Shown here: positions 1-64,000 of the stretch, piece after piece
How the letters are laid out: each line of letters starts with the position of its first letter
Position numbering within the stretch: position 1 is the stretch's first letter
The notes under the pieces: generated by a model
The model's input: only the letters and a program-made list of their open reading frames with translations
Databases searched by the model: none
Told to the model about the DNA's origin: nothing
Position numbers and translations under genes: made by a program
Source: Bacillus sp. ISL-45
GTDB lineage: Bacteria > Bacillota > Bacilli > Bacillales > Cytobacillaceae
Length of the DNA: 64,000 bases
Assembly (NCBI RefSeq): GCF_018613195.1
Contig: NZ_JAGGQQ010000023.1
Location: forward strand, 1-64,000
Direction: 5' to 3'

Positions 1-36
1 CGTTCGTCCTGAGCCAGGATCAAACTCTCCAAAAAA
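1..36 (-). rRNA. rrs: 16S ribosomal RNA, 5' end only (partial)
   Basis: The reverse complement of the first 30 bases is the universal 16S 5' region (GAGAGTTTGATCCTGGCTCA, then GGACGAACG). The gene therefore runs off the left edge of the window. The exact 5' end is placed where conservation stops, around position 36. Upstream on the minus strand lies the usual rrn leader, including a boxA-like TTGTTCTTTGAAAAC segment near 131-145 that normally acts in antitermination and processing. Confidence 0.97.
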
Positions 37-177
37 GAGTTATGAGTTAGCTCATAAGTTAAAACGTTGGCTCATGTTCTTATAGAAGAAACATGATCAT
101 TTATTGTTTGTTGACGCTTGTTTGTTTAGTTTTCAAAGAACAATTTCGTTGCCTCGCCGCTCATAAGCGACTTTTAT

Positions 178-206
178 AATATAACATGTGACCGTTTAAG
201 TGTCAA
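178..206 (-). promoter_or_regulatory. rrn promoter P2
   Basis: On the minus strand a perfect -35 TTGACA (201-206) and a -10 TATATT (178-183) are separated by 17 bp. It is the promoter proximal to the 16S gene and has the vegetative sigma-A form. Confidence 0.85.
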
Positions 207-273
207 CCACATTTTTTATTATTTTTACCGCCGAATCACCGTGTTACCGAGTAGCTCAGCAGCGACGTTTATT

Positions 274-302
274 AATATAACAGGATAATTTATTTCCGTC
301 AA
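274..302 (-). promoter_or_regulatory. rrn promoter P1
   Basis: A second sigma-A promoter, with -35 TTGACG (297-302) and -10 TATATT (274-279) at 17 bp spacing, lies about 96 bp upstream of P2. Tandem promoters are normal for Bacillus rrn operons. Confidence 0.8.
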
Positions 303-333
303 CAAATATTACGAAAAAAGTTTTCTCGCTTGT

Positions 334-564
334 TTATTGACCTTTATACATACTTTTCTTTGCTGGCATATACTTAAGACACTCTTTTGGTGATGCTACT
401 CTTTTAAAAAGAGAAAACAAAATTTGATATCTTTCTTTCATGGATCTCTTCACTACATGATCAATACGATCATCTTTCAGATCGAATAGGATTTCATCCA
501 TCTCCCTTTTTATTAAATACTCTAGCTCCTTCAGTTCCTTCTCATTAATCAGAACACCAAGCAT
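334..564 (-). CDS. conserved small hypothetical protein (76 aa)
   Basis: This is a small, soluble, charged protein, mostly predicted helix, rich in Lys, Glu and Leu (for example KELKELEYLIKREMDEIL). I recall similar unnamed proteins in Bacillaceae but know no function. The open frame extends six codons further upstream. However, the ATG at 564 has AGGAG seven bases before it while the ATG at 582 has no ribosome binding site, so the start is placed at 564. It lies between the rrn promoters and pdaB and is transcribed toward the rRNA operon. No terminator is visible after it, so read-through into rrn is possible. Confidence 0.6.
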   Translation of the reverse strand: MLGVLINEKELKELEYLIKREMDEILFDLKDDRIDHVVKRSMKERYQILFSLFKRVASPKECLKYMPAKKSMYKGQ

Positions 565-623
565 ACATACACTCCTGTTCATTTTTTACATAGTGGTTGT
601 AGTGTTGTCTTTTTCGCATATTT

Positions 624-653
624 TTATAATCTGATTTTTTATTATCATATCTT
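624..653 (+). promoter_or_regulatory. possible sporulation (sigma-E-like) promoter of pdaB
   Basis: CATATCTT at 646-653 fits the CATANNNT -10 pattern of sigma-E. A weak TTATAAT -35 lies 15 bp upstream (624-630). pdaB homologues are expressed during sporulation, so this is plausible, but the -35 match is poor. Confidence 0.3.
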
Positions 654-709
654 TTTGAACTGAAGAATAAAAATTAGACAAGGAGTGCATTGGACGAGGT
701 GGTGAAAAA

Positions 710-1462
710 ATGAATTTCTTTTACGTAATGAATGCGAAGTCGATTAAAACAGCTTTTGTCATTGTAATTGCAGCCTTTTTTACAGCTTGGTTTTTTTACA
801 TGGAAAACATGGTGCAAATTCCTGCTTTTTCAGCAAAGGATGGTCCTAAGGCCATCTACAAAGGAGAAAAGGATTTAGCTTTGACCTTTAATATTGGCTG
901 GGGCGATGAAAAAGCGGCCCCGATCCTTGACGTCCTGAAGAAAGAAAAAGCAGGAGCCGTCACCTTCTTTTTATCGGGATCCTGGGCAGAAAGGCATCCA
1001 GACTTGGTGAACCGGATGGTGAAAGAAGGTTATGAAATTGGCATGCTGGGCTATGAGTATAAAGATTATACCGATCTTGAGGATGATAAAATCAGGCGTG
1101 ATATCCTAAAAGCCCAAGAGGCATTTAAAAAGCTTAATGTTAAGAACATTGCGCTGCTGCGGGCCCCTACCGGCCACTTTGACCAACGGACACTGAAAAT
1201 TGCCGAGCGCCTCGGTTATACTGTGGTCCACTGGAGTCTTGACACAAAGGATTGGACGAATCCTGGTACTGAGGTAATTGCCGCGAATGCTTCTACAGCA
1301 AAAAAGGGTGATATCCTGTTAATGCACGCATCTGATTCAGCTAAACAAACAGCGGAAGCACTGCCTCTGGTCTTAAAAGACATCAGGTCGAAAAATTTGA
1401 AGATGGTCACGGTTTCAGAATTGATCGCCAATGGTGACTCTAAATCAGCAGAAATAAAATAA
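710..1462 (+). CDS. pdaB: polysaccharide deacetylase-family sporulation protein PdaB
   Basis: This is the 250-residue PdaB (YbaN) family protein, needed in B. subtilis to keep spores viable late in sporulation. An N-terminal membrane anchor (about residues 12-30) precedes a NodB-like fold. The R-A-P-T-G motif (151-155) and the late L-M-H (204-206) are present. The usual metal-binding motif 1 reads TFNIGWGD (59-66), where true deacetylases have TFDDG. The HxxxH motif is replaced by GMLGYEY. Catalysis is therefore doubtful, and a structural or binding role is possible. The start at 710 is preceded by GAGGTGGTG. The gene is convergent with kbaA and shares a bidirectional terminator with it. Confidence 0.9.
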   Translation: MNFFYVMNAKSIKTAFVIVIAAFFTAWFFYMENMVQIPAFSAKDGPKAIYKGEKDLALTFNIGWGDEKAAPILDVLKKEKAGAVTFFLSGSWAERHPDLVNRMVKEGYEIGMLGYEYKDYTDLEDDKIRRDILKAQEAFKKLNVKNIALLRAPTGHFDQRTLKIAERLGYTVVHWSLDTKDWTNPGTEVIAANASTAKKGDILLMHASDSAKQTAEALPLVLKDIRSKNLKMVTVSELIANGDSKSAEIK

Positions 1463-1493
1463 CCGTCCAACTATGCGTTGGACGGCTTTTTTT
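1463..1493. terminator. bidirectional terminator between pdaB and kbaA
   Basis: CCGTCCAAC (1463-1471) pairs with GTTGGACGG (1477-1485) around a 5-nt loop, followed by a run of T on the plus strand and preceded by A-rich sequence. The kbaA stop codon sits inside the stem. Confidence 0.85.
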
Positions 1494-2148
1494 GTGCTTT
1501 TTTATTTGTTTTTGTCTTTGTCTTAGCCTTTTCTTCAAGGACTTTCCGTTCCTGGAGTGATCGTTGGTTAAGCTTATGCAGAACCAATAGCTGATAGGCA
1601 TTACATACTAATAATGGGAAAAGCATGAGATATAGCCAGCTATGCTCGTTCACTCGGAGGACCGGCACCCATTCAATCACTGTTACGACAACCATAAAAA
1701 ACAGTGCTGGGATGAAAGCCTCTTTATTTGTCTGCTTAACCTTCATAAACGACACAACCAGTCCCGCGATCAGTACGATCACCGCAAGTCCTAAATATGG
1801 AATGACACTCTCGCCGCTTTCCGCAAATGTGGCAAAACGCAGATATACAAGGTCAAACAATACAAAGGCAATCAACAGGACCTGTACTGGATTCCATAGG
1901 GATTTAAAAATTCCAAGGCCAAAGCGATGTACTGTCAAATATGCAAAGAAACCCATTTGGCTAAGAATGCTAAATATAAGACCAACGCCCATTAGCCATA
2001 CTAAAATTGAAAGGAATTCAAGAATGTTGAAATCACTTAACAGCTGCTGGAATTCACTCCAGCGGACAATAAAACCAACCACAGCAGTTGTCACCGCTCC
2101 AACAACCAGGGTGGTGAGAAATAAATGTACCCAATTACGGCTTGTCAC
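1471..2148 (-). CDS. kbaA: KinB-signalling pathway activation protein KbaA
   Basis: This is an integral membrane protein of about 225 residues with six or so hydrophobic segments and a basic, Lys-rich C-terminal tail. In B. subtilis KbaA activates the KinB histidine kinase branch of the sporulation phosphorelay. The open frame reaches a GTG at 2181 that lacks a ribosome binding site. The GTG at 2148 (giving MTSRNWVHLF) has GGGGG eight bases upstream and matches where the family normally begins, so it is chosen. Order and orientation (pdaB, kbaA, gerD, salA, cwlD) match B. subtilis. Confidence 0.85.
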   Translation of the reverse strand: MTSRNWVHLFLTTLVVGAVTTAVVGFIVRWSEFQQLLSDFNILEFLSILVWLMGVGLIFSILSQMGFFAYLTVHRFGLGIFKSLWNPVQVLLIAFVLFDLVYLRFATFAESGESVIPYLGLAVIVLIAGLVVSFMKVKQTNKEAFIPALFFMVVVTVIEWVPVLRVNEHSWLYLMLFPLLVCNAYQLLVLHKLNQRSLQERKVLEEKAKTKTKTNKKAQKKPSNA

Positions 2149-2296
2149 GATTTTTTCCCCCAAAACCAAATTAAACTTCACTATTTGATTGTACCAATGC
2201 GGATTTGAAAAATCTAGGTGTCGTTATTCGTGTATAACAATTTGTCATTTTACTCATCCTAAAATTAGGGCTGTCTATGTGAAAGGGGAATGGAAG

Positions 2297-2938
2297 ATGA
2301 AGAAAATCATGAAGGTTATACTCCCTGCTTCCTTTTTACTATTAGCTGCCGGCTGCGCTGCTCCAGCCGAGTCAGCAGGGGGGCAAGTCGATTATGAGGA
2401 AACAAAGAAGATGGTTGTCGATATCCTGAAGACTGACGATGGCAAAAAAGCAATTCAGGAAGTCATGGGTGACGATGGCATGAAGGAAAAGCTAATAATG
2501 GACCAGCCGGTCGTAATTGATACAGTCGAAAAAACAATGACATCCGAAAAAGGCATGGAGTTTTGGAAAAAATCCTTTGAAGATCCAAAATTCGCTGAGA
2601 GCGTTGCAAAAAGCATGAAGAAGGAAAATGAAAAGCTGTTAAAGGATCTTATGAAGGATCCAGAATATAAGGGCATGATGATTGAGGTAATGAAAGACCC
2701 CGAGCTTGAAAAGGAACTGACCACTTTGCTGAAAAGCAAAGAATACCGTGAGCATTTGCAAAAGGTCATGACCGAAACTTTTGAAAGCCCGTTATTCAAA
2801 GCGAAGCTTCAAGCATTGATTGTCAAAGCTGCTGAGGAAATGCCTACTCAAAAGTCTGAAGGTGGCTCCGAAGAAGGCGGCGGAGGTTCCGGAGGCGGTG
2901 GCGGCGGAGAATCAGGCGGAGGTTCTGGAGGTCAGTAA
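2297..2938 (+). CDS. gerD: spore germination lipoprotein GerD
   Basis: This 213-residue lipoprotein has an N-terminal Lys-rich signal and lipobox LAAGC, with the modified Cys at residue 20. The body is helical and Lys/Glu-rich. The tail is low-complexity Gly/Ser/Glu, which is typical of GerD. GerD resides on the inner spore membrane and clusters nutrient germinant receptors into the germinosome. The open frame extends 36 codons upstream without any hydrophobic or Shine-Dalgarno support. The ATG at 2297 has AAAGGGG eight bases before it and gives a clean lipoprotein signal. Confidence 0.93.
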   Translation: MKKIMKVILPASFLLLAAGCAAPAESAGGQVDYEETKKMVVDILKTDDGKKAIQEVMGDDGMKEKLIMDQPVVIDTVEKTMTSEKGMEFWKKSFEDPKFAESVAKSMKKENEKLLKDLMKDPEYKGMMIEVMKDPELEKELTTLLKSKEYREHLQKVMTETFESPLFKAKLQALIVKAAEEMPTQKSEGGSEEGGGGSGGGGGGESGGGSGGQ

Positions 2939-3000
2939 TGATTGTATTAGCGCATGTCATTTAATCAGCCCCGAGCTGGAAATTCCTTAATAATGTGAAT

Positions 3001-3034
3001 GAGCCTCTCCTGATCCAGGAGAGGCTCTCTGTTT
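3001..3034 (+). terminator. gerD terminator
   Basis: GAGCCTCTCCTG (3001-3012) pairs perfectly with CAGGAGAGGCTC (3016-3027), followed by the short T-rich stretch TCTGTTT. Confidence 0.75.
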
Positions 3035-3062
3035 ACTGGAAAGTATATAATTTTTCAACTTA

Positions 3063-3247
3063 GATTAGTGTCTAGCTCCAGCGCCTAGCCAGTTTTCATC
3101 CACGAGAATGCTTCCTCGAGTATCTTGCGAGAAGCGTTAGCTTTGAGCAGCTCGAGACGTTTCGGTCCGCCCGATGAAGCCAAAGAACGACTTCACCGGT
3201 CGGCCCTCCAACGCTTGTCAAAGCTGACCAAGGCGCTTGCGCTTTTC
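3063..3247 (-). repeat. Bacillaceae intergenic repeat directly after salA
   Basis: About 185 bp of GC-rich sequence begins immediately after the salA stop codon (minus strand: AAAAGCGCAAGCGCC). It contains GGTGAAGTCG...CTTCATCGGGCGG stem arms and ends in GGCGCTGGAGCTAGACA. I recognise this from memory as a multicopy intergenic element of Bacillaceae genomes. The outer GGCGC/GCGCC arms are inverted. There is no convincing ORF. Confidence 0.6.
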
Positions 3248-4303
3248 TTATTTTTCCAGCATTTGAACAACTTGCTGGGCAATATTCGTATAAATTGCAC
3301 CAATCTTATCGTCTTCCTGATAAATGGATGGTGCAAAGTCTTCTTCATTCCATGTTGGCTGCCCTAATGGCAGTTTGCCTAACAGCTGTGTATTTAGCTC
3401 GTCCGCCAATTTTTCGCCGCCGCCTTGTCCAAAGACATATTCTTTTTCCTCAGTCAGCTTGCTTTCAAAATAAGACATGTTTTCAATGACCCCAAGGATT
3501 TCATGTTCTGTACGAAGTGCCATCGCACCTGCACGTGCCGCGACAAATGCCGCTGTCGGGTGTGGTGTAGTAACGATGATTTCTTTACATGATGGCAGCA
3601 TGGTGTGCACGTCTAGAGCTACGTCCCCTGTACCTGGAGGCAAGTCCAATAGAAGGTAATCCAGCTCTCCCCATTCGACTTCATTAAAGAAGCTGTTCAG
3701 CATTTTACCTAGCATTGGTCCTCGCCAGATGATTGGTGCATTATCTTCCACAAAGAATCCCATAGAGATGACCTTAACTCCGTGTCTTTCAACAGGAATG
3801 ATTCGTTCACCTCTTACAACCGGCCGTTTCGTGATGCCCATCATATCAGGAACACTGAAACCATAGATGTCCGCATCCACAAGTCCGACTTTTTTGCCTA
3901 AACGCGCTAGTGAGACAGCAAGGTTCACGGATACCGTGGATTTCCCGACTCCGCCTTTACCGCTCGCAATCGCAATGAACGTTGTTTGGCTATTAGGAGA
4001 AAGCAGCCCTTCCTCTTCTTCAGGAGCGGCTGTTTGGAACTTCGAAAGGACTTCTGCAGGAAGTTCAGAGAAGCGCAGGCCTACAGATGCCGCTCCAGCG
4101 CTTTTTAAAATATTGACAATCTCCGTCTGCAGCTGCAGCTGTTCAGCTGTACCTGTTTTCGCAATAGCTATTTTAACGCTTACATGGTTCTTCTCTTCTT
4201 TAATCTTGATTTCTTCGATTGCATTTATCTCTTCGAGTGTTTTATGTAAAAATGGTTCCTTAAGGTCTTTTAAACTTTCTCGCACCTTAGCTTCAGTTAA
4301 CAT
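3248..4303 (-). CDS. salA: Mrp-family P-loop ATPase, SalA
   Basis: This is a 351-residue Mrp/NBP35-type ATPase. The N-terminal MIP18-like domain (about 4-75) is followed by a deviant Walker A, SGKGGVGKST (114-123), then the DLPPGTGD switch. The family carries or transfers iron-sulfur clusters. The B. subtilis orthologue SalA (YbaL) is also reported to affect extracellular protease expression by repressing scoC. The start is supported by GGAAGG upstream. The gene sits between gerD (convergent) and cwlD, as in B. subtilis. Confidence 0.92.
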   Translation of the reverse strand: MLTEAKVRESLKDLKEPFLHKTLEEINAIEEIKIKEEKNHVSVKIAIAKTGTAEQLQLQTEIVNILKSAGAASVGLRFSELPAEVLSKFQTAAPEEEEGLLSPNSQTTFIAIASGKGGVGKSTVSVNLAVSLARLGKKVGLVDADIYGFSVPDMMGITKRPVVRGERIIPVERHGVKVISMGFFVEDNAPIIWRGPMLGKMLNSFFNEVEWGELDYLLLDLPPGTGDVALDVHTMLPSCKEIIVTTPHPTAAFVAARAGAMALRTEHEILGVIENMSYFESKLTEEKEYVFGQGGGEKLADELNTQLLGKLPLGQPTWNEEDFAPSIYQEDDKIGAIYTNIAQQVVQMLEK

Positions 4304-4451
4304 AATGACACCTTCCTCTGTAAAAATTTATCTCCAAGGACAGTATAACATATTGATAAAATTCCTAAGTGTTAAACCTATCACACATTTCTGAAAGATA
4401 TTATTACCAATCGGGTAACTTTTGATGGCCTCTTACATCATATAAAATGCA

Positions 4452-4496
4452 AAAAAACCATAAAGAAAAGAAGGATCCATGACCCTTCTTTATTTT
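4452..4496 (-). terminator. cwlD terminator
   Basis: On the minus strand AGAAGG and CCTTCT form a short stem that begins at the cwlD stop. A T-rich stretch ends in seven T residues. It is a moderate-quality intrinsic terminator. Confidence 0.5.
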
Positions 4497-5206
4497 TCCC
4501 AAAATTTCTGTTCATCTGTAAAATATCGGAGCATGCCGTCGTAAATGGAGGCAGCTACTTTTTCCTGATATGCTTCATCTCTCAGGTTTGCCGCTTCCTG
4601 CGGGTTGGATAAAAATCCGATCTCGACCAATACACCCGGTTTATTGGTATGCTTCAGCAGATAGATACTATTCGCTGCCTTTGCATCTCGATCTGTGTTT
4701 TCAAGATTCCGGCGTAATTCGTCCTGGATTAGTTTGGCTGCCCGTTTGTTTTCTTTGTAATTGGTGGAGTAGAATGTTTGCGCCCCTTTCCATTTTGATG
4801 ATGGGATCGCATTCAAATGGATCGTTGCAAAAAAGTCGGCTTCTGATTCATTAATCAAATCCAGTCGCCTTTTTAAATCCTGGACCTTTCGCTTACTGTA
4901 GCCTTTGAGTCCTTTATCCGCGAGGTCGACATCTGTCTCGCGCGTCATTATGACGAGTGCCCCCTGCTGCTGGAGGTAATCCCGCAATTTCAGGGAAACA
5001 TTAAGCGCGATATCTTTTTCAAAGGGTTCTTCTTCTCCTGCTCCAGGATCAACCCCTCCATGCCCGGGGTCCAAATAAATAATTTTTCCTGACAGTGGCA
5101 GGTTCCACGATTCCCAGGAATCATTTTCGGTAAAATCATACTGCAATATAAGGAAGAGCACGGCGAGGCCGGCTGCAAATATTACGATTTTGAGTTTTTT
5201 CAGCAT
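4490..5206 (-). CDS. cwlD: N-acetylmuramoyl-L-alanine amidase CwlD
   Basis: This is an Amidase_3 family zinc amidase of 238 residues, with an N-terminal hydrophobic anchor (about 6-22) and then the catalytic domain. The expected zinc and catalytic residues are visible: H49 in LDPGHGG, E63 in PFEKDIALN, H130 in TIHLNA and E195 in VEIGFLS. During sporulation CwlD works with the deacetylase PdaA to make muramic-delta-lactam in spore cortex, the mark read by germination lytic enzymes. The start at 5206 gives the usual short membrane anchor. Confidence 0.93.
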   Translation of the reverse strand: MLKKLKIVIFAAGLAVLFLILQYDFTENDSWESWNLPLSGKIIYLDPGHGGVDPGAGEEEPFEKDIALNVSLKLRDYLQQQGALVIMTRETDVDLADKGLKGYSKRKVQDLKRRLDLINESEADFFATIHLNAIPSSKWKGAQTFYSTNYKENKRAAKLIQDELRRNLENTDRDAKAANSIYLLKHTNKPGVLVEIGFLSNPQEAANLRDEAYQEKVAASIYDGMLRYFTDEQKFWEK

Positions 5207-5283
5207 GTTCTAAACCATCCTTCCCAGCTAGTCCCTGATAGTTTAACTATATGGGACAGGTCGACGATTTAGAACTATTGCTG

Positions 5284-5727
5284 TTAGTGCAATCTGAGCT
5301 TATATTTCTTTTCACCCTTCATGAATCCTTCTCGCCACCAGCTGTCGACATACTGTTCGCACAAATAATATAGCTCCTCTGAACCGACTCCTTCTTCACC
5401 CTTCCCCCAGAAAAGGAAAAAATTATATAAGGTGTCAATCAAATGACGCTCTTCTTTTTCACAGCGAGGTTTGACTGCCTCTATTGGTTCACCGAAATAT
5501 CCAAATCGGCTGAATTTGGCGCCAAGTAAATAGGCTTCTATCGCTACATCATAACAAGCTTCTTCGATTCCTGAATTCATGATCAGGTTCGAGGTCAGCC
5601 TTGATGAGCCAAAATATTGTTTCACCCTGCCCTGCAGGATGTTGATGGATAATTCACGGAGCATCGCTCGCTCATATTTCACTTGTTTTTGTTTTCTTTT
5701 ATCTACAAATGTCGTTACGACGTTCAA
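5284..5727 (-). CDS. ybaK: YbaK family protein (DUF2521)
   Basis: This 147-residue soluble protein matches the Bacillus YbaK family, whose role is unknown. It has conserved aromatic and charged patches (FLFWGKGEEG, DSWWREGFMKGE) and no signal or membrane segment. The start is a TTG at 5727 with AAGGGGTGA at good spacing. In B. subtilis ybaK also precedes cwlD. Here the upstream neighbour expected from B. subtilis is replaced by the divergent accessory region that begins with ispA. Confidence 0.8.
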   Translation of the reverse strand: MNVVTTFVDKRKQKQVKYERAMLRELSINILQGRVKQYFGSSRLTSNLIMNSGIEEACYDVAIEAYLLGAKFSRFGYFGEPIEAVKPRCEKEERHLIDTLYNFFLFWGKGEEGVGSEELYYLCEQYVDSWWREGFMKGEKKYKLRLH

Positions 5728-5923
5728 AGTATTCTCACCCCTTAGGAAGTAGTGTTCAACCTGTTAAAGGGTGTAATGCAATATCGACGGACGATTCCTT
5801 TTCCAGTTTTCTCAGACGTTTACTGAATAAGATCTCGGCATTCCCGTTAGGTTGAAATACCCAATTATGGTTATTTATTTCTAGCCAATACCCTACTATC
5901 GGTCCTTTTTATTAATAGTCAGA

Positions 5924-5938
5924 ATTGTTAGACTTATT
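5924..5938. promoter_or_regulatory. weak CodY-like box upstream of ispA
   Basis: AATAGTCAGAATTGT matches 10 of 15 positions of the CodY consensus AATTTTCWGAAAATT. I recall that intracellular protease genes of Bacillus can be under CodY control, so the site is worth noting, but three or more mismatches is common by chance. Confidence 0.25.
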
Positions 5939-5984
5939 AAAACAACTAGAACTCGCTTCAATTTAATCTCTAGGAGGGAAAGAA

Positions 5985-6950
5985 ATGGAGCAAGGTGTTC
6001 GCGTTATTCCTTATACCGTAATTGAAGAAGCGGAGGAAATCAAAGAGGTGCCAAAAGGTGTTGAGCTAATACAGGCACCCAGGGTTTGGAATGAAACAAA
6101 AGGAAAGGGAATGAAGGTTGCTGTATTGGATACTGGCTGTGAAACAACACACCCTGATTTAAAGGACCGAATCATTGGCGGAAGGAATTTTACAGATGAT
6201 GACCGCGGCAATCCTGATCTTTATACTGACTATAATGGCCATGGTACACATGTGGCAGGGACGATTGCCGCACAGGAAAATGAGGCAGGGGTCATCGGCG
6301 TTGCACCTGAGGCTGGTCTGTTGATTGTAAAAGTGTTGAACAAGGCCGGTTCTGGCAAATATGAATGGATTATTAATGGAATTCATTATGCCATTGAGCA
6401 GGAAGCGGATATTATCTCGATGTCACTTGGCGGGCCAGCTGACGTTCCCGAATTGCATGAGGCGATTCAAGCCGCTGTTAAGAAAAATATCCTTGTAGTC
6501 TGTGCCGCTGGCAATGAAGGGGATGGCGATGATTCTACCAATGAATTTGCTTACCCTGGTGCTTATAACGAAGTCATCAGTGTCGGAGCCGTGAACCTTG
6601 AAAGAGGGTCATCCGAGTTTACTAACTCTCATAATGAAATTGATGTCGTTGCTCCGGGTGAGCGCATCACTTCCACCTACCTGAATGGAAAGTATGCGAC
6701 CTTGAGCGGAACTTCGATGGCTGCTCCTCACGTATCCGGTGCGCTGGCATTGATCAAGACTTATGCAAAAGCCCACTTTGAGCGGGAGCTGACAGAGCCC
6801 GAATTGTATGGGCAACTGGTCAAGCGGACGGTGCCGCTCGGAAATTCACCAAAGCTCGAAGGCAATGGGCTCGTTTACCTGACAGTGCCGGAGCATCTGG
6901 CGGAAATCTTCGACCAGAGCTTCAAAACGATGGTCATGGATGCAATATGA
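5985..6950 (+). CDS. ispA: intracellular subtilisin-type serine protease IspA
   Basis: This is a 321-residue S8 family protease without a signal peptide, so it acts in the cytoplasm. The catalytic triad is D49 (LDTGC), H86 (NGHGTH) and S244 (GTSMAAP), with oxyanion N177 in AAGNEGD. The N-terminal stretch VIPY (7-10) matches the LIPY/F-type inhibitory extension of intracellular subtilisins, followed by the EVPKG region where maturation cleavage would fall. A strong ribosome binding site (AGGAGGG) precedes the start. The stop codon overlaps the start of the following nuclease gene by ATGA, so the two are translationally coupled. In the family this is the main stationary-phase intracellular protease. 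Confidence 0.95.
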   Translation: MEQGVRVIPYTVIEEAEEIKEVPKGVELIQAPRVWNETKGKGMKVAVLDTGCETTHPDLKDRIIGGRNFTDDDRGNPDLYTDYNGHGTHVAGTIAAQENEAGVIGVAPEAGLLIVKVLNKAGSGKYEWIINGIHYAIEQEADIISMSLGGPADVPELHEAIQAAVKKNILVVCAAGNEGDGDDSTNEFAYPGAYNEVISVGAVNLERGSSEFTNSHNEIDVVAPGERITSTYLNGKYATLSGTSMAAPHVSGALALIKTYAKAHFERELTEPELYGQLVKRTVPLGNSPKLEGNGLVYLTVPEHLAEIFDQSFKTMVMDAI

Positions 6951-7720
6951 TCCTTTCAGCCAGTGAGGCGTACATTCGTAACATCGAGAATAAAACGTAT
7001 TATGATGCAGAGCTGGATGCTCGAGTTCGCAATGAGTACTATTGCGATACTGCTTTTACAGCAGAAGAGCTCCATTCTCTGCTGGTCCGGACACATTCCT
7101 CTCATTTAAAGTATTCACCGCATGAATACGTTTATCCATGGGTGGACTTGCAGGAGAACCTTCAGCTGAAGAGCCTGTATTCCGGGCAGGACCTGGATCC
7201 TGTTGAGGTGATCGAGGAGGATTTGCGGCTCATGGAGACTCTCAAGCAAGGAGGCTTTACAGCCAGTACTGAGATTCATTTTAATACTGAACACGTTGTT
7301 CCTCAATCATGGTTTGATGGTGAAGAGCCAATGCGGGGCGACCTCCATCACTTGTTTGCCTGCGAGCCGGCATGCAACAGCATGAGAAGCAATTATCCCT
7401 ATCATGATTTTCAAAGCTATGAGCCTGAAATGAAAGTCCGGGGAATTCGGTCAGGCTGTGGAATGGCAAAGGATGAAAAGTTCGAGCCCGAATATGGAAA
7501 AGGAATTGCTTCAAGGGCTGTCTTCTATTTCATTATAAGGTACATGAAGGTTTTAGATATCAGGGAGCAAATCGACCTAGGGCTTTTACTTCGTTGGCAT
7601 CTCGATCATCCAGTTACTATATATGAAAAACATCGAAATGTAGCAATACAGGAGCTGCAGGGGAACCGCAACCCCTTTATTGATTTTCCGGAACAAGCCG
7701 AATCAATGCTCGGAGTATAA
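6947..7720 (+). CDS. endonuclease I-family nuclease, apparently cytoplasmic
   Basis: This 257-residue protein carries the endonuclease I (His-Me finger, EndA/Bsn type) core: NTEHVVPQSWF (113-123, with His116 the likely general base), then RGDLHHLFACEPACNS and R147 in MRSNYPY. Family members usually cut DNA or RNA non-specifically and are secreted. This one has no signal peptide or membrane segment. Its ATG overlaps the ispA stop (ATGA), so protease and nuclease are made together. A role in stationary-phase or mother-cell turnover of macromolecules is my inference. The gene is followed by a strong terminator. Confidence 0.85.
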   Translation: MILSASEAYIRNIENKTYYDAELDARVRNEYYCDTAFTAEELHSLLVRTHSSHLKYSPHEYVYPWVDLQENLQLKSLYSGQDLDPVEVIEEDLRLMETLKQGGFTASTEIHFNTEHVVPQSWFDGEEPMRGDLHHLFACEPACNSMRSNYPYHDFQSYEPEMKVRGIRSGCGMAKDEKFEPEYGKGIASRAVFYFIIRYMKVLDIREQIDLGLLLRWHLDHPVTIYEKHRNVAIQELQGNRNPFIDFPEQAESMLGV

Positions 7721-7725
7721 GTGTT

Positions 7726-7754
7726 AACCGCCTTAATTCTAAGGCGGTTTTTTA
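7726..7754 (+). terminator. terminator of ispA-nuclease operon
   Basis: AACCGCCTTA pairs with TAAGGCGGTT around a 4-nt loop (stem 7726-7749), continuing into TTTTTTATTT. Confidence 0.92.
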
Positions 7755-7868
7755 TTTAGTTTTAAACAATCAGTGGACGGCTCTTTCTCTTGCCTATCTC
7801 CTTCACCATGGATGTCGCCTCTCATTCGCCGTGTGACACCCTTAATTACTCACATTTTAATAAACCAA

Positions 7869-8051
7869 GGCTCTTTTCTCAAACTTTGTTGCAATTGACT
7901 ACAAAATAGGGTTGAATGACCAAATTTTTCTTCGAAAAGTTGACTCTTTTATGAGAAAAGAGCATGCAAATTTAATACCGACCTGCAAATGGCTTTATAT
8001 TACGTTAAAATCGGCTTTAGGATTTTAACAATAATCTTTACGAAAACTGCC
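7869..8051 (+). mobile_element. MITE-like element, copy A (183 bp)
   Basis: The element starts GGCTCTTTTCTC and ends GAAAACTGCC, which gives imperfect terminal inverted repeats (GGCTCTTTTC / GGCAGTTTTC). It is flanked by a perfect 8-bp direct repeat TAAACCAA (7861-7868 and 8052-8059), the signature of a target-site duplication. Internally GCTCTTTTCTC is repeated inverted as GAGAAAAGAGC, and GTTAAAATC/GATTTTAAC forms a hairpin near the right end. It contains no ORF. A second copy lies inverted at 61385-61566. The rest of the 7755-8160 gap shows no gene. Confidence 0.85.
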
Positions 8052-8160
8052 TAAACCAAAAAAGTGAAATCCCCTCTCTCCGGCCAATTCTTTCCTAAAT
8101 GGAAACTGATATAGAATCTCCTTTCTTTGCGAAACCTAAAAATAAAAAAGGAGGATTAAG

Positions 8161-8301
8161 ATGAAGGATCAGTGCTTTTATTGTGCAAATTCTTTAGAAG
8201 AAAACTACCATCATGGCATCTTTACCATCGCTGATGAACAGGTAGACAAACCGCTCTGTCCTGATTGCTATAAGGATTGGCTTGAGGGGATAAAGGAATA
8301 G
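8161..8301 (+). CDS. small zinc-ribbon-like protein (46 aa)
   Basis: This short ORF has a very strong ribosome binding site (AAGGAGG, 7 bases before the ATG). It encodes 46 residues with two Cys pairs, C5-x2-C8 and C33-x2-C36, the arrangement of a minimal zinc knuckle. The middle is HHGIFTIADEQ. I do not recognise a named family, and function is unknown. It stands alone between the MITE-like element and a gene for an acidic protein. No clear terminator follows it, and 8302-8556 shows nothing else I can support. Confidence 0.7.
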   Translation: MKDQCFYCANSLEENYHHGIFTIADEQVDKPLCPDCYKDWLEGIKE

Positions 8302-8556
8302 GGGCCGAGCAGTTTTATAGCAGGTAAAGACTCTCAATCATATTCCTGTCCAAACACGTGCTTATTGCAGTTCGATTTTGTACCTATTCACCAAATCCAG
8401 ATCGAAACTGTACGTACTCCGGCTAAAATATATCCTCAAATGCAATCCGTGAAATGCACTAAACACTCCTGCCCCCAATTTCCTAATACTGGCTTAGGGG
8501 ATTTTTTCCCGGCAGGGCAAACTAGTCAATGATTACTGATGAAGGGAATGATTTCA

Positions 8557-9264
8557 ATGTCAATGGAATGGTTTGATCGAGTAGTTGGAGAATTGCAGGA
8601 TCATCTAGAATCCATTTGTGAAAAATATGACCAGGATGGCCAAATGGCTGTTGAAAGAGGGTCAAAGCATCCGAGAATCGAGTTTTTTGTGGATTATGAG
8701 GATGGGGAGAGAGAGTATTTTTACACATTGTATTTTGATCCGCACAATGAGGAGTTTTATACTGAAACAATTGATGATGAACTTGAGCAGCCGGCACGAG
8801 TCATTCTCTCCGATATTGACGATATTGTCGATGCCGTACATGAAGGTTTCCATGATTATATTAATGATGATGATGACGGGATTGACATCGTTTATTCAGC
8901 AGAGGATGATGACGATACACTTTATGTCGATACGACCGAAGATGAGGGCATCGATGATATGGATGATGAGCTATATATGGCTGAAATTGTAGATGAAGAT
9001 GATATTCTCGAAGAAGTTGATGTAGAGTGGGAAACTCCTGAGGTCACTGCCTTCCTCATGGAAGATGATGTGGAAGTGACGTATCAATTCGGGCTTGTGC
9101 ATGACACAGGAGACGGTGTGCTTCGCCGCGTCAACCGTATTTGGACGGAAGATGACGAACTGATTAAAGACGAAACAAACTTCATTTTTACAAAAGAAGA
9201 AGCACCTACAATCATTGCAATGATTGCCAGCCATATGGATTCCATGCAGGGATACGACGATTAA
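8557..9264 (+). CDS. hypothetical, strongly acidic protein (235 aa)
   Basis: I do not recognise this protein. It is very rich in Asp and Glu (runs such as NDDDDGIDIVYSAEDDDD), has no signal peptide or membrane segment, and has few basic residues. The N-terminal part (about 1-90) alternates hydrophobic and charged residues and looks folded. The middle is nearly pure acid. The C-terminal 70 residues (FGLVHDTGDGVLRRVNRIW onward) look folded again. The acidic segment could bind cations or mimic nucleic acid, which is speculation. Upstream in-frame ATGs exist at 8539 and 8548. The ATG at 8557 has AAGGGA nine bases before it and is preferred. Confidence 0.75.
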   Translation: MSMEWFDRVVGELQDHLESICEKYDQDGQMAVERGSKHPRIEFFVDYEDGEREYFYTLYFDPHNEEFYTETIDDELEQPARVILSDIDDIVDAVHEGFHDYINDDDDGIDIVYSAEDDDDTLYVDTTEDEGIDDMDDELYMAEIVDEDDILEEVDVEWETPEVTAFLMEDDVEVTYQFGLVHDTGDGVLRRVNRIWTEDDELIKDETNFIFTKEEAPTIIAMIASHMDSMQGYDD

Positions 9265-9268
9265 TGCT

Positions 9269-9306
9269 AAAGACGGAGGTATGCACCATTTCCTCCGTCT
9301 TTTTAC
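9269..9306 (+). terminator. terminator after acidic protein gene
   Basis: AAAGACGGAGG (9269-9279) pairs with CCTCCGTCTTT (9292-9302), followed by T residues. Confidence 0.88.
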
Positions 9307-9504
9307 TTTATGCTGTCACAAGGTTTCTCCTCTTGATAAAAGGCCCCATGACTACCCCAAAAAATTCAGATGATCCTCCCCCTATTCCATGCCCCCTTTT
9401 CTCATCCAAAAGTTGTAGGAAAACTTCAAGCTTTCTCCTGAGGGAAATTTTGGTCATTCCCATTATGCTTAAAACAACAAGCCAATAAGGAGAGATGATA
9501 GAAA

Positions 9505-10221
9505 ATGAATAAAAAAGTAATCATGATAACAGGTGCCTCTAAAGGTTTAGGAAAAGCATTAACAATGGCTTTTGCGAAGGAAGGAGCAAGACTTGCCATC
9601 TGCTCGAGGTCCGAGAAAATCCTGGAGAAGGTCAAACGCGAAGCCGAGGGTTTAGGTGCTGAAGTATTGGCGATACGAGCGGATGTATCACTGCCAGGGG
9701 ATGTGGAACGTTTCGTAGCTTTAACCCAGGAAGTATATGGACAAATAGATGTGCTGATTAATAATGCATCCATCGTAGGTCCAAGTCCAATACCTCTTCT
9801 TCTAGACTACCCTGAAGATGATTTTGCAGAGGTGTTAAGAGTGAATGTAGTCTCCGCATTTCTAGTCAGCCGGAGAGTCATCCCTGTCATGCTTGAGCGT
9901 AATGAAGGTTCTATTATCAATGTGACGTCCGAGGCCGGTCATGTTGGCTATGCAGGCTGGGGCGCATATGGAATTTCAAAATTCGCTGTAGAAGGCCTTA
10001 CTCAAACATGGGCAGATGAGTTAAGCCATACCAATGTCCGTGTAAATATGGTAGACCCTGGTGAGATGGACACTGAAATGCATCAATTGGCTGTTCCTGA
10101 TTGCGATTATCCTTTAGCAAAACCAGAGGATGTGGTGAATATTTTCCTTCATTTAGCCTCAGATCAGTCTAGAGGCATAAATGGCCAGCGCTTTGAAGCT
10201 CAATCAGAGGAGGAATTGTAA
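9505..10221 (+). CDS. short-chain dehydrogenase/reductase (SDR)
   Basis: This is a classical SDR of 238 residues. It has the nucleotide-binding motif TGASKGLG (9-16), NNAS (86-89) and the catalytic S142, Y155, K159 set (YxxxK as YGISK). CSRS after the second strand (33-36) suggests an NADP preference. The substrate is unknown. The ribosome binding site is AAGGAG. It is the first gene of a five-gene operon, its stop overlaps the next start (TAATG), and its C-terminus is followed by a QueA paralogue. The context suggests a shared small-molecule or nucleoside-like modification step, but this is inference. Confidence 0.9.
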   Translation: MNKKVIMITGASKGLGKALTMAFAKEGARLAICSRSEKILEKVKREAEGLGAEVLAIRADVSLPGDVERFVALTQEVYGQIDVLINNASIVGPSPIPLLLDYPEDDFAEVLRVNVVSAFLVSRRVIPVMLERNEGSIINVTSEAGHVGYAGWGAYGISKFAVEGLTQTWADELSHTNVRVNMVDPGEMDTEMHQLAVPDCDYPLAKPEDVVNIFLHLASDQSRGINGQRFEAQSEEEL

Positions 10222-11243
10222 TGGAAACTGGAGTACTGGATTTTTTTCTGCCCGAATACCTAAATGCGAACCTTCCTCCTGAAAAAAGAGGCATAAGAAG
10301 GGATCAAGTGAGGTTAATGACGCTGAACCGGAAAACTGGCGAAATGAAACATGACCGTTTTTTCAATCTCCCCCATTTTCTTCAGCCTGGAGATTTAATC
10401 ATTTTAAATAACAGCCGCACCATCCCTGCTTCTTTACAAGGGGAGTGGTTAAGACGAGGATTTCAACTTTCCCCAAGAGTGGAAATCCGTTTAGCCAGAC
10501 GGGTTTTTGATGACACCTGGGAGGCTCTCATCATCGCAGACTCTGTCAGAGTGGGTGATTCTCTGCATTTCTCCGGAAAACTGACTGCTAAGGTAATCGC
10601 TGAGACAGAGACACCCCCGTTAAAGACCGTAAAATTCAATAAAAGCGGGAGTGAATTATTAAATCTAATCTATGTTCTTGGTGCTCCGATCCGGTATGAA
10701 TATATCGAACAACCATGGGACTTGAATTATTATCAAAATGTCTTTGCCACCCACCCTGGTTCTGTGGAAATGCCCTCTGCCGGCAGAGCGTTCAGCTGGG
10801 AGCTTCTATTTGAAATGAAGAAGGAAGGGATTCAAATTGATTTCATTCAATTGCACACAGGGCTTAGCTATTTGCTGGAGGATCATGTTGATCCCAAAGA
10901 AAATCATGAGGAGTATCATATATCCGAACAAACTATGGAAAAAATCCTTAAGGCTCATTCTTCTGGCAAAAGAGTAATCGCAGTTGGAACGACTGTCGTC
11001 CGTGCCCTCGAAAGTGCAGCGAGAAATGGAGAACTCTCAGGTGCTACAAAGTTATATATTAATCAACAGTCTTCTCTTAAAATAGTAGATGGAATCATTA
11101 CTGGGCTGCACGAGCCAAAGGCTAGCCATCTTGATATGCTGACGGCCTTTGTATCAGAAAATCACTTGCTTCATGCCTATCATCAAGCGATCCACGAAGG
11201 CTATTTATGGCATGAGTTCGGTGATATGAATCTAATCATATAA
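10221..11243 (+). CDS. diverged QueA-like SAM:tRNA ribosyltransferase-isomerase paralogue
   Basis: This 340-residue protein has the overall QueA motif layout: LNNSRTIPA (62-70), PGSVEMPSAGRAFS (179-192), LHTGLSY (211-217) and VGTTVVRALES (255-265). Each motif is clearly altered from canonical QueA (LNDTRVLPA, EPGSAAAPTAGLHF, LHVGLGTF, VGTTSVRTLES). Canonical QueA transfers ribose from SAM to preQ1 in tRNA to make epoxyqueuosine, and in Bacillus it sits with ruvAB and tgt. This copy is translationally coupled to an SDR and followed by a VOC protein and a two-component system. A changed substrate is likely, but the assignment is by family only. Confidence 0.8.
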   Translation: METGVLDFFLPEYLNANLPPEKRGIRRDQVRLMTLNRKTGEMKHDRFFNLPHFLQPGDLIILNNSRTIPASLQGEWLRRGFQLSPRVEIRLARRVFDDTWEALIIADSVRVGDSLHFSGKLTAKVIAETETPPLKTVKFNKSGSELLNLIYVLGAPIRYEYIEQPWDLNYYQNVFATHPGSVEMPSAGRAFSWELLFEMKKEGIQIDFIQLHTGLSYLLEDHVDPKENHEEYHISEQTMEKILKAHSSGKRVIAVGTTVVRALESAARNGELSGATKLYINQQSSLKIVDGIITGLHEPKASHLDMLTAFVSENHLLHAYHQAIHEGYLWHEFGDMNLII

Positions 11244-11256
11244 TAGGAGGTAGTTT

Positions 11257-11622
11257 ATGCGCCTTCATCATTTCGGCCTGGAAGTGACCAATCTTGAAGA
11301 CTCCATAAAATTTTACACAGACTTATTGGGATTAGAGATGGAAAGCAGGCATTCTTTTCTGGGGGAAGATATCGCATTCTTAGCATCAGGTCATTTCCGG
11401 CTTGAATTGGTATATCCTCCACAAAGCACACACTCTACTCATCTATGTTTTGAAGTTTCCGACCTTCAGCAAGTTATCAAAACCTTAGGTTCAGACAAGA
11501 TTGCAGAAGGACCTTATAAACTTGATACTGGCTGGGAAACTGTCTTTTATGAAGGTCCCAATCATGAAGTGATCGAATTTTTACAGCTGTCACCTCCTCA
11601 CAAAGCGGGCACCAGTTTTTAA
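11257..11622 (+). CDS. VOC-family (glyoxalase/dioxygenase fold) protein
   Basis: This is a single VOC module of 121 residues made of two beta-alpha-beta-beta-beta repeats. The likely metal ligands are all present in the canonical positions: H5, E50, H62 and E107. The family includes glyoxalase I, fosfomycin resistance enzymes and epimerases, and the exact reaction cannot be told from sequence. A good ribosome binding site (AGGAGG) lies upstream, and only 13 bp separate it from the QueA-like gene, so it belongs to the same operon. Confidence 0.88.
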   Translation: MRLHHFGLEVTNLEDSIKFYTDLLGLEMESRHSFLGEDIAFLASGHFRLELVYPPQSTHSTHLCFEVSDLQQVIKTLGSDKIAEGPYKLDTGWETVFYEGPNHEVIEFLQLSPPHKAGTSF

Positions 11623-11684
11623 TCCACTATTGAAAAATGAGCTATAATGACATTAGATAACAGGACGGTGAAGGAGATGCGGGA

Positions 11685-12803
11685 ATGACTGAGGAAACGC
11701 AATATGAAGAAATCGGCATCCTTAAAGAAATTGCAGAGCTGTTAAACGAAGGAACAGATACGAAGACCATGCTGTCAGATGTCCTGAAAAGGCTTTTGCA
11801 TGTGACAGGATTTCAAATAGGCTGGATCTTTCTTATTGACGCTGACAGAAAACAAGAACTTACGGCAGATTTCGCTCTTCCACCCGCTTTAGCAATGAAT
11901 CAGAAGGAGAGAATGTGCCACGGCGAGTGCTGGTGTGTGAATAAATACAATAACCATACATTAAATAAAGCAACGAATATCATTGAATGTAAGCGAATTG
12001 AAGACGCAATCGATGAAGGAGCAGGGGACACCTGTGGATTGACTCATCACGCTACTGTCCCCCTCCGGGCAGGAAATGAACGCTTCGGCTTATTGAATGT
12101 AGGTTCACCAAACAAAAAACATTTTAATAGGAATGAGCTTGCCCTGCTTGAAGCTATTGCCTATCAAATTGGTACAGCGTTGAAACGCATCAAACTCACT
12201 CAGCGCGAACAGGAAACAGCTCTTATTGCTGAAAGAAACCGGCTTGCGCGGGACCTGCATGATTCCGTGAACCAGCTATTGTTTTCTCTCAGCCTGACTG
12301 CCAGAGCGGGAGTGGAAATGACAGAGGATGTAGAAGTGAAACAAACATTTAGCTATATGCAGGATTTGACCCAGGAAGCACTTGGGGAGATGAGATCACT
12401 CATTTGGCAGCTGAAACCTCAAGGTCTGGAGAATGGACTCGTCAGTGCATTAAAAAGTTATGGGGAAATGCTTGGTCTGACTACAGAAGCTAAGGTAACG
12501 GGAGCAACTAGCATGCCTGGAAAAGCAGAGGAAGCCTTATGGCGAATTGGGCAAGAAGCGATCGCCAATTGCAAAAAACATTCCGGGGCCACAGATGTAT
12601 TTATATCTCTTCATGCTTCCGGAAATGAGGCCATTTTAACCATTAAGGATAAGGGCTGCGGCTTTCACTATAATGAAGACCTCTTTATTCCTTCATTAGG
12701 ATTAAAGAGCATGAAAGCAAGGACAGAAGCACTGAACGGACTATTTCAATTGCGAAGCCAATTGGGAAGTGGAACCGAAATAAAGATAACCATTCCACTC
12801 TAG
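11685..12803 (+). CDS. GAF-domain sensor histidine kinase with conserved cysteines
   Basis: This 372-residue soluble NarL-class kinase has an N-terminal GAF domain (about 25-170), a HisKA_3 domain with phospho-acceptor H192 (ARDLHDSVNQ) and an HATPase_c domain (RIGQEAIANCKKH N-box, KDKGCGF G-box). The GAF domain holds C78, C82, C84, C102 and C117 in the pattern CHGECWC...ECKR...DTC. It resembles YhcY of B. subtilis and AirS of Staphylococcus aureus, where GAF cysteines bind a [2Fe-2S] cluster for oxygen or redox sensing. Iron-sulfur binding here is inferred. The partner regulator follows after 12 bp. Confidence 0.88.
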   Translation: MTEETQYEEIGILKEIAELLNEGTDTKTMLSDVLKRLLHVTGFQIGWIFLIDADRKQELTADFALPPALAMNQKERMCHGECWCVNKYNNHTLNKATNIIECKRIEDAIDEGAGDTCGLTHHATVPLRAGNERFGLLNVGSPNKKHFNRNELALLEAIAYQIGTALKRIKLTQREQETALIAERNRLARDLHDSVNQLLFSLSLTARAGVEMTEDVEVKQTFSYMQDLTQEALGEMRSLIWQLKPQGLENGLVSALKSYGEMLGLTTEAKVTGATSMPGKAEEALWRIGQEAIANCKKHSGATDVFISLHASGNEAILTIKDKGCGFHYNEDLFIPSLGLKSMKARTEALNGLFQLRSQLGSGTEIKITIPL

Positions 12804-12815
12804 GGGGAGAATACA

Positions 12816-13457
12816 ATGAGTATACGCATATTAATCGCAGACGATCATCATGTTGTCCGAAGAGGCCTCGTCTTTTTCCTTAAAACACAAAAGGACCTTG
12901 AAATTATCGGAGAAGCCGAAAATGGCAGGAAAGTGATTGAAATGGCAAAGGAGCTCAAGCCCGATATTATCCTAATGGACTTAGCCATGCCTGAAATGGA
13001 TGGAATACAAGCTACGAAGATCATTAAAGAAGAAGAACCAGGCATTAAAATCATGATCCTCACCAGTTTCTCCGACCAGGATCATGTCATCCCCGCACTT
13101 GAAGCAGGTGCCTCCGGATTTCAATTGAAGGATATCCAGCCTGATGAACTTGTTGCATCCATCAAGAAAATGGTTAAGGGAGAAAACCAGCTTCATCCTA
13201 AAGCCACTTCACATTTACTAGCCAATTTATCACACAGCAATAATCCAAAAAAGAATTTCCTAGAAGAATTAACGAAAAGAGAACTGGAAGTCTTAAAAGA
13301 AATCGCTAAAGGAAAGAGCAATAAAGAGATTGCCGCCTCTTTGTATATTACGGAAAAAACGGTAAAGACCCATGTATCTAACTTGCTGGGGAAACTCGAG
13401 CTGGCCGATCGAACACAGGCTGCCCTTTTTGCTGTGAAAAATAAATTGGTGAATTAA
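12816..13457 (+). CDS. NarL/LuxR-type response regulator
   Basis: This 213-residue regulator has a receiver domain (1-120) with the acidic pocket D9-D10, phospho-acceptor D55 (ILMDLAMPEMDG) and Lys in FQLKD. A LuxR-type helix-turn-helix follows at about 148-208 (LTKRELEVLKEIAKGKSNKEIA). It is the partner of the kinase just upstream, and the pair resembles YhcYZ/AirSR. A GGGGGAGA ribosome binding site lies upstream. It ends the operon, and a strong bidirectional terminator separates it from rpsI. Confidence 0.92.
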   Translation: MSIRILIADDHHVVRRGLVFFLKTQKDLEIIGEAENGRKVIEMAKELKPDIILMDLAMPEMDGIQATKIIKEEEPGIKIMILTSFSDQDHVIPALEAGASGFQLKDIQPDELVASIKKMVKGENQLHPKATSHLLANLSHSNNPKKNFLEELTKRELEVLKEIAKGKSNKEIAASLYITEKTVKTHVSNLLGKLELADRTQAALFAVKNKLVN

Positions 13458-13527
13458 GAAGTCGCCATGATAGCAGAAGCTACAAGCTCTGCAATGAACA
13501 TGGCTGTCCCGATGCAGAATTCAAGAA

Positions 13528-13566
13528 TAAAAAAGCTCCCAGCCAAATTGGTTGGGAGCTTTTTTG
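13528..13566. terminator. bidirectional terminator between response regulator and rpsI
   Basis: AAGCTCCCAGCC (13533-13544) pairs with GGTTGGGAGCTT (13550-13561), with A-rich sequence on one side and T-rich on the other, so it can stop transcription from both strands. Confidence 0.92.
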
Positions 13567-13578
13567 AAGCGCCAAAAA

Positions 13579-13971
13579 TTAACGCTTTGAGAACTGAGGT
13601 GCACGACGAGCGCCTTTAAGACCGTATTTCTTACGTTCTTTCATACGAGCGTCACGAGTCAGCAGTCCAGCACGCTTAAGTGTTGGACGGAATTCTGGAT
13701 CAGCTTGAAGCAATGCACGAGAGATGCCGTGACGGATTGCGCCAGCCTGGCCAGTGTATCCACCGCCATTTACGTTAACGTGGATATCGTAGCTTCCTAC
13801 AGTTTCAGTAGCAACAAGCGGCTGCTTAACTACTTCACGTAGAGCTGCGAATGGGATATAATCTTCAATTTCACGATCGTTGATTGTAATTTTTCCAGTG
13901 CCTGGTACTAAACGAACTCGCGCAACGGAGCTCTTACGACGACCGGTACCGATATATTGAACCTGTGCCAA
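13579..13971 (-). CDS. rpsI: 30S ribosomal protein S9
   Basis: S9 has 130 residues, begins [20 protein letters not shown] and ends with the basic tail RRAPQFSKR that reaches toward the P-site tRNA. The start is a TTG at 13971 with AAGGAGG seven bases away. It follows rplM by 20 bp and is co-transcribed with it from the L13-leader promoter. Confidence 0.98.
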
Positions 13972-13991
13972 GTTAATTACCTCCTTAATAA

Positions 13992-14429
13992 TTATCCGCG
14001 AAGTTCGTAAACTTCAGGTTGTTGTGCTTGATGTGGATGCTCGTTACCAGCATATACATGAAGCTTTTTAAACATTTGGCGTCCAAGAGAGTTCTTTGGA
14101 AGCATACCTTTGATTGCAAGTTCAAGCATCTTTTCAGCGTAGTTTGTACGCATTTCAAGAGCTGTTCTTTGCTTCAATCCACCTGGGTGCATTGTGTGGC
14201 GGTAGTAGATTTTGTCAGTCAATTTCTTACCAGTTAGTTCGATCTGAGAAGCGTTGATGATGATTACGTGATCACCAGTGTCAACATGTGGTGTGAAAGT
14301 TGGTTTATGTTTACCACGCAGAATAGCTGCAACTTCAGTTGAAAGGCGACCTAGAGTCTTGCCTGCAGCGTCAACTACGTACCATTTACGCTCGATATTG
14401 TTGGCATTTGCCATAAACGTTGTACGCAT
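13992..14429 (-). CDS. rplM: 50S ribosomal protein L13
   Basis: L13 has 145 residues, the same length as in B. subtilis, with the signature [20 protein letters not shown]. It is an early assembly protein of the 50S subunit that contacts 23S rRNA. The start at 14429 is preceded by TTTAGGAGGG. It is the first gene of the rplM-rpsI operon and lies behind a structured leader, so autogenous control is likely. Confidence 0.98.
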
Positions 14430-14486
14430 GAGTTTCCCTCCTAAATAGTCAAAAAAAAATCAAGTTCATTTTGGTATATTTTCAAA

Positions 14487-14516
14487 CACGATAAAGCTCT
14501 TCCGGGGCTGATCGTG
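14487..14516 (-). promoter_or_regulatory. L13 leader hairpin
   Basis: On the minus strand CACGAT...ATCGTG encloses AGCCCCGGAAGAGCT, a pattern matching the known L13 leader of Bacillales. It lies in the rplM 5' UTR between the promoter and the ribosome binding site and probably mediates autoregulation. Confidence 0.7.
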
Positions 14517-14539
14517 GGTTTAAAATACATACATATGAT

Positions 14540-14568
14540 ATCTTAACCTGTGGTTGAGATATTGTCAA
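14540..14568 (-). promoter_or_regulatory. rplM-rpsI promoter
   Basis: A perfect -35 TTGACA (14563-14568) and a -10 TAAGAT (14540-14545) are separated by 17 bp. It lies just downstream of truA. Confidence 0.88.
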
Positions 14569-14602
14569 CACCAGGATTAGTTGTCATATCATTTTTTTAA
14601 AA

Positions 14603-15367
14603 TTAATTTTCGAATCGATGATCCTTATCGTTATAAAAAACCTTCCACAGATACAGTCCGTGTCCAGGAGCCGTCTTGCCGGCCTGGGTACGGTCTTGGT
14701 CCTCAAGGAGCTGCTGCATGCTGTCGGCCGCTCTTCTGCCTGACCCGACCTCCAGCAATGTCCCTACTAGGATCCTTACCATATTATATAAAAACCCATC
14801 ACCGACAAACCTGAAGACCAGCAGACCGTTCTCTTCAAAAATATCGATTTCCTGCAATGTCCTCACACGGTCTTCCACTTCGGTCTTGGCTGAGCAAAAA
14901 CTAGTGAAATCATGTGTGCCAAGAAGCAGCCTTGCCGCCTCTCTCATTACTTCGAGATCAAGTTCATACTGGAACTGGTAGGCATAGTTCCGCTTGAAAG
15001 GGTTGCGAAACTTTGATAACAGCAAAAAATAACGGTACTCCTTGCCGGCTGCGTCAAAGCGTGCATGAAAATCCGGCCTCGCATGTTCTACTAAGCTAAC
15101 AGCAATATCATCAGGCAATAATGAATTGAGCGCGATTTGCCACCTGGCAGGCTCTATTTCTAGTGTTGAGTCAAAGTGGATCACCTGGCCGCGTGCATGG
15201 ACTCCTGCGTCCGTACGGCCTGAAGCACTGACCCTGATGCTTTTACCCTTGTTCAGCTTTGCAAGGGCCTTTTCAAGCTCACCCTGGACCGTCCTTTTGC
15301 CCGGCTGTACCTGGTAGCCGGAAAAACTGGTACCATCATATGAAACTGTGCATTTAATTCGCGGCAT
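14603..15367 (-). CDS. truA: tRNA pseudouridine(38-40) synthase TruA
   Basis: TruA has 254 residues and converts U38-U40 in the anticodon arm of many tRNAs to pseudouridine. The catalytic Asp is D53 in the motif SGRTDAGVHA (49-58). The start ATG at 15367 lies five bases after the ecfT stop with AGAGGG before it, so truA is the last gene of the ecfA1-ecfA2-ecfT-truA operon, as in B. subtilis. Confidence 0.96.
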   Translation of the reverse strand: MPRIKCTVSYDGTSFSGYQVQPGKRTVQGELEKALAKLNKGKSIRVSASGRTDAGVHARGQVIHFDSTLEIEPARWQIALNSLLPDDIAVSLVEHARPDFHARFDAAGKEYRYFLLLSKFRNPFKRNYAYQFQYELDLEVMREAARLLLGTHDFTSFCSAKTEVEDRVRTLQEIDIFEENGLLVFRFVGDGFLYNMVRILVGTLLEVGSGRRAADSMQQLLEDQDRTQAGKTAPGHGLYLWKVFYNDKDHRFEN

Positions 15368-15372
15368 AATGA

Positions 15373-16170
15373 TTACCCTCTTAAGATGGTTAATAGGATC
15401 GTGACAGCGGCCAGGAACAGAATCAGCATCGTATCCGGCACTCCCCAGGTCAGCTGGCGGTATTTGGTACGGCCTTCGCCGCCCTTGTAGCCCCGTGCTT
15501 CCATTGCGACTGCCAGTTCTTCGGCCCGCTTGAATGAACTGATGAACAGCGGGATCAGCAATGGAACAATCGCCTTGATCCGTTCTTTGATTGGACCGCT
15601 GTTATACTCCACTCCCCTGGCTGTTTGAGCCTTCATGATTTTGTCAGTCTCCTGCATGAGCGTCGGAATGAATCTCAAGGAAATCGACATCATCAATGCC
15701 AGCTCATGGACGGGGAATTTCAACTTCTTTAAAGGATTCAGCAACGTCTCCAGTCCATCTGTAATCTCAATTGGAGTAGTGGTCAAGGTCAAAAGTGACG
15801 TGATCAGAATCAGCAGCAGGAACCTTAGTGAAATAAAGATACCCTGCCTTAACCCCTCTTCATATATTTTCAGCCATCCCAGTTCGAAGATGACATCGCC
15901 TTCCTTGGTCATAAAGATATGGAGCAGGAACGTGAAAATCACCAGCAAGAATACGGGCTTGAGACCGCCGTATAAGAATCGCAGCGGAACCTTTGACAAA
16001 CCTACCATGATAAGAGTATAAGCAGCTAAAACTCCATACGTAACCACATTATTCGCGATAAACACGACGATGACGAAAAGGAAGACAGTGATTAACTTCG
16101 AACGCGGATCCATCCGATGAAGAATGGAATCTCCCGGCACGTAACGGCCAAAAATCATTTTCTCCATCAT
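15373..16170 (-). CDS. ecfT: energy-coupling factor transporter transmembrane protein EcfT
   Basis: This 265-residue membrane protein has about five to six hydrophobic segments. It carries the two Ala-Arg-Gly coupling motifs of EcfT (QTARGVEYN and MEARGYKGG), which bind grooves of the two ATPases. EcfT links the A1A2 ATPase dimer to various substrate-binding S components for vitamin uptake. Its ATG overlaps the ecfA2 stop by four bases (ATGA), giving coupled synthesis. Confidence 0.96.
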   Translation of the reverse strand: MMEKMIFGRYVPGDSILHRMDPRSKLITVFLFVIVVFIANNVVTYGVLAAYTLIMVGLSKVPLRFLYGGLKPVFLLVIFTFLLHIFMTKEGDVIFELGWLKIYEEGLRQGIFISLRFLLLILITSLLTLTTTPIEITDGLETLLNPLKKLKFPVHELALMMSISLRFIPTLMQETDKIMKAQTARGVEYNSGPIKERIKAIVPLLIPLFISSFKRAEELAVAMEARGYKGGEGRTKYRQLTWGVPDTMLILFLAAVTILLTILRG

Positions 16171-17036
16171 TCTGGACCGCCCCCTTCCAGAAACTCTGCC
16201 ACCATTTCGGCGAGTTCCTCCTCGGAAAGGCTGATTCTGCTGAATTTCGTTTTGAAGGCTTCCTCGATCTTCAGCTGCAAGCCGACTACCTCTGGTACAT
16301 CAAGTCCCAGTTCCATCAATGCTTTAGGATTCGAAAAAATCTCGTCAGGCGTCCCTTTTGTAAAAACCTTCCCCTGATGCATGACGACTATTTCATCCGC
16401 ATAGCGGGCAGCATCTTCCATGCTGTGGGTAACGAGAACAGTTGATAGATTTCTTTTTTTATGAAGTGAATAAAATAAGTCCATAATTTCTTTGCGCCCA
16501 CGTGGGTCAAGGCCCGCAGTAGGCTCGTCCAATACAATAACCTCTGGCTCCATTGCCAGTACACCTGCAATGGCTACCCGGCGCATTTGCCCGCCTGAAA
16601 GATCGAATGGAGATTTTTCAAGGATTTCTTCAGGCAGTCCGACAAGATTGATGGAAGCTTTTGCCCGTGCCTTCGCTTCCTTCTCACTGACGCCAAAGTT
16701 CATCGGGCCAAACATGATATCCTTTTCGACTGTTTCCTCGAATAACTGATGCTCTGGGAATTGAAAGACAATTCCCACCTTCTCGCGGACACCCTTTAAA
16801 TTCTTCTCTTTGCGGCCAGCCTTTATTTCCCTGCTGCCAATCACAACAGAGCCTTTAGTCGGCTTTAACAGGGCATTAAGATGCTGCAGAACTGTTGACT
16901 TGCCAGAACCCGTATGACCAATAACCGCAAGGTACATTCCAGAAGGAACATCGATGGATACATCTGAAATCGCGAGTCGTTCGAATGGGGAATCAGCCTG
17001 GTAACGATATTCTACATTTTTGAGTGAGATGTCCAT
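16167..17036 (-). CDS. ecfA2: energy-coupling factor ATPase EcfA2
   Basis: This 289-residue ABC ATPase has Walker [10 protein letters not shown], signature LSGGQMRR and Walker B VIVLDEP, then the switch His in VTHSMED. It is the second ATPase of the group II ECF module. Its start lies inside the ecfA1 coding region (25-bp overlap) and its end overlaps ecfT, so the three subunits are tightly coupled. Confidence 0.96.
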
Positions 17037-17851
17037 AGTTCTGTCACCAGCTCTTCTTCTGTCAAATATGATTTCGTAAGTGAAATACCTTTTTTACGCA
17101 TGATTTTGCTCATTTTTACAGGGAAGGGAATATCCAACCCCAGCTTAATGAGCTCTTCATCCATTTCAAAAATTCTCTCGGGAGTACCTTCACGGTATAG
17201 CTCCCCTTTATTCATGACGATGATTCTGTCCGCTTTGGCAGCTTCTTCAAGATCATGTGTGATCGAAATGACCGTTATGTTCTCACGATCCTTCAGCTCA
17301 CGGACCGTTTCGATTACCTCGGCACGGCCTCTTGGATCGAGCATGGATGTTGCTTCATCCAGAATAATGATCGACGGCTGCAGTGCCAGGACACCTGCAA
17401 TGGCCACACGCTGTTTTTGCCCGCCGGACAGATGGTGCGGCTCTTGATTTAGAAAGGTTCCCATATTGACTTTATCAAGTGAATTCTGCACGCGCTCTAC
17501 CATTACTTCTCTAGGTACGCCGTGATTTTCCAGACCAAAAGCCACATCATCCCGAACCGTTGTTCCAACGAACTGGTTATCAGGATTTTGAAAAACCATT
17601 CCTACATTTTTTCTTATATCCCAAATCGTATCCTCTGACAAAGTAATCCCACATACCTCAATCGAACCTTCCTGCGGAAATTGCAGGCCGTTCAAAAGCT
17701 TGGCAAGGGTAGATTTGCCTGATCCATTATGACCGACAATCGCCAGCCACTCTCCTTCAAAAATATCAAAGCTGATATTTTTTAACGCGGGAGTCTGCTG
17801 TCCTTCATAACTGAAAGATACATTTTCTATTCTGACTAACGGGTTGCTCAT
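17012..17851 (-). CDS. ecfA1: energy-coupling factor ATPase EcfA1
   Basis: This 279-residue ABC ATPase has Walker [10 protein letters not shown], signature LSGGQKQR, Walker B IIILDEA and switch His in ITHDLEE. It pairs with EcfA2 to power vitamin uptake through interchangeable S components. A GGAGGGCGGAG ribosome binding site precedes the start. It is the first gene of the operon and is preceded by a strongly structured RNA with an intrinsic terminator (17931-18120), which may control it. Confidence 0.96.
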
Positions 17852-17930
17852 CTCCGCCCTCCTCTCAACTCTTCTTAACTGACTCTTCTCATTGTATCTA
17901 TTTTTCTATTTCAAAAAATTCTTTGTATAT

Positions 17931-18120
17931 AAAAAAAGCCTGCACCTCTCCCCGGGCGGAAGCGATCCGCAGAGTGCAGGGTCCTAAAATGGACTGGGGA
18001 GAAGTACATGAGCTAGACGAGACAGGCAGAACAGCTCCGGTTATCGCTAACCGATTCAGGAGAGTCCTGAAGTAACCGGCCGATGGGGCCAGTGAACTCT
18101 TCTTTCCCAGTGGCCTGCGC
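17931..18120 (-). ncRNA. candidate structured RNA between rplQ and ecfA1
   Basis: Read on the minus strand there are three successive structures. GGCCACTG pairs with CACTGGCC (18108-18115 with 18087-18094, one mismatch). A long arm CCGGTTA/TAACCGG (18073-18079 with 18037-18043) encloses the perfect hairpin TTCAGGA-CTC-TCCTGAA. Last comes a terminator, CCTGCACTCT...AGAGGTGCAGG plus seven T (17931-17980), with an inner GCGGA/TCCGC stem. A possible promoter is TTGTTT-16-TATACA (18181-18208). The open frame inside shows no protein character. It is either an independent small RNA or an attenuator for ecfA1. The known L17 downstream element of Listeria and lactic acid bacteria occupies the same location, but identity is not established. 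Confidence 0.6.
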
Positions 18121-18186
18121 ATCATAACGCTCGTTTTTGGCTTGTGCTGCTTTTTTTAGTTTTCGTAAGGGATTTTACCCTGTATA

Positions 18187-18235
18187 GCAAAAAAAGGGGA
18201 TGAAACAAGTTTGTATAAACTGTCCATCGCCCTTG
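18187..18235 (-). terminator. rplQ terminator (end of S10/spc/alpha cluster)
   Basis: On the minus strand AAGGG-C-GATG pairs with CATC-CCCTT around an inner AGTTT/AAACT stem, followed by seven T residues. Confidence 0.82.
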
Positions 18236-18253
18236 TTTGAGTGTTTAATGGTA

Positions 18254-18640
<387 letters not shown>

Positions 18641-18695
18641 TCATAAGCCGGCAGTTTTAGTACTGACAGCAAAATGCCTAGTTAATCTGCATTAA

Positions 18696-19640
18696 CTAGT
18701 CATCTTTGCGTAAGCCTAAGCCTAGCTCTTCTAGTTTTGCTTTTACTTCTTCTAGTGATTTTCTGCCAAGGTTGCGGACCTTCATCATATCTTCCTCTGT
18801 CTTGTGAGCAAGCTCCTGGACAGTGTTGATACCGGCACGCTTTAAGCAGTTATATGAACGAACAGAAAGATCAAGTTCCTCAATCGTCATCTCAAGGACT
18901 TTTTCTTTTTGGTCTTCTTCTTTCTCTACCATGATCTCAGCGTTTTGAGCTTCGTCAGTCAAACCGACAAAAATATTCAAGTGCTCAGTCAGGATTTTTG
19001 AACCTAGTGCAATAGCTTCCTTAGGACCTGTGCTGCCATCTGTCCATACGTCAAATACCAGCTTGTCATAATTCGTCATTTGCCCTACGCGTGTGTTCTC
19101 TACTTGATAAGAAACGCGTGAAACCGGTGTATAGATTGAGTCGATAGGAATGACACCGATCGGCTGGTCTTCCCGCTTATTTTGATCAGCAGGATTGTAC
19201 CCGCGGCCTCTTCTTGCAGTCAGGCGCATACGCAATGAACCTTTGCTTGAAAGTGTAGCGATATGAAGATCCGGATTAAGGATTTCAACATCACTATCAT
19301 GCGTGATTGCAGCTGCAGTTACTGGACCCTCGCCCTGTAAATCGATTTCAAGTGTCTTCTCTTCATCAGAGTAGATCTTCAACGCTAATTTCTTAACGTT
19401 CAAAATGATTGATGTTACATCTTCTACGACGCCTTCAATTGTTGAGAACTCATGAAGTACTCCATCGATTTGAATCGATGTGACAGCTGCACCTGGGAGT
19501 GAGGATAATAGGATACGACGTAAGGAGTTACCCAAAGTTGTACCATATCCACGCTCAAGCGGTTCTACGACAAACTTGCCGTACTTGGCATCATCGCTGA
19601 TCTCAACCGTTTCGATTTTTGGTTTTTCTATTTCGATCAT
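18696..19640 (-). CDS. rpoA: DNA-directed RNA polymerase subunit alpha
   Basis: The alpha subunit has 314 residues. The N-terminal domain (about 1-230) dimerises and starts polymerase assembly. The C-terminal domain ([20 protein letters not shown] onward) binds UP elements and activators. The open frame reaches a TTG at 19643, but the ATG at 19640 ([13 protein letters not shown]) has GGAGGG eight bases before it and is the family start. It is co-transcribed with rpsK and rpsM. Confidence 0.98.
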
Positions 19641-19816
19641 CAAATATACCCTCCTTCAAAACGTCGAAACCCCGGCAGGCTCTTTACCTTACCGAAATTC
19701 CCCCATGTATACGTTCCCGTTTGTGCACAACAACTGGATTAATGATTTCTGTATACCTAGAAAATATTTGTATCATATCCCATTATAGACAAGACTACAA
19801 ATTCTATACAGAAAAA

Positions 19817-20206
<390 letters not shown>

Positions 20207-20230
20207 TTAAATGTTACCCTCCTTTACGGA

Positions 20231-20596
<366 letters not shown>

Positions 20597-20619
20597 CTAG
20601 ATGCGCACCTCCTTTAAAA

Positions 20620-20760
<141 letters not shown>

Positions 20761-20767
20761 TCACGGT

Positions 20768-20986
20768 TTATTTAAAGCGGTAAGTAATTCTTCCGCGAGT
20801 CAAATCATATGGAGAAAGCTCGACTGTTACTTTATCTCCAGGCAGGATCCGAATGAAGTGCATTCTGATTTTGCCGGAAACATGAGCCAAAACTGTATGA
20901 CCATTCTCTAATTCTACCTTAAACATTGCATTAGGCAAAGTTTCCAATACTGTGCCTTCAATTTCAATTACATCATCTTTCGCCAT
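20768..20986 (-). CDS. infA: translation initiation factor IF-1
   Basis: IF-1 has 72 residues forming a single S1/OB fold ([19 protein letters not shown]...[16 protein letters not shown]). It occupies the 30S A site during initiation. AAGGGAG lies upstream. In B. subtilis a KOW-domain gene (ybzG) separates map and infA, but here the 226-bp gap has no such ORF and carries a promoter-like site instead. Confidence 0.98.
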
Positions 20987-21119
20987 AAACTGGTCTCCCT
21001 TCCTTATTCAAATCGTATTAAATCATATACTCCGCGTTGACGGAATGTAGCTTCCTATTTGTGACACGTTCTAAGCAGCAAGCAATTGAGAATATCATTG
21101 AGAAATACTCAACCTTATG

Positions 21120-21128
21120 ATTATAACA
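21120..21128 (-). promoter_or_regulatory. possible extended -10 promoter for infA operon
   Basis: TGTTATAAT on the minus strand is a perfect extended -10 (TGnTATAAT) in the map-infA gap. No good -35 is present 17 bp upstream. It would give an internal start for infA-rpmJ-rpsM-rpsK-rpoA-rplQ. Confidence 0.5.
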
Positions 21129-21212
21129 TAAAGCTGGCATCCCGTCCGCATAGAAATCACATTTCCGCCAATTTAAAGACTAAAAACAGAACCAGACGGC
21201 CAACCACGTTCA

Positions 21213-21958
21213 TCAGGCTTTTGTTAAAATCTCAAAACCAGTTTCTGTGATCGCGATTGTATGCTCAAAGTGGGCACACATTTTACCGTCAACCGTTACA
21301 ACAGTCCAATCATCGGCTAACGTATTCACATAGCGGCTTCCTGCATTCACCATCGGTTCTATGCATAGAACCATACCAGGCTTCAGCCTAGGTCCTCTGT
21401 TAGGAGGTCCGTAATGAGGAATTTGCGGGTCCTCATGCAATTCTTGCCCAATTCCATGGCCGACATACTCACGAACAATAGAAAAGCCTTCTGATTCCAC
21501 ATACGTTTGAATCGCATGGGAGATGTTCGAAAGACGTTCCCCTGGCTTGGCTTCTTTCAAGCCTATGAACAACGACTCTTCGGTCACGTCCAAAAGACGC
21601 TGAGCTTCCTCATCAATCTTTCCTACCGGGTAAGTCCAGGCAGAGTCCCCGTGGTATCCGTTGTACTTTGCTCCGATATCAATACTGATGATGTCGCCTT
21701 CATTCAGAACCCGTTCGCCAGGAATCCCGTGAACTAGTTCGTTATTAACTGATGCACAGATGCTGCCGCGAAAACCATTATAACCTTTAAAAGAAGGAGT
21801 TGCACCTTGTTTGCGGATGAAATCCTCGGCAATTGCATCCAGTTCTTTAGTTGTAATGCCAGGAGAAATATTCTTCTTCAACTCCTGGTGAGTCATCGCT
21901 ACAATACGACCTGCTTCTCGCATAATCTCTATTTCACGAGGGGTTTTACAAACGATCA

Positions 21959-21959
<1 letters not shown>
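21213..21959 (-). CDS. map: type I methionine aminopeptidase
   Basis: This 248-residue metalloprotease removes the initiator Met from new proteins. It has the pita-bread fold with metal ligands in [18 protein letters not shown] and [15 protein letters not shown], then the late CIEPMV. The start overlaps the adk stop by one base (TAATG), so the two are translationally coupled. Confidence 0.97.
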
Positions 21960-22630
<671 letters not shown>

Positions 22631-22668
22631 CTATTAAAGATTCAGGGAACCAAGCAGTCCCCTAAATC

Positions 22669-23964
22669 TTATTTTATAAAGCCTTTATAATGGCGTTTTA
22701 CAAGCTGAGCTTCAAGCTGCTTCATCGTTTCAAGCGCAACGCCGACCACGATCAGCAAGCTTGTTCCGCCAATCTGTACCGATTGAGGCAGACCAGCAAA
22801 TTGAATGAAAAATACTGGCAGCACAGAGATTACTGAAAGGAAGATCGCGCCGACGAAAGTCAGACGGTAAAGGACCCTAGTCAAGTATTCCTGTGTGTTT
22901 TTGCCCGGACGGATGCCTGGGACATATCCACCTTGCTTCTTCAGGTTCTCGGCCACTTGTTCAGGATTCACCTGGATGAACGCATAGAAATACGTGAACG
23001 CGATGATCAATGCCACATAGACGATCATACCGATCGGCTGTGTATAATCAAACGTCTTCTGGATCCAAAGTGTCACATCATTCGTGCCGAAGAACTGAGC
23101 GATTGTCGGAGGTGTAACGATAAACGAAATCGCAAAGATAACCGGGATGACACCAGCAGCATTCACTTTCAAAGGAAGGTGAGTGTTCTGGCCGCCAACC
23201 GCGTTGTTGCCTGCGCTCATGCGTTTAGCGTATTGAATAGGTATTTTACGTGTTGCTTGCTGGATGAAAATAACACCCACAACGATTGCGATCACAGCCA
23301 ATAGAATAAGCAGCATAGTCACAATGCGAAGGAACAGTGCGTCCCCTGCATCAGAGAATTGCTGTGCATAAATCTGGTTGGCCATTGTCGGAATGCCAGC
23401 AACGATACCAGCAAAGATAATGATTGAAATACCGTTTCCTACGCCTTTTGCCGTGATCTGTTCACCTAACCACATCAAAAATGCAGTTCCGGCTGTCAAG
23501 ACCGTAGCAATCAGCAAGTAAGTCGTGATACCGGCATTCTGGATCAGTAATCCTCCTGCCATATTGTTAAAGCCATAAGACATACCTAGTGCCTGGATAA
23601 AACCCAGAACGATCGTGAAATAGCGGGTAAACTGAGCTAATTTACGGCGTCCGACTTCTCCTTGTTTGGACCATTCGGTAAACTTTGGCACAACATCCAT
23701 CTGCAAGAGCTGGATGATAATTGAAGCAGTGATGTACGGCATGATTCCCATCGCGAAGATCGAGAAGTTCTGCAGCGCACCCCCACCGAAAGTATTCAGG
23801 ACGCCGAAGACACTCATGTCATCCTGTGCTTTCAAAATATCTGCATTTACGCTCGGTACAGGAATAAATGTCCCGAGACGAAATACAATCAACATTAAAA
23901 GGGTGAAGAGAATTTTATTTCTAATTTCACCCACGCGCATAAAATTGGAGATTGTCTGGAACAT
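22669..23964 (-). CDS. secY: preprotein translocase subunit SecY
   Basis: This 431-residue membrane protein has ten predicted transmembrane helices and forms the SecYEG channel. The plug region after the first helix and the cytoplasmic loop [20 protein letters not shown] are typical. Its start overlaps the rplO stop (TAATG) with GAGGTG as ribosome binding site, so channel and ribosome synthesis are coupled. Confidence 0.98.
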
Positions 23965-24404
23965 TAAATCACCTCAGTTTGACCGCCGGCAGCTTTGATC
24001 GCTTCTTCGGCTGCAGAGGAGAACTTATGAGCTTTAACAGTTAGTTTCTTTTCAAGGCTTCCTTTAGCAAGTACTTTAATACCTGCTAGTTCTTTCCTGA
24101 CAAGACCTGTCTCAATTAAAAGTTCTGGAGTCACTTCAGTTCCATCTTCGAATACGTTCAAAGCATCAAGGTTAACGACTGCGTACTCTTTGCGGTTGAT
24201 GTTCGTGAAACCGCGTTTCGGCAAGCGTCGGAATAAAGGAGTTTGACCACCTTCAAAACCAGGGCGTACACCGCCGCCAGAACGAGCGTTTTGACCTTTA
24301 TGACCTTTACCAGCAGTTTTACCTTGACCAGAACCGATACCACGTCCAAGACGTTTGCGTTCTTTACGGGAACCTTCTGCAGGCTTTAATTCATGAAGTT
24401 TCAT
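23964..24404 (-). CDS. rplO: 50S ribosomal protein L15
   Basis: L15 has 146 residues. The Gly/Lys/Arg-rich N-terminal extension ([20 protein letters not shown]) threads into 23S rRNA, and a globular C-terminal part follows. AAGGAGGTG precedes the start. Its last codons overlap secY. Confidence 0.98.
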
Positions 24405-24435
24405 GTTGGCACCTCCTTATTTTAAAAAGGATAAA

Positions 24436-24618
24436 TTATTTTTCGTTTACAGTAACAAGGTGAGAAACTTTGTTGATCATGCCGCGGATTGCTGCATTAT
24501 CTTGTTGCTCAACTGTTTGGTTCATTTTACGTAAGCCAAGAGCCTTAACTGTTTCGCGCTGATCTTGCGGACGGCCGATCAGGCTGCGAGTGAGGGTAAT
24601 TTCTAATTTGTTAGCCAT
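24436..24618 (-). CDS. rpmD: 50S ribosomal protein L30
   Basis: L30 has 60 residues and begins [20 protein letters not shown], with the usual beta-alpha-beta-alpha-beta pattern. AAGGAGGG lies upstream. It is part of the spc cluster between rpsE and rplO. Confidence 0.98.
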
Positions 24619-24631
24619 TTGATTTCCCTCC

Positions 24632-25153
<522 letters not shown>

Positions 25154-25156
25154 TTA

Positions 25157-25516
25157 TTAAAATTCTAAGCCGTTTTCGCGGGCAGCATCAGCAAGTGCCT
25201 GGATGCGGCCATGATAAAGGTATCCGCCACGGTCAAATACTACTGACTTATAACCTTTTTCCACAGCACGCTTAGCGATCAATTCACCGATTTGCTTTGC
25301 TGCTTCCAGGTTGTTGCCTTCAACATTAACTTCTTTATCTAAAGTAGAAGCACTCGCTAGAGTTACTCCCTTTACATCGTCGATTAGTTGAGCATAAATG
25401 TGCTTGTTAGAACGAAACACATTTAGACGAGGACGAGCTTCAGTTCCGCTAAGCTTCGCACGGACACGACCGTGTCTTTTACGGCGAGTAGCGTTTTTAT
25501 CAGCCTTCGTAATCAT
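25157..25516 (-). CDS. rplR: 50S ribosomal protein L18
   Basis: L18 has 119 residues, a 5S rRNA-binding protein. The N-terminus is basic ([20 protein letters not shown]), and the end [20 protein letters not shown] is highly conserved. AAAGGAGTG lies before the start. It works with L5 in assembling the central protuberance. Confidence 0.98.
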
Positions 25517-25548
25517 TTACGTCACTCCTTTCGTTAACCTATGCGGCA

Positions 25549-26085
25549 TTACTTACCTGTTTTACCTTCTTTGCGGCGTACATATTCGCCTTCATAACGA
25601 ATACCTTTGCCTTTGTAAGGCTCTGGTGGACGTACGTCACGGATGTTAGCAGCCAATGCGCCAACACGCTCTTTGTCAGTTCCCTTTACAATCACCTTAG
25701 TGTTTGAAGGAACTTCGATTTCAAGGCCTTTTTCTGCCTCGATTTCTACAGGATGAGAGTATCCTACGTTAAGTACAAGCTTGTTACCTTGCTTAGATGC
25801 ACGGTAACCGACACCTACTAACTCAAGGCCTCTTTCGAATCCTTTAGATACACCCTCAACCATGTTAGAAAGAACCGCGCGAGTCGTTCCGTGCAATGCA
25901 CGATGTTCTTTGTTATCAGTTGGGCGAGAAATGTTAATTACGTTCTCTTCGATCTTGATTTCGATGTCAGAGTGAAAAGTACGAGACAATTCACCTTTTG
26001 GTCCTTTTACTGTTACGTGATCGTTATCAAGAGTAACAGTAACACCAGCCGGAATTTCAATTGGTTTTTTACCTACGCGTGACAT
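25549..26085 (-). CDS. rplF: 50S ribosomal protein L6
   Basis: L6 has 178 residues in two related domains and begins [20 protein letters not shown]. The end [20 protein letters not shown] is conserved near the factor-binding site. The frame opens five codons earlier with ATG at 26100, but that codon lies inside the ribosome binding site GGAGGTG. The start is therefore placed at 26085. Confidence 0.98.
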
Positions 26086-26117
26086 TTGTTGCACCTCCAT
26101 TCATTCAGAAAAATCTA

Positions 26118-26516
26118 TTACCAAACGTATGCTAAAACTTCTCCGCCCACTTGCTTAGCGCGAGCTTCTTTGTCAGTTATAACGCCGTTTGAAGTTGAAA
26201 CAAGAGCAATACCCAAACCATTAAGTACGCGAGGTACTTCAGTTGATTTTGCATAAACGCGAAGTCCTGGCTTGCTGATTCTCTTAAGACCAGTGATAAC
26301 ACGCTCATTGTTTGAACCGTACTTCAAGAAGATACGGATGATACCTTGCTTATTGTCTTCGATATATTCAACGTCACGCACGAAACCTTCACGCTTAAGG
26401 ATCTCAGCGATTTCTTTTTTAATGTTAGAAGCAGGTACTTCTAGTTTTTCGTGACGAACCATATTCGCGTTACGAATACGAGTTAGCAAATCTGCAATCG
26501 GATCTGTCATGACCAT
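26118..26516 (-). CDS. rpsH: 30S ribosomal protein S8
   Basis: S8 has 132 residues, the B. subtilis length, and begins [20 protein letters not shown]. It binds the central domain of 16S rRNA early in assembly, and in enterobacteria it autoregulates the spc operon. GGAGGTAAATTAA precedes the ATG at 26516. Confidence 0.98.
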
Positions 26517-26546
26517 TTAATTTACCTCCTTCCAGAGCTTTCAGTT

Positions 26547-26747
<201 letters not shown>

Positions 26748-26757
26748 TTATTAGAGA

Positions 26758-27297
26758 TTACTTTTGAAATGGCATTCCGAATTGTGTTAATAGTTCACGA
26801 GCTTCTTCATCAGTGTTAGCAGTCGTTACAATAACAATGTCCATGCCACGTACTTTATTTACCTTATCGTAATCAATTTCAGGGAAGATTAACTGTTCTT
26901 TAACCCCAAGTGTGTAGTTACCGCGTCCGTCGAAAGACTTCTTGGAGATACCGCGGAAGTCACGTACACGAGGTAAAGATACTGAAATTAACTTGTCGAT
27001 GAATTCGTACATGCGCTCACCGCGAAGAGTTACTTTCGCACCGATTGGCATACCTTCACGAAGGCGGAAGCCAGCGATTGATTTCTTAGCACGAGTCACA
27101 ACTGGCTTTTGACCAGTGATCGTTGCTAATTCCTCAACTGCAACATCAAGAGCTTTAGCGTTGGCAACAGCGTCACCTACACCCATGTTGATTACGATCT
27201 TTTCAAGTTTAGGAACTTCCATGATTGACTTATAGTTAAACTTGCTCATAAGAGCAGGAGTAATTTCATTGTTGAACTTTTCTTTTAGGCGGTTCAT
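26758..27297 (-). CDS. rplE: 50S ribosomal protein L5
   Basis: L5 has 179 residues, a 5S rRNA-binding protein of the central protuberance. It contains [20 protein letters not shown] and ends [23 protein letters not shown] lies before the ATG. It is in the standard position between rplX and rpsN. Confidence 0.98.
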
Positions 27298-27323
27298 CGA
27301 TTGTACCTCCCTTCTTCAATAGA

Positions 27324-27635
27324 CTATTTATCTAGAACTTCACCGGATTTTTTAGCAACGCGTACCTTCTTGCCGTTCTCGACAGTGTAACCAACTCGGG
27401 TTGGCTTGCCAGACTTCGGATCTACAGGCATTACGTTTGATACATGGATAGGTGCTTCCTGGTTCAAGATTCCACCTTGTGGATTTACTTGAGAAGGCTT
27501 AGCGTGTTTTTTCACGATGTTGATTCCTTCAACAAGAACACGGCTTTGCTTTGGATAAGCTTCAAGGATGATCCCTGTTTTGCCTTTGTCCTTACCAGAG
27601 ATGACCATTACTTTGTCACCTTTTTTTACATGCAT
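27324..27635 (-). CDS. rplX: 50S ribosomal protein L24
   Basis: L24 has 103 residues with an N-terminal KOW motif ([19 protein letters not shown]). It starts 50S assembly at the 5' end of 23S rRNA. The frame extends eight codons upstream to 27659, but the ATG at 27635 follows AAGGAGGTG at nine bases and matches the family start. Confidence 0.98.
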
Positions 27636-27669
27636 CTGTGTGCACCTCCTTAAAGGCATTTGAAATAGA

Positions 27670-28065
<396 letters not shown>

Positions 28066-28078
28066 TTAATCCGAACAA

Positions 28079-28342
28079 TTAGATAATAACAGCTTTTTCC
28101 ACCACTTCTACAAGGCGGAAGCGTTTTGTGGCAGATAGCGGACGAGTTTCCATGATACGTACTACGTCGCCGATTTTTGCCTCGTTTTGCTCATCATGAG
28201 CTTTTAATTTCTTAGAGTATTTTACACGCTTGCCGTATAAAGGATGCTTTTTGTATGTTTCAACAAGAACAGTAACAGTTTTGTCCATCTTGTCAGATAC
28301 CACGCGTCCAGTATAAACTTTGCGTTGGTTGCGTTCACTCAT
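28079..28342 (-). CDS. rpsQ: 30S ribosomal protein S17
   Basis: S17 has 87 residues in an OB fold ([20 protein letters not shown]...). It is a primary 16S 5'-domain binder. GAGGAGG lies upstream of the ATG at 28342. Confidence 0.98.
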
Positions 28343-28361
28343 TGTGAGAACCTCCTCTCAA

Positions 28362-29644
<1,283 letters not shown>

Positions 29645-29647
29645 TGA

Positions 29648-29989
29648 TTATCCCTCCTTCTTTTCTGATAAAACGATTGTAATATGGCTAGTACGTTTGT
29701 TAATAGCACTTGCACGGCCCATAGCACGTGGACGGAAACGTTTCAACGTTGGTCCTTCGTTAGCGTAAGCTTCCGATACGACAAGGTTATTAACATCCAT
29801 CTCATAGTTGTGCTCTGCGTTTGCTAATGCAGATTTCAACACTTTATCTACGATTGGAGAAGCTGCCTTAGGGGTAAGGTTTAAGATAGCTACCGCTTCA
29901 CCAACTTGCTTTCCTCGAATTAAATCTAGAACTAGTCGAGCTTTACGAGGAGCAATACGAACTGTTCTTGCAACAGCTTTAGCTTGCAT
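29648..29989 (-). CDS. rplV: 50S ribosomal protein L22
   Basis: L22 has 113 residues and begins [20 protein letters not shown]. Its beta hairpin ([20 protein letters not shown]) reaches into the peptide exit tunnel near the macrolide site, and no resistance-type duplication is seen. GAGGG lies upstream. Confidence 0.98.
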
Positions 29990-30008
29990 TTGGATGCCCT
30001 CCTCTCAA

Positions 30009-30287
30009 TTAACGTCTTGTTTTCTTATCGTCATTACCATGTCCTTTGTAAGTACGAGTTGGAGCGAATTCTCCAAGCTTGTGGCCTACCATGTCTTCAG
30101 TGACATAAACAGGTACATGTTTGCGACCATCGTAGACAGCAATCGTGTGTCCGATGAATTGTGGGAAGATCGTTGAACGGCGAGACCAAGTTTTAACAAC
30201 TTTCTTCGCTTCAGTTTCATTTAACTTTTCGATCTTTGTGATTAAGTGCTCATCAACAAAAGGTCCTTTTTTTAAGCTGCGACCCAT
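30009..30287 (-). CDS. rpsS: 30S ribosomal protein S19
   Basis: S19 has 92 residues and begins [20 protein letters not shown]. It forms the 30S head with S13 and contacts the 50S subunit. AGGGAGG lies upstream. Confidence 0.98.
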
Positions 30288-30344
30288 GATTGAACCTCCC
30301 TTCGTGATTGCCCTACGGTTCCCGTGAACCGTAGATCAATCCCG

Positions 30345-31193
<849 letters not shown>

Positions 31194-31204
31194 TTATTGG
31201 ATTA

Positions 31205-31489
31205 TTATACTTCGAAGAATTCGATTTCTTTGCTGTCTTGAGTAAGCTTAACGATTGCTTTACGACGCTTGTTTGTGTAACCGCCGAACTTGCCCATACG
31301 CTTGAACTTACCTTTGTAGTTCATGATGTTAACTTTTTCAACGTCAACGCCGAAAATAGCTTCAATCGCATCTTTAACTTGAGTCTTGTTAGCTCTAGTA
31401 TCAACTTCGAAAGTGTATTTCTTCTCAGCCATTAGGTCAGAAGAACGTTCTGTAATAACGGGGCGCTTAATGATATCGCGTGCATCCAT
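31205..31489 (-). CDS. rplW: 50S ribosomal protein L23
   Basis: L23 has 94 residues and begins [20 protein letters not shown]. It is the tunnel-exit docking site for trigger factor and SRP. The start overlaps the rplD stop (TAATG). Confidence 0.98.
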
Positions 31490-32112
31490 TATGCAAGCAC
31501 CTCCTCTACTTTTTCAACAGCTGCTTTTGTCATGATCAGCTTATCATGATTTAGAACATCCAATACGTTAATTCCATCAGCAGTAACAACAGTTACTCCA
31601 GGAATATTACGTGCTGAAAGTGCTACGTTCTCTTCAAGACCTGCTGTTACGATCAAGGCTTTCGTGTTAACAGAAAGGCCGCTAAGTACGTTTTTGAATT
31701 CCTTTGTCTTTGGAGCTTCGAAAGCAAGGCTTTCAAGAACAAAGATGTTTTCAGATTGTACTTTTGATGATAGAGCAGATTTGATTGCTAAACGACGAAC
31801 TTTCTTAGGCAGTTTATAGCTGTAGCTGCGTGGAACAGGACCGAATACAGTACCGCCACCGCGCCATTGTGGAGAACGGATAGATCCTTGACGCGCACGT
31901 CCAGTTCCTTTTTGTTTCCACGGCTTACGTCCACCGCCCGCTACTTCAGAACGAATTTTAGTTTTATGAGTTCCCTGACGTAATGAAGCTCTCTGCATAA
32001 CTACTGCTTCGAACATTACGTGGTTGTTAGGCTCAATACCAAATACTGAATCATTAAGTTCGATTTCTCCAACTTGTGAACCAGCTTGGCTGAATAATGC
32101 TACTTTAGGCAT
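31489..32112 (-). CDS. rplD: 50S ribosomal protein L4
   Basis: L4 has 207 residues. The extended loop with [20 protein letters not shown] lines the exit tunnel with L22 and is the site of macrolide resistance changes, and it looks wild type. Its end overlaps rplW by one base. Confidence 0.98.
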
Positions 32113-32138
32113 TCTAATTTCCTCCTTTCCTGTAAAAA

Positions 32139-32768
32139 TTACTTAGCTTTTACAGCACCTTTGATTTTTAGAAGGGCTTTTCTAGCACCAGGAACGTTTC
32201 CTTTGATTAGAAGAAGGTTACGCTCTGCGTCAACTTTAACGATTTGCAGGTTTTGAACAGTGATCTGCTCTCCACCCATGCGTCCAGGTAGTAATTTACC
32301 CTTGAATACGCGGTTTGGAGCAACAGGACCCATTGAACCAGGGCGGCGGTGGTAACGAGAACCGTGAGCCATTGGTCCGCGAGATTGTCCGTGGCGCTTA
32401 ATAACACCCTGGAAACCTTTACCCTTTGAGATTCCTGTAACATCTACGATATCGCCTTCTGCGAAAATATCAACTTTGACTTCCTGACCAACTTCATATC
32501 CTGCTACATCGACTCCGTTTAATTCTTTCACGAAGCGCTTAGGAGCAGTGTTTGCTTTTGAAACGTGGCCTTTTTCAGGTTTGTTTGAAAGCTTTTCGCG
32601 CTTGTCTTCAAAGCCAAGCTGGATTGCTTCGTAGCCATCTGTCTCAGCAGATTTCACTTGAAGCACTACGTTTGGAGAAGCTTCTACCACAGTTACCGGG
32701 ATAAGGTCGCCATTTTCAGCAAATACTTGAGTCATACCGATCTTTCTTCCTAAGATTCCTTTGGTCAT
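32139..32768 (-). CDS. rplC: 50S ribosomal protein L3
   Basis: L3 has 209 residues and begins [20 protein letters not shown]. The central loop [20 protein letters not shown] approaches the peptidyl transferase centre. The frame extends to a GTG at 32777, but that GTG is part of the ribosome binding site AGGAGGTG, so the ATG at 32768 is the start. Confidence 0.98.
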
Positions 32769-32806
32769 TTCAGTCACACCTCCTGTGAATTATAATGATT
32801 TATTGA

Positions 32807-33139
<333 letters not shown>

Positions 33140-33170
33140 TTAAAATAGACATTCTCCGCGAAAATTTCCC

Positions 33171-33203
33171 ACACACTCGCCATGGCAAAGCGGCCGGGTG
33201 TGT
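33171..33203 (-). promoter_or_regulatory. S10 operon leader hairpin
   Basis: On the minus strand ACACACCCGG...GCGAGTGTGT folds around CCGCTTTGCCATGG in the 5' UTR of rpsJ. Position and strength suggest autogenous or antitermination control, by analogy with other S10 leaders. Confidence 0.5.
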
Positions 33204-33246
33204 CAGCAACCTTTCGCATCATCGCAGTCAAAGACCAACATTGTCT

Positions 33247-33275
33247 ATTATACATAAAACATAACTCAAACGCAA
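33247..33275 (-). promoter_or_regulatory. S10 operon promoter P2
   Basis: A -35 TTGCGT (33270-33275), 17 bp and a perfect -10 TATAAT (33247-33252) preceded by TG. Confidence 0.8.
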
Positions 33276-33316
33276 CATTAATTCCGCAATTTCATTATGT
33301 TTAACACACTTTTACT

Positions 33317-33345
33317 ATTATAGCGGGCGCAATCGTATTTTACAA
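33317..33345 (-). promoter_or_regulatory. S10 operon promoter P1
   Basis: A -35 TTGTAA (33340-33345), 17 bp and a perfect -10 TATAAT (33317-33322), about 70 bp upstream of P2. Confidence 0.75.
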
Positions 33346-33592
33346 GTGGGGAAAGAGATTTCTAACTATTTGGACGCGGAGAAAATTATTCCTTTATTCG
33401 AGGTTTATGATTTTGGAGAACTTCATGAAGCGACTTGGATTGGATATATATTATAGAAGGAACTGATTTGAGTTTTGGTTTTGGTTTTAATAATGTTGTG
33501 CCGGTAGTTAGGTGACCAGCTTGCTCATTACCTCAAATGATTTCTGGCTGGTTATTAAACTGTAGAGGAATTGTCAAAGGTGCCATAGTTAT

Positions 33593-34060
33593 AGGACGAT
33601 AAATCTTTTTGTTTCTCTTTTATCTGTCCAATATTGCTTTTTATGTGACGATAATCCCTCTTGATTCTTTTTTATCCGCACATTTTCGGCTTTAATTTGA
33701 CGATAACCCTGCTTTATCTTTTTTTATCCGCACATTTTCGACTTTAATGTGACGATAATCCCTCTTGATTCTTTTTTATCCGCACATTATCGGCTTTAAT
33801 GTGACGATAAACCTGCTTGATTCTTTTTTATCCGCACATTATCGGCTTTAATGTGACGGTAAACCTACTTGATTCTTTTTTATCCGCACATTTTCGGCCT
33901 TAATGTGACGATAAACCTGCTTGATTCTTTTTTATCCGCACATTATCGGCTTTAATGTGACGATAAACCTGCTTTATCCTTTTTTACCCGCACATTTTCG
34001 GCTTTAATATGACGATAAGCTCTCCTGCCACTTCTTTATCTGTACATTGTTACAGTTGAT
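33593..34060. repeat. 52-bp tandem repeat array I (about 9 copies)
   Basis: The phrase GTGACGATAA recurs at exactly 52-bp steps (33645, 33697, 33749, 33801, 33853, 33905, 33957, 34009), with a degenerate copy at 33593. Each unit has ATGTGA, then GATAAA, a 15-nt spacer, TTTATCCG and CACATT. It can therefore form a hairpin with an ATGTG/CACAT foot and a GATAAA/TTTATC upper stem. Period 52 is not a multiple of three, so it is non-coding. It lies between the tuf terminator and the S10 promoters. The rest of 33346-33592 and 34061-34180 holds no gene I can support. Confidence 0.92.
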
Positions 34061-34180
34061 TAGGACCATGATCTATATGTTTCAATATTAACAGTACAAT
34101 ATTCTTTTTGCGTTACCAAAAGTTTTCTTGATTCAATTCCCCTATAAAGAAAGCTTTCAACTTCTTCCGCTACATTAGAT

Positions 34181-34217
34181 AAATAAAAAAGCAGCTGGAT
34201 CGTCACCCAGCTGCTTT
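34181..34217 (-). terminator. tuf terminator
   Basis: On the minus strand AAAGCAGCTGG pairs perfectly with CCAGCTGCTTT, followed by TTTTTTATTT. Confidence 0.92.
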
Positions 34218-34235
34218 CATTGTTTCTATTAAAAA

Positions 34236-35423
34236 TTACTCTTGGATAGAAGCTACAACGCCAGCGCCTACAGTACGGCCGCCTTCACGAATTGAGAACT
34301 TAGTTCCTTCTTCGATAGCGATTGGAGCGATCAGTTCAACAGTCATTTCGATGTTGTCACCAGGCATAACCATTTCTACGCCTTCAGGAAGGTTACAAAT
34401 ACCAGTTACATCAGTTGTACGGAAGTAGAACTGTGGACGGTAGTTTGTGAAGAATGGAGTGTGACGTCCACCTTCTTCTTTTGAAAGAACGTATACTTCA
34501 GCAGTGAACTTTGTGTGTGGCTTAACAGAACCTGGCTTAGCAAGTACTTGACCACGTTGGATATCTTCACGAGCTACCCCACGAAGAAGTGCACCGATGT
34601 TGTCTCCAGCTTCTGCATAATCAAGAAGCTTACGGAACATTTCAACACCTGTTACAGTAGTTGATTTTGGCTCTTCAGTCATACCGATGATTTCGATTAC
34701 GTCACCGACTTTAACTTGTCCACGCTCAACACGTCCTGTAGCAACTGTTCCACGGCCAGTGATTGAGAATACGTCCTCAACAGGCATCATGAAAGGCTTG
34801 TCAGTGTCACGTGTTGGTGTTGGGATGTACTCATCAACTGCAGCCATAAGCTCGTTGATTTTTTCTTCCCATTCTGGAGCTCCTTCAAGAGCTTTAAGAG
34901 CAGAACCTTTGATAACTGGGATGTCATCGCCAGGGAAGTCGTATTCTGAAAGAAGGTCACGTACTTCCATTTCTACTAATTCAAGAAGTTCTTCGTCGTC
35001 AACCATGTCACACTTGTTCATGAATACAACAAGGTAAGGTACGCCTACCTGACGAGAAAGAAGGATGTGCTCACGAGTTTGTGGCATTGGGCCATCAGCA
35101 GCAGATACTACAAGGATTCCGCCATCCATTTGCGCAGCACCAGTGATCATGTTTTTAACATAGTCAGCGTGTCCTGGGCAGTCAACGTGTGCATAGTGAC
35201 GAGTTGCAGTTTCATACTCAACGTGTGCAGTTGAGATTGTGATACCACGCTCACGCTCTTCTGGAGCAGCGTCGATTTGGTCATATCCGCGTGCTTCACC
35301 GCCGCCTACTTTAGAAAGAACAGTAGTGATAGCAGCTGTTAGAGTAGTTTTACCATGGTCAACGTGACCAATTGTACCAATGTTAACGTGTGGCTTAGAA
35401 CGATCGAATTTAGCTTTTCCCAT
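34236..35423 (-). CDS. tuf: translation elongation factor Tu
   Basis: EF-Tu has 395 residues and delivers aminoacyl-tRNA to the ribosome. The G domain has the P-loop [16 protein letters not shown] and NKCDMVD, followed by two beta-barrel domains. AGGAGG lies upstream. It is the last gene of the str operon with its own terminator. Confidence 0.99.
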
Positions 35424-35547
35424 TAGAAAAATCCTCCTTTAATATATGAAAATTAAGTATATTTTAATGTGCTGTGAAATAGGAACCCCTATCCCACAGC
35501 GTTATGCTTACATTAGTAGTTATACTTGATTAATAGGTGAAAATCAA

Positions 35548-37626
35548 TTATTCACCTTTATTTTTTTTGATGATTTCTTCAGAAACAGATTTAGGAACTT
35601 CTTCGTAGTGGTCGAAGTGCATTGAGAATACACCGCGTCCTTGTGTGCTTGAACGAAGAGCAGTTGCATAACCGAACATTTCTGAAAGTGGAACCATCGC
35701 ACGAACAACTTGAGCGTTACCACGAGCATCCATACCTTCGACGCGTCCGCGACGAGCTGTGATCATACCCATGATATCTCCAAGATATTCTTCAGGGATA
35801 ACAACTTCAACCCTCATGACAGGCTCAAGGATAACTGGCTTACACTTGGAAGCCGCATTCTTAAGTGCCATTGAAGCAGCGATTTTAAACGCCATTTCAG
35901 AGGAGTCAACATCGTGGTAAGAACCGTCAAACAATCTTGCCTTGATGTCAACGAGTGGATATCCTGCAAGAACTCCGCGATCTAGAGCATCTTCAAGACC
36001 AGCTTGAACCGCTGGGATGTATTCACGTGGAACTACACCACCGACGATGCCGTTCACGAATTCAAAGCCTTTTCCTTCTTCGTTTGGAGAGAACTCAATC
36101 CAAACGTGTCCGTATTGACCACGTCCACCGGATTGACGTGCGAATTTACCTTCAATGTTAGCTGATTCGCGGAAAGTTTCACGGTATGCAACCTGTGGTG
36201 CACCTACGTTTGCTTCCACTTTAAATTCACGCTTCATACGGTCAACGATGATATCAAGGTGAAGTTCACCCATTCCAGCGATGATAACCTGTCCAGTTTC
36301 CTGGTCAGTGTGTGCGCGGAATGTAGGATCTTCTTCTTGAAGCTTTTGCAACGCAGTTGTCATCTTGTCCTGGTCTGCTTTTGACTTAGGCTCAACTGAT
36401 AACTGGATTACAGGCTCTGGGAACTGCATGGATTCAAGAATAACTAGAGACTTTTCATCACATAGAGTGTCACCAGTAGTTGTATCTTTCAAACCTACAG
36501 CTGCAGCGATGTCACCAGCGTAAACCGTTGAGATTTCCTGACGGCTGTTCGCGTGCATCTGAAGGATACGTCCGATACGCTCACGCTTTCCTTTAGTCGA
36601 GTTCTGGACATAAGAGCCAGATTCAAGAGTTCCGGAGTAAACGCGGAAGAATGTTAATTTTCCAACATAAGGGTCAGTCATAACTTTGAACGCAAGAGCA
36701 GAGAACGGCTCGTTGTCGTCAGAGTGACGCTCAACCACTTCTTCAGTATCCGGAAGATGGCCCTGGATCGCAGGTACATCTAGTGGAGATGGAAGGTAGT
36801 CGATAACAGCGTCAAGCATTAGCTGAACACCTTTGTTTTTGAATGCTGAACCACAGATAACTGGGTAGAATTCAACATTTGTTGTACCTTTACGGATTGC
36901 AGCTTTGATCTCTTCGACTGTAAGCTCTTCTCCGCCAAGGTATTTTTCCATTAACTCTTCATCAAGCTCAGCTACCGCTTCAACTAACTTTTCACGGTAT
37001 TCTTCAGCTTGAGCCATATATTCTTCTGGAATTTCCCCAACAGTGATTTCTGTTCCAAGGTCATTACCGTAGAAGATTGCTCTCATTTCAACTAGGTCAA
37101 TGATTGCTTCGAACTCATCTTCAGCACCGATCGGTAATTGGATCGGGTGAGCATTAGCTTGTAGACGATCATGAATAGTTGATACTGAGTATAGGAAGTC
37201 CGCGCCTAGCTTATCCATTTTGTTAACGAATACTACACGTGGAACTCCATAAGTAGTAGCCTGGCGCCAAACTGTTTCTGTTTGAGGCTCAACACCTGAC
37301 TGTGCGTCAAGTACTGCTACTGCACCATCAAGTACACGAAGTGAACGTTCAACTTCAACAGTGAAGTCTACGTGTCCTGGTGTATCGATGATGTTAACGC
37401 GGTGCTCTTTCCATGAAGCTGTTGTTGCAGCAGATGTGATCGTGATTCCACGTTCTTGCTCCTGCTCCATCCAGTCCATCTGAGAAGCACCTTCGTGTGT
37501 TTCGCCGATTTTGTGAATTCGGCCAGTATAATAAAGAACACGCTCAGTTGTTGTTGTTTTACCAGCATCAATATGAGCCATGATCCCAATATTACGAGTT
37601 TTATCTAAGGAGAACTCTCTTGCCAT
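35548..37626 (-). CDS. fusA: translation elongation factor G
   Basis: EF-G has 692 residues and drives ribosomal translocation and recycling. The G motifs [17 protein letters not shown] and NKMDK are followed by domains II-V ([18 protein letters not shown] in domain IV). It lies between rpsG and tuf. The 124-bp gap to tuf contains a small hairpin but no terminator. Confidence 0.99.
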
Positions 37627-37674
37627 TTGGTCTTTCTCCTTCCTAGTATAAGTGTTTTTAGATTGAAGGTAAGA

Positions 37675-38145
37675 TTACCAACGATAGTGAGCGAATGCTT
37701 TGTTTGCTTCCGCCATTTTGTGTGTATCTTCGCGCTTTTTAACAGAAGCACCAGTGTTGTTAGCAGCGTCAAGAATTTCGTTAGCAAGACGCTCTTCCAT
37801 TGTCTTTTCCCCACGAAGACGTGAGTAGTTTACCAACCAGCGAAGACCAAGAGTTGTACGGCGGTCTGCACGCACCTCGATTGGTACTTGATAGTTAGCT
37901 CCACCTACACGGCGTGCTTTTACTTCTAGAACAGGCATGATGTTCTTAAGAGCTGCATCGAATACTTCGATTGGCTCTTTGCCTGAACGCTCACGAATGA
38001 TATCAAAAGCTGAATAAAGGATCTTTTGTGATTTACCTCTCTTGCCATCGATCATCATCTTGTTGATCAAGCGAGTGATAAGCTTTGAGTTATAAATCGG
38101 ATCCGGCAATACGTCTCTTTTTGCAACTGGACCTTTACGTGGCAT
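37675..38145 (-). CDS. rpsG: 30S ribosomal protein S7
   Basis: S7 has 156 residues and begins [20 protein letters not shown]. It nucleates 30S head assembly. The frame extends to 38163, but the ATG at 38145 follows GAAAGGAGG and is the family start. Confidence 0.98.
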
Positions 38146-38185
38146 GTTTTTTCCTCCTTTCAAAAAGGCTAATTAGTTTTGTTTA

Positions 38186-38665
<480 letters not shown>

Positions 38666-38708
38666 TTACAAAAAACAAAGTTCTTGCAGTCCACTGCAAA
38701 AACAGTTT

Positions 38709-38957
38709 TTACTTGGTTATCGCTACAGCTGAAGCTCCTACGGCAATCCCGCATGCCTTCCCTAATCTTTTCATGGAGTCGACATAGGTGATGGCTGTGT
38801 TCATTTTCCTGGCAGTCTGCAATAGATTGGCTGTCACTTTCATGTCAGCGTCCTTCGCAATGACCAGTTCGATTACTTCGCCAGCCTTCAGTGCTTTCAC
38901 TGTTTGCTTTGATCCTACTATAATCTTTTTAGCTTGAGCTACTTTTTCATAAGACAT
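38709..38957 (-). CDS. rplGB: L7Ae-like kink-turn binding protein (YbxF / RplGB)
   Basis: This 82-residue L7Ae/L30e-fold protein begins [20 protein letters not shown]. Its B. subtilis homologue YbxF binds kink-turn RNA. The frame continues 17 codons upstream, but GGAGGATATC directly precedes the ATG at 38957. It is the first gene of the str operon with its own promoter at 38999-39027. Confidence 0.95.
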
Positions 38958-38998
38958 GATATCCTCCAAAGTAACCGGTAAATAGGAGCACCTTTGAA

Positions 38999-39027
38999 AT
39001 ATTAACATCTAGTGCAAGAGATGTCAA
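38999..39027 (-). promoter_or_regulatory. str operon promoter (rplGB-rpsL-rpsG-fusA-tuf)
   Basis: A perfect TTGACA (39022-39027), 17 bp and TAATAT (38999-39004) preceded by TG. Confidence 0.88.
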
Positions 39028-39087
39028 CAACATTAGAAAACTTTTTTCTCTAGATTGTTGTTTTTATTCATAGATCCATTCTTTTTT

Positions 39088-39134
39088 CTTTAAAAAGGCG
39101 GCACTTTCTGCCGTAGCAGAGAGCGCCGCGCTCT
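39088..39134 (-). terminator. rpoC terminator
   Basis: On the minus strand GCGGCGCTCTCTG pairs with CAGAAAGTGCCGC (two mismatches), followed by CTTTTT. It separates rpoBC from the str operon. Confidence 0.8.
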
Positions 39135-39138
39135 TTAT

Positions 39139-42100
39139 TTATTCTACAGTGATTGCATCTTCGGCTTTTTCTTCTTCCATTGCAATTGGTTCAGCTCTTC
39201 TATAGCGCTGCATACCAGTTCCTGCTGGAACAAGTTTACCGATGATAACATTTTCCTTCAGGCCGAGAAGTTCATCGCGCTTGCCTTTGATCGCTGCATC
39301 TGTAAGCACTCTTGTTGTTTCCTGGAAGGATGCTGCAGACAGGAATGAATCCGTCTCAAGTGATGCTTTTGTGATACCAAGCAATACCGGACGTCCTGTT
39401 GCTGGCATTTTGCCATCAAGAAGTGCCTTGCGGTTAGCGTCAGTGAACTGATGGATCTCAAGCAATGTGCCTGGCAGTACATCTGTTTCACCAGCATCGA
39501 TAACCCTGATTTTGCGCATCATCTGGCGCACCATTACTTCTACGTGCTTGTCGCCGATTTCAACACCCTGCATACGGTATACTTTTTGAACTTCTTTCAA
39601 TAGGTATTCCTGCACGGATTGAACATCTTTGACTCTTAAGAGCTCCTTAGGGTCGATTGAACCTTCAGTGAGTTCCTGACCGCGTAGTACATGGTCATTC
39701 ACAGCAACCTTCAAACGTGCTGTATATGGCGCATTGTAAGTACGGCTTTCGATTTCACCCTGAATCACGATTTCCTGCTGACGATCTTTTCCTTCGTTGA
39801 TGCCGACTACGACACCTTCCAATTCAGAGATGACAGCTTGCCCTTTAGGATTACGTGCTTCGAACAATTCCTGGATACGCGGAAGACCTTGTGTGATATC
39901 GTCTCCTGCAACACCGCCCGTATGGAATGTACGCATTGTAAGCTGAGTACCTGGCTCACCGATTGACTGGGCAGCAATGATACCGACTGCTTCGCCAACT
40001 TCGACTTCCTGGCCAGTCGCAAGGTTGCGTCCGTAACACTTCTTACATACGCCGTGGCGTGTATTACATGTGAATGCAGAGCGGATCCATACTTCTTCGA
40101 TCCCTGCTTCTACTACTTCAACAGTCAAGTCTTCTGTAATCAATCCGTTTTCAGGTACAATCACAGCCTTTGTTTCAGGATGCTTGATTGCCTTTCTTGC
40201 ATAACGGCCAATTAAACGCTCTTCTAGAGGTTCGATTACTTCAGTACCATCTTTAAGTGATTTGATAAATAATCCTCTGTCTGTACCGCAATCGTCTTCG
40301 CGAACGATAACATCCTGTGCTACGTCTACGAGACGGCGAGTCAAGTAACCTGAGTCAGCAGTCTTAAGTGCTGTATCGGCAAGACCTTTACGAGCACCGT
40401 GAGTGGAGATAAAGTACTCCAAAACTGTCAGACCTTCACGGAAACTCGACTTAATCGGCAACTCGATGATTCGTCCAGCCGGGTTGGCCATCAGACCACG
40501 CATACCAGCAAGCTGCGTGAAGTTGGACGCGTTACCACGGGCACCTGAGTCACTCATCATGAAGATAGGGTTTGAATTATCTAATGATTTCATCAGCTTA
40601 GCCTGGATATTATCCTTCGCCTGGCTCCAGATAGAAATTACGCGATCATAACGCTCATCCTCGGTAATCAAACCGCGTCTGAACTGCTTAAGAACATTAT
40701 CTACCTTTGTTTGTGCTTCTGAAATGATTTCCTGTTTCTCTTTAAGAACCACGATATCAGCCACACCTACCGTAATACCCGCTTTAGTCGAGTATGTGAA
40801 TCCAAGACCCTTCATACGGTCAAGCATTTTTGATGTTTCTGTGATTTTGAACTTCTTGAACACTTCAGCAATGATGTTTCCAAGAATTTTCTTCTTGAAC
40901 GGATCAACCAATTTCATGCTCTTGATAACTTCCTTGATATCCGCGCCTTTTTCAACAAAATATATTTCTGGAGTTTTCTCCTCAAGGTTTTGCTTGGAAG
41001 GCTCATTGATATAAGGGAATGACGCTGGAAGGATTTCGTTGAAAATCAACTTTCCAACAGTCGTGATCAATAACTGGCCATTTTGCTCTTCCGTGAATGT
41101 CTGGTTGCCAAGAGATGAAGCGGCAACAGCAATACGAGTGTGAAGGTGTACATAGCCATTCTGATATGCGATCAATGCTTCATTCGTATCCTTGAATACC
41201 ATACCTTCGCCTACAGCATCTTCTCTTTCCAAAGTAAGGTAATAGTTACCTAATACCATATCCTGTGAAGGAGTAACAACCGGCTTTCCATCCTTAGGGT
41301 TCAGGATGTTCTGGGCAGCAAGCATCAACAGGCGTGCTTCTGCCTGTGCTTCAGCAGAAAGTGGCACGTGGACTGCCATCTGGTCACCGTCGAAGTCAGC
41401 GTTATAAGCTGTACATACTAGCGGGTGAAGACGGATTGCGCGTCCTTCTACTAACGTTGGCTCAAACGCCTGGATTCCCAATCTATGAAGAGTTGGGGCA
41501 CGGTTAAGCAATACTGGGTGCTCTCTGATTACATCTTCTAGGACATCCCAAACCTCAGGGCTAACGCGCTCAATTTTACGTTTAGCAGACTTAATGTTGT
41601 GCGCTAAACCTTTTTGCACTAATTCTTTCATTACAAATGGCTTGAACAGCTCAAGTGCCATTTCTTTAGGTAGACCACACTGGTACATGTGCAAGTTAGG
41701 ACCTACGACGATAACAGAACGGCCAGAGTAGTCAACACGCTTACCAAGAAGGTTTTGACGGAAACGACCTTGCTTACCCTTAAGCATATGGGACAGGGAC
41801 TTCAACGGACGGTTACCTGGTCCTGTTACCGGACGGCCGCGGCGGCCGTTATCGATCAACGCGTCAACAGCTTCCTGAAGCATACGCTTTTCGTTCTGAA
41901 CAATGATGCTAGGAGCACCAAGGTCAAGAAGACGTTTAAGACGGTTGTTACGGTTGATTACTCGGCGGTATAAATCGTTCAGGTCGGAAGTTGCGAATCG
42001 ACCTCCATCAAGCTGTACCATCGGGCGAAGTTCCGGCGGGATGACAGGGAGGACATCAAGGATCATCCAAGATGGCTCATTGCCTGACCCACGGAATGCT

Positions 42101-42741
42101 TCTACTACCTCTAGACGCTTGATCGCACGAGTACGACGCTGGCCTTGTGCTGTTCTTAATTCTTCCTTCAGCATGTCGGCTTCTTTATCAAGGTCGATAT
42201 CTGAAAGCAGCTTTTTGATTGCTTCTGCTCCCATTGCCGCCTGGAATTTGTTGCCGTATTTTTCACGATAAGCGCGGTATTCTTTTTCTGACAACAACTG
42301 CTTCTTCTCAAGGGCAGTGTCGCCAGTTTCCGTAACTACGTAAGAAGCAAAGTAAATAACCTCTTCAAGTGCGCGCGGAGACATATCCAGGATAAGTCCC
42401 ATACGGCTAGGAATACCTTTGAAATACCAGATGTGAGAAACAGGAGCTGCAAGCTCGATGTGTCCCATTCTTTCACGACGGACTTTTGCGCGTGTTACTT
42501 CAACACCGCATCGGTCACAGACTACGCCTTTGTAGCGAACTCTTTTGTACTTTCCGCAGTGACATTCCCAGTCCTTCGTCGGTCCGAAGATACGCTCACA
42601 GAATAAGCCGTCTTTTTCTGGTTTCAAAGTACGATAGTTGATTGTTTCAGGCTTTTTAACCTCACCGAAAGACCATGAACGGATCTTGTCTGGTGAAGCG
42701 AGGCCAATTTTCATGTACTCAAAATTATTAACATCTAGCAA
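39139..42741 (-). CDS. rpoC: DNA-directed RNA polymerase subunit beta'
   Basis: Beta' has 1200 residues. The N-terminal zinc ribbon ([20 protein letters not shown]), the catalytic [10 protein letters not shown] motif near residue 450, the bridge helix and trigger loop ([19 protein letters not shown]) and a C-terminal acidic tail are all visible. The start is TTG at 42741 with GGGAGG nine bases before. It follows rpoB after a 113-bp gap containing a strong hairpin. Confidence 0.99.
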
Positions 42742-42797
42742 GGGGCCTACCTCCCTTTTAATCTAGGGTTTTACCCTTATGGCCACCCAAAAAGGAA

Positions 42798-42840
42798 CAC
42801 ACGTGGACAATACTGTTATTCAACTGTTTGTACACGTGTG
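42798..42840. other. strong hairpin between rpoB and rpoC
   Basis: CACACGTG (42798-42805) pairs perfectly with CACGTGTG (42833-42840), extended inside by further pairing. No T-run follows on the minus strand, so it is not a terminator. It could be an RNA processing or stability element. Confidence 0.55.
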
Positions 42841-42854
42841 CCAATTAGATGGAC

Positions 42855-45800
42855 CTATTCTTTCATTCCTACTTTTTCTGAATCCATTTCTTCTGCTTCA
42901 GGAGCAATTGTCAAAGTTTCTGCATGCTGCAATTCTTCTTCATCATCAAAATCGCGCATTTCTATTTCTTTTTCATCGCCTGACAGGATCTTGACATCCA
43001 TACCAAGACTCTGAAGTTCTTTCATCAATACTTTGAATGATTCAGGAACGCCTGGTTCTGGTACGTTTTCACCTTTTACAATTGCTTCATACGTTTTAAC
43101 ACGTCCAACAACATCATCGGACTTGACGGTTAAGATTTCCTGCAATGTGTAAGCAGCGCCATATGCTTCAAGCGCCCAAACCTCCATCTCCCCGAATCGC
43201 TGTCCGCCGAACTGAGCTTTACCGCCAAGTGGCTGCTGCGTAACAAGTGAGTATGGTCCAGTAGAACGAGCATGAAGCTTATCGTCTACCATGTGAGCAA
43301 GCTTGATCATGTACATGACACCGACAGATACACGGTTATCGAATGGTTCACCTGTACGTCCATCATATAGGACAGTTTTCGCATCTCTGGCCATACCAGC
43401 TTCCTGGATTGTTGACCATACATCTTCCTCGCGAGCACCATCGAATACAGGTGAAGCAACATGGATTCCAAGGTAGCGCGCTGCCATACCAAGGTGAAGC
43501 TCAAGAACCTGACCGATGTTCATACGTGATGGTACGCCTAGTGGGTTAAGCATGATATCGACTGGTGTTCCGTCCGGCAGGAAAGGCATATCCTCTTCCG
43601 GAAGGATCTTCGAGATAACCCCTTTGTTACCGTGGCGTCCCGCCATCTTATCACCTTCAGAAATCTTACGCTTCTGAACGATGTAAGCACGGACAAGCTG
43701 GTTTACGCCAGGAGGAAGTTCGTCGCCATCTTCACGGTTGAACACTTTGACGTCAAGGACAATCCCGCCGCCGCCGTGTGGAACACGCAATGAAGTATCG
43801 CGTACTTCCCTAGCTTTTTCACCGAAAATCGCGTGAAGGAGACGTTCTTCCGCAGTCAATTCAGTAACCCCTTTAGGTGTTACCTTACCTACCAGAAGAT
43901 CTCCATCTTTCACTTCGGCACCGACACGGATGATTCCGCGCTCGTCAAGGTTTCTCAATGCATCTTCCCCGACGTTAGGGATATCGCGTGTGATTTCTTC
44001 AGGTCCAAGCTTCGTATCGCGGGACTCTGACTCGTATTCTTCTATATGGATGGATGTATAAACATCATCCTTAACGAGGCGCTCACTCATGATGATTGCA
44101 TCCTCGTAGTTATAACCATTCCATGTCATGAAGCCAACAAGTACGTTACGGCCAAGTGCAAGTTCTCCTGCTTCCATAGAAGGGCCATCAGCAAGGATTT
44201 CCCCTTTAACTACACGGTCACCAAGGCTTACGATTGGGCGCTGGTTATAACAAGTACCCTGATTGGAACGAATGAACTTTAGCATGCGGTATTTATCAAG
44301 GTCACCCTTAACTTCCTGGCCGTCTACTTCCGTAACACGGCGAACCCATACTTGACGCGCTTCAACGTGTTCTACAATTCCTTCATGCTTACAGATTACT
44401 GCTGCACCAGAATCCTTTGCGTTCACGTGCTCCATTCCCGTACCAACGATTGGTGCTTCCGGCTGCATTAACGGAACAGCCTGTCTTTGCATGTTCGCAC
44501 CCATTAGTGCACGGTTGGAGTCATCGTTTTCCAAGAATGGGATACACGCAGTCGCTGCGGATACAACCTGTTTAGGTGATACGTCCATATAATCGACGCG
44601 GTCACGCTTAACAACAGTGTTTTCACCGCGGAAACGGGCAATTACTTCATCATCAATGAAAGAACCATCTTCTGCTAGGCGGGCATTCGCCTGTGCAACT
44701 ACATAGTTATCTTCTTCATCAGCTGTTAAGTAATCGAAATGGCTTGTCACTTTTCCTGTTTCAGGGTCTACACGGCGGTATGGTGTCTCGATGAATCCGA
44801 AACGGTTAACCTTCGCGAAACTTGAAAGGGAGTTGATCAAACCGATGTTTGGACCTTCAGGCGTTTCAATCGGGCACATACGTCCGTAGTGGGAGTAGTG
44901 AACGTCACGCACTTCGAAGCCAGCGCGTTCACGTGTAAGACCACCAGGTCCCAATGCAGATAGACGCCTTTTATGTGTCAATTCAGCCAGCGGATTCGTC
45001 TGGTCCATGAACTGTGAAAGCTGGGAGCTTCCAAAGAACTCTTTAATGGACGCAATGACCGGGCGGATATTGATTAATTGCTGTGGTGTAATCGTATTTG
45101 TGTCCTGAATGGACATTCTTTCACGGACTACACGCTCCATTCTGGACAAACCAATACGGAATTGGTTCTGCAACAGCTCACCTACAGAACGAAGGCGTCT
45201 GTTTCCTAAATGGTCGATGTCATCTGTGTCACCAACACCATGCAGCAAGTTAAAGAAGTAGCTGATGGATGCAATGATATCAGCAGGCGTGATGTTTTTG
45301 ATCGGTTCAGGGACATAGGCATTACCTAAAACATTGATTTCTTTTTCGCCCTCATCGTTCGGAGCATAGATCTTAATGCTTTGTAAAGTTACATCCTCTT
45401 CAACCACGCCGCCGTAAGGGCTGAAATTCTTGAAGCCAACATCCTTCTCCAGCGCAGGAATGATCTTATCCAGAGTTCGGCGGTCTAAAGTGACTCCTTT
45501 TTCTGCAATAATTTCTCCTGTTTCAGGATCTACTAATGTTTCTGCAAGCTTTTGCCCGAATAAACGGTTTTTAATATGAAGCTTTTTGTTGATTTTATAA
45601 CGCCCTACATTTGCAAGGTCATAGCGCTTTGGATCAAAGAATCTTGAAACCAGCAAGCTTTTTGCATTGTCAACTGTAGGCGGTTCGCCAGGACGGAGAC
45701 GCTCGTAAATTTCCAGAAGCGCTTTTTCCGTGCTTTCCGTATTGTCTTTTTCAAGAGTATTACGGATATATTCGTTATCACCGATCAGATCAATGATTTC

Positions 45801-46415
45801 TTGATCAGAACCGAACCCTAATGCACGCAAAAGAACCGTAACAGGGAGCTTCCTCGTACGATCGATCCTTACATATACAACATCCTTGGCATCTGTTTCA
45901 TACTCTAACCAGGCGCCTCGGTTCGGAATAACGGTCGCAGTGAACCCTTTCTTCCCGTTCTTATCAAGTTTTCCACTGTAGTATACACTTGGTGAACGCA
46001 CTAACTGGGAAACGATAACCCTTTCAGCACCGTTAATTACAAACGTGCCAGTTTCTGTCATAAGCGGGAAATCGCCCATGAAGACATCCTGGTCCTTTAC
46101 TTCACCTGTTTCCTTATTCACAAGGCGGACCTTTACTCGCAATGGCGCAGAGTAAGTGACGTCTCTTTCTTTTGATTCTTCCACTGGATATTTCGGTTCG
46201 CCAAGACTGTAATCGATAAACTCTAACGATAAGTTACCAGTAAAGTCTTCAATCGGTGAAATGTCCTGGAACATTTCACGGAGGCCCTCATCAAGAAACC
46301 ACTGATAGGAAGAGGTTTGAATTTCAATCAAATTCGGCAATTCCAAAACTTCACTGATGCGAGCATAACTTCTACGTTGGCGGTGTCGTCCATACTGAAC
46401 TAGTTGACCTGTCAA
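42855..46415 (-). CDS. rpoB: DNA-directed RNA polymerase subunit beta
   Basis: Beta has 1186 residues. It has the rifampicin-binding cluster [20 protein letters not shown] (wild type), the flap, and the C-terminal [20 protein letters not shown]-like segment (here [15 protein letters not shown]). The frame opens with GTG at 46424, but that GTG is inside the ribosome binding site GAGGGGTG. The TTG at 46415 ([20 protein letters not shown]) is the family start. It lies behind its own promoter at 46636-46664. Confidence 0.98.
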
Positions 46416-46635
46416 CTGATTCACCCCTCAAATCAAGCGTTATTATTCATCTATCCCTGTCTTGTCCATGAAGTTTCCTCCATTTCAAAAGACAAAAAGA
46501 AAAAGGGTTTTCACCTAAAAACCACATTTCCTGCAACGAACAATTATTTTGTTAGTTTTCCCTTAATGCCCAAAATTATACAACTTTCGATGAAAATAGC
46601 AATTGAAAAGGAAACTAATATATTGGCATTTTATA

Positions 46636-46664
46636 ATATTAACATAGCGGTTTTCTCACGTCAA
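46636..46664 (-). promoter_or_regulatory. rpoBC promoter
   Basis: TTGACG (46659-46664), 17 bp and TAATAT (46636-46641) with a preceding TG. The -35 overlaps the ybxB stop codon, leaving a roughly 220-nt 5' UTR before rpoB with no gene in it. Confidence 0.75.
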
Positions 46665-47263
46665 CATTTAACAGATTTGAGAATAAAGTATCCTTTACTT
46701 TTCGCCGCAATGTCAACTTCGCCAAAAAGCTCTTTCATTTTTTCCATCGCGGACGGTGCACCCTGCTTCTTCTGGATGACCACCCAAAGCTCTCCGCCTT
46801 CAGCTAAATGAAGGAAGCTTTGTTCGAAAATATCATGCACAATCTTTTTCCCGGCACGGATCGGCGGGTTCGTAAGGATTGCATTGAATCCTTTTTCCTC
46901 CACTCCAGTCAGCCGGTCACTTTCATAGATTTTCACATTGTTCACTTTGTTTTCGGACGCATTTTCCTCAGCAAGCATAATCGCTCTTTCATTGACATCC
47001 ACCATGTGGACCATTGCATCAGGATAAGCCTTTGCTAGCGAAAGACCGATCGGCCCATAGCCACACCCAACATCAAGGATCAATCCATCAGCTTTATTCA
47101 GTTCGAACGTGTCGATCAACAACCTTGATCCAAAATCGACTTCCTTTTTCGAAAAAACACCACTGTCTGTCTTGAAGCGGAAGCTATTCCCCTTCAATTC
47201 ACTTTGCCATTTTACTGGATTGCTGTCAGTACTGGGTTTGCGGGAGTAGTAATGTTCAGTCAA
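46661..47263 (-). CDS. ybxB: class I SAM-dependent rRNA methyltransferase-like protein (YbxB, RsmC-type)
   Basis: This 200-residue protein resembles the C-terminal half of RsmC. It has the SAM motif ILDVGCGYGPIGLSLAK and the N6/N2 methyltransferase motif NPPIRAGK. RsmC methylates G1207 of 16S rRNA in E. coli, and the Bacillus substrate is less certain. The start is TTG at 47263 with GGAGGTGAG upstream. It lies between rplL and rpoB as in B. subtilis and has its own promoter. Confidence 0.88.
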   Translation of the reverse strand: MTEHYYSRKPSTDSNPVKWQSELKGNSFRFKTDSGVFSKKEVDFGSRLLIDTFELNKADGLILDVGCGYGPIGLSLAKAYPDAMVHMVDVNERAIMLAEENASENKVNNVKIYESDRLTGVEEKGFNAILTNPPIRAGKKIVHDIFEQSFLHLAEGGELWVVIQKKQGAPSAMEKMKELFGEVDIAAKSKGYFILKSVKC

Positions 47264-47327
47264 AATCTCTCACCTCCACGGGGACTCATTTGAAGAATGC
47301 GATCGCGGATTGCATTGCTACTGCGGT

Positions 47328-47356
47328 ATTATAAACTTTTTAAAATTAAAAAGCAA
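47328..47356 (-). promoter_or_regulatory. ybxB promoter
   Basis: TTGCTT (47351-47356), 17 bp and a perfect TATAAT (47328-47333). Confidence 0.72.
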
Positions 47357-47379
47357 AAATTGAACAAAGTTTAGTTTTG

Positions 47380-47683
47380 GGCTCTGTTTAATCCGGCTGT
47401 TGATTTTTGTTCCAGGCGCTTCGCTTTCCGCGGGGAAGAATTACGAAAAAGCCCTACTGCCGGCTTTTTCAAAGATCAAATTCTTCCTTGCAGTCCGGGA
47501 GCCTCCTCGGCACTTTTGGCGCCTGCGGGGTCTCCCGTGACTCGCTATTCCCGCAGGACATTGAATGAACTTCCCCGAAATTGCCCACGCACGATGAAAA
47601 TGCGTTAACATTTTCGGAGGAGTCTTCACGCCTTCCACCACAATCAACAGGAGGTAAGAACCAAATCTTGTTAAAACAGAGCC
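47380..47683. mobile_element. 304-bp element with terminal inverted repeats
   Basis: The ends are GGCTCTGTTTAA and TTAAAACAGAGCC, an inverted repeat of about 12 bp. The GC-rich interior (GGCGCTTCGCTTTCCGCGGGG, TCTCCCGTGACTCGCTATTC) resembles a repeat I recall as common between Bacillaceae genes. A nested AT-rich palindrome (GAAGAATT...AATTCTTC, holding AAAAAGCC/GGCTTTTT) sits inside. No matching target-site duplication and no ORF were seen. It fills most of the ybxB-rplL gap. Confidence 0.6.
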
Positions 47684-47744
47684 TTTATCAACTTGAATGA
47701 ATCATAACCCCGCCGATTTTAACGTTAACCAGCTAGCAGGATAG

Positions 47745-47784
47745 AAGCGAAAAAAAAGCCCGCTTTAGCAGCGAGCTTTTTATT
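47745..47784 (-). terminator. rplL terminator
   Basis: On the minus strand AAAGCTCGCT-GCTAA-AGCGGGCTTT forms a stem followed by a run of T. Confidence 0.88.
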
Positions 47785-47794
47785 GTAAGGTTGA

Positions 47795-48157
47795 TTACTT
47801 AACTTCGACGTTAGCTCCAACTTCTTCAAGCTTAGCTTTGATTTCTTCAGCTTCTTCTTTAGAAACGCCTTCTTTAAGAGCTTTAGGAGCGTTGTCAACA
47901 ACTTCTTTCGCTTCCTTAAGTCCAAGACCAGTGATTTCACGAACAACTTTGATAACCTTGATCTTCTGGTCGCCAGCAGATGCAAGAACTACGTCAAATT
48001 CAGTTTGTTCTTCAACAGCAGCTCCAGCAGCTCCACCCATCATAGCAACTGGTGCAGCAGCAGTTACGCCGAATTCTTCTTCGATTGCTTTTACTAGATC
48101 GTTAAGTTCTAAAACAGTCATATTTTTAACTGCTTCAATGATTTGTTCTTGAGTCAT
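47795..48157 (-). CDS. rplL: 50S ribosomal protein L7/L12
   Basis: L7/L12 has 120 residues. The N-terminal dimerisation helices are joined by a flexible Ala-rich hinge ([18 protein letters not shown]) to the C-terminal factor-binding domain ([20 protein letters not shown]). Multiple copies on L10 recruit translation GTPases. AAGGAGG lies upstream. It follows rplJ by 58 bp. Confidence 0.98.
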
Positions 48158-48215
48158 GATTATTTTCCTCCTTGAAATTGGTTAGTTTTTTTATTGTTAA
48201 ACCGTAAAAATTAAC

Positions 48216-48716
48216 TTACGCGCCTTGTTCTTCCTTCTGTTCCGCAACTGCCTTTGTAGCAAGAGCAAGATTGCGGATTGGAGCTTGAAGTACGCTGAGT
48301 AGCATAGAAAGTAGCCCTTCGCGAGACGGTAGGTCTGCAAGTGCCTTGATTTCTTCTACTGTAACGATGTTGCCTTCAACTACGCCCGCCTTGATTTCAA
48401 GCGCTTCATGCTTTTTAGCGAATTCGTTAAGAATCTTCGCTGGTGCAACTACATCTTCAGTACTGAACGCGATTGCGTTAGGACCTGTTAAAGATGTGTT
48501 TAAGTCAGCAAGTTCAGCAGCTTCAGCAGCACGGCGTGTCATAGAGTTTTTGTAAACTTTGAATTCTACGCCAGCTTCACGAAGCTCTTTACGAAGTTCA
48601 GTTACTTCAGAAACTGTAAGTCCGCGGTAATCAACAACGATTGTTGATTTGCTTTCTTTTAGTTTGCCAGCAATCTCGTCAACGATTTGCTTTTTTACTT
48701 CAATAACTTTGCTCAT
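48216..48716 (-). CDS. rplJ: 50S ribosomal protein L10
   Basis: L10 has 166 residues and begins [20 protein letters not shown]. It anchors the L7/L12 stalk to 23S rRNA. Its C-terminal helix ([20 protein letters not shown]) binds the L12 dimers. The frame extends to 48743, but CAGGAGGTG directly precedes the ATG at 48716. An L10 leader with attenuator lies upstream. Confidence 0.98.
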
Positions 48717-48756
48717 CCTTACACCTCCTGTAGATTTCTGCATTTATACCGATCAA

Positions 48757-48895
48757 ATAAAAACCTCCGCATCTGGACAGACACGGAGGAAGTATACAAT
48801 AGTAAAAGTGTAGCTCTATCGTATGACCTCGGCAGGTTATTAAGCTATAAGCCCCTGCTGTCTGCGGTACAAATGTTATTTTATTTTCACAACAA
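48757..48895 (-). promoter_or_regulatory. L10 leader with transcription attenuator
   Basis: The 5' UTR of rplJ carries a complex fold and ends in CCTCCG...CGGAGG followed by TTTTTATTT (48757-48791). The arrangement is that of the Bacillales L10 leader, where L10-L12 binding favours termination. Confidence 0.8.
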
Positions 48896-48900
48896 GAAGA

Positions 48901-48929
48901 ATTATATCTAATGCTTCTTTAATTGTCAA
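48901..48929 (-). promoter_or_regulatory. rplJL promoter
   Basis: Consensus sigma-A promoter: TTGACA (48924-48929), 17 bp and TATAAT (48901-48906). Confidence 0.92.
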
Positions 48930-48935
48930 ATACTA

Positions 48936-49628
48936 TTATTTTACAGTTGAAGGATCTACTTTAACGCCAGGTCCCATTGTAGTGGAGATCGTAACGTTCT
49001 TCATGTAAGTTCCTTTTGCTGCAGCTGGCTTAACCTTCATCATAGTTTCGAAGATTGTGTTGAAGTTTTCAACAAGCTTGCCGTCTTCGAAAGAAACTTT
49101 TCCGATAGGTACATGGATGTTACCAGACTTATCAACGCGGTATTCTACTTTACCTGCTTTGATTTCGTTAACTGCCTTCGTTACATCGAAAGTAACTGTG
49201 CCAGTCTTAGGGTTTGGCATTAAGCCTTTAGGTCCCAATACGCGGCCAAGCTTACCAACTTCACCCATCATGTCAGGTGTAGCTACGATTACATCAAAGT
49301 CGAACCAGCCTTGCTGGATCTTAGTGATGTATTCTGCATCGCCAACATAGTCTGCGCCAGCAGCTTCTGCTTCTTTTAACTTTTCGCCTTTAGCGAATAC
49401 TAGAACACGTTGAGTTTTACCAGTACCGTTTGGAAGCACAACCGCTCCACGGATTTGCTGGTCAGCTTTCTTAGGGTCTACGCCCAAACGGAAAGCAGCT
49501 TCAACTGTAGCGTCGAATTTCACAGTGCTTGTCTTCTTAGCAAGCTCAACTGCTTCAGCAGCTGTATATGCTTGAGAGCGATCTACAAGCTTTACAGCTT
49601 CTAGATACTTTTTACCTTTTTTTGCCAT
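48936..49628 (-). CDS. rplA: 50S ribosomal protein L1
   Basis: L1 has 230 residues and begins [20 protein letters not shown]. It forms the mobile L1 stalk that moves E-site tRNA, and in many bacteria it represses its own operon. It contains [20 protein letters not shown]. It is separated from rplK by an unusual 231-bp repeat-bearing gap. Confidence 0.98.
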
Positions 49629-49675
49629 TTTAATTTCCTCCTATATTGTGGTTTTAACGGAATAACCTCCCACTT

Positions 49676-49790
49676 TGAAAAGCGGAGGCACCTTTGTCAG
49701 GTGCCAAAGCCAGACAAGTTGAAAAGCGAAGGCGCCGTATGACGTCTAAGCTTGGCAACGAAAAGCGAAGGCGCCATAAAGGCGCCGTAT
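49676..49790 (+). repeat. short GGCGCC/GGTGCC repeats between rplK and rplA
   Basis: Three related stretches AAAAGCGGAGGCACC, AAAAGCGAAGGCGCC and AAAAGCGAAGGCGCC occur within 115 bp, each linked to small inverted repeats (GGCACC/GGTGCC, GGCGCC). They resemble the end of the element found after salA. Confidence 0.6.
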
Positions 49791-49859
49791 CAGACAGATA
49801 AAAGGTTGCGAGTGAAATCAAATTCAGCTACGCAACCTATCAATCCTCTGCAGCAGAAA

Positions 49860-50285
49860 TTAGTCTTCGATAGTGATTCCCATGCTGCGTGCAGTACCTT
49901 CAACCATGCGCATTGCTGCTTCAACGCTAGCTGCGTTAAGGTCAGGCATTTTCTGTTCAGCAATCTCACGTACTTTCTCACGCTTGACTGTTGCTACTTT
50001 ATTACGGTTTGGTTCACCAGAACCAGACTGGATTCCAGCTGCTACCTTCAAAAGAACTGCAGCAGGAGGAGTTTTCGTAATAAATGTAAATGAACGGTCT
50101 TCAAAAACCGTAATTTCAACAGGAATGATTAATCCAGCTTGATCAGCTGTACGAGCGTTAAACTCCTTACAGAATCCCATGATGTTAACACCGGCTTGAC
50201 CTAGTGCAGGTCCAACTGGTGGTGCCGGATTGGCTTTGCCAGCAGGGATTTGCAACTTAACCATCTTAATTACTTTTTTAGCCAC
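49860..50285 (-). CDS. rplK: 50S ribosomal protein L11
   Basis: L11 has 141 residues and begins [20 protein letters not shown]. It forms the stalk base with the thiostrepton site and activates RelA on starved ribosomes. The start is GTG at 50285 with AAGGAGGTG upstream; the earlier GTG at 50294 falls inside that ribosome binding site. Confidence 0.98.
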
Positions 50286-50312
50286 GAGACACACCTCCTT
50301 AAAGTCCGTGAT

Positions 50313-50340
50313 GTGGTAATAGGGGATTTTCCCCTCCCAC
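50313..50340 (-). promoter_or_regulatory. hairpin in rplK leader
   Basis: GTGGGAGGGG...CCCCTATTACCAC folds into a two-part stem about 30 bases upstream of the rplK ribosome binding site. A role in L1 or L11 autoregulation is possible. Further upstream, TTGACA at 50387-50392 is a -35 candidate without a convincing -10. Confidence 0.4.
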
Positions 50341-50458
50341 TCATTTTAAAAGTCTTTATATAAAATAAAGAACTTGACATATAATCTGTCAATCGTCCAA
50401 GACATACTGACCTATGAAATATTAACACTTTTTAAAGTTGATTTCAAGCCATTTCAAA

Positions 50459-50995
50459 TTATATTTTTTCAATCTGCGAAAATTCGAGCTCTACCGGAGT
50501 ATCGCGGCCGAACATATTGACAAGAACTTTAAGCTTAGCCTTGTCCTTATCGATTTCTTCGATTGTCCCTGTGAAGTTGGCGAACGGCCCTTCGCTTACC
50601 TGGACAGTTTCACCAAGTTCGAAGTTGATATCAACCTTCTTCTCCACCATACCCATGCGCTTGAGGATGAATGTTGCTTCTTCAGGCAATAACGCGGTTG
50701 GTTTTGATCCTGCACCAGCTGAGCCAACAAATCCAGTCACACCCGGCGTATTGCGGACAACATACCAGGAATCATCTGTCATAACCAATTCTACCAGGAC
50801 ATAACCAGGGAAAGTCTTTCTCTTAACAACTTTCTTTTTACCATTTTTGAAATCTGTTTCTTCTTCTTCAGGTACGATCACCCGGAAAATCTTATCTTGC
50901 ATGCCCATTGTTTCAACACGCTTTTCAAGATTCGTCTTGACCTTGTTCTCGTAGCCTGAGTAAGTATGCACTACATACCAATTCTTTTCCATCAT
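50459..50995 (-). CDS. nusG: transcription termination/antitermination protein NusG
   Basis: NusG has 178 residues. The NGN domain (EKNWYVVHTYSGYENKVKTN) binds RNA polymerase, and the C-terminal KOW domain (GPFANFTGTIEEIDKDKAKL) follows. In Bacillus it stimulates sequence-specific pausing. Two ATGs (50995, 50992) start the frame. The only Shine-Dalgarno-like GGGGAGGG lies about 20 bases upstream, inside a small hairpin (GAGGGAC...GTCCTC). Confidence 0.96.
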   Translation of the reverse strand: MMEKNWYVVHTYSGYENKVKTNLEKRVETMGMQDKIFRVIVPEEEETDFKNGKKKVVKRKTFPGYVLVELVMTDDSWYVVRNTPGVTGFVGSAGAGSKPTALLPEEATFILKRMGMVEKKVDINFELGETVQVSEGPFANFTGTIEEIDKDKAKLKVLVNMFGRDTPVELEFSQIEKI

Positions 50996-51095
50996 CGAGG
51001 ACTAATTCGTCCGTCCCTCCCCATTTCCAGACGCCCGGGCGTTACCGTCATGTGTAAACGGCAGCCCCGGCATTGAATGCGAATTTTTTCAAGCA

Positions 51096-51124
51096 AATAA
51101 AAAACCCGTTATCCGGGCTTTTAA
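51096..51124 (-). terminator. terminator between secE and nusG
   Basis: On the minus strand AAAAGCCCG-GATAA-CGGGTTTTTT is a compact intrinsic terminator. nusG must then be reached by read-through or have its own promoter. The leader after it holds the perfect 12-bp palindrome ACGCCCGGGCGT (51031-51042). Confidence 0.8.
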
Positions 51125-51171
51125 ACTTGTCCTGCGTTTATATTTTCCATTATACCATGAGTACGTATTGG

Positions 51172-51354
51172 TTATTCAAGAATTAAGCGAATCAATTCAG
51201 AAATACCAAGGTCTAACACTGCGAAGAATAGAGCAGCAAAAGCAACTGTAGACAGAACCGTAATCGTGTAGCGAGTTAGTTCTTTGCGTCTAGGCCAGCT
51301 GACCTTCCTCATTTCACGTCCAACTTCACTGAAAAAATTAGTGATGCGCTGCAT
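51172..51354 (-). CDS. secE: preprotein translocase subunit SecE
   Basis: This is the short 60-residue Gram-positive SecE with a single transmembrane helix (ITVLSTVAFAALFFAVLDLG) after the amphipathic segment VGREMRKVSWPRRKELTRYT. It clamps SecY in the translocon. GGAGGTTAC lies upstream. It lies between rpmGB and nusG. Confidence 0.97.
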   Translation of the reverse strand: MQRITNFFSEVGREMRKVSWPRRKELTRYTITVLSTVAFAALFFAVLDLGISELIRLILE

Positions 51355-51405
51355 TTTGTAACCTCCAACTTATCGGAATTCCATATGATGATCTATCTGA
51401 AAACC

Positions 51406-51555
51406 TTATTTCGTTTCCTTATGAACTGTATGGGCACCGCAGTTGCTGCAGTACTTTTTCAGCTCCAGCCGTTCTGTTTGCGTTTGCTTGTTGCTCGGTG
51501 TGGAATAATTGCGGGAACCGCATTCCTGACAAACAAGAGTCACTTTGTTGTTCAT
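51406..51555 (-). CDS. rpmGB: 50S ribosomal protein L33 (zinc-binding type)
   Basis: This 49-residue protein is read directly from the minus strand: [20 protein letters not shown], then [20 protein letters not shown] and [10 protein letters not shown]9-x2-C12 and C36-x2-C39 form the zinc site. It is the L33 that precedes secE in Bacillus. The start at 51555 has a modest GGGTG nine bases before; a GTG two codons earlier is an alternative. Confidence 0.95.
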
Positions 51556-51628
51556 TGACACTTACACCCGCTTCAACAGGCTGATTCCAATCTGATACCA
51601 TGAAACCGCCATCTATAATATCTTTAAA

Positions 51629-51657
51629 AAGATACCACGGCTGATAGCCTGTGTCAA
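51629..51657 (-). promoter_or_regulatory. rpmGB-secE promoter
   Basis: TTGACA (51652-51657), 17 bp and TATCTT (51629-51634). Confidence 0.8.
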
Positions 51658-51711
51658 TAAGGGTTTAAGAGATTAAAAGTCAGTTTTGCGGCTATTTTTC
51701 GGCAATTCAAC

Positions 51712-52362
51712 CTACACTGACAGCTCTCTCAGCTCAAGATACCTCTCCAGCTTCCGCTTCACGCGCTGAAGCGCATTGTCGATTGACTTGACATGGCGAT
51801 TCAGCTCTTCAGAAATTTCCTGATAGGATTGTCCGTCCAAATATAATGCGAGCACTTTTCGTTCAAGGTCACTCAGCAGCTCAGACATTTTCACTTCAAT
51901 CTGGTCAAACTCTTCCTGATTAATAAATAATTCTTCGGGGTCCATCACTTTGGCTCCGGATAAAACATCCATCAGTGTCCTGTCCGATTCTTCATCATAT
52001 ATCGGCTTGTCCAGGGAAACATAGGAGTTAAGAGGGATATGTTTTTGCCTTGTGGCCGTCTTGATGGCCGTAATGATCTGACGGGTAATGCATAGTTCTG
52101 CAAATGCTTTGAATGATGTCAGCTTGTCCTCACGGAAATCACGGATCGCTTTATATAAGCCGATCATTCCTTCCTGCACGATGTCCTCTTTATCTGCTCC
52201 AATCAGGAAATATGAACGTGCTTTCGCCCGAACAAAATTCCTGTATTTGTGAATCAGAAAATCAAGTGCATCACTTTCTCCTCTGTGTACCGCTTCTATA
52301 ATTTCTTCATCTTCCAGCAATAAATAAGAGTCATTTGAACGATTCCCGATGTCAGCACTCAT
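51712..52362 (-). CDS. sigH: RNA polymerase sigma factor SigH
   Basis: SigH (Spo0H) has 216 residues and directs transition-state and early sporulation transcription (spo0A, spo0F, kinA, ftsZ P2 in B. subtilis). Region 2 contains FLIHKYRNFVRAKARSYFLI and DIVQEGMIGLYKAIRDF. Region 4 is VLALYLDGQSYQEISEELNR. GGGGGGAT lies upstream. A sigma-A promoter sits at 52397-52426. Confidence 0.97.
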   Translation of the reverse strand: MSADIGNRSNDSYLLLEDEEIIEAVHRGESDALDFLIHKYRNFVRAKARSYFLIGADKEDIVQEGMIGLYKAIRDFREDKLTSFKAFAELCITRQIITAIKTATRQKHIPLNSYVSLDKPIYDEESDRTLMDVLSGAKVMDPEELFINQEEFDQIEVKMSELLSDLERKVLALYLDGQSYQEISEELNRHVKSIDNALQRVKRKLERYLELRELSV

Positions 52363-52396
52363 TTCGATCCCCCCGCCCGCACATACAGTTAGAAAT

Positions 52397-52426
52397 ATTA
52401 TACAGCAGGCGTTTTTAAGGCGTCAA
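52397..52426 (-). promoter_or_regulatory. sigH promoter
   Basis: TTGACG (52421-52426), 18 bp and TATAAT (52397-52402), just downstream of the rae1 stop codon. In B. subtilis the corresponding promoter is repressed by AbrB. Confidence 0.75.
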
Positions 52427-52430
52427 CAGG

Positions 52431-52940
52431 TCATTGCTCCCCTCTGCGCCATTTTTCGAAAATTTCTGCCACTTCTTTTGTAAGCGGAATCTTGGCACTC
52501 GGCTTCTTTTCCTGGATCACTTTCACGCTTTTTTCTATTTTTTTACTAATTAAATTTGTTTCATTAAGCAGCTCCCTCGCTGATTTCCTTAATGCTCCCT
52601 GTCCAAAAATGGCCCATTGCTCGGTATAGTCAGAGGTGGCTACATGGATCTGCGTTTTGCGGTTACTGAGGTCGATCGCCAGTCTTTCAATCCGTTCATC
52701 CGCCGTTTCATTTTCTTTTGTAAAAATTACTTCCACTTTGTAATTCTTATATTTCTTTTGTGTTCCTGATACAAAATGGGCGTCAAAAACAATGATAACG
52801 CGATAGCCGGTATACGCTTGGTACTCTGCCATGATTTCCACCAGCCGGTCCCTGGCAGCAGAAAGTTCTCTCTTCTTCAAGCTGACCAGCTCCGGCCATG
52901 CGCCGATGATGTTGTAGCCGTCAACAAGCAGGATATCCAT
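52431..52940 (-). CDS. rae1: ribosome-dependent mRNA endonuclease Rae1 (YacP, NYN domain)
   Basis: This 169-residue PIN-like NYN domain protein has the acidic active-site start DILLVDGYNIIGAW and later VATSDYTEQ. In B. subtilis Rae1 enters the ribosomal A site and cuts certain mRNAs in a translation-dependent way. It starts 2 bp after rlmB with GGGGAA upstream, in the cysE-cysS-mrnC-rlmB-rae1 operon. Confidence 0.92.
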   Translation of the reverse strand: MDILLVDGYNIIGAWPELVSLKKRELSAARDRLVEIMAEYQAYTGYRVIIVFDAHFVSGTQKKYKNYKVEVIFTKENETADERIERLAIDLSNRKTQIHVATSDYTEQWAIFGQGALRKSARELLNETNLISKKIEKSVKVIQEKKPSAKIPLTKEVAEIFEKWRRGEQ

Positions 52941-52942
52941 TC

Positions 52943-53938
52943 CTATTCCCCTAGCGGTTGTCGTTTACGGTGGACTTCATACATCAGGAGTGCCGCGGCC
53001 ACTGATGCATTCAACGAAGTTACATGCCCAACCATCGGAAGACTTAAAAGAAAGTCACACTTGTCCCTGATCAGCCTTCCCATACCTTTTCCCTCGCTGC
53101 CGATTACCAGGCCAAGAGGCAATGTTCCATCCATTTGACGAAAATCCTGTTTTGCCGAAGCATCCGTGCCCGCTATCCAGACACCGCGTTCTTTTAATTC
53201 ATCGATGGTCTGGGCCATATTGGTGACTCTTGCAACCGGGATATATTCGATTGCGCCTGTAGATAATTTAGCTACTGTTGCGGTCAGCCCTACCGCTCGC
53301 CTTTTAGGAATGATGATCCCGTGTGCTCCCGATGCATCAGCTGTCCTCATGATGGATCCAAGATTGTGAGGATCCTCAATTTCATCGAGGAGCAAGAAGA
53401 ATGGCGCCTCGTTCTTCTTTTCCGCTGCAGCGAATAAATCATCAATCTCCGCATATTCGTAGGCTGCAACCTGGGCGATGACACCCTGGTGATTGCCCTC
53501 GGCTAGCTGGTCGATCTTCTTTTTCGGGACGAATTGAACGATGACATTGGCTTCCTTCGCCATTCCGATTACCTGCTGCATCTGTCCGCTTTGGGAGCCT
53601 TCGGCAATCAGGATTTTGTTGATGTCACGTTCAGACTTAAGCGCTTCAATCACCGGATTTTTGCCAATGATGTAATCCTGGTTTTCATTTTGTTCCCTAA
53701 GTTGATCAGCTTTTTGCCCTTGTCTCTGGTCACGCCTTGGTTCGTGTTTACGGTCGCTTCTTGCTTCATGTTTTCGGTCCTGTCTTACTTCATGTTTCTG
53801 GTCCTTGCCTCTGGCCTGCTTGTTCTTTGGCTTTTCGTCCTGTCTTTGCGCCTGGTTCCGTGCTGGTTTCCGCTTATTGTCATCAACTGATTTCGGCCTA
53901 TTGTTCCGGCTCTGTTTATGTTGCTGTTTCTGGCTCAT
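52943..53938 (-). CDS. rlmB: 23S rRNA (guanosine2251-2'-O)-methyltransferase RlmB, with long basic N-terminus
   Basis: The C-terminal 240 residues form a SpoU/TrmH methyltransferase: substrate domain IIGKNPVIEALKSERDINKI, then DEIEDPHNLGSIMRTADASG, VIGSEGKGMGRLI and LPMVGHVTSLNASVAAALLM (knot). It methylates G2251 in the P loop. Unusually, about 88 basic, Gln-rich residues precede it, including an 8-residue repeat (DQKHEVRQ, DRKHEARS, DRKHEPRR). The ATG at 53938 has GGGAGG twelve bases before. The frame extends into mrnC, but the start there is less likely. Confidence 0.93.
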   Translation of the reverse strand: MSQKQQHKQSRNNRPKSVDDNKRKPARNQAQRQDEKPKNKQARGKDQKHEVRQDRKHEARSDRKHEPRRDQRQGQKADQLREQNENQDYIIGKNPVIEALKSERDINKILIAEGSQSGQMQQVIGMAKEANVIVQFVPKKKIDQLAEGNHQGVIAQVAAYEYAEIDDLFAAAEKKNEAPFFLLLDEIEDPHNLGSIMRTADASGAHGIIIPKRRAVGLTATVAKLSTGAIEYIPVARVTNMAQTIDELKERGVWIAGTDASAKQDFRQMDGTLPLGLVIGSEGKGMGRLIRDKCDFLLSLPMVGHVTSLNASVAAALLMYEVHRKRQPLGE

Positions 53939-53957
53939 CTGGAATCTTTCCTCCCAT

Positions 53958-54365
53958 CTATTCTTCAGCAAGTGCAAATACTGTGGTAATCAGTTCCTCT
54001 ATCCGTTTCTCATTACCTGCCAGATACAAATAACCGATCAGTGCCTCAAAGGCTGTACTGTACCGGTATGTTTGGACATCGGTGTTTTTCGGGACAGATC
54101 CTGACTTCGCATTCCGGCCCCTTTTTACAATCGTTATCTCTGCTTCGGATAGCATGTCCATCTCCATCAGCTTATGAAGGTATTTCGCCTGCGATTTCGC
54201 CGACACATAAGCGGTTGCTTCTTTATGCAGCTTGTTTGGCCGGACCTTTCCGCTTTGCAGCAGGTGATGCCGGACATACAGTTCATAAACGGCATCACCC
54301 ATGTAAGCAAGCGCTAGGCTATTCAATTGTTTTTCATCTATTTTTTGTTCGTAATGCAGCATCAT
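53958..54365 (-). CDS. mrnC: Mini-ribonuclease 3
   Basis: MrnC has 135 residues, an RNase III catalytic domain without the dsRNA-binding domain. Key residues lie in [16 protein letters not shown] and [11 protein letters not shown]. It matures the ends of 23S rRNA. The start (ATG ATG at 54365/54362) follows the cysS stop directly, with AGAGG inside the cysS end. It ends 19 bases before rlmB. Confidence 0.95.
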
Positions 54366-55763
54366 TTAGCCTCTTTTCCATCTGATGCCCTGAGGTGTGT
54401 CCTCGATGATGATGTTCATTTCCTTCAATTGGTCACGGATATCATCGGCAAGCTGGAAGTTTCTTTCCTTGCGGGCTTGTGTTCGTTTTTCAATCAGCGC
54501 CTCGATTTCCTCATCCAGCAACTCTTCATCCTTCAGTGACAGGCCAAGTACATCGAACAATGTTTCAAATTCATTCATGAATGCTTTGATGACTTCCTCG
54601 GAAGTATTTTTCTCCATCAAGTACAGATTAGAAAGCTTAGAGAGTTCAAATAAGGTTGATACACCATTTGCGGTATTGAAGTCATCATCCATATCCTTGA
54701 TGAACTGCTCGCGGATCCCGGCGATTTTATCCAGCCATTCCTGGTTGTTATCGGTAAGATTCGCGCTCGCTCCCAGGCGGTGCTTCAGATTTTGGTAAGA
54801 TGTCTTCAGGCGTTCGAAAGCAGCCTGTGTCTTTTCAAGCAGCTCCTGGCTGTAGTTGATTGGATTCCGGTAATGGACAGAAATCATGAAAAATCTTAAT
54901 ACCTGTGGATCAATCTGCTTAATGATGTCATGAACTGTGACAAAATTGCCCAGTGACTTAGACATCTTTTCATTATTAATATTGATATATCCATTATGCA
55001 TCCAGTAGCGGGCAAACGTCTTTCCTGTCAATGCCTCTGACTGGGCGATTTCATTTTCATGGTGCGGGAATGCCAGGTCCTGGCCTCCTGCATGGATATC
55101 GATCGTATCTCCAAGGTATTCGCGGGCCATCGCCGAGCACTCAATATGCCAGCCTGGACGGCCTTTGCCCCAAGGACTGTCCCAGGAAATTTCGCCTTCT
55201 TTAGCCGATTTCCAAAGCACAAAGTCAAGCGCATCCTGTTTCTTTTCCCCAACCTGTATCCTCGCTCCAACCTTCAGCTCTTCAATGGATTGATGTGAAA
55301 GCTTGCCGTATTCTTTAAATTCCCTCGTGCGGTAGTACACATCTCCGCCTGATTCATAGGCAAAGCCTTTTTCTATCAACGCGCTGATAAATTCGATAAT
55401 CAAATCCATTGTTTCCGTTACCCTTGGGTGTGCATCGGCTGTTTTGCAGCCAAGTGCATGGACATCCTCAAAATAAGCGTCAATGAATCGTTGCGCGATT
55501 GTCGGTACGTCTTCCCCAATTTCATTCGCTGCTTTGATCAGTTTGTCATCGACATCGGTGAAGTTCGAAATATATTGTACATCATAGCCGCGGAACTCAA
55601 GATAGCGGCGGACCGTATCGAACACGATGGCCGGACGGGCATTTCCAATGTGAATATAGTTATAGACGGTAGGACCGCAAACATACATTTTCACTTTTCC
55701 CTCTTCTAAAGGGATAAACTCTTCCTTGTTCCGAGTCAGTGTATTATAAATTTTAATTCCCAT
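54366..55763 (-). CDS. cysS: cysteinyl-tRNA synthetase
   Basis: CysRS has 465 residues and charges tRNA-Cys. It has the HIGH motif as [15 protein letters not shown] (KMSKS), and zinc ligands in [18 protein letters not shown] and HHENE. The frame reaches 55796, but the ATG at 55763 ([14 protein letters not shown]) has GGAAGGGG before it. It overlaps the cysE end by 11 bases, so the two are coupled under one T-box. Confidence 0.97.
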
Positions 55764-56439
55764 TTTCCATGCCCCTTCCATGCTTCTCAACTTCAAGTTC
55801 TTCTTGTAATCTGACTAAATCAAGTTCTTTTTTCAAATTAACCAATTCCATCTCGATTTCATTGCATCGATCTGCTACCGGATCTGGCAAATCGCGATGG
55901 TTGAAATCCTTCTTGACCCTGACGCCGTCCTGGATGACGATTTTGCCGGGAATGCCCACAACCGTGGAGTTCGGCGGCACATCCTTCAGGACAACGGATC
56001 CAGCGCCCACTTTAGAATTCTCCCCAATCGTGATCGAACCTAAAACCTTCGCGCCAGTCGCAATCAGAGCATTGTCATTAACAGTCGGGTGGCGTTTGCC
56101 CTTTTCCTTGCCAGTACCGCCCAGGGTCACACCCTGAAACACGGTCACATTATCACCAATTTCACACGTTTCGCCAATGACGACCCCCATTCCATGGTCG
56201 ATGAAAAAACGTCTGCCAATCTTGGCTCCCGGATGGATTTCTACCCCCGTGAAAAAACGGCTAATTTGCGAAATGGCTCTTGCGATAAAATAAAACTTCC
56301 GCTTATAGAAAGCATGTGCCAAACGATGGGACCATATCGCATGCAGGCCTGCGTATGTCAAAGCCACTTCCAGCACACTCCTGGCAGAAGGATCCTGGTC
56401 AAAAACAACATCTATGTCTTCCTTCATCATTTTAAACAT
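55753..56439 (-). CDS. cysE: serine O-acetyltransferase
   Basis: CysE has 228 residues and makes O-acetylserine from serine and acetyl-CoA, the first step of cysteine synthesis. An N-terminal helical domain is followed by a left-handed beta helix of hexapeptide repeats ([20 protein letters not shown]). GGAGGATTTCACC precedes the ATG. It is first in the operon with cysS, behind a T-box and a 52-bp repeat array. Confidence 0.97.
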
Positions 56440-56534
56440 GGTGAAATCCTCCTTCTTTTAAAATTTATTCGATTTTTGCTCATTAATGAGCACCTTCAAA
56501 GCCGACATTGGGTTATAGCCTTACTAATTTGTAT

Positions 56535-56945
56535 TTATGTGACCGAAATCTCACTGGTTCGGCTTTTTCGGGCACATATTCTTCCTTTATGTGACCGGAA
56601 TTCCGCTGGTTCGGCTTTTTCGGGCACATATTCTTCCTTTATGTGACCGGTATCTTACTGGGACAGCTTTTTCGGGCACATATTCTTCATTTATGTGACC
56701 GGTATCTCACTGGGACAGCTTTTTCGGGCACATATTCTTCGTTTATGTGACGGAATCTCACTGGGACAGCTTTTTCGGGCACATATTCTTCATTTATGTG
56801 ACCGGTATCTCACTGGGACAGCTTTTTCGGGCACATATTCTTCGTTTATGTGACCGTAATCTCACTGGGACAGCTTTTTCGACACATATCCTTCGTTTAT
56901 GTGACCGTAAAGTGGTGTTACCTCATTTTTGAGGCACATATCCAA
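56535..56945. repeat. 52-bp tandem repeat array II (8 copies) in the cysE leader
   Basis: GTGAC recurs at 56539, 56591, 56643, 56695, 56747, 56798, 56850 and 56901, that is, every 52 bp (two steps are 51). The core is ATGTGACCGGTATCTCACTG, then GGACAGCTTTTTCGGGCACA. In the first unit CCGAAA pairs with TTTCGG above an ATGTG/CACAT foot. The foot offset is the same as in array I. It lies between the T-box terminator and cysE, so it is transcribed when the T-box allows read-through. It is non-coding. Confidence 0.92.
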
Positions 56946-56967
56946 CTTGCCTGCCAAGTACACCATA

Positions 56968-57242
56968 TAAAAAAGCGCCCCTGTCGTATACGACAGAGAC
57001 GCTTGATATGCGCGGTTCCACTCTGTTTAGGCCGCCTTTGAACAGGCATTGACCTCAACTTTAACCTGTTAACGGGAGGACCCGCCCGATACTACTCAGG
57101 CACTGATTGCCTTTTTGCACAGGGACTCCGAGGCGCATTTCAAAAAATGAGAGGCCTGAACCACTTTCAGCCGGTGATGGTTCTCTCTAATAAGCGTCAT
57201 CTTTCTACTTTTCCTCTTCAACACTTTGGTTATATAGAATTA
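56968..57242 (-). promoter_or_regulatory. T-box riboswitch of the cysE-cysS operon
   Basis: The T-box core AGAGTGGAACCGCG is present (57011-57024), followed by a terminator stem GCGTCTCTGTCG/CGACAGGGGCGC with a T-run (56970-57003). Upstream is the long stem I region with a TGC triplet in GAAATGCGCC that could be the Cys specifier. The downstream genes (cysE, cysS) support a tRNA-Cys sensor. Confidence 0.92.
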
Positions 57243-57247
57243 CTCTT

Positions 57248-57276
57248 ACTATATTACATTTTTGAATTTCTGTTAA
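57248..57276 (-). promoter_or_regulatory. cysE operon promoter
   Basis: TTAACA (57271-57276), 17 bp and TATAGT (57248-57253), directly upstream of the T-box leader and 22 bp after the gltX stop. Confidence 0.75.
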
Positions 57277-57298
57277 CTAAAACAGCTTAGAAAAGTTA

Positions 57299-58756
57299 TT
57301 AGCCCAAAAGCTTCTGGACTCTTTCCTTTACTTTTTCTTTGCCGATCAGTTCCATTGCAAGCATCAGGTCCGGGCCGTGTGTCTGGCCTGTCGCAGCCGC
57401 TCGGACTGGCATGAAAAGCTTCTGCCCTTTATGGCCGGTTCCTTTTTGTACTGCTTTGACCGCTGCCTTGATTGAATCCGCCTTGAACTCTTCAAGCTCT
57501 TCAACCTCCGCAAGGAATGCATTCAGCACTTCTGGAACCTGCTCGCCTGCAAGGACCTCTTTTGCTTCTTCATCATAGTTTACCTCATCGCGGAAGAATA
57601 AATCAGACATCTCAACGATTTCCGCACCGAAGCTCATCTTATCATGATATAGGGAAATAAGGCCGCGAACCCAGGCATCTTCTTCCTCTGTACGGTTCTC
57701 GCTGACTTTTCCAGCCTTGACAAGGTGTGGAAGCGCTAGCTCGACAACACGGTCCAGGTCAGCCTTTTTCATATATTGATTGTTCATCCATGCAAGCTTC
57801 TGCTGGTCAAATAGCGCAGGAGATTTTGAAAGTCTTGCCGGATCGAAAATTTCAATGAAGTCGTTCTTAGAGTAAATCTCCTCCTCACCTGCTGGAGACC
57901 ATCCAAGCAGCGTGATGAAGTTGAACAATGCTTCTGGCAGATAACCGAGCTCTTCATACTGCTCGATAAACTGGATGATTGATTCGTCACGCTTGCTCAG
58001 CTTCTTGCGGCTTTCGTTAACGATCAATGTCATATGGCCAAACACCGGCGGTTCCCAGCCAAGCGCTTCATAAATCACAAGCTGCTTCGGTGTATTGGAA
58101 ATGTGGTCATCCCCGCGAAGAACATGGGAAATCTTCATCAAATGGTCATCGACGACAACCGCATAGTTATAGGTTGGCGTGCCATCTTTCTTGACGATGA
58201 CATAGTCACCCATCCCGTCTGATTCAAAGCTGACGTCGCCTTTTACCATATCGTCAAACTTCAGAATCTTGCCTGCAGGCACCTTGATGCGAAGGCTCGG
58301 CTGGCGTCCTTCTTTCTCAAACTGTTCCTTCTGTTCTGCTGTAAGGTTTTGGCAGCGGCCTGAATAATGAGGAGTCTCGTTGCGTGCAGTCTGCTCCTCG
58401 CGCTCAGCTTCCAGCTCTTCCTCTGTGCAGTAGCACTTATAGGCATGGCCTTTTTCCAGAAGCTCCTGATTGTATTTTTCATATATGTGGTTACGCTCTG
58501 ATTGGCGGTAAGGTCCATATTCGCCGCCAACATCGACACTCTCATCCCAGTCGATTCCAAGCCATTTAAGATACTTCAGCTGGCTTTGTTCCCCGCCTTC
58601 GATATTGCGTTTTTTATCTGTATCTTCAATGCGGATGATGAACTTTCCGCCTCTGTTCCGTGCGAATAGATAGTTGAATAGTGCTGTACGGGCATTCCCG
58701 ATATGTAAATGTCCAGTCGGACTCGGCGCGTAACGCACCCGGATATCTGATGACAT
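57299..58756 (-). CDS. gltX: glutamyl-tRNA synthetase
   Basis: GluRS has 485 residues. It has HIGH as [19 protein letters not shown] (KMSKS), and an anticodon-binding C-terminal helical part. In Bacillus it also charges tRNA-Gln with Glu for GatCAB. The frame reaches 58786, but the ATG at 58756 ([14 protein letters not shown]) has AGAGGAGG upstream. Confidence 0.97.
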
Positions 58757-58825
58757 AGTGAATCCTCCTCTAATATAGCTGTCCATTATTGTATCATTTT
58801 CAAATATAAAAGCGGAAGTACCTTA

Positions 58826-59308
58826 TTATTTATGAATTTCTTTTAATAAAACGACCGCTTGTGCGGCGATGCCTTCTCCCCGTCCTGGGAATCCAAGCTT
58901 TTCTGTTGTTGTCGCCTTGACATTCACCTGGTCAGGGGTGCCTTCCAATAATCCTGCAATCCTTTCGCGCATAGCTCCGATATGCGGTGCCATTTTAGGC
59001 TGTTGAGCGATAATCGTGCAGTCTATATTCACAAGCTCGTACCCTTTATCCTTCACAATCTTCCAAACATGTTCAAGTAATTTGGCTGAATCAGCGTCCT
59101 TGAATTCAGGATCAGTATCCGGGAAATGTCTGCCGATGTCCCCTTCGCCGATTGCCCCAAGACATGCATCAGCCACCGTATGTAAAAGCACATCAGCATC
59201 CGAGTGGCCAAGAAGCCCCTTTTCATATGGAATTGTGATTCCGCCAATGATCAGCGGCCTGCCCTCCGTCAATTGATGTACATCGAAACCTTGTCCAATA
59301 CGAAACAT
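58826..59308 (-). CDS. ispF: 2-C-methyl-D-erythritol 2,4-cyclodiphosphate synthase
   Basis: IspF has 160 residues and catalyses the cyclisation step of the MEP isoprenoid pathway. Zinc-binding residues lie in GQGFDVHQL (D8, H10) and [15 protein letters not shown]. The C-terminal [20 protein letters not shown] is conserved. AAAAGGAG lies upstream. It follows ispD, as in B. subtilis. Confidence 0.97.
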
Positions 59309-59350
59309 AATGAATAACTCCTTTTAAAATTAGGCTGTCTATATCTATTT

Positions 59351-60046
59351 TCAAACACTCGATTCTTTTCGCTTGCGTAAAATCGCTTCGGCAAAATATA
59401 AATCTTCTGGTGTTGTCAGCTTAATATTATCATAGTCCCCTTCGATGATGCTGACACGATGCGGAATTCGTTCGACAAGGCTTGATTCATCTGTACCGAT
59501 GAATTGCTCTCTCATTGCCTTGTTATGCGCCTCAAGCAATACGGAAACGCGGAAAGCCTGCGGGGTCTGGACTGCCCACAAGCTTGAACGCTCAACTGTT
59601 TCGGCTACCATGCTGTCCGCCGCTTTCTTGATTGTATCTTTAACAGGAACAGCCACGATTGCCCCGCCATCCTTGCTTGCTGCCTCGACAAGTTTGTGGA
59701 TCGTTTCTATTTTTATGAACGGCCGGGCAGCGTCATGGACGAGCACAATACCATCCATCGAATGGACCGCCCTAAGCCCGTTATACACACTGTCCTGGCG
59801 TTCCTTTCCACCATTGACCAGTGAAGATACCTTATGAATATCATACTCTTTCAATAAAGACTTGAACTGTTGCTCATCACTCGGGCTTATGGCGAGAATG
59901 ATGCCAGAGCATTCAGCATCTGTTTCAAACACCCTTAATGTATGGATCAGGATGGGAACGCCTTCCAAAGTGAGCAGCAGCTTGTTTTTCCCTGCTCCCA
60001 TCCTCTTTCCCTGACCTGCAGCCGGAATTATAACCTGATAAGGCAT
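59351..60046 (-). CDS. ispD: 2-C-methyl-D-erythritol 4-phosphate cytidylyltransferase
   Basis: IspD has 231 residues and transfers CMP from CTP in the MEP pathway. It has the motif IPAAGQGKRMGAGKNKLLL and later VLVHDAARPFI. The frame extends to 60109 without support. The ATG at 60046 has GGAG nine bases before and gives the family length. Confidence 0.96.
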   Translation of the reverse strand: MPYQVIIPAAGQGKRMGAGKNKLLLTLEGVPILIHTLRVFETDAECSGIILAISPSDEQQFKSLLKEYDIHKVSSLVNGGKERQDSVYNGLRAVHSMDGIVLVHDAARPFIKIETIHKLVEAASKDGGAIVAVPVKDTIKKAADSMVAETVERSSLWAVQTPQAFRVSVLLEAHNKAMREQFIGTDESSLVERIPHRVSIIEGDYDNIKLTTPEDLYFAEAILRKRKESSV

Positions 60047-60109
60047 TATGAAAACTCCAATCTTTTTTCTGCTCATTCCTTGATAAAAAAGCCAAATTTC
60101 AAATACCAC

Positions 60110-60215
60110 TTTAACATATAAACGGGCAGTCGAGGCCCTGCTTCACGCCTTCAAGGAATCAATGAAGGAAGCGGGAATCAACTGCCCATAAAGGCTTGGT
60201 CCATCGAGGGATGGA
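60110..60215 (-). other. structured intergenic segment between yacL and ispD
   Basis: GGGCAGT (60124-60130) pairs with ACTGCCC (60181-60187) around CCTTCA/TGAAGG, and TCCATC-GAGG-GATGGA (60200-60215) abuts the yacL stop. The T-run after the first stem is weak (GTTTATATGTT), so a terminator or processed RNA are both possible. Confidence 0.45.
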
Positions 60216-61307
60216 TCAACTGATTATACTTTTTTCCAACTGCTTCGGCTTTGCGAAAATCATCCTGCCAGCTGATGTTTGCAGCACACTTGTTACAAGA
60301 ACATCAATACGCTTTCCGATATAATCGCGGCCTTCTTCGACGACGATCATGGTGCCGTCATCCAGGTACGCAATGCCCTGATTATGTTCCTTGCCATCCT
60401 TGATGACCTGGATGCTCAATTCTTCTCCAGGGAGGACAACTGGTTTTACCGCATTGGCCAGGTCATTGATATTCAGCACGGCAACCTTTTGTAATTCACA
60501 AACTTTGTTCAAGTTGAAATCATTCGTGACGACAACCCCATTTGTCAGCTTTGCCAGCTTCACCAGTTTGCTGTCGACTTCCTGAATATCGTCAAAATCA
60601 CCTTCATAAATTTCAACCTTAATCTTAAGTTCCTTTTGAATACGGTTTAGGATGTCCAATCCGCGGCGTCCGCGATTGCGCTTCAACACATCAGATGAAT
60701 CAGCGATATGCTGTAATTCTTCCAGGACAAACTGCGGTATGACAATGGTGCCTTCAAGGAACCCTGTCTGGCAGATATCCGCAACCCTGCCATCAATAAT
60801 CACACTTGTATCGAGAATCTTCCACTCTCTTGCACGGCCTTCTTTTTCCACTTCTTCTTCAGTGCCCTTTTTCTTTGACCTTGAAAATAAACCAAGCAGT
60901 TCATCTCGCTTTTTGAATCCGACTTGGAATCCAAGATAACCAAATAAAAGTGTCAGCAGTGTCGGTGCCACTGTATTCACAACAGGCACCTGGATTGCAT
61001 TAAGGGCAAATCCTACTAAGAATGCCACCAGCAACCCGAAGAAAAGGCCTACACTCCCGAACAGGACATCCGTTATTGGTGCCTTGATCAGCGACTCTTC
61101 AGCCCACTTCACAAAATTGGTCACAGGATCTACGGCCCAAAAAGTAAGAAGATAAAAAATAAGTGCGCCTAAAACAGCAGTAACATAAGGATTATTGATG
61201 AGAGTCATGTCTCCCGCGTTCATTAATGCTAATAAATCAGGAATTAAGAATATACCAAGCGTTCCCCCAATGATCAGGAAGCAGGCTTGAATGATACGTC
61301 TTAACAT
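60216..61307 (-). CDS. yacL: PIN and TRAM domain membrane protein YacL
   Basis: This 363-residue protein has four N-terminal transmembrane helices, a PIN-type nuclease domain ([20 protein letters not shown] through [15 protein letters not shown], acidic residues present) and a C-terminal TRAM RNA-binding domain. Function is not established; the architecture suggests a membrane-bound RNase. AAAGGAGGTG lies upstream. It lies between ispD and disA as in B. subtilis. Confidence 0.9.
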
Positions 61308-61384
61308 CCTTTCACCTCCTTTTAATCATTATAAACAACTTCCAAATTTTGAAACCCTAGTAATTAAACATTTTCTTAAAATAA

Positions 61385-61566
61385 GGCTGCTTTCGTAAAG
61401 ATTGTTGTTAAAATCCTAAAGTCGATTTTAACGTAATATTAGGCCATTTTGCTGGTCAGTATTAAGTTTGCATGCCCTTTTCTCACAAAAGAGTCAACTT
61501 TGCAAGAAACATAGGTCATTCAATCCTATTTTGTAGTCGATAGCAACAAAGTTTGAGAAAAGAGCC
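61385..61566 (-). mobile_element. MITE-like element, copy B (182 bp)
   Basis: This is the reverse-complement copy of the element at 7869-8051: it starts GGCTGCTTTCG and ends GAGAAAAGAGCC. It is flanked by a perfect 8-bp direct repeat TAAAATAA (61377-61384 and 61567-61574). The two copies are alignable over their whole length with scattered substitutions. It lies in the leader of yacL, downstream of a -10-like TATAAT at 61586-61591. The remaining 61575-61741 shows no gene. Confidence 0.85.
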
Positions 61567-61741
61567 TAAAATAAAAACTCAAATGATTATACGATTTAAC
61601 CATGGTAAAGGTTACGGAATTTGTACAATTATTATTTTAATACAGCAAGATTGCCATAATCCCTATAGGAGTAAATCACATCTTTAAAGTAGCACCGGGA
61701 CATGTAGGTGTCAATTAAAAGCAGGCCGCCAATGTTTGGGA

Positions 61742-62815
61742 TTACATTTGGCGGTCCGCCATCAACTGGTCCCTGATAAGTTTAAAGCCTTCTTTGATTT
61801 TCCGGGCTCTTACTTCGCCGATGCCCTCTACATCATCCAGTTCTTCAACGGAAGCAGCAATCATATTGGTGAATTTGCCGAAGCGTTTGATCAAATTCTC
61901 AGTAATGATCATCGGCAGCCGCGGTATCTTATTCAGCATCCGATATCCTCTGGGACAGATGAATTCATCCATATGCACATATCCCTGATGACCGAGAAGC
62001 TTGAGGATGGTAGTGTCTTCAATGACGCCTGCCTTTGAAAGCTCCTGGAAACGGGCCATCACAACATCTGCCTTCACTTCCGTTTCTGCTGAATAATCTT
62101 TGATGACAAGCAGTGCTTCTCTTTCCATTTCAAATAAAAGCTCCTGCATTTGCAGGCGGATCAGCCGGCCTTCCTGCCCGAGCTCACTCAAATAAGTAAA
62201 AAGCTCCGTCTTGATCCTCAGCACCATTTCAAAACGATGGATCACCTGCAGTAAATCATTATAGGTGACAAGATTCTCAAATTCGAGAATTCCCAGATTG
62301 GTAATGCTTTGTTCAAGCACGACTTTGTACTTTTCCAGCGTCTGGATGGCCTGGTTTGCCTTTGTTAAGATGACGCCGATTTCCTTCAATGCATAGCGAA
62401 GGTTTCCCTGGTAAAGGGTAATGACATTCCTTCGCTGGGAAATTGCGATGACAAGTGCCCTTGTTTGCCTCGCCACCCGCTCCGCTGTCCTGTGCCTCAT
62501 CCCTGTCTCAGTCGAGGGTACGCCCGTATCCGGCGCTAACTGGGCGTTGGCGAATAGGATCTTGCTGCCAGTCTCATTTAAAATAATCGCGCCATCCATC
62601 TTCGCCAGTTCATAAAGATAGCTGGGACTGAACCTGCAATTGATTTCAAAGCCGCCATCAACCAGGTTTTTAACCTTTTCGTTATACCCAAACACAATCA
62701 ACCCGCCTGTCTTGGCCCGGAGCACATTATCGATTCCATCCCTTAAAGGTGTACCTGGAGCGATGAATTGAAGGATTTCACCTAACTCTTTTTCCTCAAG
62801 CTCTTTATGTTCCAA
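61742..62815 (-). CDS. disA: DNA integrity scanning diadenylate cyclase DisA
   Basis: DisA has 357 residues and makes c-di-AMP from two ATP. The DAC domain has the DGA (74-76) and RHR (107-109) motifs. A helical linker and a C-terminal RuvA-like HhH domain ([20 protein letters not shown]) sense branched DNA. It couples DNA integrity to sporulation. Its start lies four bases after the radA stop. Confidence 0.96.
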
Positions 62816-62819
62816 TCCA

Positions 62820-64000
62820 TCAACCTCCCAAGGTGACTTTTAATGCATGGCTGACAGATGATACCCCGATAAGCTCAACTCCCCGTGGAGGAGTCCATCC
62901 GCCAAGATTATTCTCCGGTAAAATAATTCTTTCAAAGCCAAGCTTCGCCGCTTCCTGGACTCGCTGTTCAATCCTCGAGACCCTCCTGACTTCCCCAGTC
63001 AGCCCTACCTCGCCAATGATACAGTCAGAAGCACGGGTTGGTTTATCCCTGAAGCTAGAAGCAATGCTGACTGCCACCGCAAGGTCGATTGCCGGTTCAT
63101 CCAGCTTCACTCCGCCGGCGACCTTCAAATAAGCATCCTGATTAGCGAGCAGCAATCCGACACGCTTCTCCAGCACCGCCATCAGCAAGGAAACACGGTT
63201 ATGGTCGATTCCGGTAGCCATCCGCCTTGGATTCCCAAAGCTAGTAGGCGAGATCAGCGCCTGGATTTCAACCAGTACAGGTCTCGTTCCTTCCATCGAG
63301 GCCACGACCGTTGAACCCGAAGCACCCTGTGATCTTTCCTCTAAAAATATTTCCGAGGGATTTGCCACTTCTTCAAGACCAACTTCCTTCATCTCAAAAA
63401 TACCCATTTCATTCGTCGACCCGAAACGGTTTTTGACAGCCCTAAGGATTCTGTAAGTGTGGTGTCTCTCACCTTCGAAATATAGAACTGTATCAACCAT
63501 ATGCTCCAGCAGTCTTGGTCCGGCGATCGAGCCTTCCTTCGTTACATGGCCAACGATAAAAATCGCGATTCCTTTTGTTTTCGCAATCCTCATTAACTCA
63601 GCTGTACATTCCCTTACCTGTGACACACTCCCTGGCGCGGAGGTCACTTCTGGATGGAAGATAGTTTGAATGGAATCGACGATGACAAAATCTGGATTGC
63701 TGTTTTCGATTGTCAGGCTGATTTCCTGCAGGTTGGTTTCCGCATAAACAAACAGGTTATCCGATGTTACACCAAGCCGGTCCGCGCGGAGCTTCGTTTG
63801 CCTCATCGACTCCTCACCAGAAATATAGAGGACGGAATGCGCCTTCTTGGCCAGCTGGTAAGATACCTGAAGCAATAATGTTGATTTGCCGATGCCAGGG
63901 TCCCCCCCGATCAGCACAAGCGACCCTCTGACTACCCCGCCGCCAAGCACACGGTTCAACTCATTCAAGTCTGTCGTAATCCGCGGCTCGCTGACTGTTT
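62820..64000 (-). CDS. radA: DNA repair protein RadA (partial, 5' end outside window)
   Basis: The C-terminal 393 or so residues are present. The P-loop [12 protein letters not shown], the RadA-specific KNRFG motif ([13 protein letters not shown]) and the Lon-like C-terminal domain are visible. The frame runs on past the right edge (...EPRITTDL...), so the N-terminal zinc finger lies outside. RadA is a RecA-like helicase in recombination, usually co-transcribed with disA. Confidence 0.96.

Follow-up and report, generated by a model that had tools for sequence, protein, structure and literature searches.

The window, i.e., the whole stretch of DNA analysed here, comprises 64,000 nucleotides of a contig of Bacillus sp. 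ISL-45 (NZ_JAGGQQ010000023.1). Its minus strand carries an ORF that we take to be cysE, the gene of serine acetyltransferase, a T-box leader in front of it and, upstream of the T-box, an ORF that is presumably gltX (Table 1). The eight-unit array that the original prediction placed between T-box and cysE is real; its units follow one another head-to-tail from 56537 to 56939, with ATGTGAC on the plus strand and successive spacings of 52, 52, 52, 52, 51, 52 and 51. Tandem Repeats Finder (TRF) returns a period of 52 with 91% match, and an Rfam search over the array yielded no family at gathering score, the only matches obtained with E values up to 10 being far below it. As had been proposed, the period and the foot geometry (units of 41 nt repeated every 52, hereafter 41/52) are common to this array and to array I, the cores of the two being unrelated; array I, with a GATAA-type core, is located between the S10 leader and a gene that, from its sequence, we take to be tuf-like.

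The details of the upper stem were only partly borne out. The pairing CCGAAA/TTTCGG is complete in the unit closest to cysE and in no other unit of the cysE array; units 3, 4 and 6 have CCGGTA opposite TTTCGG, an arrangement that folds in DNA as a 3-bp inner stem (unit 4). The wobble attributed to unit 2 is indeed a G.T on the plus strand but amounts to a C.A mismatch in the cysE transcript, which corresponds to the minus strand. Compared with shuffled sequences, the RNA folds of two cysE units are better on the cysE-sense strand (z of -3.0 and -2.6) than on the other (-1.9 and -0.5), and in DNA folds of two units it is the strand opposite to the cysE sense that does better.

Two further repeats were noticed in the surroundings. 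A palindrome, TGCTCA..TGAGCA, at about 56479-56496 upstream of cysE, is found in most array-bearing leaders and in the array-less leader of genome G018, is absent from G002 and is a possible operator; three copies of a 24-bp tandem repeat lie at 53736-53806 within an ORF that is presumably rRNA-methylase-like.

Table 1. Positions in the window of the cysE array, its neighbours and array I.
Feature	Positions	Strand	Remarks
Array I	33595-34018	+	41/52 geometry
cysE ORF (presumed)	55753-56439	-	relatives in 21/21 genus genomes
Unit 1	56537-56577	+	ATGTGAC..GCACAT, 41 nt; closest to cysE; full upper stem
Unit 2	56589-56629	+	41 nt
Unit 3	56641-56681	+	41 nt
Unit 4	56693-56733	+	41 nt; 3-bp inner stem in DNA fold
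Unit 5	56745-56784	+	40 nt
Unit 6	56796-56836	+	41 nt
Unit 7	56848-56887	+	40 nt; changed right foot (CGACACAT)
Unit 8	56899-56939	+	41 nt; closest to T-box terminator
T-box leader	56992-57230	-	Rfam RF00230, 95.3 bits (gathering 93)
gltX ORF (presumed)	57299-58786	-	upstream of T-box

Anatomy and occurrence of the 41/52 unit

Within its own genome the pattern ATGTGACN{15,42}GCACAT has 44 matches, 42 of which are 40-41 nt long, against two for the reversed control, so that 41/52 repeats occur there beyond chance. The same geometry with exchangeable cores is found at many unrelated intergenic places, both genome- and genus-wide. The exact polar pattern is present in 44/193 genomes of the family, including 19 of the 21 of the genus, and outside the genus it occurs eight times in G051 and six times in G111; a single match, as in 23 further genomes of the family, is roughly what the reversed control gives. 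No exact unit was found in two genomes of the genus, G007 (100% complete) and G009 (66%). With a stricter pattern 26 stretches were obtained in named genomes, the carriers including Mesobacillus selenatarsenatis, M. subterraneus, Cytobacillus oceanisediminis 2691 and Bacillus marasmi and, judging from the record labels, one Granulosicoccaceae MAG (one stretch) and "Chryseobacterium" ISL-80 (five stretches). In the fetched loci, 432/450 units are 41 nt long and 305/367 spacings are 52, a further 35 being 104 or 156, in a census that covered lengths of 39-43, took some loci from a search allowing 40-42 nt only and counted one G001 array in two loci. Many arrays elsewhere consist of one to three units. 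Three contigs of the ISL-45 assembly (C4, C22 and C27) end in, or a few bases from, 52-nt arrays (L041, L044, L047); the units at the ends of C4 and C22 are identical and may belong to a single array.

The 41-nt unit is an imperfect palindrome having constant feet, a directional A.G non-pair and covarying inner pairs, an anatomy that is new here. In a profile weighted over 81 arrays (419 units) there is almost no variation at positions 2-7 and 36-41, and the left foot is usually preceded by three T; the ATGTGAC strand is rich in pyrimidines in the loop (13-29) and in most of the linker, which are variable otherwise. The outer stem is made of pairs 1-5/37-41; it is followed by position 6/36, mostly A.G and Watson-Crick in 4/74 non-redundant units. 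The inner pairs 8-12/30-34 are formed in 66, 48, 51, 46 and 47 of these 74 units (expected 43.5, 31.3, 26.6, 36.2 and 32.6). In the 70 of the 74 units that were aligned for this purpose, the four from G051, which belongs to another genus, being omitted, the covariation score reaches 0.233, compared with 0.080 after shuffling, with 0/500 shuffles as high, and falls to at most 0.108 when the partner is shifted along; on the other hand, two other measures, pairs changed on both sides and further pair types, did not exceed the shuffles in the same 70 units. Over pairs 8-12 of the 74 units, G.T and A.C cells are equally frequent (17 each, expected 24.2 and 29.8, respectively), and therefore neither strand displays the preference for wobble pairs that a selected RNA should have.

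 Between arrays of one genome the feet are 85-95% identical, whereas the loops (32-38%) are near the shuffled level (28-36%); linkers (0.39-0.52 vs 0.31-0.36 shuffled) and stems retain some likeness. Within one array the units resemble each other, and the cysE unit compared across 15 leaders has identities of 0.89 in the feet, 0.74 in the stems and 0.53 in the loops. The constant feet, the loops near shuffled level between arrays and the covarying inner pairs agree with the earlier proposal of one structural class with exchangeable cores.

Array direction relative to replication and to neighbouring genes

In six complete genomes, with the origin placed by dnaA and the terminus zone defined as the last 7% before the antipode, unit direction matches the replichore in 60/60 accepted rows outside the terminus, the unit reading ATGTGC...GTCACAT in the leading-strand sense; near the terminus four rows are consistent with this polarity and two are not. 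The rows scored were 88 out of 263 matches, about one per array plus single matches, and one array was entered twice among the 60. Six rows were symmetric and 16 (10 consistent, 6 not) failed a filter of 3 of 6 inner pairs that was chosen after the sequences had been seen; five of the failing rows lie within arrays and are consistent, whereas the six inconsistent ones are single matches. A few arrays hold single symmetric or opposite-reading units. Rows from different genomes are not independent in that orthologous sites, such as that of cysE, recur, but the places are distinct within one genome, and in G010 alone 15/15 rows (14 arrays) are consistent. In the window both arrays run opposite to the L10 and S10 leaders, in line with the replichore rule provided that the genes concerned follow the fork. 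The literature search returned no report of a replichore orientation of such repeats; "52 nt" and "orientation" are both absent from the accessible text of PMC6749651, and a 2020 paper in J Bacteriol by Subirana and Messeguer, cited in PMC8161180, may say more.

The neighbouring genes, taken as the longest ORFs and not from annotation, account for the direction less well. For 26 oriented arrays of the six complete genomes (two of them, L086 and L107, near the terminus) flanking genes agree on 38/52 sides with the direction that the array implies, and L106 obeys the replichore rule despite having both neighbours head-on. In a larger set, in which orthologous sites are counted more than once, agreement was seen for the right neighbour in 57/74 cases and for the left in 50/74, roughly what leading-strand gene bias alone would produce. 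Unit direction thus tracks the replication fork better than it tracks the neighbouring genes, and the same-way orientation of the arrays suggests a role at the level of the chromosome rather than a switch of cysteine genes.

A crude scan made for this analysis, with shuffles preserving base counts only, found a sense-strand terminator at most 150 bp upstream of 36/79 arrays, against 1/79 in shuffles and 3/79 downstream, and an other-strand terminator in the 3' flank of 19/79 (shuffles 6). Promoter-like sites did not exceed the shuffles in three of the four classes, the remaining one being the antisense 5' flank (22 vs 19.8, 79 arrays). The sense terminators indicate that the arrays often occupy the gap after a transcription unit, like the cysE array after the T-box terminator.

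The cysE leaders and the possible role of the arrays

Comparison of the cysE leaders of the genus revealed 0-14 copies. Units are in register between terminator and cysE in 15 of the 19 sufficiently long leaders (1 to 14 copies), and in 12 of the 15 carriers 97-100 bp separate the nearest one from the gene downstream; in G011 the leader has one unit within 181 bp upstream of the gene. No unit is located between terminator and cysE in G018, G002 and G014, and one weak match in the leader of G007 was judged, on reading the sequence, to be due to chance; the short upstream stretches of G009 (47 bp) and G003 (198 bp) likewise contained no unit. A T-box at the Rfam gathering score is nevertheless retained in G018, G002 and G007, which lack accepted units, and the leader of G014 has a T-box-like sequence but no match at that score. 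In G012, G005 and G008 (L062, L063, L070) the stretch separating the T-box terminator from the cysE units contains another GC-rich intergenic repeat.

The original prediction had considered it possible that cysteine synthesis is subject to an additional layer of control; T-box read-through would place the hairpins in the leader and alter cysE expression. The position between T-box and cysE and the regular distance from the gene are in its favor, and, since read-through transcripts would include the repeats, a side effect on cysE is possible. However, the same units stand beside many unrelated genes, their direction follows the fork over the neighbouring genes, and T-boxes persist where no unit is accepted at this site of variable copy number, so that such a control is highly improbable and cysE-specific regulation as the main role was rejected.

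The most likely reading, advanced tentatively, is that of a DNA-level, fork-oriented protein-binding array, a genus-specific variant of the 52-nt Bacillus satellites, of which the cysE copy would be one inherited site and no cysteine-specific device. The feet ATGTGAC and GCACAT of each 41-bp palindrome would be the recognition parts, the A.G non-pair at 6/36 would break the symmetry and set the direction, and the 52-bp period, equal to some five turns of B-DNA, would place all units on one face of the helix, allowing a dedicated protein to bind them in register and form a polymer. Since the arrays of a replichore share their fork-relative direction, a bound array would have an ori-to-ter polarity that might serve segregation, fork handling or nucleoid organisation. 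We know of no protein that binds the 52-bp unit. Some observations weigh against this reading: the covariation of the inner pairs favours a hairpin or cruciform over a plain duplex site, two of the six near-terminus rows disagree and there are odd single units, the RNA fold is better in the cysE sense, G007 and G009 have no exact unit, and the H. coagulans-like genome G402 is non-polar among the matches listed. That the phased asymmetric palindromes constitute an unreported chromosome-wide ori-to-ter polarity signal in Mesobacillus, with a putative reader at the fork or in segregation, is a somewhat more doubtful proposition.

Could the arrays be near-neutral satellites that slippage makes grow and shrink, just one fork-relative orientation being stable? 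The variable copy number at the cysE site, the likeness of units within an array and the strong pyrimidine skew of the loops would fit, but feet and length are preserved across arrays whose loops are randomised and the H. coagulans-like arrays, which have this period too, lack polarity among the matches listed, which makes this unlikely. REP/RAYT and IS200/IS605 elements spread through a single-strand nuclease of the HUH/Y1 type, and a hairpin-forming element that folds on the template of the lagging strand and spreads, or once spread, in this manner would owe its orientation to lagging-strand insertion. Such an origin, compatible with the imperfect palindrome, its conserved mismatch and covarying stem, with the replichore polarity and with the finding of Y1_Tnp in seven of the eight genomes searched, is unlikely, considering that G015, which has no Y1_Tnp, tops the six complete genomes in pattern matches (86), that G007 has four Y1 matches, some broken, but no exact unit, and that loops near the shuffled level between arrays of one genome give no sign of recent dispersal.

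Quite unlikely, finally, is a function at the RNA level, in which hairpins or small RNAs would be strongly expressed and hence transcribed co-directionally with replication. The hairpin does covary, the cysE-sense units do fold as RNA and 52-nt satellites of B. coagulans were detected in RNA-seq, according to the part of PMC8625621 available; nevertheless, sense terminators often precede the arrays, the crude scan gave no sense promoter-like excess over shuffles, no wobble bias exists on either strand and neighbouring genes face the other way on 14/52 sides.

Relation to other repeats and polar elements

The array truly belongs to the 52-nt Bacillus satellites, a class already known but unexplained. 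According to the portion of PMC8161180 consulted (Subirana and Messeguer 2021), about 30% of the Bacillus species examined have tandem repeats of constant size (52 nt) and variable sequence with short signal sequences, often accompanied by their reverse in one repeat; there are mostly 4-10 copies, and arrays were detected from 4 repeats upwards. The species named there include B. selenatarsenatis, B. boroniphilus and B. subterraneus; RNAfold models are presented, roles involving nucleoid proteins or small RNAs are put forward as proposals and the repeats are called enigmatic. The present repeats share with them the period of 52 (51-53), the single size with variable sequence within a genome, the short signals common to the repeats of a species, here the feet, and the copy number of at least 4 (8 in the cysE array). 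The ATGTGAC/GCACAT feet, the 41-nt palindrome, the covariation and the replichore polarity were found in the present analysis; a word search of the accessible text of PMC8161180 gave no occurrence of "orientation", "palindrom" or "hairpin", and "orientation" is likewise absent from that of PMC8625621. What is new is the direction mark, the covarying palindrome, the frequent place past terminators and, in this genus, the fork polarity; the mark, the palindrome and the polarity render a repeat of constant size and unknown role testable.

With five published consensus repeats as the query, 29/397 genomes of the order gave a match, and by eye some of the other 52-nt families have shorter palindromes with the same period. 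In G402, whose 28 arrays among the matches listed (to 2.58 Mb; 127 matches in all) under-sample the right arm, the CGTAGA..TCTATG class is mixed among these matches on both the left (10+/9-) and the right arm (4+/5-), and array direction agrees weakly with the right neighbour gene (20/28) and in 13/28 cases with the left. Polarity as a general 52-nt trait was thus rejected: it is shown for the class of the ISL-45 genus and not for 52-nt repeats at large, and the 52-nt geometry can occur apart from the polarity. The ISL-45 genus and other families also have a second 52-nt class, whose feet are TGTCC..GGACA (L190, L196, L189, L197, L186); its few matches, a sample too small for a verdict, are mixed and read + on the right and - on the left arm in G018, + on the left in G016 and - on both in G307. 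An indicus-like class, with four arrays and thus an equally insufficient sample, reads + on the right and - on the left in both G378 and G385.

REP/BIME elements with their RAYT transposases are also intergenic imperfect palindromes with a mismatch, but the present repeats form head-to-tail 52-bp arrays with unrelated loops. A REP/RAYT identity is unsupported, PF01797 (Y1_Tnp) being without a match in the carrier G015. As interspersed intergenic direct repeats the units resemble the staphylococcal STAR elements, as these are described in the part of PMC3532100 seen. A parallel to their orientation is offered by the polar motifs KOPS and SRS of FtsK and SpoIIIE, which, according to the section of PMC2680272 available, are oriented from ori to ter on each chromosome arm, just as unit direction follows the replichore here; unlike the 8-bp KOPS, however, the present elements are arrays of 52-bp palindromes at about a dozen places per genome and, if their polarity is functional, would be large polar elements of a type new to bacterial chromosomes.
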